From contig JAJDTU010000001.1 in assembly GCA_022826965.1 (NCBI GenBank), positions 62,001 through 126,000 of the forward strand: a DNA stretch of 64,000 nt, in the 5' to 3' direction. The translations under genes and the position numbers were made by a program. The stretch's first letter is position 1. Every line of letters begins with the position of its first letter. Below, piece after piece: positions 1-64,000 of this stretch. The stretch comes from Dehalococcoidia bacterium. GTDB taxonomy: Bacteria; Chloroflexota; Dehalococcoidia; Bin125. Below the pieces are notes generated by a model. The model saw only the letters and a list, made by a program, of their open reading frames with translations, was not told the DNA's origin and did not search any database.

Positions 1-23
1 AGACCGGCAGGGGAGGTCCGACG

Positions 24-986
24 ATGCCTCGAACCAGGTCGCGTCTGCAGCGCTTCCGCGATTGGGCCGTTCCGCCCGTGCCGGATGCAGAGAACTCCGC
101 GCCGACGCTCGAGGACGTGCGTCGGCAGGTTCGGCACATCGAAATCCGTGCCCGACGCGCCCTGCGCGACGTCATGGCCGGCGAGTACCGCACCGCGTTT
201 CGCGGCCGCGGACTCGAGTTTGCTGAGCTCCAGCCTTACAACGCGGGCGACGATGTCCGCTCGATCGACTGGAAGGCAACCGCCCGCCTGCGCTCGCCCG
301 TCGTACGGCGCTATGTGGAGGAGCGCGAGCAGACGATTCTGATTCTCGTCGATGTCTCCGGCTCGATGGGCTACGCCGCCTCGGGTCCGTCGGTGCGCGA
401 TCGTGCGGTCGAGATTGCCGGCGTGCTGGGCTTGGCCGCCGCCTCGGCCAACGACCTCGTCGGCGTTGCCGCATTCGCCACCGATGTGCTGCTCGCCGTG
501 CCGCCGGCCAAGGGATCGACCCACGTCCTCCGGATCCTGCGCGACCTGCTGACGCTCGAAGCCGCCGGCCGTACCGAGCTTGGCCGCGCGTTGCGTTACG
601 CGGGTCGCGTGATGCGCAAGCGCGGAGTCGTGATCGTCGTGTCCGACTTCGTCATGACTCACCCGGATCACGTCTGGGAACCGGCGTTGGCCCAGCTCTC
701 GCGGCGGCACGATGTCGTGGCCGTCTGCCTGCGCGACGCCCGCGAGACGTCGATCGTGACCTCTACGCAATCCGCGATCGTGCAATGGGGCGGTTCCGAA
801 CGCGGCGACGTACTGCTCGCGGACGAGCGCATCTCCAGGATTCAGCAAGACGAACTTGATGCGGAACGACAGCAGATGCTGACCCGTCTACGCCAGTGCG
901 GCTGCGACGCGGTGATGATCACGACCGACGACGACTGGGCGCCAACCCTGGTGGGGCTGTTCCGGCAGCGTCGGAGACGGCAATGA
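24..986 (+). CDS. DUF58 domain protein with VWA-type MIDAS
   Basis: 320-residue DUF58 protein. The DUF58 signature around residues 61-88 (GRGLEF, PYNAGDDVR, IDWKATAR) is followed by a von Willebrand A-like strand carrying the metal site DVSGS at 110-114. DUF58 proteins work with MoxR-type AAA+ ATPases in chaperoning or assembling envelope and metallo-protein complexes; no enzymatic reaction is established. The ATG follows a strong Shine-Dalgarno (GGGAGG at 11-16, 7 nt spacing). Its TGA overlaps the next ATG (ATGA), so it heads a translationally coupled BatA-D-like operon. A MoxR partner probably lies just left of the window; that is inference. Confidence 0.9.
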   Translation: MPRTRSRLQRFRDWAVPPVPDAENSAPTLEDVRRQVRHIEIRARRALRDVMAGEYRTAFRGRGLEFAELQPYNAGDDVRSIDWKATARLRSPVVRRYVEEREQTILILVDVSGSMGYAASGPSVRDRAVEIAGVLGLAAASANDLVGVAAFATDVLLAVPPAKGSTHVLRILRDLLTLEAAGRTELGRALRYAGRVMRKRGVVIVVSDFVMTHPDHVWEPALAQLSRRHDVVAVCLRDARETSIVTSTQSAIVQWGGSERGDVLLADERISRIQQDELDAERQQMLTRLRQCGCDAVMITTDDDWAPTLVGLFRQRRRRQ

Positions 987-1879
987 TCCGCGCGCCACTT
1001 GCGCTGGTGCTGGCGATTGCGGTCGGTGTCCTTGCCCTGAACACAGCACTCGCGGAAGAACCGACCGCGACGGTGCAGATCGTTCCGGACAGTGAATTGA
1101 CCGTCGGTGATCCGGTGGAAGTCCGGATCACATTGACGCACGAAGCCGGCGACCGCGTGCTGACTGAGGGCGCGGTGGTGCAGATGGGCGGCATGGAGCC
1201 GTCGGCGCCGCTGATCACAGAGATCAGCCCCACGGAGACGCTGATCGTGTTCCAGACCCGGTCGTTCGCGACGGGCACATTCGAGGTGGAGTTGCCGAGC
1301 ATTGCGCTGCAACTCGCCGATCAGTCGTTGACGGAGGTGTCGCTGCGACCGCTGAGCATCAGCGTGACTTCCGTGCTGACGGACGAATCCGAACCGCGCC
1401 CGCTCACCGGCCCCGACCTGCTGGAAGGTCAGGAGCGCACGTTCACGCCCTGGATCGTGGCGATCATCGGGATCGCGGCGGGGTTCATCCTGGCTCGCGT
1501 CATCCGTCAGCGGCGACGAGCGGCGGTGGCGGTCGGCCCGACCGCCGAGCCCGCAGCGCCGACGTCCGTCCGTCCCGCCCTCGAGATGGACGGCGCGCTC
1601 GAGGCGGCGGAGCAGTGCCGACAACTGGCGACCGCCGTCCGGGTGCGCCTGGCAGCCGAGTGGTCGCTGCCGGCTTCGGCGCTCACGTCGTCCGAGATAG
1701 GTCCGGCCCTGGCTGCAGCCGGAGCACCAGGCGTCGTTGCGCTGCGCACCACCCGGCTGCTTGAAGCCTGCGACCGTGTGCAGTTCGGGGGGGAACAGCC
1801 GACCCAGGAGCGGCTGCGCGGCTACCTGCAACTGGCCGAGGCGATCTGGTCCGATGGCAGCAACGGAGTTGGATCGTGA
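983..1879 (+). CDS. BatD-like membrane-anchored protein
   Basis: 298 residues when begun at the ATG that overlaps the upstream stop; a longer upstream start is possible but would disrupt a clear signal peptide (residues 1-24, ending TALA). The extracytoplasmic part (about 25-155) is a beta-rich region resembling the BatD/oxygen-tolerance type. A single membrane span (about 156-174) is followed by an Arg-rich stop-transfer and a helical cytoplasmic tail. Position between DUF58 and a BatA-like VWA protein supports a BatD-type role in an envelope VWA complex. Sequence similarity to BatD is weak, so the name rests mainly on topology and context. Confidence 0.7.
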   Translation: MIRAPLALVLAIAVGVLALNTALAEEPTATVQIVPDSELTVGDPVEVRITLTHEAGDRVLTEGAVVQMGGMEPSAPLITEISPTETLIVFQTRSFATGTFEVELPSIALQLADQSLTEVSLRPLSISVTSVLTDESEPRPLTGPDLLEGQERTFTPWIVAIIGIAAGFILARVIRQRRRAAVAVGPTAEPAAPTSVRPALEMDGALEAAEQCRQLATAVRVRLAAEWSLPASALTSSEIGPALAAAGAPGVVALRTTRLLEACDRVQFGGEQPTQERLRGYLQLAEAIWSDGSNGVGS

Positions 1880-2841
1880 GGATCGACGACCCGGCCCTGT
1901 TCGCTCTGTTCGCAGCGATCATCCCCTATCTCTGGCTGCTTCGACGTGAAGCACGCCTGGCGCGTCCCCGATATCTGCTCCCACAACTGTTCGGCGCGCC
2001 GCCTCTGACGACTCGCGGCAGCCGTCGATTCCGCGCCTGGCCGTTCCTCGGCGCACTGCGCGTGCTTGCCTTAATCCTGATCGTGATTGCGGTGGCCAGG
2101 CCGCAAGCGACCACGGTGGAAGCTGTGCGGCCGGCCGAGGGCATCGACATCGTCCTTGTGATTGATACCTCGTCGTCGATGGCGACGGCGCGCTTGACCG
2201 GTGACGAGACACGGATGGAGGCCGCGCGCCGGGTCGCGCGCGATTTCGTGGCGCAGCGGGAGGAGCACGGCGCTGACCGGATCGGGCTGGTCATGTTCCA
2301 GCGCCGCTCGCTCGTGCTCAGTCCGCTCACGCTCGACCTCGACGCGATCGACGAGATGATCGAGGTGTCGGTTCGCAGCGGGCTGATTCCCGATGGCACA
2401 GCGCTGGGCGTCGCCACAATGGAAGCGATTGATCTGCTGCGCGGCTCCGACGCGGCGTCGCGGATCGTCGTCGTCCTGACCGACGGCGAGAACAACGTGC
2501 CCGACATCACGCCCAACCAGGCGGCCGCTGTCGCGCGCGCCGTCGGAGTGCGCCTCTACACAATCGGCCTGCCCTCCAACGTGAGGCAACTCGGCGTCGG
2601 ATTCAACGAACTGACTCTGATCTACATGGCCGACGAGACGGGCGGCGTCTACTTCCGCGCGACCGATTCCGGAGAACTGGAAGACGCGTACGAGTCCATC
2701 TCGGCGCTGGAGCGTCAGCGGGTCGGCGACGAGATCTTCCTGACCACGCAGGAGCTTGCGCCCTGGCTGCTGACGGTCGCCGGACTGCTGATCGTGCTGG
2801 AGGTCGCGTTGCGCTCGACCTGGTGGCGGAGGATGCCCTGA
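1876..2841 (+). CDS. BatA-like VWA domain membrane protein
   Basis: 321 residues, GTG start overlapping the preceding TGA (GTGA). Two N-terminal hydrophobic segments (about 6-22 and 58-74) precede a von Willebrand A domain with an intact MIDAS (DTSSS at 97-101, then a TDGENN loop near 200), and one C-terminal membrane span closes the protein. This is the BatA topology: a membrane-tethered VWA domain, probably facing the outside, that binds partner proteins through a divalent metal. It is coupled to the next VWA gene (stop and start share TGATG), so the two are probably made in fixed ratio. Confidence 0.88.
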   Translation: MRIDDPALFALFAAIIPYLWLLRREARLARPRYLLPQLFGAPPLTTRGSRRFRAWPFLGALRVLALILIVIAVARPQATTVEAVRPAEGIDIVLVIDTSSSMATARLTGDETRMEAARRVARDFVAQREEHGADRIGLVMFQRRSLVLSPLTLDLDAIDEMIEVSVRSGLIPDGTALGVATMEAIDLLRGSDAASRIVVVLTDGENNVPDITPNQAAAVARAVGVRLYTIGLPSNVRQLGVGFNELTLIYMADETGGVYFRATDSGELEDAYESISALERQRVGDEIFLTTQELAPWLLTVAGLLIVLEVALRSTWWRRMP

Positions 2842-4715
2842 TGTCGCTGGGATCCCCGCTCATGCTCGCCCTGCTGGCGCTGATGCCCGCTCTCTCGATC
2901 GCGTGGTGGTGGCTCTGGCGAGCCCGCCGGCTGCATCGTCTGATGGTCGGCGCTCAGGTTGCCGGAGTGCGCAGCGGAGTGACTGTGTCGCGCGTGCTCC
3001 TGCTCCTCGCGCTGGCCCTGATCACCATCGCGGCCTCACGGCCGATGTGGGACGCGGGTGAGCAGACGCTCGGGCTCTCCGACTTCTCGCTCGTGGTAGC
3101 CCTCGACGTCTCGTTGAGCATGGCGGCCGAAGACGTGGGTGAGGCGTCCGATCAACCAGTCAGTCGGATCACCGCCGCGAAGTCCGAGATTCGCCGACTG
3201 ATCGACGGTCGCCGCGGCGACCGGGTCGGACTCGTGATCTTCGCCGGCGACGCATTCCTACGATTCCCATTGACCCGGGACCACGAGGCAGCCTTGCAAG
3301 TCCTTGAGGCGTTACAACCCGGCGAAGCGCTCGTACCCCCGGGATCGAACATCGCTGCGGCGATCGAGGTTGCCGCGGAGACAATCGTGAGGGCATCGGA
3401 GGATGACGGTACGGACGGGATCAATGGCGCGATCGCGGTCGTCAGCGATGGTGAGACGCATGCGGGCGAGGCGGAACTGGCCGCGTCGGCCGTGGGGGCA
3501 CTCGGGCTGCAGGTGTTCGCCGTGGGCGTGGGCTCAGAGCGGGGCGGCGGTATTCCGCTCGGTCTGTCGAAGACGCTGAAGCTCGATTCCCGGACCGGCG
3601 CGCCGATCGTCACGAGGTTGGATTCGGGGCTGCTCCAGAGGATCGCGGATGCCGGCGGCGGCCGATTCATCGAGTTGGACGCGCCCGGCTCCATGAGCAG
3701 CATGAACGCCGATCTGGCTGCGCTCGACCTCGTGCGCGAGGTCGTCGTCGAGGAGACATCGCTGGCCGAGCAGTTTCAGTGGTTCGCCGGCGCAGCCGTC
3801 TTCGTTCTATTGGCTGCAGTAGCGGCGCGGGTGTTCGGATGGTCCCTGCGTGGACGGTTGGGGCTTGCCTCCCTTGGCGCACTGGCGGCATCGGCGGCTG
3901 TGGTCGGCGGGTGTAGCGGAGCAGGAGTCGAGCAGGCCAATCGCGAGGGTGTCGTCCACTATGAGGCGGCCGAATACAGCGAGGCGCTCGAGGACTGGAG
4001 ACTCGCGCAGCGACGGGCGCAACGATCGGAGGGCAGCATCGACCCGCTCCTGCATCTCAATGCCGGAAGAGCCCTGCACCAACTCAGCGAGTATGAGCGA
4101 GCGGAGACGGAGACGCTGGCTGCGTTGCGGTCGGAGAACGCGCGCGTTCGCGCTGCGGCCTGGTTCCACGTCGGCAATCACCGCTGGACGAATGAGGATC
4201 TCCTGGGCGCGCGACAGGCCTACATCGAGGCGCTGCGCGAGACGCCCGACCTGCTGGACGCGAAGATCAACCTCGAAATCGTCAACGGATTGCTCGCTTC
4301 GTTGCAGGACGACCCATCGTTGCAAACGGGCGACGAACCCGGTGACGGCGGAGAGCAAGGTCAGGCCTCGCAGGGGGACGCCAACCTGTCAACCTCGGGA
4401 CAGCAGGGAGCGTCGCAGTCGAGCCAATCGGACGGCGATCAGGCCACCGCTGGGGAGAGCCAGGCCGGCGCGGACGAGCAAGCTGGCTTCGGAGAGGCCT
4501 CCACACCCGTCGCGCCGACCTTCGTAGAAGAGCAGTCGTTGGTCGATCGGCGGCAGGAGGCGATGCAGGAACTGCGCCAAGCTCTGGAGGCCTTGCCGCT
4601 GGAGAACGCGAGTCTCGAGCAAGCACTCGCCGTGCTTGACGCGCTGCGAGCGGTGCCGGGCGAGCGTCTGGCCGCCGGGCGGCTGGAGATCGAGGGACGT
4701 CCCCTCGACTGGTGA
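2841..4715 (+). CDS. BatB/BatC-like fusion: VWA domain plus TPR
   Basis: 624 residues from the ATG overlapping the upstream stop; GGCGGAGG lies 8 nt upstream. A GTG 18 bp earlier is the alternative start. Domain order: two N-terminal membrane spans (about 8-26, 50-66), VWA domain with MIDAS DVSLS at 89-93, another hydrophobic segment (about 320-338), then a second hydrophobic stretch ending in a lipobox-like VVGGC, followed by TPR helices and a Gln/Ser/Gly-rich low-complexity tail. In Bat operons BatB (VWA) and BatC (TPR) are usually separate; here they look fused. Only 1 nt separates this stop from the convergent TgpA-like stop. Confidence 0.85.
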   Translation: MSLGSPLMLALLALMPALSIAWWWLWRARRLHRLMVGAQVAGVRSGVTVSRVLLLLALALITIAASRPMWDAGEQTLGLSDFSLVVALDVSLSMAAEDVGEASDQPVSRITAAKSEIRRLIDGRRGDRVGLVIFAGDAFLRFPLTRDHEAALQVLEALQPGEALVPPGSNIAAAIEVAAETIVRASEDDGTDGINGAIAVVSDGETHAGEAELAASAVGALGLQVFAVGVGSERGGGIPLGLSKTLKLDSRTGAPIVTRLDSGLLQRIADAGGGRFIELDAPGSMSSMNADLAALDLVREVVVEETSLAEQFQWFAGAAVFVLLAAVAARVFGWSLRGRLGLASLGALAASAAVVGGCSGAGVEQANREGVVHYEAAEYSEALEDWRLAQRRAQRSEGSIDPLLHLNAGRALHQLSEYERAETETLAALRSENARVRAAAWFHVGNHRWTNEDLLGARQAYIEALRETPDLLDAKINLEIVNGLLASLQDDPSLQTGDEPGDGGEQGQASQGDANLSTSGQQGASQSSQSDGDQATAGESQAGADEQAGFGEASTPVAPTFVEEQSLVDRRQEAMQELRQALEALPLENASLEQALAVLDALRAVPGERLAAGRLEIEGRPLDW

Positions 4716-4716
4716 C

Positions 4717-7572
4717 TTAGTCCCCGGCGGGCACAGGGGCAGATTCCAGCTCGTCGTCGATCTGAGGCGCCGGTTTGACCGGAATCCGCAGCGCGCGCCG
4801 CACCAGGCTGTTGCGCAGCCGTTTCCAGATCTGGAGCGTGTCCTCGCGCTGTTCGTCGCTCAGCGATTTACGGCCGAAGCGGGTTGCCGTGTACTGGTCG
4901 GCCAGATCGACGGCGAGGTCGCCAAGTCCGAGCGTTTCATCAATCTGACGGGCATGTTCCTGGGGAGTGGTTGACGGCTCGGCGCCGACTCCGATCCAGC
5001 GTGCCAGGCGAGAGGTCGATACCCAGAGCCGCGCGGTCGGTTCCAGACCGCGCAGGGAGATCTGCCAGGCCAGCCAGAACAGCATCAGGAGCGCAAGCAA
5101 GATCGCGCCGGCGATCGTCGGTCCCATCCAGTACCACTTGCTGGGCCCCTGTCGGAGCGCGTCGGGATCCGCCGGGATCGTGCCGGCCGCGAGGTACTGC
5201 AGAATGTCATCGAGCACGACGTCGGCCAGGTTTGTCCCGCCGATACCGGGTCTCAAGTCGAACCGGGGCGTGCTCAGGCGTTGCGCGGCGATTCGTCGGC
5301 CCCCGCTGACGCCGCCGGCGATCGAGGCCAACGCTTCGTCGGCCGAAGTGCTCGGCGTCGGATCGAAGTCGACCCAGCCGTAGTCGGGGAAGTAGACCTC
5401 GACCCAGGCGTAGGCGTCGTGACCGCGGATGATGTAGTTCTGCGTGCGATCGTCGAAGTTGTTCACGCTGAGCACGAATCCGGTGGCGATCCGCGCAGGT
5501 ATGCCTGCGACCCGCAACAGGATCGCCATCGATGAGGCGTGATAGTCGTAGTAGCCGCCAATCGGCAGCCCGTCCTCCGTGTTCTCGAACAGGAACCAGT
5601 AGACGGCGTCGGACTTGGCCGGAGGGAGTTCGATTTCTGTGGTGAGCGGATAGAGCGGTACCGGCTCTCCGTCGTCATCGAGCACGAGCCGGCCGTCCTC
5701 ATCGACGGCCGGAGCGGAGCGCAGGTAGGTTTCAATCGCAGCGGCGATCGCGTAGGGGTTGTAGCCGCCGTCCTCGCGCAACGGATCCGGTCGGAGGTTG
5801 AAGCTGCGAGCGATGGTGTCCAGCAACGCGGTCAAGTTGGCCAGTTCCTCATCGTCGTACTCCGGCAGCTGCATGAATGTCTCGCTGACCCAGAGCGGAT
5901 AATCCATCCCCGACCCGGCCAGGGCTTCCTCGTTCGCGCCAGAGACCGTGCCGGTGATCTGGTACGTGAACCCGGCGCGCACGCGGCGCTGTGCCGGGCG
6001 CAGCGAGAGCACGTCCGTCTCCTCCGGTTCCGAGCGCAGCATCAGGCCGACCGGGGCTCCGGTCGTGGAATCGATGTCGACGTCGACCAGGGTGTACTGA
6101 ACGGGCACGTACGACGCGACTTCATCGGGCGAGGGTTCTTCGACCTCATCGTCGGGATCCGCCTGCGCGGCGGCGATGCGTTCGCTGATCGCATCCAGGG
6201 CGGGTTCGAGGTCGGTGCCGGCGAATCGTGCGGTGTCGTCGAAATCGACCGTGAAGTCGACCGAGGCCAGGGTGTCGACGCGGGTGTCCTTGTTGGCGAT
6301 CACCGGCGCACCGAATGAGAACAGGACAGCCGGTGACTTCTCGACCGAGATCTGCGCTGCCACCGGGCGGCGATCGAGGTACTCGCTGGTCATCACCGTG
6401 CCTTCGTTGGCAACCGAGGTCTCGTCGGATGCGAACGAGCCGCTGATCGGTTTCAGCTCGGGAACGGTGCGAGAGACGGATGGCGACTGGCGCCAGCCGC
6501 GTCCGGTGTATTCGTCGTACGCCGCGCCGCGCAACAATCCGGGCTCGGTCGCTGCGGCGCGCATGATGATCGCATCGCCCGGATCGACGTCGCCCTGCAG
6601 AACTAGGAAGTCGTCGAACGAGTGCACCGGCACGCCGCGGCGTGAATCAATGCCGCTGAAGATGCGTCGGAAATCGTCGTTGAGGCCCTCGAACGGTTCG
6701 GCGATGGTCGCCCAGGCGTCTTCGAGCGCCTGCGACTCGTCCGGGCGTGGGAGAGCCCGCGAGAGCGTGAGCAGGAGGACGACCGCGATCATCGTTGCGC
6801 CAAGGAATGACAGCGAAATCCAATCGGGGTAGGCCGAGCCCTGCGCACGCCAGCTATCCATCCGCCGCAGCAATGAGGCGCGCATCAGCAACAGCATCGC
6901 GCCGGTCAGGAAGAAGCCGTAGGACAGGTTCCACTGGCGGTCGGAGAGGTAGGAGACATTGACCGCCAGCAATGCGCCAAGCAGGATGATCGCGACCCAG
7001 GCGTTGCGCCAGCGCGCGACGGCGTATGCGCCAAGGAACGAGGCGATGAAGACGAAGACATCGGTGAAGAAGACAAAGGGCAGGTTGTCGGTGGTCAAGC
7101 CAGCGCTGAATGCCTGTTTGAACCAGTCCTGGAAGCGAAACCCGAAGTCCGTGAATCGGTCCCAGAAGAGCGGTTGTCCGCCCAACGTCTCCAGTTGCGT
7201 GACCTGAGCCATGATGATCAACCCGCCGACCACGAAGGCGACGAGCAGCGCAAACGGCGCACGGAGGCGGCGGATGCGTCCGATGATCAATGCGAGCAGC
7301 ACTCCGGCAGCGGCCGTGATGCGTAGATCGGGCATCTCCGCCACCCAGCCGGCGATGTAGATGCTGTTCGCGGTCGACAGCGCGACCAGGAGCAGGATGC
7401 CGAAGGTGATCGTCAGCTCGAGCAGGCGCTGAACCGGCGTGAGCGGACGGTCCTCTCCCGACACGACGAGCGTTTCGCCCGACGAACGCCGGGCGAAGAA
7501 GCGGCGCTCGGCCTGCGCGACCAGCGTCTCCGGCTGGTCGGACGATTCCGGGGACGGTCGCTGCTCGCTCAT
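4717..7572 (-). CDS. TgpA-like transglutaminase-fold membrane protein, catalytic residues replaced
   Basis: 951 residues. An N-terminal block of about six membrane spans (DUF3488-like, residues about 45-275), a large extracytoplasmic region, a transglutaminase-like core (about 650-760), one more span (about 845-865) and a C-terminal cytoplasmic DUF4129-like tail: the TgpA/YebA architecture. In the family the core reads G-Y-C-D-Y and D-A-H-A-W; here it reads GGYYDYHASSM and HDAYAWVEVYF, so both catalytic Cys and His are Tyr, while the FDPT Asp motif remains. The protein is therefore probably not an active transglutaminase or protease. ATG overlaps the upstream DUF58 stop (ATGA). Confidence 0.88.
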   Translation of the reverse strand: MSEQRPSPESSDQPETLVAQAERRFFARRSSGETLVVSGEDRPLTPVQRLLELTITFGILLLVALSTANSIYIAGWVAEMPDLRITAAAGVLLALIIGRIRRLRAPFALLVAFVVGGLIIMAQVTQLETLGGQPLFWDRFTDFGFRFQDWFKQAFSAGLTTDNLPFVFFTDVFVFIASFLGAYAVARWRNAWVAIILLGALLAVNVSYLSDRQWNLSYGFFLTGAMLLLMRASLLRRMDSWRAQGSAYPDWISLSFLGATMIAVVLLLTLSRALPRPDESQALEDAWATIAEPFEGLNDDFRRIFSGIDSRRGVPVHSFDDFLVLQGDVDPGDAIIMRAAATEPGLLRGAAYDEYTGRGWRQSPSVSRTVPELKPISGSFASDETSVANEGTVMTSEYLDRRPVAAQISVEKSPAVLFSFGAPVIANKDTRVDTLASVDFTVDFDDTARFAGTDLEPALDAISERIAAAQADPDDEVEEPSPDEVASYVPVQYTLVDVDIDSTTGAPVGLMLRSEPEETDVLSLRPAQRRVRAGFTYQITGTVSGANEEALAGSGMDYPLWVSETFMQLPEYDDEELANLTALLDTIARSFNLRPDPLREDGGYNPYAIAAAIETYLRSAPAVDEDGRLVLDDDGEPVPLYPLTTEIELPPAKSDAVYWFLFENTEDGLPIGGYYDYHASSMAILLRVAGIPARIATGFVLSVNNFDDRTQNYIIRGHDAYAWVEVYFPDYGWVDFDPTPSTSADEALASIAGGVSGGRRIAAQRLSTPRFDLRPGIGGTNLADVVLDDILQYLAAGTIPADPDALRQGPSKWYWMGPTIAGAILLALLMLFWLAWQISLRGLEPTARLWVSTSRLARWIGVGAEPSTTPQEHARQIDETLGLGDLAVDLADQYTATRFGRKSLSDEQREDTLQIWKRLRNSLVRRALRIPVKPAPQIDDELESAPVPAGD

Positions 7573-9026
7573 GGCACCGTCGTCTCTTCGCTCTCGGTCT
7601 CGGCGCTCGCCCCCTCAATGGTCCAGTCGGCTTCGGACGGAACCTCTTCCATCTCCATGCTGGCCTGTGCCGTCGCGGCGGCCATGCGGTTCGTGCCGTT
7701 CGCGCCGTTCGCAGGCATGTCAGCCAGGGCCGCGGCGCCCGACGCTGTTGCTCCGCCGGGAATCTGCCCGACCATGACGGCCGGAATGAAGTCGTCCTTG
7801 CGGATCAGGTTGACCTGCACGCCGAGCGCTCTGAGTTCGACGGCAGTGGCGGCAGCGCCCGAGCGTCCGCCCCAGGACTCGAGGTCGAGCAGCGCAACCG
7901 CCGCCTTGACGCCTCGCTGGGTCAGCGTGCGAATCGCGCCCTGCCAGCGCGGATCGGTCGAGGCGGTGACGACGATCACGGTCGTGTGTCGACCCCAGCG
8001 TCGAGACTGCTGGTAGAGAATCGAGGCCACCGGCACGATGCCGACCGGCTGGGCGACAGCCAGGGCCTCAAGCATGCGGCCGAAGTGCTGCGAGCCGCGA
8101 TCGGGTTCGATCACGTCAAGGCGGTCGCCGAACATCATCAGGCCAACGGAGCGATTCTGGTTGATAAACAGCCGCACCACCGACGCGGCCACCGTCACGG
8201 CCTTCTCGATCGTGGCGTCGTCGCCGCTGCCCAGGTGGTCCTGGCTGGAGAGGTCGAGGATGACCCACAGATGGGACGCGGGGTCGAGTTCGAACGTCTT
8301 CACCTTGAGCGAACCGGTGCGCAGGCTGCTCTTCCAGTGAATGCGGTTGACCGAGTCGCCCGGCTCGTAGTCGCGAATGCCGGACGCATTGGGTGTCACG
8401 TAATGGGTGCGGCGTCGGAAGCGACCCTCGCCGGGCAGATTGGCCGGAGGAGCCGAGTAGCGGGGCAACTCCAGCGCTTGCGGATAGACGACAAGCCCGC
8501 GCCGATGTCCAAACCTCAGCTCCCGGCCGAAGATGTCGAAGGGGTCGGAACTGCGTACCGTGATCGGTCCAAGGTTGTAGACGCCACGCCGGCGACACAT
8601 GGTCTGCAAGCGCCAGTTGCGGTGTCCGGAGCGCCCCAGGCTGGTGATGAACTGCGCCGTGTGACCGGGCAAGTCCGAGTCTTCCTCCACCTCAAGCCAG
8701 AGCTTGGGGATTGGCGAGTCGTTGATCACTTCAAAGCGCTCGATGATCGACTCGCCGGCCTGCACCCGGTCCCGCGATCGCGACATGCGAACCCGAACGC
8801 CTTGACCCGAGGACCAGGTCCAGGCGCCGGCGAGGGCGATGCCGAACAGCAGCGTGTAGCCCAGTCGCTGAGGCAGCCAGTAGTTGGAAGCGAACCCGAC
8901 GGCGAAGGCCACGATCGTCAGCGTGACGACGATGCTCAACGATCGGCGCGTCCCGAAGGTCGCCCGCCAGGCCCCGCCAAACACGACACGGAAGGGGCTG
9001 ACCAAGGCTCTACCGACGCCGCGCAC
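7569..9026 (-). CDS. DUF58 domain protein, long form with two membrane spans
   Basis: 485 residues, GTG start. Two close hydrophobic segments (about 28-46 and 53-69) precede an immunoglobulin-like region, then the DUF58 motif (DYEPGDSVNRIHWKSS near 215-230) and a VWA-like fold in which the MIDAS is degenerate (LDLSSQD). The C-terminal about 100 residues are low-complexity and acidic. This is the membrane-bound DUF58 type found between MoxR and TgpA in many bacteria. It differs from the soluble DUF58 at the left edge, so the locus carries two DUF58 classes, each in its own transcription unit. Confidence 0.88.
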   Translation of the reverse strand: MRGVGRALVSPFRVVFGGAWRATFGTRRSLSIVVTLTIVAFAVGFASNYWLPQRLGYTLLFGIALAGAWTWSSGQGVRVRMSRSRDRVQAGESIIERFEVINDSPIPKLWLEVEEDSDLPGHTAQFITSLGRSGHRNWRLQTMCRRRGVYNLGPITVRSSDPFDIFGRELRFGHRRGLVVYPQALELPRYSAPPANLPGEGRFRRRTHYVTPNASGIRDYEPGDSVNRIHWKSSLRTGSLKVKTFELDPASHLWVILDLSSQDHLGSGDDATIEKAVTVAASVVRLFINQNRSVGLMMFGDRLDVIEPDRGSQHFGRMLEALAVAQPVGIVPVASILYQQSRRWGRHTTVIVVTASTDPRWQGAIRTLTQRGVKAAVALLDLESWGGRSGAAATAVELRALGVQVNLIRKDDFIPAVMVGQIPGGATASGAAALADMPANGANGTNRMAAATAQASMEMEEVPSEADWTIEGASAETESEETTVP

Positions 9027-9079
9027 GGTCTATTCCGTTCTGCAGGCCACGAGCCCTGGCCCGCGTGTCATCGGGCGTG

Positions 9080-10030
9080 TCATGATGCCGCTCGGGCGCC
9101 CGGCACCGGTACTCGCTCGAGGACGTCATCGATTACCGTGCGCGCGTCCTGGTTGCGCACTTGCGCCGACGGACTGAGGATGATCCGGTGTCCCAGCGCG
9201 GAATGGGCCAGCGTCTTGATGTCGTCCGGGATCACGTAGTCGCGGCCGAAGAGGAGCGCCGACGCCTGGGCGCAGCGGAAGAGCGCGAGCGAACCGCGTG
9301 GCGATGCGCCCAAGTACACCGCTTCATGCGATCGCGTCGCGGCGACCAGTTGTACGGCGTATTGCTTGAGCTGCGGGTCGACCCAGATGTCTCGCGCGAC
9401 TCGATGGATCTCACGCACTTCCTCGGGAGAGGTGACGGGAGCGAGCGATTCGATCGGGTGCTGCTGCTGTTGTCCTTCGAGCACCGCGACCTCGTCGTTG
9501 GCGTCCGGATAGCCGAGGTGGATGCGCAGCAGGAACCGGTCGAGCTGTGCCTCGGGCAGCGGGAACGTGCCCTCGTATTCGACCGGATTCTGGGTGGCCA
9601 AGACCATGAACGGCGGCGGGAGCTGACGCGTGACGCCATCCGCTGTGACCTGTCGCTCCTCCATCGCTTCCAGCAACGCCGACTGCGTCTTGGGCGTTGC
9701 GCGATTGATTTCGTCGGCGAGCACAATCTGCGAGTAGATCGGTCCCTGCCGCCACTCGAAATCCTGCGTCTTCTGGTTGTAAACCGACACGCCCGTCACG
9801 TCGGAGGGCAAGAGATCCGGGGTGAACTGGATCCGGTTGAAGGTGCAGCCGGTCGACACGGCGAGTGCGCGGGCGAGCATCGTCTTGCCGGTGCCGGGCA
9901 CGTCTTCAATCAACAGATGACCGTCGGCGACGAGCGCGATGACTGCCTGCCGCACTTCTCGTGTCTTGCCCAGGATGACGCGCTCGACGTTGGCGACGAC
10001 GCTGAGAAGCACGGTTCGGGGATCGTCCAT
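9080..10030 (-). CDS. MoxR-family AAA+ ATPase
   Basis: 316 residues. Walker A is GVPGTGKT-like ([15 protein letters not shown], residues about 42-56), Walker B is [13 protein letters not shown], sensor 1 is ATQNP, with the MoxR-specific insertion and a C-terminal lid. MoxR ATPases act with DUF58/VWA proteins as a chaperone-like system. An in-frame ATG region reaches 10189, but the family N-terminus (MDDPRTVLL) and the GGAG about 10 nt before 10030 fix the start here. It is first in the operon moxR-DUF58-tgpA-like, with a 53-nt gap to the next gene. Confidence 0.93.
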
Positions 10031-10145
10031 CGGGGGTATCTCCGCATGCAGCCCTGCCGCTGGCTGGTGCTTGCCTGAGCGCAGGCGCAGAGGCGTCTGA
10101 GCGGCATCTGGTGACAGGGGCACTTCCTGAGAGCGTAACTGATGT

Positions 10146-11294
10146 GTGTACAGTGGATTCGTCCATATGCGGCAATCGCCTGAACTCAACGGGGTGACGA
10201 ACGGGCCGATTCGACTGAGTCGGCGAACGGTGCTGCGCGCCTTCGCGGCCGGCGGCGCGGGCCTGTTCCTGTCCGCCTGCGGCGGCGACGATCTGGATCC
10301 CTTCGCTGCCTATCGCCAACCCGACGCGTCGCCGCAATCGGGGCCCGCGGGCCAGGCGCAGCAGGCCGGCCAACAGCAACCGCTGGAGCTCGCGCAGGTG
10401 CAAGACGCCTCGCCGGTGATCGACACCGAGTTGCTGCCCGACCCGGCCGTCTACGTCATGCCTAGTCCCGTCGCACAGGGCCAGACCGTGCTCATCGTGG
10501 TCGTCGCGCCCGGCGCCGATACCGCCTCCATGTGGTGGCAGGGCCAGACCTTCTCGCTGTTGCACAGCGAAGAGCGATTCATCGGCTTTTTCGGGATCGA
10601 TGCAAACGCGGTGGTTGGGCCGCAGTCGCTGGGCGTGGCCGTCTGGGGGCCACGGGGCGAGCAACTGCTCTGGCAGGAGACCGTGATCGAGATCGTCGGC
10701 GGAGACTGGACGGTTGACAACATCCAGATCGACGGCCCCAACGAGGCGTTGCTCGATCCGGCCATCCGCCGCGCCGACGAAACGCAACGATTGCCCTATC
10801 AGACGGGGCTGACGCCGCAACTGCATTGGTTGGGCGTGTTCGATCCGCCCGTCGACGGTGCGATTACGGCGTTGTACGGAGAACAACGATCCTTCAACGG
10901 CGGTCCAATCGTGGAGTATCACACCGGCATCGACTACGGGGGCGAGACCGGGACGGCGGTCAAGGCGGGCAACAGCGGCATCGTGAGCTGGGCCGGGCGA
11001 ACGCGGCGTCGGGGGAACGGGATCATCATCGACCACGGGGTTGGAGTGTTCACCGGCTACTACCATCTGTCGGAGGTCTTGCAGACGGCTGGGACGGTCG
11101 TCGAACAGGGGGACTTGATCGCGCGGATGGGGGCGACCGGGCTCGCCACGGGTCCGCATCTGCACTGGGAAGTGGTCGTGCGGGGCGTGACCGTCAACCC
11201 GTTGCCCTGGATCCGCTCGCTCGAGTTCCCCGACCCCTACCAGGCGCTCAATCCGGCCAATGCGTTGACGTCGACCAATCTCGCCAGCGGTTAG
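10146..11294 (+). CDS. M23-family metallopeptidase, Tat-exported lipoprotein
   Basis: 382 residues. A twin-arginine motif (SRRTVLRAF, residues 25-33) and a lipobox (LSAC, Cys45) predict a folded, lipid-anchored envelope protein. A short Gln/Ala-rich linker (about 66-80) follows. The C-terminal LytM/M23 domain keeps the zinc ligands H259 and D263 (HTGID) and the HLH motif ending at H340. Such enzymes cut peptidoglycan crosslinks or act as endopeptidase regulators. An ATG at 10167 would drop seven residues and equally preserve the Tat signal; GAGAG upstream slightly favours 10146. Divergent from moxR. Confidence 0.9.
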
Positions 11295-11329
11295 CGGCTG
11301 TTGGCGCCGGCTCTGGGAAGCTCCGGTCG

Positions 11330-12133
11330 CTACGACCGAGCCGCCTCGAGCGTGAGCGCGATCGCCATGATCGCGGCGGTCTCCGCTCTGAGGGGACGAT
11401 TGCCCAGAGAGATCGGCGTCCAACCGTGGCTCCGAGCGAGCTCGGCTTCCTCGGCGGTGTATCCCCCTTCTGGGCCGATCAGCAGGTGCACCGGGTCCGG
11501 AGCGGGCAGGCCGTCCTTGCGGCGTTGCTGGAAGATCGGTGCAATCCGCTGGTCCGGCTCGATCGCCGAAGCGAGCAGACGGATCGAGTTCGGGGGTGGC
11601 TCTTCGCGGATCAGGTCGACCACCTGGATCGGCGGATGGATCTCCGGGCGGTACTCACGGCGGCACTGTTCGGCGGCCTCGGTCGCGAGCCGCCGCCAGC
11701 GATGCAGCCGCTGCGTCGCGTCGCCGCGAATGATCGCCCGCTGGGACCAGACCGGCCGGATCTCGTCGACGCCAAGCTCGGTCGCCTTTTCGATCATGAA
11801 GTCATAGCGCTGCGGCCGGATCAGCGATGCCGAGATGACAATGCGCGGCGGTGGCAGCGGACGCAGGGACCGACTCTCGTCGATGCGGCAGATCACGTCG
11901 TCGCGAGACACGCGTTCGATTGTGGCTCGGTAGAGACGGTCCGTGATCGGATGGACCAGTTCCAGCGGGTCGTCGCGTCGGACGCGCATCACACGCTTGA
12001 GCCGGTTCGCCTTGCCGCCGGTGATCGTGATCGTGTCGTCGTCCACGCGTGCCGACTCGTCGAGGAAGTAACGCGGAACCAGGCCGGGCGCACCCTGTCG
12101 ATCGGATACCTGGTCATCGAAGTGCCGTGCCAC
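11330..12133 (-). CDS. rsmE: 16S rRNA (uracil1498-N3)-methyltransferase
   Basis: 267 residues, full length for RsmE, a SPOUT-class methyltransferase that modifies U1498 of 16S rRNA using S-adenosylmethionine. The C-terminal trefoil-knot signatures are clear: LLIGPEGGYTAEE and SLGNRPLRAETAA. The N-terminal PUA-like part has RVRRDDPLELV-type strands. In many bacteria rsmE directly follows prmA; here the two are on the same strand but separated by an SDR gene of opposite orientation. Confidence 0.95.
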   Translation of the reverse strand: MARHFDDQVSDRQGAPGLVPRYFLDESARVDDDTITITGGKANRLKRVMRVRRDDPLELVHPITDRLYRATIERVSRDDVICRIDESRSLRPLPPPRIVISASLIRPQRYDFMIEKATELGVDEIRPVWSQRAIIRGDATQRLHRWRRLATEAAEQCRREYRPEIHPPIQVVDLIREEPPPNSIRLLASAIEPDQRIAPIFQQRRKDGLPAPDPVHLLIGPEGGYTAEEAELARSHGWTPISLGNRPLRAETAAIMAIALTLEAARS

Positions 12134-12234
12134 CGCGCTGAGCCTCTCCGAGAATGCGAGTCGGGGCGAGCGCTAGAATCCGCTGGGACAAGAACTGTAC
12201 TACTGTTCACGCGTTCTTGGGGACGGGGCATCTC

Positions 12235-13014
12235 ATGGATCTCGGGTTGAACGGCAAGGTGGCGATCGTCACGGGAGGTTCGGAAGGCATCGGCCGCGCG
12301 ACGGCGATCCTGCTGGGGCAAGAAGGCGCGAAGGTGGCGATCGGCGCGCGTCGACAGGGACCGCTCGACGAGGCGCGTGCGGCGGTCGAAGCAGCCGGCG
12401 GCGACTGCCTGGCGCTCTCGACGGACGTGACCTCGGACGACGAGTGCGATCGCCTCGTGGCGGCGACGATCGAGCGTTTCGGCGGCGTCGACATCCTGAT
12501 CAACAACGCCGGTCAGTCGTCCTCCGGGATGATTGAAACGCACGACGTCGAGACCTGGGCCGTCGATCTCGACCTCAAACTCTACGCCGCAATCCGTCTG
12601 GCCAAGCTCTGCGTGCCCTCGATGCGGGAACGCGGCGGCGGCCGCATCGTCAACCTGCTCAACATCGGCTGCAAGACGCCGGGCGCGGGATCGATGCCTA
12701 CTGCCGCATCGCGTGCGGCCGGTCTGGCGATGACCAAGGCCCTGAGCAAGGAGGTTGCGGCCGACCAGATCCTGGTCAATGCGGCTTGCATCGGCTCGGT
12801 CGACTCGGCCCAATGGCACGGGTTCCATCAGAACCAGATGCCCGACGCGACCTACGAGGAGTTCCTCGATCGGGTCGGCGACGGCATCCCGGTCAAGCGG
12901 ATCGGCACGTCGGAGGAGGCGGCCAACATGATCGTCTTCCTCGCCTCCGGCCCGGCCAGCTTCATCTCGGGCTGCGCGATCAACATCGACGGCGGCGCCT
13001 CCCCCGCGTGGTAG
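12235..13014 (+). CDS. SDR-fold protein with replaced catalytic triad
   Basis: 259 residues from the ATG preceded by a G-rich tract; an in-frame start 81 bp upstream lacks support. The Rossmann cofactor site TGGSEGIG (13-20) and NNAG (90-93) are intact, so NAD(P) binding is likely. The classical Ser-Tyr-Lys catalytic set is missing: by spacing, Ser is N143, Tyr is T156 and Lys is R160 (PTAASRAAG where YxASKAA is usual). The C-terminal substrate-side motif ending INIDGG is normal. It is either a non-catalytic SDR or one using different chemistry. It sits between prmA and rsmE on the opposite strand. Confidence 0.88.
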   Translation: MDLGLNGKVAIVTGGSEGIGRATAILLGQEGAKVAIGARRQGPLDEARAAVEAAGGDCLALSTDVTSDDECDRLVAATIERFGGVDILINNAGQSSSGMIETHDVETWAVDLDLKLYAAIRLAKLCVPSMRERGGGRIVNLLNIGCKTPGAGSMPTAASRAAGLAMTKALSKEVAADQILVNAACIGSVDSAQWHGFHQNQMPDATYEEFLDRVGDGIPVKRIGTSEEAANMIVFLASGPASFISGCAINIDGGASPAW

Positions 13015-13015
13015 C

Positions 13016-13052
13016 TGCGCTGAGCTACCTCTCCCCGTTCGAGGGGGAGTAG
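13016..13052. terminator. Hairpin between convergent SDR and prmA genes
   Basis: The sequence CTACCTCTCCCC, a 4-nt loop GTTC, then GAGGGGGAGTAG forms a GC-rich, slightly bulged stem directly after the SDR stop, and it encodes the last residues and stop of prmA on the other strand. There is no strong T-run on either side, so it would be at most a weak intrinsic or Rho-assisted bidirectional terminator. Confidence 0.4.
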
Positions 13053-14011
13053 AGAACCAACGCCCGCCATTCGTCTTCCGAGCGCGCAGCATGAAGCTCA
13101 AGACCGGAGTCGGCTAGCGCCGATGCCACCGCCTCCTGGCGATGCTCGACCAGGCCGCTGGCGATCAGATTGCCTTTCGGCTTCACCGCACTCGCCAGAT
13201 CCTGCGCCAGGTACCGCAGGAGGTCAGCTGTCAGGTTCGCGACGACCAGATCGAACTGTTCCTCAACCGGGATTGATGCTTCTCGAACTTCGATTCGGTC
13301 GGACAGCCGGTTCTGGCGGACGGTCTGACGGGCTGCGTCCACCGCGAGCGGGTCGATGTCCGTGGCGACGACAGACGCGGCGCCCAGTTTCGCCGCGGCG
13401 ACGGCGAGGATCCCGCTTCCGGTGCCCACGTCCAGGACCCATTCTCCGCCCTGGATCAGTTGTGCCAGGAGGGCGAGGCAGAGCCTCGTCGACTGGTGCT
13501 GTCCCGTGCCGAAGGCGAGGCCCGGGACGAGGTCAATCACCACTTCGTTGGCTTTGGCCGCGTAGAGGATGTGTGGTGGTCGGACGACGATGGGTTTCGG
13601 ACCCGGAACTCTGACGATGTCGAAGTGGTCGTGCCAGGCGGTGCGCCAATCTCGGTTGGGCAGCGGTTGCACTTGAAGCGCAGGTGCTTCGCCTAGCAGA
13701 TTGACCGCGGACTCTCGGACACGCGCTTCAAGCTCGCCCCACTGTTCGTCGGTGAGATAGGCGGCAACCTCGGCTCGATCAGTCCGGTTGTCGTGGCCCG
13801 GCCAGGGTTCCTCGGTCGGCTCACCGAGGACGTATTCGACACTGGAGTTGTAGACGCCAGCCAGTTCCCATGCGGCGACGGCGAGTTCAACGTGCGCCGC
13901 TTCTACGCTGAGAGCGACTCGAAGCAGTTTCGGCGGACGGCTAATTGGTGAACGCTCCGCGGATGCGCGAGAAGACGCCCTCGTCCTCGCTGCCGCGGTT
14001 GGCGGGCACAT
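13025..14011 (-). CDS. prmA: Ribosomal protein L11 methyltransferase
   Basis: PrmA trimethylates ribosomal protein L11. The AdoMet site VLDVGTGSGILAV and the catalytic-domain motifs (GLAFGTGQHQST, VVANL) are intact; the N-terminal L11-binding domain is present. The start is unclear. The nearest standard codon is the ATG at 14011, giving 328 residues and a 71-nt overlap with the dnaJ end, but family alignment begins near LLRVALSVEA. This would suit a non-standard ATT at 13945 (adjacent to the dnaJ stop) or CTG at 13927. No ATG, GTG or TTG lies between 14011 and that point. Fifth gene of the hrcA operon. Confidence 0.9.
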   Translation of the reverse strand: MCPPTAAARTRASSRASAERSPISRPPKLLRVALSVEAAHVELAVAAWELAGVYNSSVEYVLGEPTEEPWPGHDNRTDRAEVAAYLTDEQWGELEARVRESAVNLLGEAPALQVQPLPNRDWRTAWHDHFDIVRVPGPKPIVVRPPHILYAAKANEVVIDLVPGLAFGTGQHQSTRLCLALLAQLIQGGEWVLDVGTGSGILAVAAAKLGAASVVATDIDPLAVDAARQTVRQNRLSDRIEVREASIPVEEQFDLVVANLTADLLRYLAQDLASAVKPKGNLIASGLVEHRQEAVASALADSGLELHAARSEDEWRALVLYSPSNGER

Positions 14012-15065
14012 CGAGGACTTCTGCGAGTTGCTCGAACAACTCGCGCTGTTCGGTTGAGAGCTTGGTCGGAACCTCAATGACGATCTGCACGCGCAGGTCT
14101 CCCCGTCCGCGTCCCCGCAGGTGGGGGACGCCCTCGCCGCGCAGGCGGAATTCGTGCCCGTGCTGCGTCGCCGCGGGGACGTTGAGCGGTTGGTCGTGTC
14201 CGTTAATGCCGGGAATGGTGACGGTCGCGCCCAGAGCGGCCTGGGCCACGTTGAGGTGAAGCGGCAGGATGAGGTCGTTGCCGTCGCGCAGGAAGAGCTC
14301 GTGCGGGCGAACCGCGATATCGACGTAGAGATTGCCCGCCGGTCCGCCGCGCAGACCGGCATCGCCTTCGCCTGAGAGCCGCATCTGCGCACCATCGGTG
14401 ACGCCCGCGGGAATCTTGACTTTGAGCCGACGGTTGCGCTGCTCTCGGCCGACTCCGCCGCACGATGTGCAGGGGTGCTCGATTACCGTGCCCTCGCCCT
14501 CGCAGGGCTCGCACGGCGCGACGTTGACAAAGCGGCCGAACACGTTGCTTTGCGTGCGCCGCACCTCGCCCGAGCCGCCGCAGTACTCGCAGGCGACACG
14601 CTGGGTGCCGGGCTCGCCGCCGGAACCGCCGCAGATCGTGCAGTGTTCGAGCCGCGAGGCGCGGATCTCTTCCTCGCAGCCGAAGACGGCATCCTCGAAG
14701 TCGAGTTCGATCTGGAGGCGTAGGTCGCCGCCGCGAATCGGGCCGGCGGCGCGGCGTCCGCCAAAGAAGGCGTCGAAGATATCGCCGAAGCCGCCGAAGT
14801 CGAAGCCCTCAAAACCGGTGCCTTGCGCAAACGCACCGGCCGAGCCGTACTGGTCGTACTTGGCCCGTTTCTCGGGGTCGGAGAGCACCTCGTAGGCGGC
14901 CGCAATGCGCTTGAACTTAGCCTCCGACGCCTCTTTCTCGACCGGATCGGTCACGCGGTCGGGATGATGCTCCATGGCCAGCTTGCGGAACGATCGCCGG
15001 ATGTCATCCTGCGACGCCTCCCGCGAGAGGCCGAGAATCTCATAGAAGTCGTCGGATTGAGCCAT
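13941..15065 (-). CDS. dnaJ: Chaperone DnaJ
   Basis: 374 residues, full-length type I Hsp40. The J domain (1-70) has the HPD motif (EHHPDRV) that stimulates DnaK ATPase. A Gly/Phe-rich linker (about 75-105) follows, then four CxxCxGxG zinc repeats (CTICGGSG, CEYCGGSG, CEPCEGEG, CTSCGGVG), then the two substrate-binding beta domains and the dimerisation tail. It lies 82 nt downstream of dnaK and is probably transcribed from the CIRCE-controlled promoter ahead of hrcA. Confidence 0.97.
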   Translation of the reverse strand: MAQSDDFYEILGLSREASQDDIRRSFRKLAMEHHPDRVTDPVEKEASEAKFKRIAAAYEVLSDPEKRAKYDQYGSAGAFAQGTGFEGFDFGGFGDIFDAFFGGRRAAGPIRGGDLRLQIELDFEDAVFGCEEEIRASRLEHCTICGGSGGEPGTQRVACEYCGGSGEVRRTQSNVFGRFVNVAPCEPCEGEGTVIEHPCTSCGGVGREQRNRRLKVKIPAGVTDGAQMRLSGEGDAGLRGGPAGNLYVDIAVRPHELFLRDGNDLILPLHLNVAQAALGATVTIPGINGHDQPLNVPAATQHGHEFRLRGEGVPHLRGRGRGDLRVQIVIEVPTKLSTEQRELFEQLAEVLDVPANRGSEDEGVFSRIRGAFTN

Positions 15066-15147
15066 CAGGCCGTTTCATTGCCGAACGCGCACACGGGCTT
15101 AGGGTATCGCCAGCCGCAATCAGGAGATGCGCACCGACCTGCCAAGC

Positions 15148-17040
15148 CTAAACCTCGCGGAACTCGCCTTCCACGGTGTCGTCGTCCGGTGGTGGAGCGG
15201 CGCCTCCGGCGTCGGCGGTCGCTCCGGCGGGTTCTTGCTGACCGTAGATCTTCTCGCCGACCTTCATCAGGGTCGTGTTGAGATCGTCGAGGGCTGTCTG
15301 GATGGCGGCCGCGTCCTCGGACTCGAGCGTGGCGCGGAGGGCTTCGATCTTGCCCTGCATCTCGGTCTTGAGCTCCTCGTCGATCTTGTCTTCCTGGTCG
15401 TTGAGGACCTTTTCCGCCTCGTAGGCGGTGGTTTCGGCGCGGTTGCGGACCTCGGCGAGCTCGCGCAGTTTCTGATCCTCTTCGGCGTGTTCCTCGGCAT
15501 CGCGCTGCATCGCGGCGATCTCTTCCTCGGAGAGACCGGAGGAACCCTGGATCGTGATCCGCTGCTCTTTGCCGGTGCCCTTGTCCTGCGCGCCGACGTT
15601 GAGGATGCCGTTCGCGTCGATGTCGAAGGTGACCTCGATCTGGGGCATGCCGCGCGGTGCGGGCAGGATGCCGTCGAGGATGAAGCGGCCCAGCGATTTG
15701 TTGGGGGCCGCCATCTCGCGCTCGCCCTGAAGCACGTGAATCTCGACCTGCGACTGGTTGTCGGCGGCGGTCGAGAAGACCTGCGACTTCGAGGTCGGGA
15801 TGGTCGTGTTTCGCGGGATCAGCGGAGTCGAGACGCCGCCCAGGGTTTCGATACCCAGCGTCAGCGGGGTCACGTCGAGCAGGAGGACGTCCTTGACCTC
15901 GCCGCGCAGCACGCCGGCCTGGATGGCCGCGCCGAGGGCAACGACTTCGTCCGGGTTGACGCCGCGATGGGGCTCCTTGTTGAAGAACTGCTCGACCTTC
16001 TGCTGAACCAGCGGCATCCGCGTCTGGCCGCCGACAAGCACGACCTCGTCGACCTGGTCGCGAGAGATGCCGGCGTCGTCGAGCGCGTTCCGGCAAGGCT
16101 CGAGCGTGCTCTCGACGAGGTCGAGTACGAGCTGCTCGAGTTGAGCTCGGGTGAGCGTGTGAGTGAAGTGCTTGGGGCCGGAGGCGTCCGCAGTGATGTA
16201 GGGCAGGTTGATCTCGGTCGACTGCGTGGTCGACAGTTCGACCTTGGCCCGCTCGGCGGCTTCCTTGAGCCGTTGCAGCGCCATGCGGTCCTGGGAGAGG
16301 TCGATCGCCTGTTCTCTGCGGAAGGTGTCGACGAGGTAGTCCATCAGCCGCTGATCGAAGTCGTCGCCGCCGAGGAAGGTGTTGCCGTTCGTCGAGCGAA
16401 CCTGGAAGGTGCCTTCGCCCAGCTCGAGGATCGAGATGTCGAACGTGCCGCCGCCGAGGTCGTAGACGGCGATGTAATGGTCTTCCGTCTTCTCGAGGCC
16501 GTAGGCCAGCGAGGCGGCGGTCGGTTCGTTGATGATCCGCAGCACGTTCAGACCGGCGATCCGACCAGCGTCCTTGGTCGCGTTGCGTTGCGAGTCGTCG
16601 AAGTAGGCGGGGACCGTGATCACGGCCTCATCGACGGTCTCGCCGAGATAGGCCTCTGCGTCCGCCTTGAGCTTCTGCAGAACCATCGCCGCGATCTCGG
16701 GAGGCGAGTACGGGTTGCCCCCCATCGACACGCGAGCATCGTGGTTCTCCGCAGCGTCGACGATGTACGGCAAGCGGCCGACCGCCCCCTGCACGTCGGG
16801 ATCCTCGAAGCGGCGGCCCATCAGCCGCTTGACCGAGAACAGCGTGTCCCCGGGGTTGGTCACGGCCTGGCGCTTGGCCGCCGTGCCGACGATGCGCTCG
16901 CCGGTCTTGGTCAGCGCCACCACCGACGGGGTGGTGCGGTTGCCCTCGGCGTTGGGAATGACGGTCGGCTCGCCGCCCTCCATCACGGCGACGGCCGAGT
17001 TGGTCGTGCCGAGGTCGATGCCAATGACTCGTCCGGGCAT
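15148..17040 (-). CDS. dnaK: Chaperone DnaK (Hsp70)
   Basis: 630 residues, full length. The ATPase domain begins [13 protein letters not shown] and has the phosphate-2 motif [10 protein letters not shown]. The conserved linker region [16 protein letters not shown] precedes the beta-sandwich substrate-binding domain and helical lid. The C-terminus ends with an acidic tail ([12 protein letters not shown]), as expected for DnaJ docking. It is 10 nt downstream of grpE. A 644-codon open frame on the opposite strand is a shadow caused by high GC third positions. Confidence 0.98.
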
Positions 17041-17050
17041 GGGGATTCTC

Positions 17051-17644
17051 CTACTCGGTAACTTCGTCTTCTGATTCGTCCGGTGTCTCGGGAGGTTCGA
17101 TTGAGCCGTCGCCGACCATCACCTGCGTGGCGCGCAGGATGCGGTTGCCGACGGTGTAGCCGGTGCGCAGCACGGCGACGATCTCGTTGTGTTGGCCAGG
17201 CAGCTGGCCAACCGCTTCGTGGTACTCGGGATCAAACGGCTGCTCGATCGTCTCGATCTGCTGAACCTGCTGGCGCAGCAGCAGCGCATCGAGCTTCTGC
17301 GAAATCAGTTCCACGCCCTGACGCCAGGGATCGTCTGCGCTCGCGTCTTCCGCCGGCGCCTCACGGTTGGCGCGCTCGAAGTCGTCGGCCAACTCGATCA
17401 GATCGAGCAGGATCGCGCGCTGGGACTGCTGGACGCGGTCGCGCACATCCTGGGCCGAGCGGCGCTTCAGGTTCTCGAAGTCGGCCTGGGCGCGCTGCCA
17501 GCCGGCATAGTTGCGGGCCGACTCTTCGCGCAGCGCCTCAAACTCGCCGACCGGCTCGTCTATTGAAGCGGACTCTGCGTCGGACTCAAGCACTTCGTCG
17601 ATCTGCTGACTCGCTTCCGGAGTCGACTGGCTGTCCGAGATCAT
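17051..17644 (-). CDS. grpE: Nucleotide exchange factor GrpE
   Basis: 197 residues from the ATG that overlaps the hrcA stop (ATGA); longer in-frame extensions run inside hrcA and are not family-like. Long N-terminal helix with coiled-coil character (about 30-85, including [12 protein letters not shown]), then the four-helix and beta-sheet head ending with the GrpE signature [19 protein letters not shown]. It releases ADP from DnaK. The acidic N- and C-terminal tails are typical. Confidence 0.96.
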
Positions 17645-18738
17645 CGGCCGACTCCATAGACGGCGTCGATCATCTCCTGCAGGAGTTGGGAGTAGAAACG
17701 CGCGGCGGCGATGCTGCGCGGGTAGTTCATCCGCGTCGGCCCGATCACCCCTACGTAGCCGGGAATCTCGGGAGATGCGGCAGAGCCCGTTGAGGAGCTG
17801 TACGGCGCAAGCACCAGCGAGCATTCCTGCAGCAGCGCCGTCGGATGGTCGTCGCCGATTAGGACGTGCATCGCCCCGCGGGCATCGCCTTGCTGGGTGA
17901 CGTCCTCGACTACAGCCGCGGGAACGAGATCTTCGGCGGAGTGCTGATCGACGAGTTCGATCAACTCCAGCGAGCGCTCGGGCTCGTGCTGGAACTCGGG
18001 CTGCGCCATCATCCCGCCGAGCCCGGCAATCGCCGGGTTGCCCGCTCGCAGAGCGTCGCGGTCGAGCACCTGCGCCAGCGTGTCGAGCACGAAGTGCTCA
18101 ATCGGATGGGTTGCCGGTGTGTCGATCGCCTGGCGGGCCGCCGTGCGCACGTCGCTCGCCGAGCGGCCGCGCAACATCCAGGACAGGCGCGTCGCCAACT
18201 CGTCGAGTTCGTCTACCTCGACCGGCTGGGGAAGCGGCATGAGCTGGCGGATCATCCGCGCTTCCTGGACAACCACGATCATCAGCACCAGCAACTCGTT
18301 CAGCGAAATCAGTTCCACCTGACGCACACGTAGCTGCTCCGGGTGCGGCGGCGCGACGATGACAAGCAGGCCAAGCGAGCGAGCCAGGACTGTCGCCGCC
18401 AGCTCTACCCACTCGTCAACCGACGGCGCTGCCTGGAAGAACTGGTGTCGGACCGAGGCCTGCTCCGCCAATCCGAGTTCGGCGTGGCCCATCAGCGACT
18501 GAACGAAGTGGCGGTAGCCGCGATTCGAGGGCACGCGACCGGCCGAAGTGTGCGGATGCGTCAGATAGCCGCCCTGTTCGAGAGCGTGCATCTCATGGCG
18601 TATCGTGGCTGGCGACGCCGGCAGGGCGTATTTCTCCACGACATGGCGTGAGGCGACGGGCGTCGCCGTTTCGATGTAATCCTGGATGACGAGCTGCAGA
18701 ATGCCCGCGCGTCTGTCTGACAACTGTTCGGCGGTCAT
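17641..18738 (-). CDS. hrcA: Heat-inducible transcription repressor HrcA
   Basis: 365 residues, full length. N-terminal winged helix (PVASRHVVEKY, SPATIRHEMHALEQ-type recognition region, HTSAGRVPSNRGYR) binds the CIRCE operator; the GAF-like dimerisation domain follows, ending in the conserved VIGPTRMNYPRSI segment. It is the first gene of hrcA-grpE-dnaK-dnaJ-prmA and represses its own operon, with GroE titration the usual release mechanism. A perfect CIRCE element lies 62 bp upstream. Confidence 0.96.
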   Translation of the reverse strand: MTAEQLSDRRAGILQLVIQDYIETATPVASRHVVEKYALPASPATIRHEMHALEQGGYLTHPHTSAGRVPSNRGYRHFVQSLMGHAELGLAEQASVRHQFFQAAPSVDEWVELAATVLARSLGLLVIVAPPHPEQLRVRQVELISLNELLVLMIVVVQEARMIRQLMPLPQPVEVDELDELATRLSWMLRGRSASDVRTAARQAIDTPATHPIEHFVLDTLAQVLDRDALRAGNPAIAGLGGMMAQPEFQHEPERSLELIELVDQHSAEDLVPAAVVEDVTQQGDARGAMHVLIGDDHPTALLQECSLVLAPYSSSTGSAASPEIPGYVGVIGPTRMNYPRSIAAARFYSQLLQEMIDAVYGVGR

Positions 18739-18800
18739 GGCTCGTACCGAGTCGTGGTTGTCTGCGTCGTGGTTGTCTGAAAGGCTCAGTTAGGCTGCAC

Positions 18801-18827
18801 TTAGCACTCTCCTACTGAGAGTGCTAA
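18801..18827 (-). promoter_or_regulatory. CIRCE operator (HrcA binding site)
   Basis: Perfect consensus inverted repeat TTAGCACTC-N9-GAGTGCTAA (arms 18801-18809 and 18819-18827). It lies between the predicted promoter and the hrcA start, so HrcA binding would block the heat-shock operon. The operator sits in the divergent region shared with the ketosynthase-like gene, whose start is about 100 bp away on the other side. Confidence 0.97.
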
Positions 18828-18834
18828 CGCGCTC

Positions 18835-18863
18835 ATCGTAGCAGCGTTTCCAGGAATCGGCAA
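18835..18863 (-). promoter_or_regulatory. Sigma70-like promoter of the hrcA operon
   Basis: On the minus strand, TTGCCG (18863-18858) and TACGAT (18840-18835) are separated by exactly 17 nt. Each box matches four of six consensus bases. Transcription would begin a few bases downstream, at the edge of the CIRCE element, the arrangement expected for HrcA control. Confidence 0.65.
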
Positions 18864-18929
18864 AGACAATAACGCGGGTCCGAGGTATCGCAGAACACGC
18901 GGTAGAACACGTGATTGCGGAGTGCAGCC

Positions 18930-20177
18930 ATGGTGAGCGCGGGGGCATATCGGGGGATGACCGAAGACGGCGAAGGAGAGCCGCGGCGCGTCGTGATCAC
19001 CGGGCTGGGCGCCGTCACGGCAGCCGGCTCGACGCTCTCCGACTACTGGTCGGCCATCTGCGATGGGCGAGTTTGCACCTTGCCGCTCAACGCGTTTGAC
19101 GCTCCCAGGCGTGCGGCCGCCGGTCAGGTCCCGGACGACTGGCAGGGAGCGGCGGGCGCACCCGACTGGCTGCTGGCTCGGATGGATCGGGCCTCGCAAC
19201 TGGCGCTCGACGCAGCGATCCAGGCGCAGACCGACGCCCGCATCGTGTTCAACGAGCAGAACGCGTTCGCCGTCGGCGCGGTGACCGGCACCGCGCATCC
19301 GAGCGGCGGAGAGGGGTTCGCGGCGCTGGGCTCCGGCCTCTCGGGCGCCTCGGTCGGACTGAACATCGCCGGTCCCGTCTTCACCGTCGCGATGGGCGGC
19401 GCCTCGGGACTGGCTTCGGCCGTCCTGGCGACCCAGCTGATTCGCTCCGGGATTATCCGCGCGGCGATCGCGATCGGGGCCGAGGCGCCCCTGCGCCCGG
19501 ACGTCTGGAGCGCCTACGATTCGGCCGGGCTGCTCGATGGGTCAGACGACCCGACGGCGTATCGACCGTTCGACGCGAACCGTCAGGGCATGATCCTCGG
19601 GGAAGGGGCGGCCGCGCTCATGCTCGAAGACCGTCAATTGGCGACGCAGCGAGGCGTGCATATCTACGCTGAGGTCGCGGGCGAGGCGCTGACCTCGGGA
19701 CCGATGGGCGACGGGCTCGCGCCCACCGACGTGGAGATCGCCCGTCGCGCAACGGGTGATGCGCTGCTGAGCGGCGAGATCGCGCCGGCAGATATCGATG
19801 TCATCGTGACCGCCGGGCTCGGTTCCAAGCTCGGAGACGAGCGCGAGACGGACGTAATCGAGCGCGCCTTCGGGCGTCGCACGCTCGACATGTACGCGAC
19901 CGCCGTGACGCCGAACGTCGGCTACACCGTCGGCGCATCAGGAGCGCTCTCGGCGGTGTCGGCCGCTCTAATCGTTGATCAACGCAAGATTCCCCCGCAC
20001 GCAACCTTTGAAGAGGAAGACATCGCCTGCAGGCTGGGCATTGCCAGGCGCCTCTACGAAGACCGCATCGTCGGCGCGGCGACGGCGGCCTACGGAGCGC
20101 ACGGCCAGAACGCCGCGCTGATCCTGATGCCCCACCGAGCCGAAACGGGCGACGAACTGCCCTTGCTGGTCAACTGA
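18930..20177 (+). CDS. Beta-ketoacyl synthase-like protein lacking all catalytic residues
   Basis: 415 residues from the ATG with GGAG 7 nt upstream; starts at 18915 and 18957 are alternatives. The thiolase fold of FabF/KAS II is recognisable end to end (RVVITGLGAVTAAG; SAYDSAGLL; YRPFDANRQGMILGEGAAAL). The nucleophile Cys (family T-A-C-x-S-G) is Gly157 in VAMGGASG, the first His (N-A-H-G-T) is absent in TAGLGSKLGD, and the Lys/second-His motif (K-S-x-x-G-H) reads TPNVGYTVGA with Tyr332. The protein cannot do standard Claisen condensation. It resembles in principle chain-length-factor or other inactive KS partners, but no acyl carrier protein or partner KS is nearby. Confidence 0.9.
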   Translation: MVSAGAYRGMTEDGEGEPRRVVITGLGAVTAAGSTLSDYWSAICDGRVCTLPLNAFDAPRRAAAGQVPDDWQGAAGAPDWLLARMDRASQLALDAAIQAQTDARIVFNEQNAFAVGAVTGTAHPSGGEGFAALGSGLSGASVGLNIAGPVFTVAMGGASGLASAVLATQLIRSGIIRAAIAIGAEAPLRPDVWSAYDSAGLLDGSDDPTAYRPFDANRQGMILGEGAAALMLEDRQLATQRGVHIYAEVAGEALTSGPMGDGLAPTDVEIARRATGDALLSGEIAPADIDVIVTAGLGSKLGDERETDVIERAFGRRTLDMYATAVTPNVGYTVGASGALSAVSAALIVDQRKIPPHATFEEEDIACRLGIARRLYEDRIVGAATAAYGAHGQNAALILMPHRAETGDELPLLVN

Positions 20178-20227
20178 GATCAGATTGTCCGGCAGCGCAT
20201 ATGTCACCTACTTCGTAGGCTGTGGAC

Positions 20228-20881
20228 ATGGACATCGCCTGGTACGGACACGCCGCCTTCCGCCTGCGCGGTCGGGAAGCTGCGGTGGTCATGGACCCCT
20301 GCTCACCCGACACCGGCTTTCGCCTCAATCGGCCCAGCGCGGACATCGTCACGGTGTCCCGCGCGCTCGACCAAGCGCACAATTGGGTTGACGGGGTCGT
20401 GCTGGAGGGCTCGGAGAGCCACCGTCGGCTCGATGCGCCGGGTGAGTATGAGGTGAAACGGGTGCTCGCGACCGGCGTGCGCACGCCGGGACCGGAGGGG
20501 GCGCGCAACGTCGCGTTCGTGGTCACGATCGACGAAGTGATCGTCGCCCACCTCGGAGACATTCAGACGATGCCGGAACGCTCGGCGCTGGAAGAACTGC
20601 AACGGGCGGATGTGGTGCTCATGCCCTGCGGCGGCGGCGGCCATCTCTCGCCCGAGGCTGCAGCGAGCATTGCCGGCACGATTGCCGCGCCGCTGGTGAT
20701 TCCGATGCTCTACCAACCTGAGGGCGCGGATGAGGTCGAGACGAGCCTCGAACCGCTGTCCGCCTTCCTGCGCGAGATGGGTGTGACTGTCGATCCGCCG
20801 AGCGACAACCACGTCAACGTGACGCGATCATCGATCCCGGCCGCGCCAACCGTGACGCCGCTGCTGGCCAGAGGAGCTTGA
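20228..20881 (+). CDS. MBL-fold (UPF0173/UlaG-like) protein with degenerate metal site
   Basis: 217 residues. N-terminal MDIAWYGHAAFRL and the late VAHLGD and VIPMLYQ strands place it in the UPF0173-like branch of the metallo-beta-lactamase superfamily. The H-x-H-x-D-H metal motif, normally just after a VTVS strand, reads SRALDQAHN, so the first two His are gone, and the usual Pro-Met-His is PML. The Asp of HLGD remains. A two-metal hydrolase site is unlikely. A GTG 6 nt upstream is an alternative start. It ends 1 nt before the CocE-type gene and is probably co-transcribed with it. Confidence 0.82.
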   Translation: MDIAWYGHAAFRLRGREAAVVMDPCSPDTGFRLNRPSADIVTVSRALDQAHNWVDGVVLEGSESHRRLDAPGEYEVKRVLATGVRTPGPEGARNVAFVVTIDEVIVAHLGDIQTMPERSALEELQRADVVLMPCGGGGHLSPEAAASIAGTIAAPLVIPMLYQPEGADEVETSLEPLSAFLREMGVTVDPPSDNHVNVTRSSIPAAPTVTPLLARGA

Positions 20882-20882
20882 G

Positions 20883-22796
20883 ATGGATGAGCAGAGTCCA
20901 CATCAGAGTTCATTGGCCGAGTATGAGGTCGTCATCCAGCGCAATCGCATGGTCTCGATGCGCGACGGCGTATCTCTGGCGACCGATGTATACCTACCCG
21001 CGCAGGACGGAATCGCGCGTGAAGGCCCGTGGCCGACGCTGCTGACTCGGACGCCCTACGACAAGCTCGGATTCGCCGCCGACGGCGAGTGGTGGGCCAA
21101 ACGCGGGTACGCGCGCGTGATGCAGGACGTCCGCGGGCGATTCGCCTCGGAGGGCGACTTTTACCTGCTCAAGAACGAAGCCGAGGACGGCTACGACACG
21201 ATCGAATGGCTGGCCGAGCAACCGTGGTCGACGGGCAAGGTGGGCACGGTCGGCACCTCGTACATGGGCTGGGTGCAGTCGGCCGCGGCGACGCAGAATC
21301 CGCCGCACCTGTCGGCGATGTGGGTCAACCAGGGCGCGTTCAACGGACTCACTTCATCCCTGCGGCAGGGTGGCGCGCTCGAGTTACGCTGGCTCGCCTG
21401 GGCCTTCTGGAACGCACCGGTTAGCCCCGAGGCAATGCGCGATCCGGCGCTATACACCGCGCTCGACCGGGCCGCGGTTGACCTGCGCGGATATCTCGAC
21501 CGCCTGCCCTGGCGGGCGGGCGACACGCCGCTCTCGCTGACCCGGGACTACGAACGCTGGGCGATCGACCTGATGACGCTCGGCCGCGAGGACGACTGGC
21601 TCTGGCAGCTGCCGTCGATGAACTTCGAGCGGTTTATCGGGCGGACCGCGGATGTGCCCAGCGTCTACTCCGGCGGCTGGTACGACAGCTACACGCGAGC
21701 GACGACCGAGTCGTTCGTGGCGTTCTCCGAGGCGATGTCGTCGCCGCAGTACCTGCTCATGGGGCCCTGGACCCACGGCGAGGTCACTCTCGACCGCAGC
21801 TGGTCGGGCGATGTCGACTTCGGACCGACGGCTCCGACGACGGGCAACCTGGCGCCGAGCATCTCTGATTTGCGATTGCAGTTCTTCGATCACACGCTCA
21901 AGGACTTCGACAGCGGCTGGGCGGCGATGCCGCCAGTCAAGATGTTCGTCATGGGCGGTGGCAGCGGTCGGCGGATCGAATCGGGACGAATGGATCACGG
22001 CGGCGAGTGGCGCGACGAATCGCACTGGCCGCCGCCCAGCGCCGAGCTGGTGGACTGGTTCCTGCAGCCTGGCGGCGGTCTCTCGACCGAGGCCGCCGGC
22101 GAGGACGGCGGCTCGACCAGCTACCAGTACGACCCGAAGAATCCGGTGCCTTCGATTTCGGCCAACGTGTCGTCGCTGCGCGAATACGCGCCCGAGGATC
22201 CGACCCTGAAATCACAGATCTGGCCCCCGACGCAGCGGTCGCGGGAGCTGATCCTGCCCGGCGGCGGCGATCAGCGCACCCGGCCCGACGTGATGGGCGC
22301 GGAGCCGCCCTACCTGCCGACGGCGACGCGCTCGGACGTGCTCTCGTTCCGCAGCGAGCCGCTGGCGGAAGACGTCGAGATCAGCGGACCGGTCACGGTC
22401 CGGCTGTATGTCTCCTCCAGCGCGTCCGACACGGATTTCACCGCGGCGCTGCTCGACTGCTATCCGCCCAACGCCGACTATCCCGAGGGTTACCATCTGC
22501 GCATCTCGGACAGCATCAAGCGCCTGCGCTTCCGCAACGGCTACGACGCTGAGGACTTCGTCTCGCCCGGCGACGTGGTCGAGGTCTCGGTCGAGCTCTA
22601 CCCCACCTCGAACGTGTTCAAGGCTGGCCACCGGATCGGAGTCGAGATCTCGTCGTCGAACTACCCCAGATTCGACGTCAATCCCAACACGGGAGAACCG
22701 CTCGGTCGCCAGACGCACACACGAATCGCGCTGAACACGGTCCACCACAATGCGGAGCGCGCGTCGAGGGTCGAGTTGTCGGTGGTTCCGCGCTGA
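20883..22796 (+). CDS. CocE/NonD-family serine hydrolase (X-Pro dipeptidyl-peptidase S15 type)
   Basis: 637 residues. An alpha/beta-hydrolase domain (about 10-330) carries the nucleophile motif GTSYMGW, followed by a helical cap, the catalytic His region in GPWTHGE, and a C-terminal jelly-roll (about 440-630, including SGPVTVRLYVSSS and HRIGVEISSSNYPRFDVN). CocE-type enzymes hydrolyse esters or amides of varied small molecules; the substrate cannot be read from sequence. No signal peptide, so probably cytoplasmic. Confidence 0.9.
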   Translation: MDEQSPHQSSLAEYEVVIQRNRMVSMRDGVSLATDVYLPAQDGIAREGPWPTLLTRTPYDKLGFAADGEWWAKRGYARVMQDVRGRFASEGDFYLLKNEAEDGYDTIEWLAEQPWSTGKVGTVGTSYMGWVQSAAATQNPPHLSAMWVNQGAFNGLTSSLRQGGALELRWLAWAFWNAPVSPEAMRDPALYTALDRAAVDLRGYLDRLPWRAGDTPLSLTRDYERWAIDLMTLGREDDWLWQLPSMNFERFIGRTADVPSVYSGGWYDSYTRATTESFVAFSEAMSSPQYLLMGPWTHGEVTLDRSWSGDVDFGPTAPTTGNLAPSISDLRLQFFDHTLKDFDSGWAAMPPVKMFVMGGGSGRRIESGRMDHGGEWRDESHWPPPSAELVDWFLQPGGGLSTEAAGEDGGSTSYQYDPKNPVPSISANVSSLREYAPEDPTLKSQIWPPTQRSRELILPGGGDQRTRPDVMGAEPPYLPTATRSDVLSFRSEPLAEDVEISGPVTVRLYVSSSASDTDFTAALLDCYPPNADYPEGYHLRISDSIKRLRFRNGYDAEDFVSPGDVVEVSVELYPTSNVFKAGHRIGVEISSSNYPRFDVNPNTGEPLGRQTHTRIALNTVHHNAERASRVELSVVPR

Positions 22797-22803
22797 GCGG
22801 GCG

Positions 22804-23196
22804 CTACTGCTCCCCGCGGATCAGACGCTGTTGGCGCTTGCTGAAGCCACTGAGGATTCGCTCGTAGGAATCGACGATCAGCTCTTCCAGTTCGTCGTCG
22901 GGCAGGTCGGACTCCAGGGTGATCGCGACCCAGTGCGACTTGTTCAGGTAGCTGGGGAAGCTGACGGCCTCGTATTGCTGGTGCAGCGACGGGACGATGG
23001 CGGGGTCGGCCTTGAGCGAAATGGCGTGCGGCTCGCCTTCGGTGGTGCCTCCGCCGACGAAGCAGAAGATCTTGCCGCCCTTGCCATCGGCGTTGCGGCT
23101 GCCCAGCTTGTAGACGAGATCGTCCTCGCCCCAGGGCGAGTCCGGCCAGGCGCCGGGCAGCGATTCGCAGAGGTCGGCGACGTCGTTGCGGTTCAT
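22804..23196 (-). CDS. YjbR/MmcQ-family protein
   Basis: 130 residues, the usual length of the MmcQ/YjbR family, a CyaY-like DNA-binding fold. Recognisable features are the N-terminal helix, LPGAWPDSPWGEDDLVYKLG, the phosphate-like turn around KIFCFVG, SLKADPAIVP and the late SHWVAITLES strand with a C-terminal helical RKQQRLI tail. Function in this organism is unknown. It lies 2 nt downstream of the rho stop and is probably read from the same transcript. Confidence 0.85.
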   Translation of the reverse strand: MNRNDVADLCESLPGAWPDSPWGEDDLVYKLGSRNADGKGGKIFCFVGGGTTEGEPHAISLKADPAIVPSLHQQYEAVSFPSYLNKSHWVAITLESDLPDDELEELIVDSYERILSGFSKRQQRLIRGEQ

Positions 23197-23198
23197 GC

Positions 23199-24476
<1,278 letters not shown>

Positions 24477-24702
24477 CGGCTACCTCTGGTATCGGCGCAT
24501 CGCGCGCTCGTCGGGTGACACAGGCGTCGTCGCGACAGGGATGAATGCGGACTCAGTCTGTACGGAACCGGGTTCCTGCGCTCTACGACACCACCGTGTT
24601 CAACGGGCGCGGCGCGCAGCAACCAATCTCACTGGGACAATCCCAATCCTAGACCCGCAGATCGCGCATTGGCAAGCCATTCCCCGAGCCAAGCGTGAAA
24701 AG

Positions 24703-25392
24703 TTACGAGACCGGTTGGGCGCGAAGCTGCGCCTCAGCCTTGTGCCAGTCGTCGAGGAACGCCTGGATGCCCTTGTCGGTGAGCGGATGCAGCTGCATCT
24801 GTTCCAGCACCGGAAACGGGATGGTGGCGATGTGCGCGCCGACGCGCGCGGCCTCCGCCGTGTGGTCCGTGTTGCGCAAAGATGCGGCGATCACCTGGGC
24901 CGGCAGGTTGAATCGGTCGAGCAGTTCAACGGTGTCGGCGACGAGTTGGATCCCGTTCTCACCGATGTCGTCAAGGCGTCCGACGAAGGGCGACACGTAG
25001 GCCGCGCCGGCGCGCGCCGCCAGCAGGGCCTGGTTGAGCGAGAAGATCAACGTCGTGTTGATCCGGATGCCTTCCTCGGACAACCCCTTAATCGCGGCCA
25101 GTCCTGGCCCGTCGATCGGAATCTTGACGACGACGCTCTGATGCCAGCTCGCCAGTTCTCGCGCCTCATCGATTAACTCAGCGGTCGTTCGAGTCACGCA
25201 TTCTGCCGAGATCGGACCGTCGACGATGTCGGCGATGCGCAGGATGCGTTCTCGATAGCCGATCGCCTCGTCGCCCTCGTGCGCCACGGCGCGGGAATGC
25301 AGCGACGGATTGGTCGTCACGCCGTCGCAGACGCCCCAGTCGGCCGCCTGCTGAATCTCGTCGAGTCGCGCGGTGTCGAGGAAGATCTTCAT
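24703..25392 (-). CDS. Transaldolase / fructose-6-phosphate aldolase-like enzyme
   Basis: 229 residues, the short TalC/MipB/Fsa class of class I aldolases. MKIFLDTARLDEI and DGVTTNPSL are the family N-terminal strands; the Schiff-base lysine is in VVVKIPID, and the later strands INTTLIFS, YVSPFVGRLDDIG and VIAASLRN are typical. The enzyme either transfers dihydroxyacetone units (transaldolase) or cleaves fructose 6-phosphate; sequence alone does not decide. About 226 bp without a recognisable feature separate it from rho. Confidence 0.92.
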   Translation of the reverse strand: MKIFLDTARLDEIQQAADWGVCDGVTTNPSLHSRAVAHEGDEAIGYRERILRIADIVDGPISAECVTRTTAELIDEARELASWHQSVVVKIPIDGPGLAAIKGLSEEGIRINTTLIFSLNQALLAARAGAAYVSPFVGRLDDIGENGIQLVADTVELLDRFNLPAQVIAASLRNTDHTAEAARVGAHIATIPFPVLEQMQLHPLTDKGIQAFLDDWHKAEAQLRAQPVS

Positions 25393-25464
25393 GCTCAGGA
25401 TCCTTTACCAACCGTTATGGCTGCATTATGACGCAGTAGTAACGGCTGCACGATGGCAGTGCAG

Positions 25465-25941
25465 CTAGGGCTGCAAGGTTACGAGCGCGACCTGTATCGG
25501 CAGCAGAATCAGCATGAGCACAGCGAAGACGAGCGGGCCGCGATCGTTGAGCGCATCAGTCAGTTCATCCGAAATCTGGCCGGTCTTGCGCGCCTGCAGC
25601 GAAAGCAAGCGGACTCGACGAATCCCAGCGAACATGCCGGGCACCAGCACGAACAGCGAGACCAGGTAGAGAATCTCGACGGCGAGCAACCAGCCGGTCT
25701 CGATCGGATCGACGGATTCGGCGCGGATACCCCAGATCGCGCCCAGCACGCCGGTCGCGATGATTCCGGGCAGCAACATCCTGGTGTGAGCGTGGTCAGC
25801 CGATCGAAAGAGGACATCGCGCTCGGTGGCGTCGTCCGTTTGCCAGGCGCGGGTCAGGGCAAGGGTCAAGGCCGCCACGCCGCCTGCGTAGACGAGCGTC
25901 GAGATCGTCGTGAGGAAGTGGAAGATGTCGTCTTCACTCAT
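25465..25941 (-). CDS. Small integral membrane protein (DUF2269-like)
   Basis: 158 residues with four predicted membrane segments (about 8-28, 55-71, 82-103 and 133-152). Charged loops include DATERDVLFRSADHAHTRM, which carries paired His. The pattern resembles DUF2269/CopD-like four-helix proteins whose role is unknown. It follows pyrG by 18 nt on the same strand. Confidence 0.7.
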   Translation of the reverse strand: MSEDDIFHFLTTISTLVYAGGVAALTLALTRAWQTDDATERDVLFRSADHAHTRMLLPGIIATGVLGAIWGIRAESVDPIETGWLLAVEILYLVSLFVLVPGMFAGIRRVRLLSLQARKTGQISDELTDALNDRGPLVFAVLMLILLPIQVALVTLQP

Positions 25942-25959
25942 GTCTGGACTGGTCGGGCA

Positions 25960-27642
25960 TCAGCGGGAGGAGTTGGTGGCGCCGACCGGGTGCCGAAGCG
26001 CGGTCTCGGACTCGGCCAGAACGGAGTCGATAAAGCCGAGGAAGAGCGGGTGCGAACGCTCGGGCCGCGATTTGAGTTCGGGATGGAATTGTGAACCGAG
26101 CATGAAGGGGTGATCGCAGACTTCGGCGATCTCGACCAGCTCGCCGTCGCGCGAGGTACCGCTGGCCAGCAGTCCGGCGGACTCGAAGCGGTCGCGATAG
26201 CGGGGGTTGAACTCCCAGCGATGGCGGTGCCGCTCGTAGGCGAACTCCGACTGGTAGAGCGTGTACGCGCGCGTCTCGGGGAGCAGCTGGCAGGGATACT
26301 TGCCCAGCCGCATCGTGCCACCCATCTCCGTGACCTCGCGTTGCTCATCGAGCAGAGCGATCACCGGATCAACCGTGTCCTCGTCAGCCTCTGTCGTGTT
26401 GGCGTTGGGTAGATCGAGACGCTCGCGAGCGAAGGCAATCACCATGTTCTGCATCCCGCGGCAGAGGCCGAGATATGGAATGTCCTGCTCCAGCGCGAAG
26501 CGGGCGACGCCGACCTCACCCTCGATTCCCCGTTCGCCGAACCCACCGGGAACGATCACGCCGTCAACGTCGGCGAGCGCCGCCGCGATCTCCGGCTGGC
26601 CGGCGTGGTCGAGGTCGTCCGACTGGATCCAGGTGATGTCCACGCCGGCGCTTCGCTGCGCGCCGGCATGGATGAGCGCTTCCTTGACCGAGAGGTACGC
26701 GTCGCGCAGTTCGACGTACTTGCCCACGATCGCGACGCGGCACACGCGCTCGGTCTGCGAGAGACGGTCCGTCCACTCCAGCCAGTTCTCGATGGACCGA
26801 TCGGGCATCGCCGGCCTGGCCGTCAAGCCGAGGCGCTCGAGCGTGAGGTCGGTCAGTCCGGCCTGTTCGAGGATGGCGGGGACCTGGTAGATCGACGAAG
26901 CGGTCTCCAGGGTCATCACGGCCTCGGCCGGGACATCGCAGAACAGGGCGAGTTTGTCGGTGATCGACTTGTCGGCCGGGATGTCGGTTCGTGAGACGAT
27001 GATGTCCGGCTGGATGCCCATGCTGCGCAGGGTGCGCACGGAGTGCTGGGTCGGTTTGGTCTTCAGTTCGTTCGTCGCCTTGAGGTGGAAGAGCGGCGTC
27101 ACGTGAATCGCGAGCGTGCCGTTGCGCGGCTCCTCGTAGCGCATCTGTCGGATCGCTTCGAGGAATGCCTGACCCTCGATGTCGCCGACGGTCCCGCCGA
27201 CCTCGACGATGAGTACGTCGACAGCGGCCTTGCGCGCGAGGTTGCGGACGCGCTCCTTGACCAGGTCGGTGACGTGCGGGACGGTCTGGATCGTGCCGCC
27301 GAGATAGTCGCCGCGCCGTTCACGCTCGATCACATCGGCCGAGATCTGGCCCATGGTGACCGACGAGGCGGCAGTCAGGTTCTGGTCGAGGAAACGCTCG
27401 TAGTGGCCGAGGTCGAGGTCGGTCTCGGCGCCGTCGTCGGTGACGTAGACCTCGCCGTGCTGATAGGGCGACATCGTGCCGGGATCGACGTTGAGGTACG
27501 GATCAAGCTTCTGGACGGTGACGGAGAGGCCGCGCGATTGGAGCAGTCGTCCGAGTGAGGCGGTGGTGATGCCCTTGCCGACGGAGGAGATCACGCCGCC
27601 GGTGATGAAGATGTACTTCGGTGAGGGTTCGTCGCTGCTCAC
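25960..27642 (-). CDS. pyrG: CTP synthase
   Basis: 560 residues, full length; ATP-dependent amination of UTP to CTP with glutamine as nitrogen source. The synthetase domain begins KYIFITGGVISSVGKG (P-loop) with DPYLNVDPGTMSP; the class I glutamine amidotransferase domain has the nucleophile in LGLCRGMQ and the His/Glu pair in GSQFHPE. The start is GTG, overlapping the stop of the small ubiquitin-fold gene (GTGA), so the two are coupled. Confidence 0.97.
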   Translation of the reverse strand: MSSDEPSPKYIFITGGVISSVGKGITTASLGRLLQSRGLSVTVQKLDPYLNVDPGTMSPYQHGEVYVTDDGAETDLDLGHYERFLDQNLTAASSVTMGQISADVIERERRGDYLGGTIQTVPHVTDLVKERVRNLARKAAVDVLIVEVGGTVGDIEGQAFLEAIRQMRYEEPRNGTLAIHVTPLFHLKATNELKTKPTQHSVRTLRSMGIQPDIIVSRTDIPADKSITDKLALFCDVPAEAVMTLETASSIYQVPAILEQAGLTDLTLERLGLTARPAMPDRSIENWLEWTDRLSQTERVCRVAIVGKYVELRDAYLSVKEALIHAGAQRSAGVDITWIQSDDLDHAGQPEIAAALADVDGVIVPGGFGERGIEGEVGVARFALEQDIPYLGLCRGMQNMVIAFARERLDLPNANTTEADEDTVDPVIALLDEQREVTEMGGTMRLGKYPCQLLPETRAYTLYQSEFAYERHRHRWEFNPRYRDRFESAGLLASGTSRDGELVEIAEVCDHPFMLGSQFHPELKSRPERSHPLFLGFIDSVLAESETALRHPVGATNSSR

Positions 27643-27917
27643 TGGCTCGATGTCGCTCCTTCACATCCGCCGCGTGTCGATCCGCCTTGCAGATTGACCA
27701 AGAGATCGACTTCGTCGCCGTCGTTGAGCGGGTCGTCGACCTGGGCCTGAACGGAGTTGATCACGACGGCGATCGCCTCCTGGTCCTGCTCGGAGAACTC
27801 TTCAGCCTCGAGGATGTGCTGGGCAGTGATGCCGTCGAACCAGTCAACCGCGAGGCTGGATTTCCTCGACTTGGAGAGCGGCACGAGGGTCATAAAGAGC
27901 TTGACGCTGATCGCCAT
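27639..27917 (-). CDS. MoaD/ThiS-like ubiquitin-fold small protein
   Basis: 92 residues. Beta-grasp pattern: first strand SVKLFMTLVPL, a helix, and the late NDGDEVDLLVNLQGG segment, which matches the pre-C-terminal strand of MoaD/ThiS sulfur carriers. Active carriers end in Gly-Gly for adenylation and thiocarboxylation; here GG at 78-79 is followed by 13 more residues (STRGGCEGATSSQ), so it would need processing or is not a sulfur carrier. The coding sequence of this tail includes AAGGAG, which can serve as the pyrG ribosome-binding site. Confidence 0.65.
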   Translation of the reverse strand: MAISVKLFMTLVPLSKSRKSSLAVDWFDGITAQHILEAEEFSEQDQEAIAVVINSVQAQVDDPLNDGDEVDLLVNLQGGSTRGGCEGATSSQ

Positions 27918-27950
27918 GGAGATCTCCGTCGCTGGTTGGTTGGGAGTGTA

Positions 27951-28787
27951 TCAATGGCCCGCGGCCAGAACGTCCGCGGCTTCGTGCAGAATGTGGACGG
28001 CTGCACTTCGGACGCCGGGATTGTTGGGCTGCCCGCCCATCGGATACGGGAACAGGGTCGAATAGCGGGAGAGCACGACCGCCATGTGCTGGGCGATGGG
28101 TCCGTACGACTCGTGAGGGAACTCTCGCCAGAACGTGGCGGCTTCGCCCCAGTTGGCGGCGAGCGCCTGGACTTCGTGCGAGTAGTGCTGTGGCTCGATT
28201 TCGATGCCGCTGTCGAGGCGCTCGATCCGACCCAGTAGATCGCGCTCAGCCCGATCGATTGATCGGTCGAAGGCTTGGGCGGCGACGTGTGCGATGCGCT
28301 CTGGTGCGGCCGCTCCGACTCGGCGAGCGGTAATCAGGATCAGCACCGATGAGGCGTTGAACTCTGTCTCCAGGAGCCAGGGCGATACCTGTTCCGTCAT
28401 CGGTCCGTCTCGACGCCAGGCACGGCGCTCGTCGTCGCAGCCCACGATCAGTCCCCAGGCCGGACCGAAGGCGGAGACGCCGACTCCGAACGCGGTCACG
28501 GGCCGTTCGCCGCGCAACTCGTTGCGGATCCGTCGGCGAGAGCGGAAGCGTTGCAGGCGATTGGGGTAGGTCAGGTCGGTGATATGCGACGCGGCGCCCA
28601 GGGCGGAGAGGCCGCCCTCGAGCAGCGCGGGCAGCTCGGCGTCCTGCGGCGGCTGGTAGCTAATCCCGGTCACTGCGCCGATTATGTGGCTCGCATGCGA
28701 GGCGCCGATGTGCTGCAGATGGCCGACCAAGCAGCCGAGCAGCGGCGCCCAGTGATACTCGTAGCGCGCCTCGACGAATGCCTGCAC
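27951..28787 (-). CDS. Uncharacterised protein
   Basis: About 278 residues from the GTG at 28787, which has CGGAG roughly 10 nt upstream; ATGs at 28871 and 28886 would overlap the divergent M16 gene start. No membrane span or signal peptide is evident. The protein is His- and Arg-rich in places (HLQHIGASHASHIIG; SRRRIRNELRGERP) with a central hydrophobic strand TAFGVGVSAFGPAWGLIVG and several helices ending HILHEAADVLAAGH. I do not recognise the family. It is 33 nt upstream of the ubiquitin-fold gene and in line with pyrG. Confidence 0.65.
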   Translation of the reverse strand: MQAFVEARYEYHWAPLLGCLVGHLQHIGASHASHIIGAVTGISYQPPQDAELPALLEGGLSALGAASHITDLTYPNRLQRFRSRRRIRNELRGERPVTAFGVGVSAFGPAWGLIVGCDDERRAWRRDGPMTEQVSPWLLETEFNASSVLILITARRVGAAAPERIAHVAAQAFDRSIDRAERDLLGRIERLDSGIEIEPQHYSHEVQALAANWGEAATFWREFPHESYGPIAQHMAVVLSRYSTLFPYPMGGQPNNPGVRSAAVHILHEAADVLAAGH

Positions 28788-28869
28788 CAGTTGCTGCTCC
28801 GCTCGATGTTGTCCGCCTGTTGGCGAGGTGGCTTGAGCATACGGACGCGCGGGTATGCTGAGACAGCCC

Positions 28870-30192
28870 ATGCCGAACACCTCCAACAGCGAGCCCGCCG
28901 CCGAGCCGACCGTCGATGTCCTTCCGAACGGGATGCGCGTCGCCGTGACGTCAATTCCGCACTCGCAGGCGGCGGTGCTGGCGGCTTACGTCGGGGTCGG
29001 TTCGCGCGACGAAGCGCGCCAGACCCTGGGCCTGTCGCACTATCTCGAGCACATGTTGTTCAAGGGCACGGAATCGCGGCCGGAACCGACAGCCATATCG
29101 GCCGCAATCGAGGGCGCCGGCGGTTCGCTGAACGCGTTCACCTCTCGAGAACTGACCTGTTACTGGAACCGTGTGCCGTTCGACCGGCTGCCGTTGGCCA
29201 TGGATGTGTTAGCCGATTCGGTGCGCTACTCAATGCTGGCCGAGTCGGAGATCGAGCGTGAGCGCACGGTGATCTGCTCGGAGATTCGGCGCGCTCACGA
29301 CCAGCCAGGCCAGCGAGTGATGCAGCTGATCAGCGACGCCGCCTACGGCGACCAGCCGCTGGGCTGGGAGATCGCCGGCGACCTGGATTCCGTCGACGCC
29401 ATCACCCGCGAAGACCTGGCAACACACGTCGAAACGTTCTACCGGCCCGCCAACATCGTGCTCTCAGTCGCCGGCAACGTTGACCGCGAGACGGTCGTCG
29501 AACTCGCCGAGCGTCACTGGGGCAGCAATTGGCCCGATGGCGCCTCGCAGGGAACGCCGAGTCGCAAGTCCGCCGACGAGCAGATGTCCAACAATCTGGC
29601 CCAGATTGAAGTCCGCGAGCTCGAGCAATGCAACCTCGCGCTGGCACTGCGCTCGATCCACCGGCTCGATCCCGACCGCTACGCGATGGCGCTGTTGAAT
29701 GAGGTGTTGGGCGGCGGGATGAGTTCGCGGCTGTTCACGGAGATCAGGGAGAAACGTGGGCTCGCGTACTCGGTCGGTTCGCATCCGACAGCGTTTGACG
29801 ATGCGGGGCACTTGACCGTCATGGCCGGCGTGACCGAAGAGCATGTGCTGGAAACGGTCGACGTCGTGTTCGAGGAACTCGGAAAGCTCGTCGCCGAGCC
29901 GGTCACGGATGACGAACTCGAGCGGGTTCGAGAGCATGCGGTCGGCTCGTTTCGGCTTGGGCTGGATGCCGCCGCGAGTTGGTGTCACCGGGCCGGAGGG
30001 ATGCTGCTCGCAAACGGCTTCATCGAGCCTGTTGAAGAAACGATCGCCGGCTACCAGTCGGTGACGAAAGCCGATATCCAGCGCGTCGCCCAACGGTTCG
30101 TGCGCGAGGACAACCTCGCCGCTGCGGTGGTCGGTCCATTCGACCAGGCCGACGCGCTGCGCGAGCGGGTCGACGGGTTCAGCCCGAACTGA
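28870..30192 (+). CDS. M16-family zinc peptidase (pitrilysin/processing-peptidase type)
   Basis: 440 residues, the single-unit (about 45 kDa) M16B size. The inverted zinc motif HYLEH (57-61) is intact and the third ligand is the Glu in VICSEI. N-terminal LPNGMRVAV and the C-terminal half (GGGMSSRLFTEIREKRGLAYSV) are characteristic. These enzymes degrade or process peptides; no export signal is visible, so it is probably cytosolic. ATG at 28870 chosen because an extension to 28855 adds nothing conserved. Divergent from the uncharacterised gene with about 80 bp between starts. Confidence 0.93.
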   Translation: MPNTSNSEPAAEPTVDVLPNGMRVAVTSIPHSQAAVLAAYVGVGSRDEARQTLGLSHYLEHMLFKGTESRPEPTAISAAIEGAGGSLNAFTSRELTCYWNRVPFDRLPLAMDVLADSVRYSMLAESEIERERTVICSEIRRAHDQPGQRVMQLISDAAYGDQPLGWEIAGDLDSVDAITREDLATHVETFYRPANIVLSVAGNVDRETVVELAERHWGSNWPDGASQGTPSRKSADEQMSNNLAQIEVRELEQCNLALALRSIHRLDPDRYAMALLNEVLGGGMSSRLFTEIREKRGLAYSVGSHPTAFDDAGHLTVMAGVTEEHVLETVDVVFEELGKLVAEPVTDDELERVREHAVGSFRLGLDAAASWCHRAGGMLLANGFIEPVEETIAGYQSVTKADIQRVAQRFVREDNLAAAVVGPFDQADALRERVDGFSPN

Positions 30193-30229
30193 CGAGGCCA
30201 CGCGGGTTGTGGAAGGGTGGATCCCGGCT

Positions 30230-30931
30230 ATGGATGACGTCCGCGCCTTGCTCGCCATCTTGCCCGACGCGCCGCTGCCGAGCGAGGCCGAGGTTGAACA
30301 TGCCGACGGCCTGATCCTCGTCTTCCCGCAGGAAGAGTCCGAATACCCCGCGTCGGCCGTGCGCGTCGACGCCGCGCTTGAGCTGGGACCGCCGGTCTAC
30401 GTGATCATCCCGGCACTCGATTCAGGCTTGTCGCGCAAGTATCTCCAACACGCGCTCCGGCCGGGCGTCTACGGGGTCGGCGTGCAGCGCGCGGCGAGCG
30501 TCGATCAGCTTCGCTATCTCGAAGGTGTGCTCGAGGAACTGGAAATCCGGGCCGGGATCCGCCCCGGACTGACCGCGATAGCGGTGGGCTTTCACGACCC
30601 GCAGGCGATCAACATCATGTCCGAGTGCCTGTCGGCGATGCGCGACTCTTCTGATCGGATGACCTGGATTGCCTACGACCACGCGGAGATGGCGGAGTCG
30701 CTTGGCGTCGGGCCTGACAGTCCGACGGTCGCTGTGGCCAGTTCAAACGTGGTGATGACCGCGGCTGCGTTCGACCTGCCGGTCGTGTACGGTTCGCCGC
30801 CCGACGCGGAGTACGCGGCCTCGCTCGGTTTTCGCGGCTGCGCGACGGGAGATCCGGGCGACCTCGAAGGTCTGAAGGCGACCTTCACTCGACCCGATTC
30901 AGATTCAGATGAGGACGAGGAGGATTCCTAG
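30230..30931 (+). CDS. CitE-fold protein lacking lyase active-site residues
   Basis: 233 residues from the ATG behind an AGGGTGG tract; a GTG at 30209 is an alternative. Secondary-structure order parallels the next gene (CitE-like lyase), but each catalytic motif differs: the FDLEDSV strand of the neighbour corresponds to LILVFPQEES, FVRTNG to YVIIPALDS, and AWIENAH to IAVGFHD. The C-terminus is acidic (DSDSDEDEEDS). It looks like a diverged, non-catalytic paralogue of the HpcH/HpaI-CitE superfamily. Stop and next start share a base (TAGTG), so the pair is translationally linked and may form hetero-oligomers. Confidence 0.7.
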   Translation: MDDVRALLAILPDAPLPSEAEVEHADGLILVFPQEESEYPASAVRVDAALELGPPVYVIIPALDSGLSRKYLQHALRPGVYGVGVQRAASVDQLRYLEGVLEELEIRAGIRPGLTAIAVGFHDPQAINIMSECLSAMRDSSDRMTWIAYDHAEMAESLGVGPDSPTVAVASSNVVMTAAAFDLPVVYGSPPDAEYAASLGFRGCATGDPGDLEGLKATFTRPDSDSDEDEEDS

Positions 30932-31821
30932 TGGCAGCCACCGTGATGCGATCGATGTTGTCGGTGCCGGGGATTCGGGAGCGATTCATCGAAAAGGCGC
31001 GCGACGCCGAGGCGGATGTGCTGTGCTTCGACCTGGAAGACTCGGTCGCCTGGGACGACAAGCCCGCCGCGCGCGATCTGCTCTGCCGTGTCCTGCCCGA
31101 CTTCCCCAAGCGCGGCCGTCAGGTCTTCGTTCGCACCAACGGCTACGACACGGGGCTGATCGAGCAGGAGCTCGACGCCATCGTTCAGCCCTGGCTTGAC
31201 GGCGTGAGTGTGTCAAAGATCGAGACCCCTCGCGATGTGCAGCGGATCGATGACTATCTGACGCTGCTGGAGCGGGCCCGCGGTCTGGCGGACGGACAGG
31301 TGAAGATCGCGGCCTGGATCGAGAACGCCCACGCGGTTGCCAATGCCTATGAGATCTGCGCGGCTTCTGAGCGGCTGGTCGGGATCTGCGTCGGCGGCGA
31401 GGACTATGCGGTCAGCATCGGCGTGCGGCGAACGAAGGGCGGGGCAGAGTTGGAGTTGGCGCGCCGAGCATCGGTCAATGCTGCGCACGCGGCCGGGATC
31501 GCGCCGCTCGACACCCCCTGGACCGACATCCGCGACCCAGAGGGCTACGAGGATGAACTGCGGCGGATGAAGGAGATCGGCTTCCAGGGTAAGTTCTGCA
31601 TTCACCCGGATCAGCTGGGCCCGGCGAATCGCATCTTCAGCCCTCCGGCTGATGATGTCGACTGGGCCCGCCGAGTGGTGGACGCCTACCAGAACGGCGT
31701 CGAACAGAACCTCGGAGCGGTCGCGCTGGACGGTCAGATGATCGACAAGCCGGTCCTCGAGCAGGCCGAAAACGTCCTCGCCTGGTCGCAGCAGATCGCG
31801 GCGATGGAAGCGGCTCGCTAA
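30931..31821 (+). CDS. CitE-like CoA ester lyase (HpcH/HpaI family)
   Basis: 296 residues, full length. A TIM-barrel lyase of the citrate lyase beta/malyl-CoA lyase type: MRSMLSVPG, the acidic strand CFDLEDSVAWDDK, the substrate Arg in FVRTNGYD, the barrel-core Glu in WIENAHAV, and CIHPDQ near the end. Substrate is probably a malyl- or citramalyl-type CoA ester; not decidable from sequence. GTG start with GAGGAGG about 8 nt upstream, inside the upstream gene. It overlaps the convergent flavoenzyme gene by a few bases. Confidence 0.92.
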   Translation: MAATVMRSMLSVPGIRERFIEKARDAEADVLCFDLEDSVAWDDKPAARDLLCRVLPDFPKRGRQVFVRTNGYDTGLIEQELDAIVQPWLDGVSVSKIETPRDVQRIDDYLTLLERARGLADGQVKIAAWIENAHAVANAYEICAASERLVGICVGGEDYAVSIGVRRTKGGAELELARRASVNAAHAAGIAPLDTPWTDIRDPEGYEDELRRMKEIGFQGKFCIHPDQLGPANRIFSPPADDVDWARRVVDAYQNGVEQNLGAVALDGQMIDKPVLEQAENVLAWSQQIAAMEAAR

Positions 31822-33011
31822 AGAGCGCCCTGGGGTTGGCGGCCGAGGCGGTAGGCGCCTGAACGCTCGTAGGCGGAGTCGGCGACGTAGATGTGCTGGC
31901 TGGCGACTGTGATGTCTCGGAACACGCGTTGCAGCGGACTGCTGGTGAACGCGGCCGCCCCGCCGCCGTGGTGATGGCAGAAGCGAACCACGTCGACACA
32001 GGCGTCGGTCACCCAAGTGACCATCGCTCGTATTCGAGCATCCCGCGCCGGAGTCGTCGGCTCCCCGGCCTCGCGCCAGGCCATCGCCTCGTCCAGCATC
32101 GAGAGCGCGTACGCTCGCGCCGCCTCGTAGCGACTTGACATCTCGCCGTAGCCGCGTTGAAAGGCGCCGCGATCGGCGACCGAGCCGCTCTGCCCAAACC
32201 GTGTCCGATCGCCGATTTCACCGTTCAGCAGTTCCAGCGCCCGCCTCGCCGAGCCCAGGGCGATGCCGGTGTGTCCGGGACTGAGGAACGTGATCGTCGG
32301 ATTGACGAACCAGGATCCGCCGCGATTCGAGTGGACGCCTCCGAAGGGCGTCGTGAACGCCGGGTCGACCACCACGTCGTGCATCCGGTAGTGGCAACTG
32401 CCGGTGCCTTCCAACCCCATCACGTCCCAGCTGTCCTCAACGATCACCCTCGATTGCTCGACGACGCTGCCGATCACCGGCGGCAATCCGTCGTCCGGCG
32501 AGGGTCGCGAACCGTCCTCCTTCAGGACCACCGAGTTGGCGAGCACCCAACCGCAATGCCGGATGCCGCTCGCGAACGACCAACGGCCGTTGAGCCTGAA
32601 CGAGCCATCGGGCAGCGCCGTGGCAACACCCTCGGGGTTGGCGGTGCCCGCGATCCGCGGGAAGCCGTCGCCGAACACCGTGTCAAGCCCGATCCCATCG
32701 CCCAGGTGTGAGCCGGCCATGCCCGGCGTCTCGGCCTGGATCATGGCGACCCAGCCACTCGATACGTCGGTTGACGCCAGCTGCTCGAACGCCTCGACCT
32801 GGGTGGCGGGGTGCACGTCGAAGCCTCCGACCTCCCTGGGCGAAGCCATGCCGAAGAAGCCGGCGCCCTCCAGCGCTGTCACCGACTCCGGCGCGAGAGT
32901 TTTGCCTCGAGCAGACGCATCGGCATAGTCGCTGAGCACGGGGCCGACTGATTCGGCGCGTTCGATCCAGTCGGATCGTTCGCGCTGCCGTTCAGAGCTG
33001 GTACGGCTCAT
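31818..33011 (-). CDS. Acyl-CoA dehydrogenase-fold flavoprotein (HpaH/DszC-like), paralogue 1
   Basis: 397 residues. N-terminal helical domain with RAESVGPVLSDYADASARG and LEGAGFFGMASPREVGGFDVHP, a middle beta domain (HCGWVLANSVV, SWDVMGLEGTGSCHYRMHDV) and a C-terminal four-helix bundle of the acyl-CoA dehydrogenase type 2 class. The class includes two-component flavin monooxygenases such as HpaB/HsaA/DszC; the usual catalytic Glu of acyl-CoA dehydrogenases is not evident, so monooxygenase or oxidase chemistry is more likely. Start ATG matches paralogues. Last gene of a four-gene minus-strand set. Confidence 0.85.
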   Translation of the reverse strand: MSRTSSERQRERSDWIERAESVGPVLSDYADASARGKTLAPESVTALEGAGFFGMASPREVGGFDVHPATQVEAFEQLASTDVSSGWVAMIQAETPGMAGSHLGDGIGLDTVFGDGFPRIAGTANPEGVATALPDGSFRLNGRWSFASGIRHCGWVLANSVVLKEDGSRPSPDDGLPPVIGSVVEQSRVIVEDSWDVMGLEGTGSCHYRMHDVVVDPAFTTPFGGVHSNRGGSWFVNPTITFLSPGHTGIALGSARRALELLNGEIGDRTRFGQSGSVADRGAFQRGYGEMSSRYEAARAYALSMLDEAMAWREAGEPTTPARDARIRAMVTWVTDACVDVVRFCHHHGGGAAAFTSSPLQRVFRDITVASQHIYVADSAYERSGAYRLGRQPQGAL

Positions 33012-33057
33012 GATCGTTCTCGGACTCCTGTTCGCCGCCCGCTCAATGCGGCATCCG

Positions 33058-33456
33058 TCACGCTTGACCGACGCCAGCCCCATTCGCTCCGTTGTCCTGA
33101 TTGCGGATCACCGAGCGGCGGTGCAGTTGTTCGGCGAACGGATCGACGATCAGCCCCAACGATTCCAGTACGGTCAGGCCGATAATCGGCTCCTCGCCGT
33201 CCTCGCCGAAGATGACATCTCCGGCGGCGGTGTCTCCAAGCAGTTCAAACTGTGCGCCCGCGATCAGCCGCCGTTGGGAGGACCCATCGAACAGATACAC
33301 CGTACGCGCCGCGAGGGGCGCGATGCCGATCGAACGCAGCGCCGACTCGGGCACGACGCAACTCATGGCTCCGGTATCGACCAAGAACGTGCCTTCCCAG
33401 ATGCGATCCGGTTGTGCCGGATTGATGACCCTGGCTGGCACGTAGGTTGCGCCCAT
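33058..33456 (-). CDS. Retropepsin-like aspartic protease domain protein
   Basis: 132 residues from the ATG with GGAGGAG 8 nt upstream; a longer frame to 33522 lacks such a site. One lobe of the clan AA fold: the catalytic triad LVDTGA (Asp27), a flap strand YLFDGS, and the closing motif PIIGLTVLESLGLIVDP. Single-lobe aspartic proteases act as homodimers. No signal peptide or membrane span. It sits between flavoenzyme paralogues; a functional link is not established. Confidence 0.88.
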   Translation of the reverse strand: MGATYVPARVINPAQPDRIWEGTFLVDTGAMSCVVPESALRSIGIAPLAARTVYLFDGSSQRRLIAGAQFELLGDTAAGDVIFGEDGEEPIIGLTVLESLGLIVDPFAEQLHRRSVIRNQDNGANGAGVGQA

Positions 33457-33565
33457 CGGCGTCTCCTCCAGGAGTTGCGTCAACTGCGCTGCAGTGTCGG
33501 GGTTCGGTGCGATTCGCAACATTGGCTCGTCCCTCCCGCCGTCTGCGCGAGTTCCAGCCTATCGA

Positions 33566-34739
33566 CTACAACCCGGGACGGACCGGTGTGCCGAGCTGGT
33601 GCTGACCGCGGCGGATGTAGGCGGACTGGGTCTGGATCACGTGTTGGCTGACGGTCTGGATGTCGCGCAGCAGGCGGGCGAGCACGTTGTCGCTATAGAC
33701 GGCGGGGCCGCCGGCGTGCTCGTGCGCGGTGCGGACGACGTCCTCGGCGGCCTGGTGCGCCCAGCGCAAGGCGGCGCGGGCGCGGTCGTCCATCCGCACG
33801 GCGGCCTCCAGCGAGTCGACCGGCGCGTTCAGCAGTTCGTCGAAGAGATGGTGGCCGTAGCCCTCCATCACCTCGACCAGGGCGACGCAGCGTCCCAGGT
33901 CTCCCTGGAAGTGCTGTTGCTCGGCGATTGAGGCACGCTGCCCGGTGCGTGTGCTCGGTGGCCTGCCGTGTGATCTCTTCGACGGCGCGCTTAGCGACTC
34001 CCAGCGGGAAGCCATAGCCGGCGGCCGTCAGGAACGTGACCGTTGGTCGCGCGAGCCAGCCGTCGCCGCGCAGCGGCCCACGTTCGAAGCCGGCCAGACA
34101 CATCTCGTCCGGCACGAACACGTTGTCGTAGCGATAGTGGGTGCTGCCGGTGCCGCGCATGCCCATCGTGTGCCAGGTGTCCTCGACCACGACCTCTTCC
34201 CTGGGCGCCGCGACCGTGACCAGCGGCGGCGGTCTGCCCGGCTCGGGCGCCTGCGCCGGTATGCGGCACTGGGCGAGGACGTAGTCGCTGTGGTAGATGC
34301 CCGAGGCCCAGCCCCAGCGTCCCGTCACCATCCAGCCGCCTTCGACCTGTTCGGCTTCGCCGTCCGGGGCGATCGAGCCGCACGTGACGGGCCAGCGGGA
34401 GTCCACATCGGCGAAGATTCGCTCAACCGCGCTGTCGGGCAGGCGTGAGGCGAGCCAGGCGGATTCGTGTGCGCCGATCAGGGCGCACCAGCCGGCGGAG
34501 GAGTCGTGGGCGGTGATGTCGGCGATGACCTGGGTCTGGAGTCGCGGATGCGCGTTGACGCCGCCCAGTTCGACCGGCGAACAGAGGCCGAAGGCGTCGA
34601 CGCTGCGCAGGGCGGCTTCGGTCGCGGGCGAGAGTCGGCGCAACTCTTCGTTGTTCGCGGATTCGGCGCGCAGGGTGTCGCCGATGGCGGCAATCCGCTC
34701 GCGCCACTCCGCTCGTTGGTCGGCCAATGTGCTGCTCAT
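33566..34739 (-). pseudogene. Frameshifted HpaH/DszC-like flavoprotein, paralogue 2
   Basis: The reading frame from ATG 34739 (MSSTLADQRAEW) aligns with the third paralogue up to TRQATEH and then becomes nonsense; the neighbouring frame resumes with TRTGQRASIAEQQ and runs to the family C-terminus GTPVRPGL. Comparison with paralogue 1 (DRTRFGQSGSVAD) shows that two bases are missing in a CA run (GTGTG on the plus strand at about 33949-33953). Everything else is conserved, so the lesion is recent, a phase-variable repeat, or a sequencing error. If repaired the product would be about 390 residues. Confidence 0.88.
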
Positions 34740-34783
34740 CGATCCCCTCGCTCCGCTGGCTGCATCTAGGGTACGCGCGGCGC

Positions 34784-35965
34784 TCAGATCCCCGGCCGAA
34801 CCTCGAGGCCCAGTCGATGCCGGCCCAGGCGGACGTAGGCGCTGTCTCCGGGCATGACGTGTTGCGAGGAGGTCTGGATGTCCCGCAGTAGCCGCTGGAT
34901 CATGCTGGACTCGAACACGTCGGCGCCGCCCATGTGATCGTGGACCGCCTTCACGACGCGCTCGGTCGTCTGGTTGCACCAGCGGTAGGCCGAGCGGGCC
35001 TGGTCGCCCAGCTTGACGGTCTGCTGCAACGTCTCGATCGGCGCGTCGTGCAACTGCGTGCAGAGGTCGCGTCCGTAGCCCTCGATCGCGTCGAGCATCG
35101 CCTGCGCCTCGCCGATGTCGTGTTGGACGCGCTCTCGATCGGCGATTGAGCCTCGGTACGCGCGCCGCCGGCCTTCGGGCGCGTGGGTGACGAACTCCTC
35201 GAGCGCCCGGCGGGCGATGCCGAGGCTGGTCGCGTACATCGCTGGGACGAGGAAGATCGGATTGGGCCGCGTGACGAAGCCGGTGCCGCGCAGCGGCGGC
35301 AGGTCCAAGTTCTCCAGCTTCATCTCATGGCGCACAAAGAGGTCGTCGAAGCGGTAGTGGGCGGAGCCGGTGCCGCGCATGCCGAGCGTGTGCCAGGTGT
35401 CCTCGATCTCGACGTCCTCGCGCCGCGCGGCGACGGTCAGCGTGGGTCGCGGCTTGTCCGGCTCGGGCTCGTCGGCGGACAGGAAGCTCTGGATTTGGAC
35501 GTAGTCGGCCGTATGAATGCCCGATGCCCAGGCGGAGCGGGCGTTGACGATCCAGCCGCCCTTGACGGGGCGCGCCTCGCCGGCGGGGGCAAGTCCGCCG
35601 GCGGCGACTGGAAAGCGCCAATCGCTTCGACTCGGATTGAAGATGCGTCGGGCCGTCTCCTCGGGCAGCCGCGTCGCGAGCCAGGCCGACTCCTGGCAGC
35701 CGTTCATCAGGTTCCAGCCGGTCGAGGGATCGGCGGCCGAGACGGTGGCGACCGTCTCAAGCTGGGCGACCGGGTGCAGGTCGGACCCGCCCAGCTCGAC
35801 CGGCGTGCAGATGCCGAACGCGTCGATCCCGTGCAGCGCAGCCATCGTCGCCGGCGACAGATGCCGCAGTTGGTCGTTGCGGTCGGCCTCGGCGCGAACG
35901 ATGGCGTCGATCGACTCGGTCCGCTCGCGCCACTCGCGCAACTGACCGACCAGGTCGGATGCCAT
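34784..35965 (-). CDS. Acyl-CoA dehydrogenase-fold flavoprotein (HpaH/DszC-like), paralogue 3
   Basis: 393 residues and intact. Same architecture as the two neighbouring copies: helical N-domain (DAFGICTPVELGG, GWNLMNGCQESAW), beta domain (IEDTWHTLGMRGTGSAHYRF) and helical C-domain (LLRDIQTSSQHVMPGDSAYVRLG). It is closest to the frameshifted copy. First gene of the minus-strand set, with a 105-bp divergent spacer to the acyl-CoA dehydrogenase gene. Reductase partner for a two-component monooxygenase is not present in the window. Confidence 0.87.
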   Translation of the reverse strand: MASDLVGQLREWRERTESIDAIVRAEADRNDQLRHLSPATMAALHGIDAFGICTPVELGGSDLHPVAQLETVATVSAADPSTGWNLMNGCQESAWLATRLPEETARRIFNPSRSDWRFPVAAGGLAPAGEARPVKGGWIVNARSAWASGIHTADYVQIQSFLSADEPEPDKPRPTLTVAARREDVEIEDTWHTLGMRGTGSAHYRFDDLFVRHEMKLENLDLPPLRGTGFVTRPNPIFLVPAMYATSLGIARRALEEFVTHAPEGRRRAYRGSIADRERVQHDIGEAQAMLDAIEGYGRDLCTQLHDAPIETLQQTVKLGDQARSAYRWCNQTTERVVKAVHDHMGGADVFESSMIQRLLRDIQTSSQHVMPGDSAYVRLGRHRLGLEVRPGI

Positions 35966-36070
35966 CTGAATGCAGCCTTCCTGCCAGCGAATTCGGGCAT
36001 GACAGTACCGCGCATACACTGAGTTCGCAATGGGGTTCGCTATGCGGTTGCGGCAGATTGGAGCGCGCTG

Positions 36071-37258
36071 ATGGCTGGTGTTTCGGATGTGCGGGAGATC
36101 ATTGCGGGCGACGGCGAAACGGGTGTGGAGATCACGCGCAACGTGCGCCGCTGGGTCGATGAACAGGTCATCCCCAACGCCACCGAGCTGGAGCACTCGG
36201 GCGAATTCCCGGCCAAGATCCACGCCGATATGTGCGAGATGGGCATCTTCGGGATCACGTTCCCCGAGTCGCACGGAGGCCTGGGGCTGTCATTCGAGAC
36301 GTATTCCGCCGTGATCGAGGAGATCTCGCGCGGCTGGATGGGTCTGGCCGGGATCATCAATACCAACGTGATCGACGGCTGGATCATCGACGAACACGGC
36401 ACGCAGGATCAGAAGGACCGCTTCCTGCCGGGGCTGGCGACGGGCGAGAAGCAAGGCTGCTTCACGATTACTGAACCGAATGCCGGCTCCGACGCCCAAG
36501 CGATTCGCACGACGGCGTCACGCGACGGTGACGACTACATCCTCAACGGCAACAAGCTGTTCGTGACCAACGGCGACCGCGGCGACGTGTATCTCGCCAT
36601 GACCAAGACCGACCCCTCAGCGCAGCCGCGGCATCGCGGCATCTCCGCCTTCCTGGTCGAGAAGGACACGCCGGGATTCTCGGTCGCACGGACCATCGAC
36701 AAGCTGGGCTACAAGGGTCCCGAAACGGCGGAGCTGTTCCTCGAGGACGCTCGCGTGCCGATGGACAACCTGCTCGGCGGATCGGAAGGACGCGGATTCC
36801 AGCAGATGATCTCGGGCCTCGAAATCGGGCGGATCAACGTGGCCTCGCGGGCGACCGGCGTCGCGCAGGCGGCGTTCGATGAGGCCATCGTCTACGCCCA
36901 GCGCCGCGAGACGATGGGCCGGCCGATTGCGCAACACCAGGCGATTCAGCTCAAGCTGGCTGAGATGGCGACCAAGATTCGCGCCGCGCGCCTGTTGACC
37001 CGGGACGCGGCGCGGAAGAAGGACAGCGGGCAACGCTCCGACCTGGACGTCGGCATGGCCAAGCTGTTCGCCACCGAAGTGGCGCTCGAGTGCAGCCTCG
37101 AATCGATGCGCGTCCATGGGGGGGTCGGTTACACGAAAGAGTTGCCGGTCGAGCGCTTCTACCGCGATGCCCCGCTGATGGCGGTCGCCGAGGGCACCAA
37201 CGAGATCCAGCGGATCGTGATCGCACGCCGGCTGCTGGAGATGTACGCCGTCGAATAG
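36071..37258 (+). CDS. Acyl-CoA dehydrogenase
   Basis: 395 residues, full length. FAD-dependent alpha,beta-dehydrogenation of acyl-CoA. Conserved segments: FGITFPESHGGLG, CFTITEPNAGSDAQAI (FAD/substrate), GYKGPETAELFLEDARVP, and the C-terminal catalytic region ERFYRDAPLM followed by AVAEGTNEIQR, which contains the expected catalytic Glu. Unlike the three minus-strand flavoproteins next door it is a canonical acyl-CoA dehydrogenase. Likely upstream of the MaoC gene in one unit, separated from it by a palindromic repeat. Confidence 0.95.
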   Translation: MAGVSDVREIIAGDGETGVEITRNVRRWVDEQVIPNATELEHSGEFPAKIHADMCEMGIFGITFPESHGGLGLSFETYSAVIEEISRGWMGLAGIINTNVIDGWIIDEHGTQDQKDRFLPGLATGEKQGCFTITEPNAGSDAQAIRTTASRDGDDYILNGNKLFVTNGDRGDVYLAMTKTDPSAQPRHRGISAFLVEKDTPGFSVARTIDKLGYKGPETAELFLEDARVPMDNLLGGSEGRGFQQMISGLEIGRINVASRATGVAQAAFDEAIVYAQRRETMGRPIAQHQAIQLKLAEMATKIRAARLLTRDAARKKDSGQRSDLDVGMAKLFATEVALECSLESMRVHGGVGYTKELPVERFYRDAPLMAVAEGTNEIQRIVIARRLLEMYAVE

Positions 37259-37263
37259 CGATC

Positions 37264-37318
37264 CTCCCCTCTCCCCCCGCTACGCGGGGGGAGATGTCCC
37301 GGAGGGACAGAGGGGGGC
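37264..37318. repeat. Intergenic palindromic repeat, copy A
   Basis: Between the acyl-CoA dehydrogenase and MaoC genes. Nested stems: CTCCCCCCGC-TAC-GCGGGGGGAG (37271-37293, perfect), TGTCCC-GGA-GGGACA (37295-37309, perfect), and an outer pairing CCCCTCT/AGAGGGG. The right part is homologous to copy B near 47.95 kb (GGGGAG.TGTC.C..AG.GAC.GAGGGGG). Could act as an mRNA-stability or attenuation element between the two genes. Confidence 0.8.
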
Positions 37319-37365
37319 ACGTACACCGACGCGCGAACCGAAACGAAGCAGATAAGGAATCGACT

Positions 37366-37830
37366 ATGCCGACGAAGGAACTGTACGGACGCTACCTGGA
37401 CGAGTTCGACGTGGGCGAGGTGATCGAGCACTGGCCGGCGCGGACCGTCACCGAGGCCGATGACCTGATGTTCTGCATGCTGACGATGAACCATCATCCG
37501 CTGCATACGAACAAGCAATACGCCGAGGACACCCAGTTCGGCCAGCGCGTCGTCTCCGGGCCGTTCGTCTACTCGCTGATCTTTGGCATGACGGTCCCGA
37601 CCATCTCGGGTAAAGCGATCGCCAACCTGGCCACGTCCGACCTGCGCCACACGGCCCCGGTCTTCCACGGAGACACGCTACAGGCCAAAACCGAGGTGCT
37701 TGAGGTGCGCGAGAGCAAGAGTCAGCCCGATCGAGGCATTGTCACAGTGCACACCACGGCCGCCAACCAGGACGGCACCGAGGTCCTCTCGTTCCATCGG
37801 GCGGTGATGATCCCGAAGCGCCCGGAGTAG
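37366..37830 (+). CDS. MaoC-like hotdog-fold (R)-hydratase/dehydratase
   Basis: 154 residues, ATG behind AAGGA. Single hotdog domain; the hydratase helix reads MLTMNHHPLHTNKQYAEDT, where many MaoC hydratases have G-D-x-N-P-x-H: the Asp position is Asn and the Asn is His, while the final PxH is kept. Related proteins act on enoyl-CoA or methylmalyl/mesaconyl-CoA. Context with acyl-CoA dehydrogenase and CitE-type lyase suggests a CoA-thioester pathway; the substrate is not determined. Confidence 0.88.
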   Translation: MPTKELYGRYLDEFDVGEVIEHWPARTVTEADDLMFCMLTMNHHPLHTNKQYAEDTQFGQRVVSGPFVYSLIFGMTVPTISGKAIANLATSDLRHTAPVFHGDTLQAKTEVLEVRESKSQPDRGIVTVHTTAANQDGTEVLSFHRAVMIPKRPE

Positions 37831-37839
37831 GATGGGGGC

Positions 37840-38277
37840 ATGGAAATTAAGTCCGGACGACAGCTCGAACGGGCCGTCGCGACGCTGGGACGCGCCTTCG
37901 GCCTCGAGGTCTACCAGCAGCACAAGTCGGGGCAGCGAATCTGGGGGCGGGCGCGCCACATCGACATCATGCTGCGAGATCCTGAGCAGCGATTGAGGCT
38001 CGGCATTGAGTGCAAGTACCAAGGAGTTCCTGGCACTGCGGAAGAGAAGATTCCGGGGACGATTCAGGACATGGACGCCTGGGCGATGCGCGGGGTCGTG
38101 GTCATTCACGGCGGTGGGTTCTCTGAGAACTTCCCGGCCTTCGCTCGGGCATCAGGGAAGGTGATCTGGTTTGACGAGCTTCCCGACTTCCTGATCGATT
38201 ACTTTGACTTGCCCATGCAGTATGCCGAGCAAGCGGAGATGATTCTCAACGGAGCCGCGGAAGCTCAGACAGACTGA
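37840..38277 (+). CDS. Small PD-(D/E)XK nuclease, probable restriction endonuclease
   Basis: 145 residues. Core of the restriction-endonuclease fold: an N-terminal helix, HIDIML with Asp42, then LGIECKYQ with Glu57-x-Lys59 (PD-(D/E)XK site with the usual spacing), and a following helix/strand (DAWAMRGVVVIHGG). It is much shorter than DpnII/MboI. It ends overlapping by 13 bp with a convergent Dam-type methylase, which supports a type II restriction-modification pair. It starts 9 nt after the MaoC stop and could share that transcript. Cleavage specificity is inferred, not shown. Confidence 0.72.
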   Translation: MEIKSGRQLERAVATLGRAFGLEVYQQHKSGQRIWGRARHIDIMLRDPEQRLRLGIECKYQGVPGTAEEKIPGTIQDMDAWAMRGVVVIHGGGFSENFPAFARASGKVIWFDELPDFLIDYFDLPMQYAEQAEMILNGAAEAQTD

Positions 38278-39095
38278 ATCAGGTACTCGCTGACTGGGCC
38301 ACGCCGCTTGGCGACAGAGTTGATTGCTCGTCGAGCTTGGACTTCGCGAAGTTCAAATGCCTGCGACGAGTACATTGACGCAACGTCGGGATGACCGGAG
38401 TTGGACAGTGCTACAAGCGACCCTTGCTGAGCCAATCGTTCAGCAGTCATTGCCAGACGCGCCTGTGCTTCCATGTCGAAGTCTTTTGCGGTGTACGACG
38501 TGAAGTAAGCGGTGTCGGTCAGCGGTATGTATGGCGGATCAAAATAGACGAAGTCTCCGTCGCCTGCTTCCTGAGGGGCTTCCGCGAAATCCGCGACCGT
38601 TAGCTCGACACCCTGCAACGCCTCCGAGACGGCTCGCAGATTTTCTTCGTCGCAGATGGTTGGGTTCTTGTAGCGGCCGTGGGGGACGTTAAAGTTCCCC
38701 TTGCTGTTGACTCGGTAGAGGCCGTTGTAGCAGGTTTTGTTGAGGAAGATGAGGTTGGCTGCGCCGCCGAGACTGCAGGTCAGCTTCTTGGCGCGGATGG
38801 TGTAGTAGTACTCGGCTCGATCTTCCGCGGCTCGGTACTTGCGCTGATGCACCTGCAGCGCTCGAATCAGCCCCTCGACGTTGTCGCGGACCTGGATGTA
38901 GGCGTTGATCAGTTCCCTGTTGCTGTCCGAAAGGACGGCCTGTTTGAAGCGGCCCTCGGACTGGAGTGCGAAGAAGAGGGCGCCACCTCCGACGAATGGT
39001 TCATAGTAGGTCTCGATCCGCTCCGGAGCTGCCTTGAGGAGCTCGGGAAGGAGCGCGGTCTTGCCGCCGGCCCACTTGAGGAAGGGCTTGGCCAT
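38265..39095 (-). CDS. Dam-type DNA adenine-N6 methyltransferase
   Basis: 276 residues, D12 class (alpha type). N-terminal KPFLKWAGGKTALLPEL (AdoMet motif I region), YYEPFVGGGALFFAL, LSDSNRELINAY, and the catalytic FDPPYIPL (Asp186). The conserved NVPHGRYKNPTI region follows the Dam/M.DpnII pattern for GATC recognition, so G-A-T-C is the probable target. ATG lies one base before the stop of the upstream DUF402 gene (TGAGATG), so translation is coupled. Convergent with the small nuclease gene. Confidence 0.93.
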   Translation of the reverse strand: MAKPFLKWAGGKTALLPELLKAAPERIETYYEPFVGGGALFFALQSEGRFKQAVLSDSNRELINAYIQVRDNVEGLIRALQVHQRKYRAAEDRAEYYYTIRAKKLTCSLGGAANLIFLNKTCYNGLYRVNSKGNFNVPHGRYKNPTICDEENLRAVSEALQGVELTVADFAEAPQEAGDGDFVYFDPPYIPLTDTAYFTSYTAKDFDMEAQARLAMTAERLAQQGSLVALSNSGHPDVASMYSSQAFELREVQARRAINSVAKRRGPVSEYLIQSV

Positions 39096-39096
39096 C

Positions 39097-39648
39097 TCAG
39101 CCACCGTTCCTGACCGCAGCGATCGCCTGATCAACGGCCGCATCGATTCGTTGCACCAGGAGGTCCGCCTTGTTCCGGTAGAGATCCCGGGTCCAGTCGA
39201 TTCGCCAGCGCTGATCGAGGCTGAGCTGACGTTCGGCGATGGCCTCCTCGACCTCGTCCTCATCCTCGATCGTGACCTCGCCGTCGGGCCGGATCAGTGC
39301 GTCGAGCAGCAGGTCGTGGAACTCGACTGCCTCACCGTCGAATAGGACCTTGTCGACGGTGTCGAGCCGATAGATGCGCAGTGAGCCGTCCGGTCGGTGC
39401 AGCCGATAGGCGCTGTAGGGCTTGCCCGGCCACCAGACGCCCCAGCTGGTAAAGCCGCTGGCCTTCGGATAGCGGTCGATCGCTCTCGGATCTCGGTCGG
39501 CGACCCAGCGGCCGACAATCAGTTCCGGAGTGACCAGCCAGCGCTCGATCGGGAACTCGAGCACCGTGCCGTTCAGCGCGACTTTGCGTTCGATTAGCAG
39601 TTCCGAGGGCGCGGGCGGCAACTCAACGCAGCCGGCGGAAACGCTCAT
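39097..39648 (-). CDS. DUF402 domain protein
   Basis: 183 residues. DUF402 fold, related to nucleoside-phosphate phosphatases and FAU-1-type RNA-binding proteins: WLVTPELIVGRWVADRD, TSWGVWWPGKPYSAYRLH, LRIYRLDTVDKVLFDGEAVEFHDLLLDALI, with an acidic segment (EDEDEVEEA) and a C-terminal helix. Phosphatase activity is a family inference. It heads the transcription unit with the Dam-type methylase. Confidence 0.82.
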   Translation of the reverse strand: MSVSAGCVELPPAPSELLIERKVALNGTVLEFPIERWLVTPELIVGRWVADRDPRAIDRYPKASGFTSWGVWWPGKPYSAYRLHRPDGSLRIYRLDTVDKVLFDGEAVEFHDLLLDALIRPDGEVTIEDEDEVEEAIAERQLSLDQRWRIDWTRDLYRNKADLLVQRIDAAVDQAIAAVRNGG

Positions 39649-39791
39649 GGGCGCAGGTTACCGCGAGCGCCATCGCTTCCGATCGGCTGGTTGCGCCGTG
39701 CTACGCTTGCCTGCGGATCGCGGTGGTCCTGACTTCCACCGTCATGTTCATCACGGTCGAAATGGCTGTGGCGCTTGCCGCTGAAGGTTGA

Positions 39792-41105
<1,314 letters not shown>

Positions 41106-41137
41106 CGGTCTCGCGTCCGAAGCGACGGAGGACGGCA

Positions 41138-41671
41138 ATGTCGGAAACGGTCATCTCCATCCTCGTCTGGCTGCACGTGATCGGCGTGGCCATCTGGCTC
41201 GGCGGACAGATCGTCACGGCGGCCTGCGTGATTCCCGCGCTGCGAGCCGTCGGAGATCGCACGCTCTGGCTCGACGCCCTGGAAGGCTTCACCGGGCGCT
41301 TCGGCCGCATCGGAATCGTCGCAATGGCTGTCATCGTGATCACCGGCGGGGCGATGATCGATCCGCGCCTCGACCAGGTGGAGAACTTCGGAGAGGACCT
41401 CTACGCCGCGCGCTGGGGCTACATATTCGTCATCAAGATGGCGCTCTGGGCCGTCATGATCGCCTTGATCGGCCTGCACCAGTTTGTCTTCGGACCGCGG
41501 CAGTTGGAGCTCGCGCGCGAGACGGCGGAGGCCGATGACGACACGCCGGAACTGCAACGTGTGCGACGAATCACGATCGCGCTCTCGATCGCTGGGCTGC
41601 TGATGACCTTGCTGGTCGCCGGCGCCGGCGCGTTCCTCGGCAACCACAACTTCTCGATGCTGCCGTCCTGA
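41138..41671 (+). CDS. CopD-like four-helix membrane protein
   Basis: 177 residues, GGAGG upstream. Four membrane spans (about 6-28, 58-75, 92-112, 150-170) with His in the first helix (WLHVIGVAIWLGG) and HQF in the third loop, as in CopD/DUF2269 proteins linked to copper or haem handling. Function here unproven. Its stop overlaps the TlpA-like start (TGATG), implying the two are made together. Confidence 0.8.
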   Translation: MSETVISILVWLHVIGVAIWLGGQIVTAACVIPALRAVGDRTLWLDALEGFTGRFGRIGIVAMAVIVITGGAMIDPRLDQVENFGEDLYAARWGYIFVIKMALWAVMIALIGLHQFVFGPRQLELARETAEADDDTPELQRVRRITIALSIAGLLMTLLVAGAGAFLGNHNFSMLPS

Positions 41672-42621
41672 TGCGAGAGACACCGCAGTTGCGCGCGGCG
41701 GCGATGCTCATCCTGGCAGCAGCCATCGGAGCCATCGCGCTGGTTCTCTCAAGCTCCACGGTCGGCGCCCAGCGCTCGTCACTCCTGGCGAACGTGACCA
41801 CGCTCAAGTCCGAGACCGGGGTCCTGGAGCTGTGCCTCGAGCTGAGCAGTCGGGGCGCGGCTGAAACGACGCTGTGTCCGGAACGTCGATTGCTGCGTTT
41901 CGAGCGAGCGCCCGAGGCCCGCTGGCTACGCACGCGCGCGCTCGACATCGCCCCGGAGGTCGCCGTCTGGATTCGCGCCCGACGCCTGGGTAGCACGTTG
42001 CAGCTCGGCCTGGGCGTTGCGATCGAAGGGGTGGCGCGGGGAGTCAGGGCGTCCTCATGGATGCTCGACTGGAACGCGGCCAGCGTCGCTGAGTGGGAGC
42101 GGACCACCTCGGTCACGCTCAACCTGCCGATGGCGCCTCATCCGGAGCTGTGGCCCCCTGCAGCCGGGATGGTCGCGGGCGCCCACCGACTGGAGACGGG
42201 TAAACCGGCGCCCGAGTTCAGCTTGCCGGTCCTGGGCGGCGAAGCCGACACCCTGATCACGCTGTCGCAGGCGCGGCAGGCAGGTCAGCAACTGACGCTG
42301 ATCGTCTTCTGGGCGTCCTGGGCTCCATATGTGGGGCAAACGCTCTCAGTGCTTGGAGACCTGGCCGCGCGCGAAGACGACGTCCTCGTGATCGGCATCA
42401 ACGTGTACGAAGGCTCCGACGGCGCGGGCGCTTCGTTTAGCAGGACATACGGCAGCGACCTGCTCCACCTTGTCGATGCCGACGGAACCGTGGCGCAGCA
42501 TTACCGCGTCGACGGCCTGCCGGAGCTGTTCGTGATCGACTCGGACGGCATCTACCGGGGTGTGATTCGAGGCGCCGCGCCCTTGACCGAGATCCTCACC
42601 GCCATCTACGGCGTCGAGTAG
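41671..42621 (+). CDS. TlpA-like thioredoxin-fold envelope protein without CxxC
   Basis: 316 residues. N-terminal signal anchor (about 10-33), an unassigned beta-rich region with one Cys pair (55, 69), then a TlpA/AhpC-type thioredoxin domain from about 175 (KPAPEFSLPVLGG, LTLIVFWASW, VDGLPELFVID). The redox motif W-C-P-P-C reads WAPYV: both cysteines are lost (Ala218, Val221), while the cis-Pro loop is kept. It cannot be a dithiol oxidoreductase; a structural or binding role with its CopD-like partner is possible. Confidence 0.88.
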   Translation: MRETPQLRAAAMLILAAAIGAIALVLSSSTVGAQRSSLLANVTTLKSETGVLELCLELSSRGAAETTLCPERRLLRFERAPEARWLRTRALDIAPEVAVWIRARRLGSTLQLGLGVAIEGVARGVRASSWMLDWNAASVAEWERTTSVTLNLPMAPHPELWPPAAGMVAGAHRLETGKPAPEFSLPVLGGEADTLITLSQARQAGQQLTLIVFWASWAPYVGQTLSVLGDLAAREDDVLVIGINVYEGSDGAGASFSRTYGSDLLHLVDADGTVAQHYRVDGLPELFVIDSDGIYRGVIRGAAPLTEILTAIYGVE

Positions 42622-42695
42622 ATGGTGTCGGTTAATCTGCGTATCACAACCTGAGACGTCAACCGGAGCGCTGCGCAGCACGAAGGAGCAGATCG

Positions 42696-43583
42696 ATGCC
42701 CGAGTACGAAGACATCCTGTACGAAACCAAGGGGCGGCTGGGAATCGTCACCCTCAACCGACCCGAGAAGATGAACGCGCTCAGCCACCGGCTGCGCTCG
42801 GAGTTGTTCGACGCGCTTAAGGAGGCGGAGAACGATGACGGCGTCCACGTCGTCATCATTCGCGGCGCGGGCCGCACCTTCTCGGCCGGCTACGACATCA
42901 CACCGGTGCCCAATCTTTCCGAGTCCGAGTACCTCGACATCCGCTCGGGCCTGCCCGATGTCGGTCCGATCCATCCCGGCCAGGGACAGTGGCCGCAGCA
43001 CCTGCTCTCGGGCTACTGGCAGATCTGGGAGCTGGCCAAGCCGGTCATTGCGCAGGTCCACGGCTACGCCCTGGCCGGCGGCTCCGAACTCGCCTCGATG
43101 TGCGATCTGATGTACGTCGCCGAAGACGCGATCATCGGCTATCCGCCTGTCCGGGCGATGACCACCGTCGACATCCTCTATCACCCTTGGCACATGGGCA
43201 TGCGCAAGGCGCGCGAGCTCTGCTACACCGGCGACTCGGTGACTGGCCTCGAAGCGGTCGAGCTGGGCTGGGCCAACCGAGCCTTCCCCGTCGACCAGCT
43301 CGCCGAGGAGACCGAGCGGATGGGAGAGCGGATTGCCAACATCGCCCCGGACATGGTGATGATGTCCAAGCGCGGTCTGAACCGCGCCTACGAGGTCATG
43401 GGCTTCCGCACCGCACTGCAGGTCGGCGCCGACATCCAGGCGCTTTCCACCTTCCGCAAGTCGGCCGGAGAGTTCGGCCGGATCGCGCAGGAGAAGGGTC
43501 TCAAGGCCGCCCTCGACTGGCGCGACGGCCCGTTCCAGGACTACGGCGCGGCGAAGAAGCGACCCTCCACGCCGAGCGGCTAG
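42696..43583 (+). CDS. Enoyl-CoA hydratase/isomerase (crotonase) family protein
   Basis: 295 residues. Crotonase oxyanion-hole motifs are present: TFSAGYDI and HGYALAGGSELASMCDL, where the first catalytic Glu (crotonase Glu144) is retained. The second Glu (Glu164) is not evident: the loop reads IIGYPPVRAM. Such variants are often isomerases, hydrolases or lyases rather than hydratases. No partner gene in the immediate unit indicates the substrate. Confidence 0.9.
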   Translation: MPEYEDILYETKGRLGIVTLNRPEKMNALSHRLRSELFDALKEAENDDGVHVVIIRGAGRTFSAGYDITPVPNLSESEYLDIRSGLPDVGPIHPGQGQWPQHLLSGYWQIWELAKPVIAQVHGYALAGGSELASMCDLMYVAEDAIIGYPPVRAMTTVDILYHPWHMGMRKARELCYTGDSVTGLEAVELGWANRAFPVDQLAEETERMGERIANIAPDMVMMSKRGLNRAYEVMGFRTALQVGADIQALSTFRKSAGEFGRIAQEKGLKAALDWRDGPFQDYGAAKKRPSTPSG

Positions 43584-43642
43584 CGGTGCAGGGGAACACC
43601 CTTCGGAGAGGGCTGGTTCGTGGGCACTGCTCCGCGGAACAA

Positions 43643-43671
43643 TTCCGCCTAACCAGATGCTGCGGTAGGAT
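43643..43671 (+). promoter_or_regulatory. Possible promoter before cytochrome c gene
   Basis: TTCCGC (43643-43648) and TAGGAT (43666-43671) with a 17-nt spacer, about 75 bp upstream of the cytochrome c start and after the crotonase stop. The -10 is fair, the -35 weak, so this is tentative. Confidence 0.3.
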
Positions 43672-43744
43672 ACGTCGGAGTCGCGCGCGCATGTGTGGGC
43701 GGCGCTATCCGGAGCAAATCTGCAGCGAGTTGAAATAGAGGTCC

Positions 43745-44365
43745 ATGCCGAGTCGCACCGGGATACCGCAGTCGTTCGGCATCATCATGGTCTTTGCCCT
43801 GCTGGCTGCGGGCATCTTTGCGCTGGTCGGCTTTGCGGTTTACAAGGGGTCGGACCGGCACATCGTCGAGGCCAAGGCGCAGTCCGAGGTTGCGGGGGCC
43901 GAGGGCTGGGAGACCGGACTCTTCTGTATCGAAGAAGGCAAGGAAGACCACCCCTCGCTGTCGCTGACGGAGCGTCCGCCGGAGACCTGCGCCGAAGCCG
44001 CTCCGCTGCCAATTGAGAACCTCAACGACGACGAGTACGGCGGCGAAGAGGCGGTCCGCGCCGGCGGCGATGCGCTGCGCGGAGCGGAGCTGTACATCGC
44101 CAACGGCTGCCAGGTATGCCACGGCGAGGTGGGCGAAGGCATCGTCGGCCCGACCATTGCCCGCACGGGACTCGACATCCAGGGCGTGATCGCGCAGTAC
44201 CGTCAGCCGCGCGGGATCATGCAGGAGTTCGCGGCCGAAGACGTCTCGGTGCAGGACATCGCCGACGTCTGGACCTGGCTGCAGACCTTGCCGGCCGTCG
44301 ACCCACTCGTCGACCCCAACAACGACGCCCTGGGCCACGAGAACTACGGCCAGTGGGCTGAGTAG
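43745..44365 (+). CDS. Membrane-anchored class I cytochrome c
   Basis: 206 residues. One N-terminal membrane anchor (about 11-33), a spacer with a Cys pair (Cys61, Cys82), then a cytochrome c domain with haem motif CQVCH (122-126) and probable distal ligand Met159 (RGIMQEF). Located on the outer face of the membrane, it would carry single electrons to an oxidase or from a dehydrogenase. No oxidase subunit lies nearby, so the partner is unknown. Confidence 0.93.
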   Translation: MPSRTGIPQSFGIIMVFALLAAGIFALVGFAVYKGSDRHIVEAKAQSEVAGAEGWETGLFCIEEGKEDHPSLSLTERPPETCAEAAPLPIENLNDDEYGGEEAVRAGGDALRGAELYIANGCQVCHGEVGEGIVGPTIARTGLDIQGVIAQYRQPRGIMQEFAAEDVSVQDIADVWTWLQTLPAVDPLVDPNNDALGHENYGQWAE

Positions 44366-44429
44366 CCGACTCAACGCCTCACCCGCGCGTATCCTCTCTG
44401 GCGACCACACCCGACCAGCGAGGACCGTC

Positions 44430-45221
44430 ATGGGCAACCACCCCACACCCACCGCCGCATACTGGGCATTCTTCGAGAACTTCAACGCCAAAGACTCGGT
44501 CGGCTGGGCCGGGGCGATGTCGTATCCGCATGTGCGGGTTTCGGCGGCGCGTCCTCCGGCGCGAGGCGCAGGGCCCAGCCCTCGCACCGCCTCCGGCGTG
44601 TACCCGACCGCCGCGGACTATGCGTCGATGGCTACCGGCGCCGGCTGGGAACGCTTCGAGGTGACCGGCTGGGTCCGAACCCAGGGCGTCACGCCGCGCG
44701 TCGTCGCGGCTTCGGAGAACAAGGTCCATCTCTCCGGGGGCTGGACGCGGCATCGCGCCGACGACTCGGAGATTCTCACTAATCGCGTGCTCTACGTGCT
44801 GACCAACACGGAGGAAGGCTGGGGCATCCAGGCGCGCTTCGGTATCGACGGCTATGCAAGAGACGCGGATCGCAGTGACCAGTCCGACGCCGCGCTGGCG
44901 GCGCTCGGACGCCTGATGACCACGCTCGAACCCGGAGACGTCGACAACTGGCTCACCTGCTTCCACTATCCGCTCACCCTGATCGGTGCGCCCGGAGAGG
45001 TCAACGTCATTGACGACGCCGAGGCGATGCGGGGCGCCTACGGCGACTGGGCCGCAGAGGCGCTGCCGATCCAGTACAGCGCCGAGGTGATCGCCGCTGG
45101 AGCGAGCGGAGTCACGCTGTCCCAGCAGATCACCCGGGGCGAAGACTCGTTCCACCAGTCATTCCTCGTAGCCGAACACGAGGGCGAGTGGAAGATCCTC
45201 GCCGTATCCGCGATCGTTTGA
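44430..45221 (+). CDS. Double NTF2/SnoaL-like protein, tandem copy A
   Basis: 263 residues forming two internal halves of similar pattern: AAYWAFFENFNAKD near the start and ALAALGRLMTTLEPGDVDNW near 150, each followed by a YPH/YPL turn and curved strands (GWGIQARFGIDGY; EGEWKILAVSAIV). This is the NTF2-like cone fold duplicated in one chain. No catalytic residues can be assigned. It precedes a paralogue by 28 nt. Confidence 0.68.
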   Translation: MGNHPTPTAAYWAFFENFNAKDSVGWAGAMSYPHVRVSAARPPARGAGPSPRTASGVYPTAADYASMATGAGWERFEVTGWVRTQGVTPRVVAASENKVHLSGGWTRHRADDSEILTNRVLYVLTNTEEGWGIQARFGIDGYARDADRSDQSDAALAALGRLMTTLEPGDVDNWLTCFHYPLTLIGAPGEVNVIDDAEAMRGAYGDWAAEALPIQYSAEVIAAGASGVTLSQQITRGEDSFHQSFLVAEHEGEWKILAVSAIV

Positions 45222-45249
45222 ACCGATCCAGCAACCCAAGGGAGGACTG

Positions 45250-46020
45250 TTGGGCACGTACGAATCACCTGAGGCGGCATACTTCGCATTCCTCGAGACA
45301 TTGAACGCCCACGACGCCGATGGCTGGGCGGGAGTCAACAACTGGCCTCACGCGAGGATCTCCGCCGCCTCCGACAGCGCAGCCCACTGGCGCCCGCCGA
45401 CACGCATCTTCGCCAACGCAGAAGACTACCTCTCGGCCCTGCTCTGGAGAGACCTCGCAGCCACCGGCTGGGTTCGGTCCGAGTCGTCGCCGCCGCGCAT
45501 CGTCCAATCGTCCGCGCTCAAGGCCCACATCGCCGGCGGCTGGACCCGCTACGACGCCGACGGGAACGCAATGGCTTCGAACCGAGTCGTCTACGTGGCG
45601 ACCAGGAGCGAGCAGGGCTGGGGTCTGCAGGCGCAGCTCAAGACCGACAGCTTCGTCGAGGGCCGGGATTACTCGGCCCAACAAACAGCGGTCCTGGGCG
45701 CGGTCGAATCCGCGCTCGGCTTGCTCGGTGCTCGAGACGTTGACGCCTACGCCGAAGCGTTGGCCTATCCGTTCACGCTGGTCGGCCCGCACGGTGTCGT
45801 CATCCAGATTGCAACCGCTGCCGAGATGGCGGCCGCCATGCGCAGCGTCGGCGACGATCAACTCGACGTACCGCCGGGATCGGTCGAGGTCGTGAACTGC
45901 GGAGGCAGGGGAGCGAATGTGACATTCCGCGTTGACCGGGACGGCGTCGTCCAGGAAGCATTGGCGCTGGTCGGCCTGCGCGACGGCGTCTGGCGGATGA
46001 TGGCGATTTCGGGGATCTGA
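45250..46020 (+). CDS. Double NTF2/SnoaL-like protein, tandem copy B
   Basis: 256 residues. The TTG start is supported by GGAGG 5 nt upstream and by alignment of MGTYESPEAAYFAF to the first residues of copy A (MGNHPTPTAAYWAF). The two-halves pattern is the same (AAYFAFLETLNAHDADGWAG; GARDVDAYAEALAYPFTLVG), as is the SGGW/AGGWTR strand. Clear tandem duplication. The stop is 8 nt from the convergent permease stop. Confidence 0.7.
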   Translation: MGTYESPEAAYFAFLETLNAHDADGWAGVNNWPHARISAASDSAAHWRPPTRIFANAEDYLSALLWRDLAATGWVRSESSPPRIVQSSALKAHIAGGWTRYDADGNAMASNRVVYVATRSEQGWGLQAQLKTDSFVEGRDYSAQQTAVLGAVESALGLLGARDVDAYAEALAYPFTLVGPHGVVIQIATAAEMAAAMRSVGDDQLDVPPGSVEVVNCGGRGANVTFRVDRDGVVQEALALVGLRDGVWRMMAISGI

Positions 46021-46027
46021 GGGGACG

Positions 46028-46969
46028 TCAATCGCCTTCGAGCGCTCCCCGCAGACGTGGATCGAGCACGTCACGCAAGCCGTCGCCGATAATGTTCAGG
46101 CTCCAGACCAGGAGCGCAATGCACGCGCCGGGGAAGACCCAGAGCCACCAGCCATTACCGGTGATGATTACCTGGCGCCCTTCGGAGACCAATCCGCCCC
46201 AGGTCGGATCGGGCGGTCGGATGCCGAGTCCGAGGAAGGACAACCCGGCCTCCGCGATGATCGCGAACCCCGCGCCCAGGGAGACCTGGACGATCACCGG
46301 CTGGAAGCTGTTGGGCAGCACGTAGCGCATCATGATCCGCAGGTTGCTCGCGCCGATCGTCTGGCCGGCGAGGACGTAGTCCTGCTCCCGCACCGACAGC
46401 GCCATCGACCTCGCAATCCGCGCCACCCAGGGAATGTTGGCGATCCCGACGGCAACGATGATGTTGATGATGTCGCGCCCGAGCACGGAGACGAGAGCCA
46501 GCGCGAGGATCAACCCGGGGAACGCGAGCACCGCATCCATCAGACGCATCAGCGCCTCGTCGACGACGCCACGAGCGTAGCCGGCGGCGATCCCGATCGG
46601 CAGCCCGAAGATCGCGCCGAAGAGAGATGCGCCGAAGCCAACGGCGAGGGCCGCTCGGGTGGCGTTGAGCACGCGCGAGAACGTGTCCCGTCCGATCTTG
46701 TCGGTGCCGAAGGGGTGCTCAGCATTCGGCGATTGCCACGAAACGTACAGGCCGTCCTCGTCGGTCGCCTGCTCCTCGAATCCCGGGATCGGGAACAGGT
46801 CGACAAAGATTGCGATTAAGACGAAGGCGACCAGAATGACGACGGCCGGCCTGACCAGCCGCACGCGCAGGAATCGGCGCATGAAGATGCGCAGTGGTTC
46901 GAATCGACTGGCATCCTCGGTAACCGGGTAGCCGCCCTGCGTCGTGTCGGCGGTCGCTTGCTCAGCCAT
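46028..46969 (-). CDS. Oligopeptide/dipeptide ABC transporter permease (OppC/DppC type)
   Basis: 313 residues. N-terminal membrane anchor (about 38-58), the extracytoplasmic loop HPFGTDKIGRDTFSR typical of DppC, five further spans, and the EAA-type cytoplasmic loop around GASNLRIMMRYVLPNSFQPV. Begins 8 bp inside the upstream permease gene. Forms the membrane channel with OppB. The ATPase subunits are not in the window. Confidence 0.93.
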   Translation of the reverse strand: MAEQATADTTQGGYPVTEDASRFEPLRIFMRRFLRVRLVRPAVVILVAFVLIAIFVDLFPIPGFEEQATDEDGLYVSWQSPNAEHPFGTDKIGRDTFSRVLNATRAALAVGFGASLFGAIFGLPIGIAAGYARGVVDEALMRLMDAVLAFPGLILALALVSVLGRDIINIIVAVGIANIPWVARIARSMALSVREQDYVLAGQTIGASNLRIMMRYVLPNSFQPVIVQVSLGAGFAIIAEAGLSFLGLGIRPPDPTWGGLVSEGRQVIITGNGWWLWVFPGACIALLVWSLNIIGDGLRDVLDPRLRGALEGD

Positions 46970-47915
46970 AGCGGATCCTCGGATCCAACACGCCATAGGA
47001 GATATCGGTCAACAGGTTGGCCACGACGATCGCAATCGCAATCACGAGGATCATCGCCTGCACGATCAGCAGATCGCGCTGCAACGCTGCCTGCACAAGC
47101 CAGCGTCCCATGCCGGGAATGTTGAAGATCTGCTCGACGATCACCGCACCGGCGAAGACGCGCGCCAGCAACAGGCCGACGATGGTGACAACCGGCAGCA
47201 ATCCGTTTCGTAGCGCGTGTAATGCGATGACACGGCGCTCGCGCAGACCCTTGGCTCGCGCCGTGCGCACGTAGTCCTGGCGCATGACCTCGAGCATCGA
47301 CGATCGCGTCTGTCGCGCGACAATCGCCGACAGCACCCAGCCAACCACAATCGTTGGCATGATCAACGACCTGATCGAAGCCACCGGATCGACCCAGATT
47401 CGTTCAAACCCGGCCGCCGGGAGCACGTTCCAGGTCACCACGAATAGCAAGATCAGGATCAGGCCAGTCAGGTAGTCGGGGATCGCGACGCCGCCAACGG
47501 AGAGCATCGTCACCAATCGGTCCGCAACCGAGTTCGGCCTGATCGCGGAGAGCACCCCCGCAGGAATGCCGATCAGCATCCCGACCACAATCGTCGCCAC
47601 GCCGACGTGCAGCGTGTTCTGCAGCCGTTCGAGCAGTTCAGGACCGATCGCGCGGTTAGTCAGCGTCGATTGTCCGAAGTTGCCTGAGGTGATGATGTCG
47701 CCGAACCAGTCGACCATCTGCTCGGGAACGGACTTGTTCAGCCCGAGCCGTTCTTCAATCTGCAGACGTCGTTCTTCCGAGATCGCCTCACCCTCGCCGG
47801 AGAGCGCGGCGACGGGATCGCCAGGAAGAATGCGGAAGATAGCGAAGGAAGCGATCGCGACCAGGATGATCACGGCGATCGATTGGAGCACACGGACCGA
47901 GATGTATGTCCACAT
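46962..47915 (-). CDS. Oligopeptide/dipeptide ABC transporter permease (OppB/DppB type)
   Basis: 317 residues. N-terminal span with SFAIFRILPGDPVAAL (DppB signature), a periplasmic helical insert (LQIEERLGLNKSVPEQM), and the core permease with the EAA loop (YVRTARAKGLRERRVIALHALRN). ATG at 47915 preferred over an upstream in-frame start inside the palindromic repeat. About 125 bp downstream of the substrate-binding gene, separated by that repeat. Confidence 0.94.
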   Translation of the reverse strand: MWTYISVRVLQSIAVIILVAIASFAIFRILPGDPVAALSGEGEAISEERRLQIEERLGLNKSVPEQMVDWFGDIITSGNFGQSTLTNRAIGPELLERLQNTLHVGVATIVVGMLIGIPAGVLSAIRPNSVADRLVTMLSVGGVAIPDYLTGLILILLFVVTWNVLPAAGFERIWVDPVASIRSLIMPTIVVGWVLSAIVARQTRSSMLEVMRQDYVRTARAKGLRERRVIALHALRNGLLPVVTIVGLLLARVFAGAVIVEQIFNIPGMGRWLVQAALQRDLLIVQAMILVIAIAIVVANLLTDISYGVLDPRIRYG

Positions 47916-47928
47916 CGCAGTGTCTTCA

Positions 47929-48029
47929 ACCTCCCCCTCTAGGGGAGGTGTCACAGAGTGACGGAGGGGGCGCGCCCTGTCGGACTGGCCCCCTCAGCCG
48001 CTCCGCGGAAGCTCCCCTAGAAGGGGAGC
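47929..48029. repeat. Intergenic palindromic repeat, copy B (five hairpins)
   Basis: Between the substrate-binding and OppB genes. Consecutive stems: ACCTCCCC/GGGGAGGT (47929-47949), GTCAC-AGA-GTGAC (47950-47962), GAGGGGGC/GCCCCCTC (47964-47995), CCGC/GCGG, and GCTCCCC-TAGAA-GGGGAGC (about 48011-48029). Its left part is homologous to copy A. In a transporter operon such a stem array could stabilise the binding-protein mRNA relative to the permeases; that is inference. Confidence 0.85.
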
Positions 48030-48039
48030 GCTGCTGTCG

Positions 48040-49878
48040 CTAGACCTCGTTGCTCCACAGCCAGCGGCTCTGCCACTTGCCTTCGCCGTTGAACAGCGTC
48101 TCTTCGGCGTTCTGGATGGCATTGCGCACGCCGGTGAAGTTGACGCCGTAGAGCATGGTGTAGAAGTGGCCCTCACCGACGATGATGTCATTGATCCGCG
48201 CGTAGTACTCGCGCCGCTCTTCGACATCAAACGTGGCGCGCGCCGCCGATACCAGTCCGTCTAGCTCGGGGTGAATCGGGCTGGCCGTGTCTTGCGGAGC
48301 GGTCGGGTTGTAGACGCCGGACTCGGTGTAGGCCAAGGACGCGATCCAGTCGGGCTCCGGGTAGCGGCTCCAACCGGTGATGGTCATGTGGTACTCGCCA
48401 TTCTCGAAGAAGGCGGGGATGAACTGGACCAACTCCAGCGGCTCGAAGATCACGTCGATCCCGAGCACTTCCTTGATCTGCTGCGCGTAAATCTGGCAGG
48501 CGTCGATCTTGACCTGGTTGACGTAGGTCGTCAGCTTCAGGCCGCCGTCGGCGTTGATCGCCTCAACGTCGACCCCGGACTGAGCGAGCAGTTCCTTGGC
48601 CCGTTCGCGGCGGTCGGCGATGTTCGGGTAGGCGACCTGTGGGTTGCCCGGCACCTCGCTGTACGCCAACGTGCCGTTCGGCCACTGACCACCAAGCGCC
48701 TGGATCATCAGGTTGTTGTGCACCGAGTCGTTCACGGCCTCGGGGTGCACGGCGTGCATGATCGCGAGGCGCAGGTTCATGTTCTCCAGCGGCGACTTCT
48801 TCGAGTTGAAGACCAGGATCTCCGAGACGAAGGCGCCTTCCATCTTCACGATCCGCCAGTCGGGGTGCTCCTCAACCTGGGGATTGAACTGCGGCTCGGG
48901 GATGAACATCGTGTCGAGGTCGCCCGACAGGCCGGTGGCGATTAGGGTCGAGTTCTCCGTGATGATGTCGTAGCGCATCTCCTCGAAGTACGGCAGCTGG
49001 CTGCCGGTCGCCGAGCCCGGCTCGGGTCCGCGCATCCAGTGGTTTGGGTTGCGCACGCCCAGCACGTGCGATTGGTCGACCCATTCGTCGAACATGTACG
49101 GCCCGGTACCGACCGGGTTGAGACCGTACTCATCGCCCAACTCGTCCGCCGTCGGTACGTGAATCATCGCGCCGGCCCGGTCGCCGAGCAGGTGCATCAC
49201 CGCCGCGGACGGTTCGGAGAGCATGTACGTGGCCGTCGTCGCGTCCGGTGTCTCCACCGTGTGCACGACTTCAAAGTTCGCCTTTGGCGTCGAGGCCGGG
49301 TGGCTGGTCACGCGCTCCAGGTTGAGCCTGACGTCCTCTGAGCTGAACGGCTCGCCGTTGTGGTAGCTCACGCCGTCGCGGAGGGTGAAAATGATGGTCG
49401 TGTTGTCGGGGAATTCCCAGTTCTCAGCCAACGAGATGTCGCCGCGCTGCACGTTCTCGCTGTCGTGCATGACGAGGTAGTCATGGAACGGCTGGAAGAA
49501 GTACGCGTCGGTGCCCGACGTACCCGTGTGTGGGTCGAGCGACGTCGTGTTCAGATGTACGCCGGCGTTCCATTGCGGCGCGAGGGCGGGGCCAGCGGCC
49601 TGGGCGACGGCCGCCTGCTGCTGTTGCTGTTGTGGCTGCTCGGCCGGGGCTGCCTGCTGCTCCTGCTGCTGAGCCTCCTGCTCGGCCATCGCCTGCTGCT
49701 GCTCCTGCTGTTGCTGCTGCACCTGCGCCGCGGCCGGCTGCGCGTCGTCATCATCGTCGCCGCAGCCGACGAGTGCGAGACCGGCCGCACCGACGCCGGC
49801 CCGAGCTGAGGCTCGCAAGAGCGACCGCCTCGACATCTTGTTGCGGCGCATGCGCTGCCAATAGTTGCGGGTTGACAT
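48040..49878 (-). CDS. Peptide ABC transporter substrate-binding lipoprotein (SBP family 5), Tat type
   Basis: 612 residues. Twin-arginine signal (SRRSLLRA, about 16-23) and lipobox LVGC, then an Asp run, then about 55 residues composed largely of Gln, Ala and Glu. The SBP family 5 domain follows (NTTSLDPHTGTSGTDAYFFQP; GVSYHNGEPFSSEDVRLNLERV; NPVGTGPYMFDEWV). It would capture peptides or similar ligands and deliver them to the two downstream permeases. Confidence 0.93.
   Translation of the reverse strand: MSTRNYWQRMRRNKMSRRSLLRASARAGVGAAGLALVGCGDDDDDAQPAAAQVQQQQQEQQQAMAEQEAQQQEQQAAPAEQPQQQQQQAAVAQAAGPALAPQWNAGVHLNTTSLDPHTGTSGTDAYFFQPFHDYLVMHDSENVQRGDISLAENWEFPDNTTIIFTLRDGVSYHNGEPFSSEDVRLNLERVTSHPASTPKANFEVVHTVETPDATTATYMLSEPSAAVMHLLGDRAGAMIHVPTADELGDEYGLNPVGTGPYMFDEWVDQSHVLGVRNPNHWMRGPEPGSATGSQLPYFEEMRYDIITENSTLIATGLSGDLDTMFIPEPQFNPQVEEHPDWRIVKMEGAFVSEILVFNSKKSPLENMNLRLAIMHAVHPEAVNDSVHNNLMIQALGGQWPNGTLAYSEVPGNPQVAYPNIADRRERAKELLAQSGVDVEAINADGGLKLTTYVNQVKIDACQIYAQQIKEVLGIDVIFEPLELVQFIPAFFENGEYHMTITGWSRYPEPDWIASLAYTESGVYNPTAPQDTASPIHPELDGLVSAARATFDVEERREYYARINDIIVGEGHFYTMLYGVNFTGVRNAIQNAEETLFNGEGKWQSRWLWSNEV
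49614..49722. repeat. CTG/CAG-rich trinucleotide tract encoding a poly-Gln linker
   Basis: Interrupted CTG/TTG triplet runs on the plus strand (CAG/CAA on the coding strand), encoding the Gln-rich linker of the substrate-binding lipoprotein. CTG and TTG are mixed, so the tract is partly stabilised against slippage. A similar, shorter tract is in the lipoprotein gene at about 51.6-51.8 kb. Confidence 0.8.
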
Positions 49879-49961
49879 ACGGGAGATCCTTTCTGTCCGG
49901 GTCCTCCTGCCGGCGCATCCTCCGGCCGACAGGGCTCGCTCCGAGCGGACATACTTGATAG

Positions 49962-49982
49962 GCGTCAGGTTAGCACTGACGC
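49962..49982. promoter_or_regulatory. Inverted repeat upstream of peptide-binding protein gene
   Basis: Perfect 7-bp arms GCGTCAG and CTGACGC separated by 7 nt, about 85 bp upstream of the substrate-binding gene start. No T-run follows in either sense that would mark a terminator (the T-run lies on the wrong side for the minus strand). Possible operator; no regulator identified. Confidence 0.3.
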
Positions 49983-50055
49983 TGAAAAACGCTGCCTGGT
50001 CAGGCCGCCGACAATCCGCTCGCAGTGGTTGTCATACCGTGAACATGGCAGAGGT

Positions 50056-51864
50056 CTACTCGGTGGGCGCGGAGAAGACGATCGGTCCATCCGAGACGAG
50101 ATTGAGGCTCGCCAGTAGTTCGACCCGACCAGCATTGGTGACGAACTCGGCGTTCGTGACCTGGCTGACGAGCTCGCCGTCATCGCCCATCAGGGTGATG
50201 GTGACGGAGAAGTGATCGATCTGCTCGACGCTGACGTTCTCGGCCAGCAGCTCTGCCGTATCGGCCTTGAGCATCTCCACAATCAGGTCAAAATTCGGAT
50301 CTCCGGGCAGGAGGTATCCGCTCTCGATCACGAGTTCATAGACCGGCGGGCGGCCGCCCTCGGTCGTCCTCGTCACCCAGGAGATGCCCAACAGCGGACG
50401 CAACGGCTCGAGGCTGAAGCGGTCCGGCTCGCTGAGGAAGTCGTCGACCGTCTTGCCGGCGAATCCCAAGAGAGCGGGACTCGACGGTGCCCAGATCGGT
50501 TCCCCGTTCTCCTCGGAGTCGCTGACCCAGATGCCGTCCCGGTTCCAGAGCAGCCGGTAGGTGCTGCCGTCGTCGATGTTGACCGCCGTCTCAAACGCCC
50601 CCTGGCTCAGCGAGCCGCGCGAGGTCGTGGCGGCCAATCTCGACTCACCGTCGATCGTCGCCGTGGCCACGAATTGCAGGTGGAACTCGTCGGTGCTGGC
50701 TGCCCATTCCGAGGCCAGGTCGAGCAGCTGTCCGGCATCCAGCAGCGGCGGCGGATCCGACTGGCCGGAGGAGTAGCCGTCCGTGCCGTCATGGGCCGAC
50801 GCAGCGAACGCATCCACCAGCGAGCCGTCGACCAGTGGCTCGGGCGCCGGAAAGTCAATCGGCTCATTCCAGCTCGTCAGATGCGTCACCGTATTGATGT
50901 AGAACCGCGGCGCCGTATGGTCCCCGTCATCGTCGTCGGAGAAGCCGAAGGCGTCGGCCAGGGTCATTTCCGTCTCAACCAGCAGCGGCGCGCCGGTCTC
51001 CTGGCTGATCGTCAAGCGAAGGTGCATCGCCTCGATGCCCGCGTCGACCACCTCGATGCCCTGTTCCCGCAGCGCCATCGCTGCCGCCTCGTTCAGCGCC
51101 TCGACATCGATGTCACATTCGACGATCCAGGCAGATTCGCCGCCGTGCGAACCGCCCGTGGCTGAGCCTCCAACAGCGTCAACGCAGCCAAACGCCAGTC
51201 CCAGTTGCGCCGGGTCTGCAAGCTCGCTGGGATCGCCGCCGAGCATCCCGGTCAAGCCCTCGAGCACACCCTCCGCCTCGCTCGTCAGGTCAATCCAGCC
51301 CTCGGCCAATGGCATGGTCAGATAGACGGCGTCCTCGGTCATCAGGATGGCCATCACGAGCGCTACGTCCTCACCGTCCGCTTCCTCCGCTCCGCCGTCG
51401 CCGAACATTCCAAGCAGTTCCGTGGCGTCAAGCGTGGTCAGGATGGTGAGCGGCTCGAACTCGGCCGACACGGTCGCCAACAGCTGCGCCGCCAGGCCGG
51501 CCAGATTGAAGTCGGCCTCGACATCGAGCACGATCGATTCCAACCCCTCCGACCATGCGGTGAACGCGGCGTAGGCCTCTTCCAGGAGTGGATCGTCGAA
51601 GCGGGCGGCCTGTTCGGGTTGCGCCGCGGGTTCATCCTGCTGCGACTCCGCGGCGGACTGCTCTTCTTCCGCCTGCGCTTGCGTCGCCTGCTGCGGCTGG
51701 GCCGGCTGAGGCCGCGCTGCGCTCGCTTCTCGCTGCCGCTCCGCCTCCGCCTGAGGTTGCTGAGCCTGCTGCGCCTGCTGCTGTTCCTCGTCCCCGCCGC
51801 ATCCGGAAAGAACGAAGGCGAGCGCCGCCAGACCCGCCGCGAGACATAGCAACATCACGCGCAT
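50056..51864 (-). CDS. Large lipoprotein with two LppX/LolA-like halves
   Basis: 602 residues from the ATG with GGAGG 8 nt upstream. Signal peptide with lipobox LSGC, then about 75 residues rich in Gln, Ala, Glu and Pro. Two similar beta-rich domains follow (LLEEAYAAFTAWSEGLESIVL near 105; LLDLASEWAASTDEFHLQFVA near 400), each with curved strands resembling the LppX/LprG/LolA class that binds lipids or lipoproteins. Assignment rests on pattern, not motif. The same protein family character appears in the lipoprotein two genes downstream in position. Confidence 0.6.
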   Translation of the reverse strand: MRVMLLCLAAGLAALAFVLSGCGGDEEQQQAQQAQQPQAEAERQREASAARPQPAQPQQATQAQAEEEQSAAESQQDEPAAQPEQAARFDDPLLEEAYAAFTAWSEGLESIVLDVEADFNLAGLAAQLLATVSAEFEPLTILTTLDATELLGMFGDGGAEEADGEDVALVMAILMTEDAVYLTMPLAEGWIDLTSEAEGVLEGLTGMLGGDPSELADPAQLGLAFGCVDAVGGSATGGSHGGESAWIVECDIDVEALNEAAAMALREQGIEVVDAGIEAMHLRLTISQETGAPLLVETEMTLADAFGFSDDDDGDHTAPRFYINTVTHLTSWNEPIDFPAPEPLVDGSLVDAFAASAHDGTDGYSSGQSDPPPLLDAGQLLDLASEWAASTDEFHLQFVATATIDGESRLAATTSRGSLSQGAFETAVNIDDGSTYRLLWNRDGIWVSDSEENGEPIWAPSSPALLGFAGKTVDDFLSEPDRFSLEPLRPLLGISWVTRTTEGGRPPVYELVIESGYLLPGDPNFDLIVEMLKADTAELLAENVSVEQIDHFSVTITLMGDDGELVSQVTNAEFVTNAGRVELLASLNLVSDGPIVFSAPTE

Positions 51865-51939
51865 CAGCGAACCTCCAGTGATGAGATTCACTGTATCGCG
51901 CACCTTGGGTCGGAGCGCATCAGCGGCGACGGTTCCGCG

Positions 51940-52920
51940 TCAGGCCGGCGTGATCGCCAGGGCTCGGATTTCGCCGAATTCTCGGTCCAGCTTGGTCCAC
52001 GTGTCGCCGGCGTCTTCGCTCAGGTAGACGTAGCCGTAGAGCGTGGCCGCCGCGATCGTGTCGGGCGCATCGGGATGGCTGGCCAGCCAGTAGACCACCG
52101 ACTTGGGCGCAACGGGCAGTTCGCAGCGCGCCCAGGTCTTGCCGCCGTCGGTCGTGCGCTGGATCGCGCCCGTCGTTCCCGGGATCCCGTCGCCGCTGGC
52201 CACGAACATCGTGTTCGGATCGTCGTGCTTGACAATCATCGCGCGGCAGTACGAGCGCGCGGTCCGTTCGGTCACCGGGGGAAACTCATGCTGGAGCCAG
52301 GATTCGCCTTCATCGTCCGAGCGGGCGATCCCGTAAGGGCTGGTCGCGAACGTGGCGGCCCCCTCGGGCGCGGTCGAGCGGCCCATGCAGTGGATGTCGG
52401 CCTGGAACGTCTCGGGCCCCAGCGGGTTGCCTCGCACCCAGGTATCGCCGCCGTCGATCGACTTGTGCACGCCGTCCACTTCGACGCCCGCATAGATGCG
52501 CTGCGAGTTGAGCGGATCGATCACCACCACCGTCGTGCGAGGAATTCCCACCGGGCACTCCTCGACAATGTCGACCGGCAGGTCGTCCCACGAATGCCCG
52601 CCGTCGCGCGAGCGGCGCACGCCGGGCCGGCCGCCGGCGAAGATGGTGTTGCTGTCCAACGGGTCAATGGCGAGCGACCAAGTCTGCCGGTCGGCTTCGT
52701 AGCTGTCGACCACGTCCCAGGACGAGCCGTTGTTGTCCGAGAGCAGCAGCGCATCGTCGGCGCCGGCCATCAGCCGGTGCGGGTCGTCCGGGAAGACCAC
52801 CAACGAGCGCACCGACTGCTCGCCGACTTCCCGGCCCTTCTGCCAGATGCCGCCGCCGTCGGGCGAGCGCCAAAGTCCCTGTCCAATCGTGCCGACGTGA
52901 ATGGTGATGTGGTCCGACAT
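51940..52920 (-). CDS. BNR/sialidase-like beta-propeller protein
   Basis: 326 residues, no signal peptide from the ATG at 52920. Repeated blades with Asp-box-type motifs S-x-D-x-G-x-x-W: SPDGGGIWQ, SDNNGSSWD, SRDGGHSWD, SIDGGDTWV, SDDEGESWL, TTDGGKTWA, SEDAGDTWT. Seven such motifs fit a closed propeller. Glycosidase catalytic residues are not apparent; many relatives are photosynthesis-factor or binding propellers. Lies between two lipoprotein genes on the same strand. Confidence 0.88.
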   Translation of the reverse strand: MSDHITIHVGTIGQGLWRSPDGGGIWQKGREVGEQSVRSLVVFPDDPHRLMAGADDALLLSDNNGSSWDVVDSYEADRQTWSLAIDPLDSNTIFAGGRPGVRRSRDGGHSWDDLPVDIVEECPVGIPRTTVVVIDPLNSQRIYAGVEVDGVHKSIDGGDTWVRGNPLGPETFQADIHCMGRSTAPEGAATFATSPYGIARSDDEGESWLQHEFPPVTERTARSYCRAMIVKHDDPNTMFVASGDGIPGTTGAIQRTTDGGKTWARCELPVAPKSVVYWLASHPDAPDTIAAATLYGYVYLSEDAGDTWTKLDREFGEIRALAITPA

Positions 52921-52984
52921 GCTGTGCCTCTTCCGTTCATCGATGCGCGCAGGGTAAGCGTTTCGCACTGCAGGCAGATGCCCG

Positions 52985-53818
52985 TCAGTTACGGAGCACC
53001 CCGCGCAGGTCCGGAAACTCGATCGGCACATTGAAGCTGACCAGTTCCGTCTGCCAGCGAATGTCCGACCGGGCGCCTTCCTGCGAGAGCGTGATGGCGA
53101 TGTCCAGCATCAACAACGCGCCGCTGCCCCGCTGGATCGCAGCCTGCAGTGCCACGAGGTAGCCAACCTCAGCCGCCTCAATCAGTTCTTCCAACTGCGC
53201 GGTGGCGCCGGGCGCCTGACCGAATAGCGTCGCCATGATCGACTTGACCAGCTCCCGCCCAGCCGCACGTTCCTCCGGATCCTCGATCCCTGCGTGGGCC
53301 CGGCAGCGAATGGTCCAGGCAGGCTGATCTCGCCATGGCTCCAGGCTGGCTTCTCCGTACGACCGCTCCGCGCACTCGAGCCAGCCTTCCAGCACGGTGT
53401 CGTCGGTGATGATCGGCGTGCCCAGCATCGAGCGCAGTTCTTGTTCCAGCGCGATGCTCTGCGAGTCGTCGCCCTCGCCAACGTGTCGCCAGAAGCTGAA
53501 ATCCCAGATGAACTCCTCATCCTCGACCCGAAGCTGTTGAAAACTCTCTCGCTCGCCCTCCGCATCCGCGTCGCCCAGGTAGAGGATCGTCCAGACCGAC
53601 TCGGGATCCTTGCGGTACCGTGCTTCGCCCTCAAAATCGAAATCGCCCGTCGGCCGCTCTCCGACGCCGATAGCGGTGGTTGAGTACTCAGCCGTCTCAA
53701 ACTCCTCCGCCCAGCGCTTGAACGCGTCGCCCGCCTGTCGGTGCAGCGGCTTATCCGCATCGGATCCGCAGGCGGCGATCAGTGCTGCGAAGAGAACCAG
53801 GACAACGAGCAGTCGCAT
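52985..53818 (-). CDS. Uncharacterised lipoprotein
   Basis: 277 residues. Short signal peptide and lipobox (LIAAC). The mature part begins with a helix (DAFKRWAEEFETAEY) followed by strands (GDFDFEGEARYRKD; SVWTILYLGD), a pattern like the halves of the larger lipoprotein nearby. I do not recognise a named family. Confidence 0.7.
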   Translation of the reverse strand: MRLLVVLVLFAALIAACGSDADKPLHRQAGDAFKRWAEEFETAEYSTTAIGVGERPTGDFDFEGEARYRKDPESVWTILYLGDADAEGERESFQQLRVEDEEFIWDFSFWRHVGEGDDSQSIALEQELRSMLGTPIITDDTVLEGWLECAERSYGEASLEPWRDQPAWTIRCRAHAGIEDPEERAAGRELVKSIMATLFGQAPGATAQLEELIEAAEVGYLVALQAAIQRGSGALLMLDIAITLSQEGARSDIRWQTELVSFNVPIEFPDLRGVLRN

Positions 53819-53850
53819 CCGACGACCCCTCCATCAACGCAGGCTAAATC

Positions 53851-53893
53851 CCCTCTTCCCGTCCGAGAGAACCAGGGTGAGGGATCTCCCAAG
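53851..53893. repeat. Short GC-rich intergenic palindrome
   Basis: CCCCTCTTCCC followed by GAGAGAACCAGGGTGAGGG, an imperfect inverted repeat in the 96-bp gap after the carboxyltransferase gene. It differs in sequence from copies A and B of the repeat family and resembles a second type of dispersed GC-rich intergenic palindrome. No T-run. Confidence 0.4.
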
Positions 53894-53914
53894 GCGTTGG
53901 TGCGGCGGAGTTCT

Positions 53915-55477
53915 CTACGGCATGTACGGGTACGGGCACGGACCCAGCTGCGTCTTGAGGATCGCCTGGGCATCCTCGACGAAATCGCACAGTAGCGGGC
54001 GGGTGTCAGCTGGGTCGATGATGTCCTGGCCGGTTGCCTCGGCCGTGCGGAACGGCGAGGCCAGATCGCGCAGCCGATCCTCGATCTCCTCGCGCTTCGC
54101 TTCCGGATCGTCGGCCGTATCAATCTCCCGGCGGTAGGCGGCCATGGCGCCGCCCTCGATGTGCATCGAGCCCCAGCGGCCCGAGGGCCAGGCCCAGCGC
54201 TGGAACATGCCGGTGGGGCGGTGCTGACACTGGCCGGCGACGCCGAAGATGCGGCCCATCACGACCGTCGCCCAGGGCATCTGCGACTGGCAGGTCGCTA
54301 TCACCAGCCGAGCACCGGCTCGTTCGATGCCGAGCTTCTCCGACTCGATCCCGACCATGAAGCCGGGCTCGTCGGCAAAGGAGATCATCGGCAGATGGAA
54401 CATGTCGCAGAGCTGGATCAGGCGGATCACCTTGCTGCCGCCCTTGACATCGGTCGAGCCGCCCTCGTGCATCGGGTTGTTGGCTATCACGCCGACCGGA
54501 TAGCCGTTGATCCGGGCCAATCCCGTGATTCGCGAGCGGCCATAGAACGGCGCGATCTCGAAGAACGAGCCCTGATCGACGCACCAGTTGATTGCTCGGT
54601 GCCCGTCGTAGGCCCTCCGTCGGTCGCGCGGCACCAGCCGGCGTAACCGTTCCTCGCGCCGGAACGGGTCGTCCGTCGGTTCGACCCGCTCCGGCATCTC
54701 GTAGACGCTCTGCGGCAGGTAGCTGAGGAACTGGCGAATCTGACGGAAGGCGTCTTCCTCATCCTCGGCCAGGTTGTCGACCGAACCCGACTGGTAGACG
54801 TGGATCCGCTCGTCGCCGAGGTCCTCCTTGGTCACGTCGTAGCCGAGCGCGGCCTTGACCACCGGCGGCCCGCCCGGGAAGAGCTGCGAGATGCCCTTGA
54901 CCATGATCGTGAAGTGGGCCATGCAGGCATTCACCGCCGGCAGCCCCGCGACCGAACCCATCACCGCTGAGACCACAGGCACCACACGCAGCAGATCGGT
55001 GTCGAACGTTGACCACATGTTGCCGTCCGGCAGGTAGGTCCGTCCCAGCGTCTCGAAGCCGCGCACCGACCCGCCTGCCGCATCCAGCATCCGTACGTAG
55101 GGCACGCGCCACTCGAGCGCGCGCTGGTTGGAACGCTTCTCGGACCCCAACCCATCCGACCCGTCGCCGCCGCCCGATCCGCCGCGAACCGTGAAGTCGC
55201 CGGCCGAGACCACCGCCTTGCGTCCGTTGATCTTGCCGAACCCCTCGATCGCGCCCTTCGGCGTGAAGCCGACCAATTCGCCGTCCTCGTCATAGTGAGG
55301 TCGTCCGACCAGCGACATGAACTCGGTCAGCGTGCCCGGATCCAGCAACCCGTCGATCCGCTCGTTGACCAGCAGCTTCCCCCGCCGCCGCTGCCGAGCC
55401 ACCCCCTCCGGCCCACCCCGCCCCTTGGCCAGCTCCTTCCGCTTCGCAATCTCGGCAATCTCTTGTTCCCACGTCAT
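53915..55477 (-). CDS. Biotin-dependent acyl-CoA carboxylase, carboxyltransferase subunit
   Basis: 520 residues, propionyl-CoA carboxylase beta/MMDA type. Two crotonase-like halves: N-half with RGKLLVNERIDGLLDPGT, KINGRKAVVSAGDFTVRGGS, C-half with ARINGYPVGVIANNP, DVKGGSKVIRLIQLCDMF, ISFADEPGFMVG and MAAYRREIDTADDPEAKREE. Transfers CO2 from carboxybiotin to an acyl-CoA. The biotin carboxylase/BCCP gene is not in the window, so substrate is open. Confidence 0.93.
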   Translation of the reverse strand: MTWEQEIAEIAKRKELAKGRGGPEGVARQRRRGKLLVNERIDGLLDPGTLTEFMSLVGRPHYDEDGELVGFTPKGAIEGFGKINGRKAVVSAGDFTVRGGSGGGDGSDGLGSEKRSNQRALEWRVPYVRMLDAAGGSVRGFETLGRTYLPDGNMWSTFDTDLLRVVPVVSAVMGSVAGLPAVNACMAHFTIMVKGISQLFPGGPPVVKAALGYDVTKEDLGDERIHVYQSGSVDNLAEDEEDAFRQIRQFLSYLPQSVYEMPERVEPTDDPFRREERLRRLVPRDRRRAYDGHRAINWCVDQGSFFEIAPFYGRSRITGLARINGYPVGVIANNPMHEGGSTDVKGGSKVIRLIQLCDMFHLPMISFADEPGFMVGIESEKLGIERAGARLVIATCQSQMPWATVVMGRIFGVAGQCQHRPTGMFQRWAWPSGRWGSMHIEGGAMAAYRREIDTADDPEAKREEIEDRLRDLASPFRTAEATGQDIIDPADTRPLLCDFVEDAQAILKTQLGPCPYPYMP

Positions 55478-55832
55478 CAGCGCGCTCCCTGCTCATGGTG
55501 ATGAGCGCAGGGTACGCTGCCAAACCGAGAACCTCAGCGAAGCGGGTAGGGTAGGGCGAGCGCGAAGGGCGGATCTAGGCCCCTGCCCCTCGCGCTAGGG
55601 CGGCGGTCGTGCGAACCCTTGGGAACGGCCGTCGCCCGCCCTGGAGCGCACGACCTAGGCCTGTCATGCGCTCAGCTCTCATTGTAACCGTCCTCACTTG
55701 AGCGGGGGGCTCCGCTGAACTCCCTGCTTACCCTCGTGGGCACGGAATGAACGGGGGCGGCGAAGAGACCTGATCAGGCTCATCGAAGCCGATGCGCGCA
55801 GCCCTCGCCTGAAACAACCAGGACCGCACAAC
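55478..55832. other. Divergent 355-bp intergenic region with dense inverted repeats
   Basis: No gene seen. Within 55559-55661: AGCGCGAAGGGC/GCCCCTCGCGCT (11 of 12 paired), AGGGCGG/CCGCCCT (55597-55603, 55636-55642), and GTCGTGCG/CGCACGAC (55606-55613, 55647-55654). The last two interlock in pseudoknot order. Two near-identical direct copies of GA(T/C)CTAGGCC flank the block (55572-55581, 55652-55661). Could be a structured RNA, a regulatory binding region, or remnant of a mobile palindrome. Confidence 0.6.
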
Positions 55833-56480
55833 ATGTCCTCGGCCAGCAGCCAAAAGCGAGCGGTGTGTGTCGGCCTCTTCCTGACGGCAGCGGCTCTCTG
55901 CCTCTCCGTCACGGTTGGATGTCGAACAACGCAAGATCAGTCCGACAATCTGCAGCAGTCCAACCAACCGAACTTGGACAACCTGCCAGTGTTAGCTAAA
56001 GACGAACATTATGGGCCCGGCTATGAGTACATCACCGAGGAACTGAACGGCTCGGGCCACCGCACCGTCTTAACCATCTACGGAAGAACGAACGATTCGG
56101 AGTTTGAGCATGCGTATCTGAGATTCATTTGCGATTCGAGGGCGGGCACGTCGGCAGCCATTGCGCACCTGTCGGCGTTTCGTCAAAACGGTGAGAGCGC
56201 CTTCGTGTCCGGAGCCGGTCATTCTTCAGAAGGTCAAGCGAAAGTGAGGGTTAGGTTTGAGCCGGAAGGCAATCCTGGTTGGCAGCAGTGGGGGTTCGAG
56301 GAGGTCGAAAGCGGATTCGTGACATGGAACGCGTGGAACCTCATGCATGAGGCGAAGCGCTTCGCAAAGATACGGATTCAGATCCCCGTGGCGGGTCGCA
56401 TCATCGAGGCGGTCTTCTACCCGCACTCAGCTCTTCGAACGAAGATTCAGCCCAATCTCGACTGGTGCGGTCAGTTTTGA
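55833..56480 (+). CDS. Uncharacterised lipoprotein, lower GC than neighbours
   Basis: 215 residues. Signal peptide with lipobox (VTVGC, Cys30), a Gln/Asn-rich stretch, then a mostly beta domain with HRTVLTIYGRTNDSE, YLRFICDSRAG, KIRIQIPVAGRI and a Cys near the C-terminus (LDWCGQF). The codon use is visibly less GC-rich than the surrounding genes, which suggests recent acquisition. Family not recognised. Confidence 0.7.
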   Translation: MSSASSQKRAVCVGLFLTAAALCLSVTVGCRTTQDQSDNLQQSNQPNLDNLPVLAKDEHYGPGYEYITEELNGSGHRTVLTIYGRTNDSEFEHAYLRFICDSRAGTSAAIAHLSAFRQNGESAFVSGAGHSSEGQAKVRVRFEPEGNPGWQQWGFEEVESGFVTWNAWNLMHEAKRFAKIRIQIPVAGRIIEAVFYPHSALRTKIQPNLDWCGQF

Positions 56481-56556
56481 CACGTCCACCCAAAGCAAGA
56501 TTGAGTTGCGACACACTATCCGGAAGGGCCTTACGGCGAATGGATTCTTGGTTGCA

Positions 56557-57825
56557 ATGACACTCTCCGACCTGCTCGTCTCAGCGATTGCGCCAATCTA
56601 CATTCGAGCCAGGTTCCTCCAGGAACGCATCCAGTCCGGCGTCGTCTGGAATCTGCTCGACCCATGGTTCATCGCCGACCCCTATCCCACCTACCGCCAA
56701 CTCCTCGAGCGCGATCCGCATCACTACAGCCCCCTGACCGGGATGATCACCATCGCGCCGTACGACGACGTCGACGCCATCCTCCGCGACTACCGAAGAT
56801 TCAGCAGCGTCATTCGCGGCACCGAGCCGTTCCCCATCGCCGAGGAACAGGCCCGCCGCCAACTCTCGCCCTCCATGCAGTTCCGCGATCCGCCCGATCA
56901 CACCCGCTTGCGCGGGCTGGTCAATCTCGCCTTCACGCCGCCGCAGATCGCGAAGATGGAAGACCGGATCCGGGCGACCGCGCACGCGCTCCTCGATGAG
57001 CTCGGCGACAGCAACGAGTTCGATTTGATGGCGAACTTCGCCAACCTGCTGCCGGTGCTGGTGATCGCCGAAATTCTCGGCGTGTCAACCGAGGATCGGG
57101 AGCAGTTCAAGGCGTGGTCGGATCAAATCATCCGCGGCATCGAACCGAATCTGTCCGCCTCTGAGCTCTCAGCCTTGCTCGATACGGCCGAAGCGTTGGC
57201 CGACTACTTCGCGCCAATCATCGAAGATCGCCGCCGCGAACCACAGGGCGACCTCATCTCGCGCCTGGTGAGCGCCGAGGATGCGGGCAATAGGCTGAGC
57301 AACGACGAGACCCAGATCACCCTGCGTCTGCTGCTAGTCGCCGGCAACGAGACCACGACGAACCTGATCGGCAATGGCCTCAAAGCGCTGCTCGAGCATC
57401 CCGAGCAATTGCAGCTGTTGCGCGAGCAGTCGGAGTTGATCCCCAACGCAATCGAGGAACTGCTGCGCTACGACTCGCCGGTCCAGATCGACGTTCGACG
57501 CATGGTCGAGGACACCGAAATCGGCGAAAGGCGGGGCAAGAAGGACTCGCTGATCGCGCCATTGATCGGCGCCGCCAATCGCGATCCTCAGGCATTCGCC
57601 GATCCGGACCGCCTCGACATTACGCGCGAGGACAGCGGAAACATCTCGTTCGGCCGAGGCATCCACCACTGTCTGGGCGCGCCATTGGCCCGGCTGGAGG
57701 CAGCGGTGGCATTCGAGGTTCTCCTGGAACGCTTCAACGAGATCGACTTTGGCACCCGTGCACCCGAGTACAGACGCAACATCGTGCTCCGCGGGCTTGA
57801 ACATCTCGACGTGCGGGTGCACTGA
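56557..57825 (+). CDS. Cytochrome P450
   Basis: 422 residues from the ATG at 56557; a much longer in-frame extension lies inside the upstream lipoprotein gene and is rejected. Soluble bacterial P450: I-helix LLVAGNETTTN, K-helix ExxR in EELLRYDS, haem-thiolate motif FGRGIHHCLGAPLARLE. Likely hydroxylates a small hydrophobic substrate with an external ferredoxin/reductase; none is encoded nearby. Confidence 0.93.
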   Translation: MTLSDLLVSAIAPIYIRARFLQERIQSGVVWNLLDPWFIADPYPTYRQLLERDPHHYSPLTGMITIAPYDDVDAILRDYRRFSSVIRGTEPFPIAEEQARRQLSPSMQFRDPPDHTRLRGLVNLAFTPPQIAKMEDRIRATAHALLDELGDSNEFDLMANFANLLPVLVIAEILGVSTEDREQFKAWSDQIIRGIEPNLSASELSALLDTAEALADYFAPIIEDRRREPQGDLISRLVSAEDAGNRLSNDETQITLRLLLVAGNETTTNLIGNGLKALLEHPEQLQLLREQSELIPNAIEELLRYDSPVQIDVRRMVEDTEIGERRGKKDSLIAPLIGAANRDPQAFADPDRLDITREDSGNISFGRGIHHCLGAPLARLEAAVAFEVLLERFNEIDFGTRAPEYRRNIVLRGLEHLDVRVH

Positions 57826-57845
57826 CATAGTGGCCACAGCCCCGT

Positions 57846-57859
57846 CGGTGCTAGCACCG
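57846..57859. terminator. Palindrome pair between convergent P450 and DinB-like genes
   Basis: A perfect 14-bp palindrome CGGTGCTAGCACCG, followed by a second stem GCGCTA/TAGCGC (57873-57878, 57890-57895) that reaches into the end of the DinB-like gene. Both contain C-T-A-G centres or edges. No T-run, so terminator function is uncertain. Confidence 0.35.
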
Positions 57860-57888
57860 GATGCGCAGAAGGGCGCTAGAAGACGCGC

Positions 57889-58383
57889 TTAGCGCGCCGC
57901 CGCGATTGCCCGCTGGGCGCGCTCGGCCAGCTCCGGCTGTGCGGTCCACTCCGGGTCAATCTGCCCGCGAATGCTGGCCGAGCGGGTCGCGATCGCAAAC
58001 TCTTCCAATGCTAACTCCTGCAAGGACTCGGTCAGCGTTTGGTCGGGATCCTGTGCCAGTCGTTTGGACCTCGTCCACCAGGCCCGCTGCATCGTCTCGT
58101 CGGTCGCCTGCATCAGGACTTCTTCGGTGACGGCTCGATGCCGCACCAGCGCATACAGAATCTGCACCGGCGTCTGCGGCGGATCCAGTTGAGGCGGAGG
58201 CAGCGTTTCCGGCCAAATCAGCTTCGCTTCGGCCGCACAGGCCCCGCTGGCGCAGTCGGCCAGCGAGCCGATGGGCGTCGGCTGATGCAGCTGTTCCTCA
58301 GTCGCGCCCGCCAGCGCCGTCGTCAGCACGCGGCGCGTGAGCAGCAGCGCGTAGCCCCAGGCCTCGGCCGAGTCAGACTTCAT
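57889..58383 (-). CDS. DinB/maleylpyruvate isomerase-like four-helix protein
   Basis: 164 residues, helical throughout: an N-terminal helix (AWGYALLLTRRVLTTALAGA), a central VRHRAVTEEVL-type helix with a His that could be a metal ligand, and two C-terminal helices. The pattern suggests the DinB-like superfamily, but the full three-His metal set is not evident. Starts 6 nt after the dapA stop and is probably co-transcribed. Confidence 0.55.
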   Translation of the reverse strand: MKSDSAEAWGYALLLTRRVLTTALAGATEEQLHQPTPIGSLADCASGACAAEAKLIWPETLPPPQLDPPQTPVQILYALVRHRAVTEEVLMQATDETMQRAWWTRSKRLAQDPDQTLTESLQELALEEFAIATRSASIRGQIDPEWTAQPELAERAQRAIAAAR

Positions 58384-58389
58384 CCCGGA

Positions 58390-59307
<918 letters not shown>

Positions 59308-59400
59308 GATTCGGTCTTTCCGTCTATCGGGATCCAAGCATCAAGGCTACTAGGTTCGCCGTCGGTCGGACTGCTGATGACAGCTCCCCGATGGGAGATG

Positions 59401-60348
59401 TTATGTGGGCGTCGGCGCTGACGGGTCAAGCAGCCCAGCATCCCTCAGCTCGGCCCAGAGGGCGCCGGGAATCGGTGTCTCGACCATCCTCGCGTTCTCT
59501 TCCACCTCGGCCACCGAGGCGGCGCCGGGAATAACGGCGGCGATCGCAGGATGGGCGAGGATGAACTGCAGAGCTGCCGCCTTCATGGGTACGTCGTGGC
59601 GGTCGCAGACGACCTTGATCGCCCGACCACGATCGAGCATCTCCGGCGGCGCGGCGCGGTAGTTGTAGCTCGCCGCGTCGCCCAGGTCCGACGCGAGGAT
59701 GCCGCTGTTGTATGGCCCTCCGGCAATGACACTGATCCCGTTGGCGTCGCAGTAGGGGAGGAACTCTGCGAGGGCTCCCTGCTCCAGGAGGGTGTAGCGC
59801 CCGGCCAGGAGGAAACAATCGAGCGGCAGTTCGCGGGCGAAGCGCAGCTCCATCTCCCACTGGTTCATCCCGGCCCCAATGGCGGTCACCAGGCCTTGCT
59901 CCCGCAGTTCAATCAGCGCCGGGAACGCTTCGCGCATCGCCTGATCCTCATGGTCGTCTGGGTCGTGGACGAGGAGGATGTCGATGTGGTCAACGCCCAG
60001 GCGCTCAAGGCTCGATTCGAAGGATCGCAAGGCGCCGTCGCGGCTGAAATCGAAGTGCCATGGCTCTGACCCGCCGGCATCCTCCTGCAGACGCCGTCCG
60101 ACCTTCGTCGAGAGCACGAAGTCCGAATGGTGGAGGCGTGCGAGCGGCTCGCGGTAGCGCCGTTCGCTCTCGCCATTACCGTACATCGGCGCCGTGTCGA
60201 AGTAGCGAACGCCGAGGGCGGCAGCTCGATCGATCAGCGCTCCGGCCTCGTCGGGTTCCGCGTCGACAGCGAGGAACACCCCGCCGAGCCCGAGCCGGGT
60301 GACTCGCAGCGATGTCTGTCCGATCTGGCGAGTGTCCGTGGCCTTCAT
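59401..60348 (-). CDS. Aldo/keto reductase
   Basis: 315 residues. (beta/alpha)8 NADPH oxidoreductase with the complete tetrad: Asp and Tyr in YFDTAPMYG, Lys in VLSTKVGRR, His in ILLVHDPD. The C-terminal cofactor region reads VIPGAASVAEVEENARM. Sits between asd and dapA in the lysine cluster (32 nt after asd), but no known step there needs it; it may be a passenger. Confidence 0.92.
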   Translation of the reverse strand: MKATDTRQIGQTSLRVTRLGLGGVFLAVDAEPDEAGALIDRAAALGVRYFDTAPMYGNGESERRYREPLARLHHSDFVLSTKVGRRLQEDAGGSEPWHFDFSRDGALRSFESSLERLGVDHIDILLVHDPDDHEDQAMREAFPALIELREQGLVTAIGAGMNQWEMELRFARELPLDCFLLAGRYTLLEQGALAEFLPYCDANGISVIAGGPYNSGILASDLGDAASYNYRAAPPEMLDRGRAIKVVCDRHDVPMKAAALQFILAHPAIAAVIPGAASVAEVEENARMVETPIPGALWAELRDAGLLDPSAPTPT

Positions 60349-60380
60349 GGCGGCGATGATACCGGCCTGGCCCAGCGCTG

Positions 60381-61406
60381 CTAGAGGCAGCCGTCGTCGA
60401 GCATCCACTCGACCATCTGCACGATGTTCAGCGCTGCGCCCTTGCGCAGATTGTCGGCGACGACCCACCAGGCGAGACCGTTCGGATTGGTCACGTCCAC
60501 CCGTGCCCGGCCGACCAGTGCGTCGTCGATTCCGTCGGCATCGAGCGGCGTCGGCCATTCGCCCGCGGCACGGCCGTCGATCACCGTGAGGCCGGACTGC
60601 GCAGCCCAGCGCTCGTGCGCCTCCTCGGGCGTGATCGGGCGATCGAAGTCGGCATGGACGGCGATGGCGTGCGCTCGCTCGGTCGGGATGCGGACGCAGG
60701 TCGCGGAGAGCGGTAGCTCAGGCTGATGCAGAATCTTGCGCGATTCGACCAGCATCTTCCACTCTTCCTTGGTATAGCCGTCATCGAGGAAGACATCGAC
60801 CTGGGGCAGCGCATTGTTGGCGATCTGCTTCGGATACTCCGAGATCTGATCGTCGGAGATCGAGTCACCGCCGGCCAGGGCGGCGTTCTGCTGCTTGAGT
60901 TCGACCACGGCCGCGCCGCCCGAACCGGAGGTCGCCTGGTAGGTGTCGGCGATCACGCGGGTCACCGAGCGATCCTGGATTAACGGATGTAGTGAGAGCA
61001 CCAACGGCACCGTGGTGCAGTTCGGAGTCGAGACAATGCCATTGTGCTGCCGCAGGTCTTCGGGGTTGACCTCGGGCACAACCAGCGGCACGCCCTCCTG
61101 CTGGCGGAAGGCGGACGAGTCGTCAAAGGCAACGGCGCCCTTCCTTGCGGCCACCGGGCAGAGTTCCTTCGATGCCGCGGTCGAGGCGGAGATGAATGCG
61201 ACGTCGGCGCTGTCAAAGGCGTCGTGCGTGGTCTCGTGGACGATATGCGTCTTGCCGCGGAATGTGAGTTCGCGTCCTTCGGAGCGCTTCGTCGCGAGCA
61301 GCCGGAGTTCCTTGACCGGGAAGTTGCGTTCTTCCATGCACTTGAGGAATTCGGCCCCCACGACCCCGGTGGCTCCGACGAGGGCAACGGTCAGTTCACG
61401 TCCCAC
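60381..61406 (-). CDS. asd: Aspartate-semialdehyde dehydrogenase
   Basis: 341 residues. NADPH-dependent reduction of aspartyl phosphate. Rossmann start VALVGATGVVGAEFLKCM, nucleophile Cys in VSTPNCTTVPLV, substrate Arg/Glu region ATCVRIPTERAHA. Supplies both lysine and threonine/methionine branches. 41 nt downstream of dapB. Confidence 0.96.
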   Translation of the reverse strand: MGRELTVALVGATGVVGAEFLKCMEERNFPVKELRLLATKRSEGRELTFRGKTHIVHETTHDAFDSADVAFISASTAASKELCPVAARKGAVAFDDSSAFRQQEGVPLVVPEVNPEDLRQHNGIVSTPNCTTVPLVLSLHPLIQDRSVTRVIADTYQATSGSGGAAVVELKQQNAALAGGDSISDDQISEYPKQIANNALPQVDVFLDDGYTKEEWKMLVESRKILHQPELPLSATCVRIPTERAHAIAVHADFDRPITPEEAHERWAAQSGLTVIDGRAAGEWPTPLDADGIDDALVGRARVDVTNPNGLAWWVVADNLRKGAALNIVQMVEWMLDDGCL

Positions 61407-61447
61407 GGTTGTGCTCCTTGTGCTGCGTGGCGTGTGCGTTGGTCGAG

Positions 61448-62254
61448 TCAGTCCGTGCGCAAACCGAGCAGGCGGTCGAGCCCGATCACGAGGTGGTCGA
61501 GCTCGGGCGCCGCGCGGACGGCGCGGAGGATTTCAGGGATGAAGGACGCTCGGCTCATCGAGTCGTGTCGGATGGTCAACGTCTCGTCATTGCCACCGAA
61601 GATGATCACCTGGTGCGCGACCAAGCCCGGCAGCCGCACCGAGTGCAGCGAGGCCCCGCCCAGTTCTGCTCCACGCGTGTCGTAGCCCTCAACATTGTGA
61701 CGCTCGGCCTCTTTGCGGTTGAAGTCCGCGTCGCGGGCGGCGCGCATCGATTGAGCGGTAGCCACTGCAGTACCGGAAGGCGCGTCGACCTTGCCGTCGT
61801 GATGCTGCTCGATGATCTCCACCGAGTCGAAGAGCGGCGCAGCCACGTTGGCCAGGTGCATCATCAGGACGGCGCCGAGCGCGAAGTTGGCCGCGATCAC
61901 GCCGCCAAGGCCTGCATCATTGACGCGCTGTTCAGCATCGGCGATGACGTCGTCCGACAGGCCGCTGGTGCCGATGACCGGTCTGATACCGGCGTCCACT
62001 GCGGCCGGGATCAGCTGCACCGTCCACTCGGCGTTGGAGAAATCGATGACGACATCGGGCGACCATTGGGCGAGCGCATCCACAGAGTTACTGAGCGGGA
62101 CCGCGCGCCCGGCAATCTCGATCGACGATTCGTTCGACAGGCCGTCGAGCGCGCCGATCAGTTCAAGATCGTCGGCCGACTCGATGGCGGTCATGATCTG
62201 GCGGCCCATGTTGCCGGCGCCGCTCATCATCACTCGGATGCGGGGGCGGATCAT
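61448..62254 (-). CDS. dapB: 4-hydroxy-tetrahydrodipicolinate reductase
   Basis: 268 residues. NAD(P)H-dependent second step of the diaminopimelate branch. N-terminal nucleotide site VMMSGAGNMGRQI, catalytic EIIEQHHDGKVDAPSGTA, and GGVIAANFALGAVLMMHL. Follows pnp by 27 nt. Confidence 0.95.
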   Translation of the reverse strand: MIRPRIRVMMSGAGNMGRQIMTAIESADDLELIGALDGLSNESSIEIAGRAVPLSNSVDALAQWSPDVVIDFSNAEWTVQLIPAAVDAGIRPVIGTSGLSDDVIADAEQRVNDAGLGGVIAANFALGAVLMMHLANVAAPLFDSVEIIEQHHDGKVDAPSGTAVATAQSMRAARDADFNRKEAERHNVEGYDTRGAELGGASLHSVRLPGLVAHQVIIFGGNDETLTIRHDSMSRASFIPEILRAVRAAPELDHLVIGLDRLLGLRTD

Positions 62255-62281
62255 GACTCACCTGCTCATCAATCGTTCCGC

Positions 62282-64000
62282 CTAGCGGCTAGGCGCTCCG
62301 AAGTCGCTGCGCGGCGGCGGGGGTGGAGGCGGCGGGCCGTCGCCATCCGTCTGCGGTTGACCACGACGGATGTTGACCCGCGAGAGGATGCCACCGCGCC
62401 GGCGTGGGGCTACGTTGCTGTCCGGCTGGCGTTCTTCCTGGTCGTCGGATTCGCGCTGCGTCTGACGCTCGGAACGCTGACCAGATTGCGGCTGGTCGGG
62501 ACCGTCTCCGGATTGCTGATTCGAGTCGCCGCCCTGTTGCTGCGCGGAGCCTCGACGTCGTCGACGACGTCGGCGTCGGGGCTGGCCCTCTCGCGGCGGT
62601 GCGACAGCAGCGGAGCTGTCCTCGGCCGGAGTGGCGGCGACCGGAGTGGCAACGTCGGCCCGATCCGCGGAGTCCTGCTCGGTCGGCGACGGCTCTACGG
62701 CGGCGGTTGCCGGCTCGCTCGCTTCTTCGCCCTGCGGCATGGCCGCACGTTCGTCCAGCGGCATGGCCGCATTCTCGGCCTGCGGGATGGCCGCACTTTC
62801 GGCCTGCGCCTCGACCGGTTCGCGCTGAACTCTCGGCCGTCGCTGGCGCGGCTCCCGGGGCTCGCGGGCCTCACGGTCACGGCGCGGCGGACGATCGTCG
62901 CGGCTGCGGCGTTCGCGTGGCTCTCTCGGCTCCCGGCTTGGCGCGTCGGTGTCGCCGTTGAGCAGGGCCTTGCGCGACGCGTTGACGCGACCGAGGTTGT
63001 CCACCTCGATCACGATGATCTGCATCTCGTCGCCGACACTGACGACATCCTCGACTTTGTCGACCCGGTAGTCGGCCAGTTCCGAGATATGCACGAGGGC
63101 ATCCTTGCCCGGCACCATCTCGACAAACGCGCCGAACGGCAGGATACGGACGACCTTGCCGGTGTAAATCTGGCCGGGCTCGATGTCGCGGGTCATCGCG
63201 GAGACGCGGTCGAAGGCGGCTTGTCCCGAGGCCTGGTCGACCGCCGTGATGAACACTGCGCCGTCGTCCTCGACAGAGATTTCCGCACCGGTGTCGTCCT
63301 GCAGCGCGCGGATGTTGCGGCCGCCCGGGCCGATCAGCTGGCCAATCTTGTCCTGCGGCACATCGAGGCGCAGGATGCGAGGCGCGTGCGGCGACATCTG
63401 CTCGCGCGGGGCCTCGATGCACTCGGTCATCACATCCATGATTTGCAGGCGGGCATCTCGAGCCTGCTCGAGCGCGCGCGCCAGAATCTCGAGGTCAATG
63501 CCCTTGACCTTCATGTCCATCTGTAGCGCGGTCACGCCGTCGCGCGACCCGGCGACCTTGAAGTCCATATCGCCGAGGTGGTCCTCCATGCCGACGATGT
63601 CGGTCAGGATCGCTACGTCGTCTCCCTCTTTGATGAGGCCCATCGCGATGCCCGCGATCGGCGTCTTGATCGGAACGCCAGCGTCCATCATCGAGAGCAC
63701 CGAAGCGCAGACCGAGGCCATCGAGGTCGAGCCGTTCGATGCCAACACTTCTGAGACGATGCGAATCGTGTACGGGAAGTCCTCGAAGGGCGGCAGGATG
63801 GCGGCCATGGCACGCTCGCCAAGCATGCCGTGACCGATGCTGCGCCGCGACGGGTTGCCGACGCGGCCGGTCTCGCCTGTAGAGAAGGGCGGGAAGTTGT
63901 AGTGATGCATGAAGCGCTTCGAGTCCTCGGGCGTGAGGTCGTCGAGGCGTTGCGCCATGCCAGAGCCGGCCAGCGTGGTGAAGCTGAGCACCTGGGTCTC
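62282..64000 (-). CDS. pnp: Polyribonucleotide nucleotidyltransferase (PNPase), 5' part outside window
   Basis: The C-terminal 572 residues. Second RNase PH core (ETQVLSFTTLAG, KRFMHHYNFPPFSTGETGRVG, SIGHGMLGERA), then KH domain (DKIGQLIGPGGRNIRAL) and S1 domain (GQIYTGKVVRILPFGAFVEM). After S1 there is an unusual disordered tail of about 190 residues rich in Arg, Glu and Pro with three 8-residue repeats, and a final Pro run. The gene continues beyond the right edge. Degrades and tails RNA; the tail may bind RNA or degradosome partners. Confidence 0.95.
   Translation of the reverse strand, partial: ETQVLSFTTLAGSGMAQRLDDLTPEDSKRFMHHYNFPPFSTGETGRVGNPSRRSIGHGMLGERAMAAILPPFEDFPYTIRIVSEVLASNGSTSMASVCASVLSMMDAGVPIKTPIAGIAMGLIKEGDDVAILTDIVGMEDHLGDMDFKVAGSRDGVTALQMDMKVKGIDLEILARALEQARDARLQIMDVMTECIEAPREQMSPHAPRILRLDVPQDKIGQLIGPGGRNIRALQDDTGAEISVEDDGAVFITAVDQASGQAAFDRVSAMTRDIEPGQIYTGKVVRILPFGAFVEMVPGKDALVHISELADYRVDKVEDVVSVGDEMQIIVIEVDNLGRVNASRKALLNGDTDAPSREPREPRERRSRDDRPPRRDREAREPREPRQRRPRVQREPVEAQAESAAIPQAENAAMPLDERAAMPQGEEASEPATAAVEPSPTEQDSADRADVATPVAATPAEDSSAAVAPPREGQPRRRRRRRRRGSAQQQGGDSNQQSGDGPDQPQSGQRSERQTQRESDDQEERQPDSNVAPRRRGGILSRVNIRRGQPQTDGDGPPPPPPPPRSDFGAPSR
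62732..62803. repeat. Three tandem 24-bp units in the pnp tail
   Basis: Units begin at 62732, 62756 and 62780 (core GCGG(C/G)ATGGCCGC), giving the peptide repeats AAIPQAEN, AAMPLDER and AAMPQGEE in the disordered PNPase tail. Period is exactly 24 nt, so copy-number change would keep the frame. Confidence 0.85.

Follow-up and report, generated by a model that had tools for sequence, protein, structure and literature searches.

The locus described here raises the question of what a ketosynthase (KS) without catalytic residues does beside a chaperone operon. Inactive ketosynthases are known chiefly as partners in natural-product pathways; the gene designated KSx encodes one that is fixed across a whole family of Dehalococcoidia at a housekeeping chaperone locus. 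We consider it plausible, and propose tentatively, that KSx is a conserved pseudo-ketosynthase which serves, without catalysis, as a scaffold or as a regulatory subunit and which has outlived a FabH neighbour. The window, in what follows, is the whole stretch of 64,000 nucleotides that was analysed.

A ketosynthase fold without catalytic residues

Domain searches, an alignment and a predicted structure indicate that KSx (18930..20177, plus strand, ATG at 18930) encodes a protein of 415 amino acids with a FabF-type ketosynthase fold that lacks the catalytic residues. Both Pfam domains of the ketoacyl synthases match above the cut-off (N-terminal domain PF00109, 3.6e-25; C-terminal domain PF02801, 1.3e-16) and the top PDB relative by sequence is the FabF of Synechocystis (1e5m, E-value 7.9e-45). 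In the alignment with the E. coli FabF, the position of the catalytic Cys163 is occupied by Gly157 (codon 19398..19400, motif VAMGGASG), that of His303 by Ala295 (19812..19814, motif TAGLGS), that of Lys335 by Thr327 (19908..19910) and that of His340 by Tyr332 (19923..19925), all codons being on the plus strand. The preliminary description of this DNA had reported a KS fold with the Cys, both His and the Lys changed, and fold motifs persisting along the whole length; the alignment, the two Pfam domains and the predicted full-length fold bear this out. KSx is thus excluded as an active KAS II (FabF), since Cys-His-His and Lys335 are replaced by Gly, Ala, Tyr and Thr, and since the score against the NCBIfam FabF equivalog is 175.4 bits for a cut-off of 493.75. 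The score against AmcF (NF058662) is likewise below the cut-off (109.7 and 325 bits, respectively). The KSQ-type malonyl-ACP decarboxylases are recognized by a Gln at the Cys position with both His retained; KSx, with Gly at this position and both His gone, does not belong to them.

The AlphaFold model of KSx, obtained from 58 aligned sequences, has a pLDDT of 88.4 and a pTM of 0.91, and may lean to the FabF fold because the input alignment contains active FabF-like proteins (the pLDDT is 56 with a family-only alignment and 88 after addition of FabF-like proteins from viral contigs). The top Foldseek matches of the model are FabF structures, the best being 1e5m (TM ~0.87, rmsd ~2.1 Å). With FabF, KSx shares the fold, the length and the structural residues Asp311, Glu314, Gly399, Gly402 and Asn404 (FabF numbering). 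It differs from FabF by the loss of the Cys/His/Lys/His residues and also of the Phe400/Asp265 gate, of the ACP-docking patch and of the segment 109-138. In the gate, Asp265 is replaced by an invariant Gly and Phe400 by Ala, Ser or Thr. The segment 109-138, which contributes to the acyl pocket and to ACP docking, is removed by a deletion of ~20-30 residues placed by the alignment at approximately 19296..19335 (plus strand); the deletion starts past an invariant His123, which stands in for the pocket residue Ile108. The residues of FabF that dock AcpP are Lys65, Arg68, Lys69, Arg127, Lys128, Arg206 and Thr270 (PMC7138838). KSx retains only Lys69 from this set, as Arg, and Lys128 lies inside the deletion. 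Judging from the remaining residues, neither condensation, nor decarboxylation, nor ACP docking is expected from KSx.

A pocket rebuilt around the invariant residues His123, Tyr332, Asp303, Glu306 and Asp261 would make KSx a new enzyme, and many family-specific invariant polar residues are compatible with this explanation. However, Asp303 and Glu306 are structural residues common to all KSs, Tyr332 is replaced by Phe or His in two members of the family and there is no new motif of a kind known for other thiolase-fold enzymes; a new enzymatic activity appears improbable.

Conservation in the family

Each of the 20 family genomes sampled, from five genera, encodes KSx (50-90% identity). Among these 20 proteins, the Cys163 position is occupied by Gly (17 sequences) or Ala (3 sequences), the His303 position by Ala and the Lys335 position by Thr or Ser without exception, and the His340 position by Tyr (18 sequences), Phe (one) or His (one). 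The members of the family obtain at least 579 bits with the KSx profile, versus at most 245 bits in the 373 other genomes of the class (393 searched); many of the genomes compared are incomplete bins, and the searches of the class and of the phylum are samples. Pairwise dN/dS values against the copy of the window are comprised between 0.09 and 0.23 within the genus, which points to purifying selection; they are approximate, because dS is about 1 or above in most pairs. The loss of every catalytic residue could be expected of a decaying paralogue or of an assembly artefact. This explanation deserves almost no credit, as the frame is open in 20 genomes out of 20, the gene order is fixed and dN/dS within the genus is in the above range; conservation and dN/dS together exclude a pseudogene, an artefact or a sequencing error.

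The named relatives of KSx, collected by a scan of sequence collections from short patterns, are metagenome bins of Chloroflexota/Dehalococcoidia, and their titles suggest that many of them originate from sponges. A search for viral copies of KSx found none. Literature searches limited to open-access papers yielded no account of the family.

The hrcA locus

KSx is divergent from hrcA (17641..18738, minus strand), the first gene of hrcA-grpE-dnaK-dnaJ. The intergenic region shared by the two genes contains a perfect CIRCE element, the operator of HrcA, at positions 18801..18827 (0 expected by chance), and the CIRCE core is present upstream of KSx in 19 of the 19 family loci tested. This element is adjoined by a promoter-like sequence (TTGCCG-17 nt-TACGAT; 18835..18863, minus strand) which is conserved in 14 aligned loci and which is weak, remaining under the cut-off of the consensus scan. 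As the promoter-like sequence faces hrcA, CIRCE can be assigned to hrcA. HrcA may also control KSx via CIRCE.

On the other side, KSx is followed after 45 bp by a gene of the MBL fold (20222..20881, plus strand; PF13483, TM0207-like, 1vjn) devoid of the metal motif HxHxDH, and the spacing suggests that the two genes form an operon. The next gene (20883..22796, plus strand) encodes a hydrolase of the S15/CocE type, identified by domain search and in the family loci; it follows the MBL gene in the genus and in one sister genus, and is absent from the most distant genera. The order hrcA / KSx - MBL is found in nearly every locus of the family, with rho close by. The MBL gene stays adjacent to KSx in the family, where HxHxDH is lost throughout. 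KSx has no neighbouring KS or ACP gene, either in the window or in those loci of the family that were read. Of the earlier statement that KSx is alone beside hrcA, the adjacency to hrcA (in divergent orientation) and the missing KS neighbour stand; the solitude does not, given the MBL-fold and S15 genes that follow closely.

These features bear on the main alternative to a scaffold or regulatory subunit, namely a homodimeric, non-enzymatic sensor binding a ligand or an acyl group and reporting perhaps the lipid state, its position beside hrcA allowing a heat-shock response. The fold is closed and the pocket is remodelled, with the invariant His123 at the place of Ile108, the invariant Gly257 and the conserved motif GPxGDG..PTD at the position of loop 2 of FabF, and the perfect CIRCE lies in the shared intergenic region. 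The protein may also bind lipids, the other reading offered in the preliminary description. Nevertheless, KSx has neither a DNA-binding domain nor an output module and the conserved promoter beside CIRCE faces hrcA, and we regard a sensor as rather unlikely.

Inactive ketosynthases linked to fabH

The nearest relatives of KSx are eight non-catalytic KSs from two other families of Dehalococcoidia, designated f17 and f66. Outside the KSx family they constitute a discrete set, with scores of 560-692 bits versus at most 389 bits for all other KSs of the 393 class genomes, and a sample of 400 genomes of the phylum yielded no further member. In f66 the catalytic Cys has become Gly and in f17 Ala; His303 is replaced in these proteins by Tyr or by Ser/Thr, and Lys335 and His340 are retained. 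The f17 proteins (L045, L098, L099, L242-L244) carry a deletion of their own in the acyl-pocket segment, and several of their genes are unlinked from fabH.

The genes are arranged as hrcA / fabH - inactive KS - MBL in the f66 genomes G149 and G217 and as hrcA / fabH - inactive KS in the f17 genome G208. Genome G069 contains fabH - inactive KS, with no hrcA within the stretch read, and three other f66 genomes (G168, G198 and G234) contain hrcA / fabH - MBL without KS. Only about half of the inactive KSs outside the KSx family directly follow fabH. The metal motif of the MBL protein is intact in two f66 genomes (SHDHPDH and SHDHPGH) and mostly intact in the other families. In several families of Dehalococcoidia, the slot that separates hrcA from the MBL gene is occupied by fabH, with or without bioY, in divergent orientation relative to the chaperone operon (L176-L191, L222-L236), and in some other Dehalococcoidia loci this slot is empty. 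In the KSx family, the slot is taken by KSx itself, without fabH. FabH (PF08545) was detected in none of the 20 genomes of this family. It scores above the cut-off in 13 of the 14 f17/f66 genomes, the last one (G250) having only a weak match below the cut-off, and the Cys-His-Asn motifs are intact in all four FabH proteins of f66/f17 that were read.

KSx fits this set by the loss of Cys and His303 and by the position of its gene in the hrcA-[fabH]-MBL slot. It further shares with the f17/f66 proteins the link with the MBL gene (f66) and the deletion of the pocket segment (f17). In these proteins, unlike in KSx, Lys335 and His340 are still present; they also occur alongside an active FabH, whereas the genomes carrying KSx are without detectable FabH.

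The phylogeny with FabF, CLFs (chain length factors) and inactive KSs, suggested in the preliminary description, gave a partial answer. KSx, f17 and f66 are grouped with support values of 93/86, under the starred level, KSx being on a long branch. The best tree, which includes two CLFs, does not group KSx with them; a grouping of KSx with these two Streptomyces CLFs is nevertheless not rejected by the AU test (p 0.26). A grouping with the FabF of its own genome (C12) is rejected (p 0.001), which excludes that KSx is a recent copy of this gene. With the f17/f66 profile, the best match listed in some family genomes is an ordinary FabF and not KSx; owing to this divergence, common descent rests mainly on the shared locus. 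It is strongly suggested that KSx and the fabH-linked inactive KSs share ancestry, chiefly from the hrcA slot common to the three families, with the tree in support.

Possible partners and role of KSx

The CLFs (KS-beta) of type II PKS are inactive paralogues of the FabF type, and KSx had been described at first as a possible orphan KS-beta-like partner. A search for a partner KS, as then advised, covered the genome of 3.0 Mb, which is 97% complete, and found four other KS genes, all with C-H-K-H intact; the nearest lies on the contig of KSx, at a distance of ~37 kb. KSx could be a CLF-like subunit pairing with one of these four active, Cys-bearing FabF-type KSs encoded far off: as in the CLFs, the catalytic residues are lost and the KS fold is retained, and the AU test does not reject the grouping of KSx with CLFs. 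Against this, the Cys position of KSx holds Gly or Ala and not Gln, which is found in the CLF controls; the segment 109-138, which lines the acyl pocket of the partner, is deleted in KSx and intact in the aligned CLF; the ACP-docking residues are erased; and no KS-alpha, ACP or PKS genes are close by in the loci read. Lys335, present in the aligned CLFs, is also missing. We judge a CLF-like role unlikely, in particular because the chain-length and pairing segment is deleted. A normal KS-CLF pair is excluded by the neighbourhood and the motifs. Such a pair in relatives would, according to the preliminary description, have made KSx a known type. The apparently orthologous inactive KS of the relatives does directly follow an active condensing enzyme, so that the idea of a partner stands in part; this enzyme is FabH (KAS III) and not a KS-alpha.

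Two other KS-derived subunits can be compared with KSx. The PqsBC heterodimer (PMC4807248) combines PqsC, an active FabH-like subunit, with PqsB, which has no residue of the catalytic triad left and presumably serves PqsC as a scaffold. KSx resembles PqsB as a subunit of the KS superfamily without catalytic triad, and differs in being of the FabF type instead of the FabH type and in the absence of a quinolone pathway here. ApeC, from the aryl polyene KS-CLF ApeO-ApeC, is also non-catalytic and derived from a KS; unlike KSx, it retains essentially one thiolase half-domain and is encoded in a polyene cluster (PMC8358021).

Under the proposed scaffold or regulatory role, a FabF-type duplicate would have become, in Dehalococcoidia, the second gene of an operon fabH - inactive KS - MBL, back to back with hrcA-grpE-dnaK-dnaJ. 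Cys163 and His303 are missing from the inactive KS in each of the three families. The KSx family would then have dropped fabH, and in KSx the loss would have extended to Lys335 and His340 and to the loop gate. The protein, retaining the dimer-type thiolase fold and the structural residues, would hold a protein partner or a ligand without catalysis. The ancestral partner may have been FabH, in the way that PqsB serves PqsC; the likeliest present partner would be the degenerate MBL-fold neighbour or another KS. Both the scaffold role and the partner are inferred. The loss of the pocket segment and of the ACP patch speaks against a classical role as KS partner. A more elaborate version, which we consider very improbable, is that KSx and the MBL protein form a conserved complex of two pseudoenzymes that detects the state of fatty acids or acyl groups and is coupled to the heat-shock switch of HrcA, as a remnant of the fabH operon turned regulator.

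The loci form a traceable series, from fabH with a partly degraded inactive KS to the absence of fabH with a fully degraded one, and this series makes it possible to ask why a KS fold persists once catalysis, gate and ACP docking are gone. It also raises the question of how genomes without FabH start fatty acids; no MadB (PF09500) was found in the genome of the window either. Finally, two adjoining KS genes with all catalytic residues present are located after a FabD-like gene (G000:C13:41996-44493; L003, L004).
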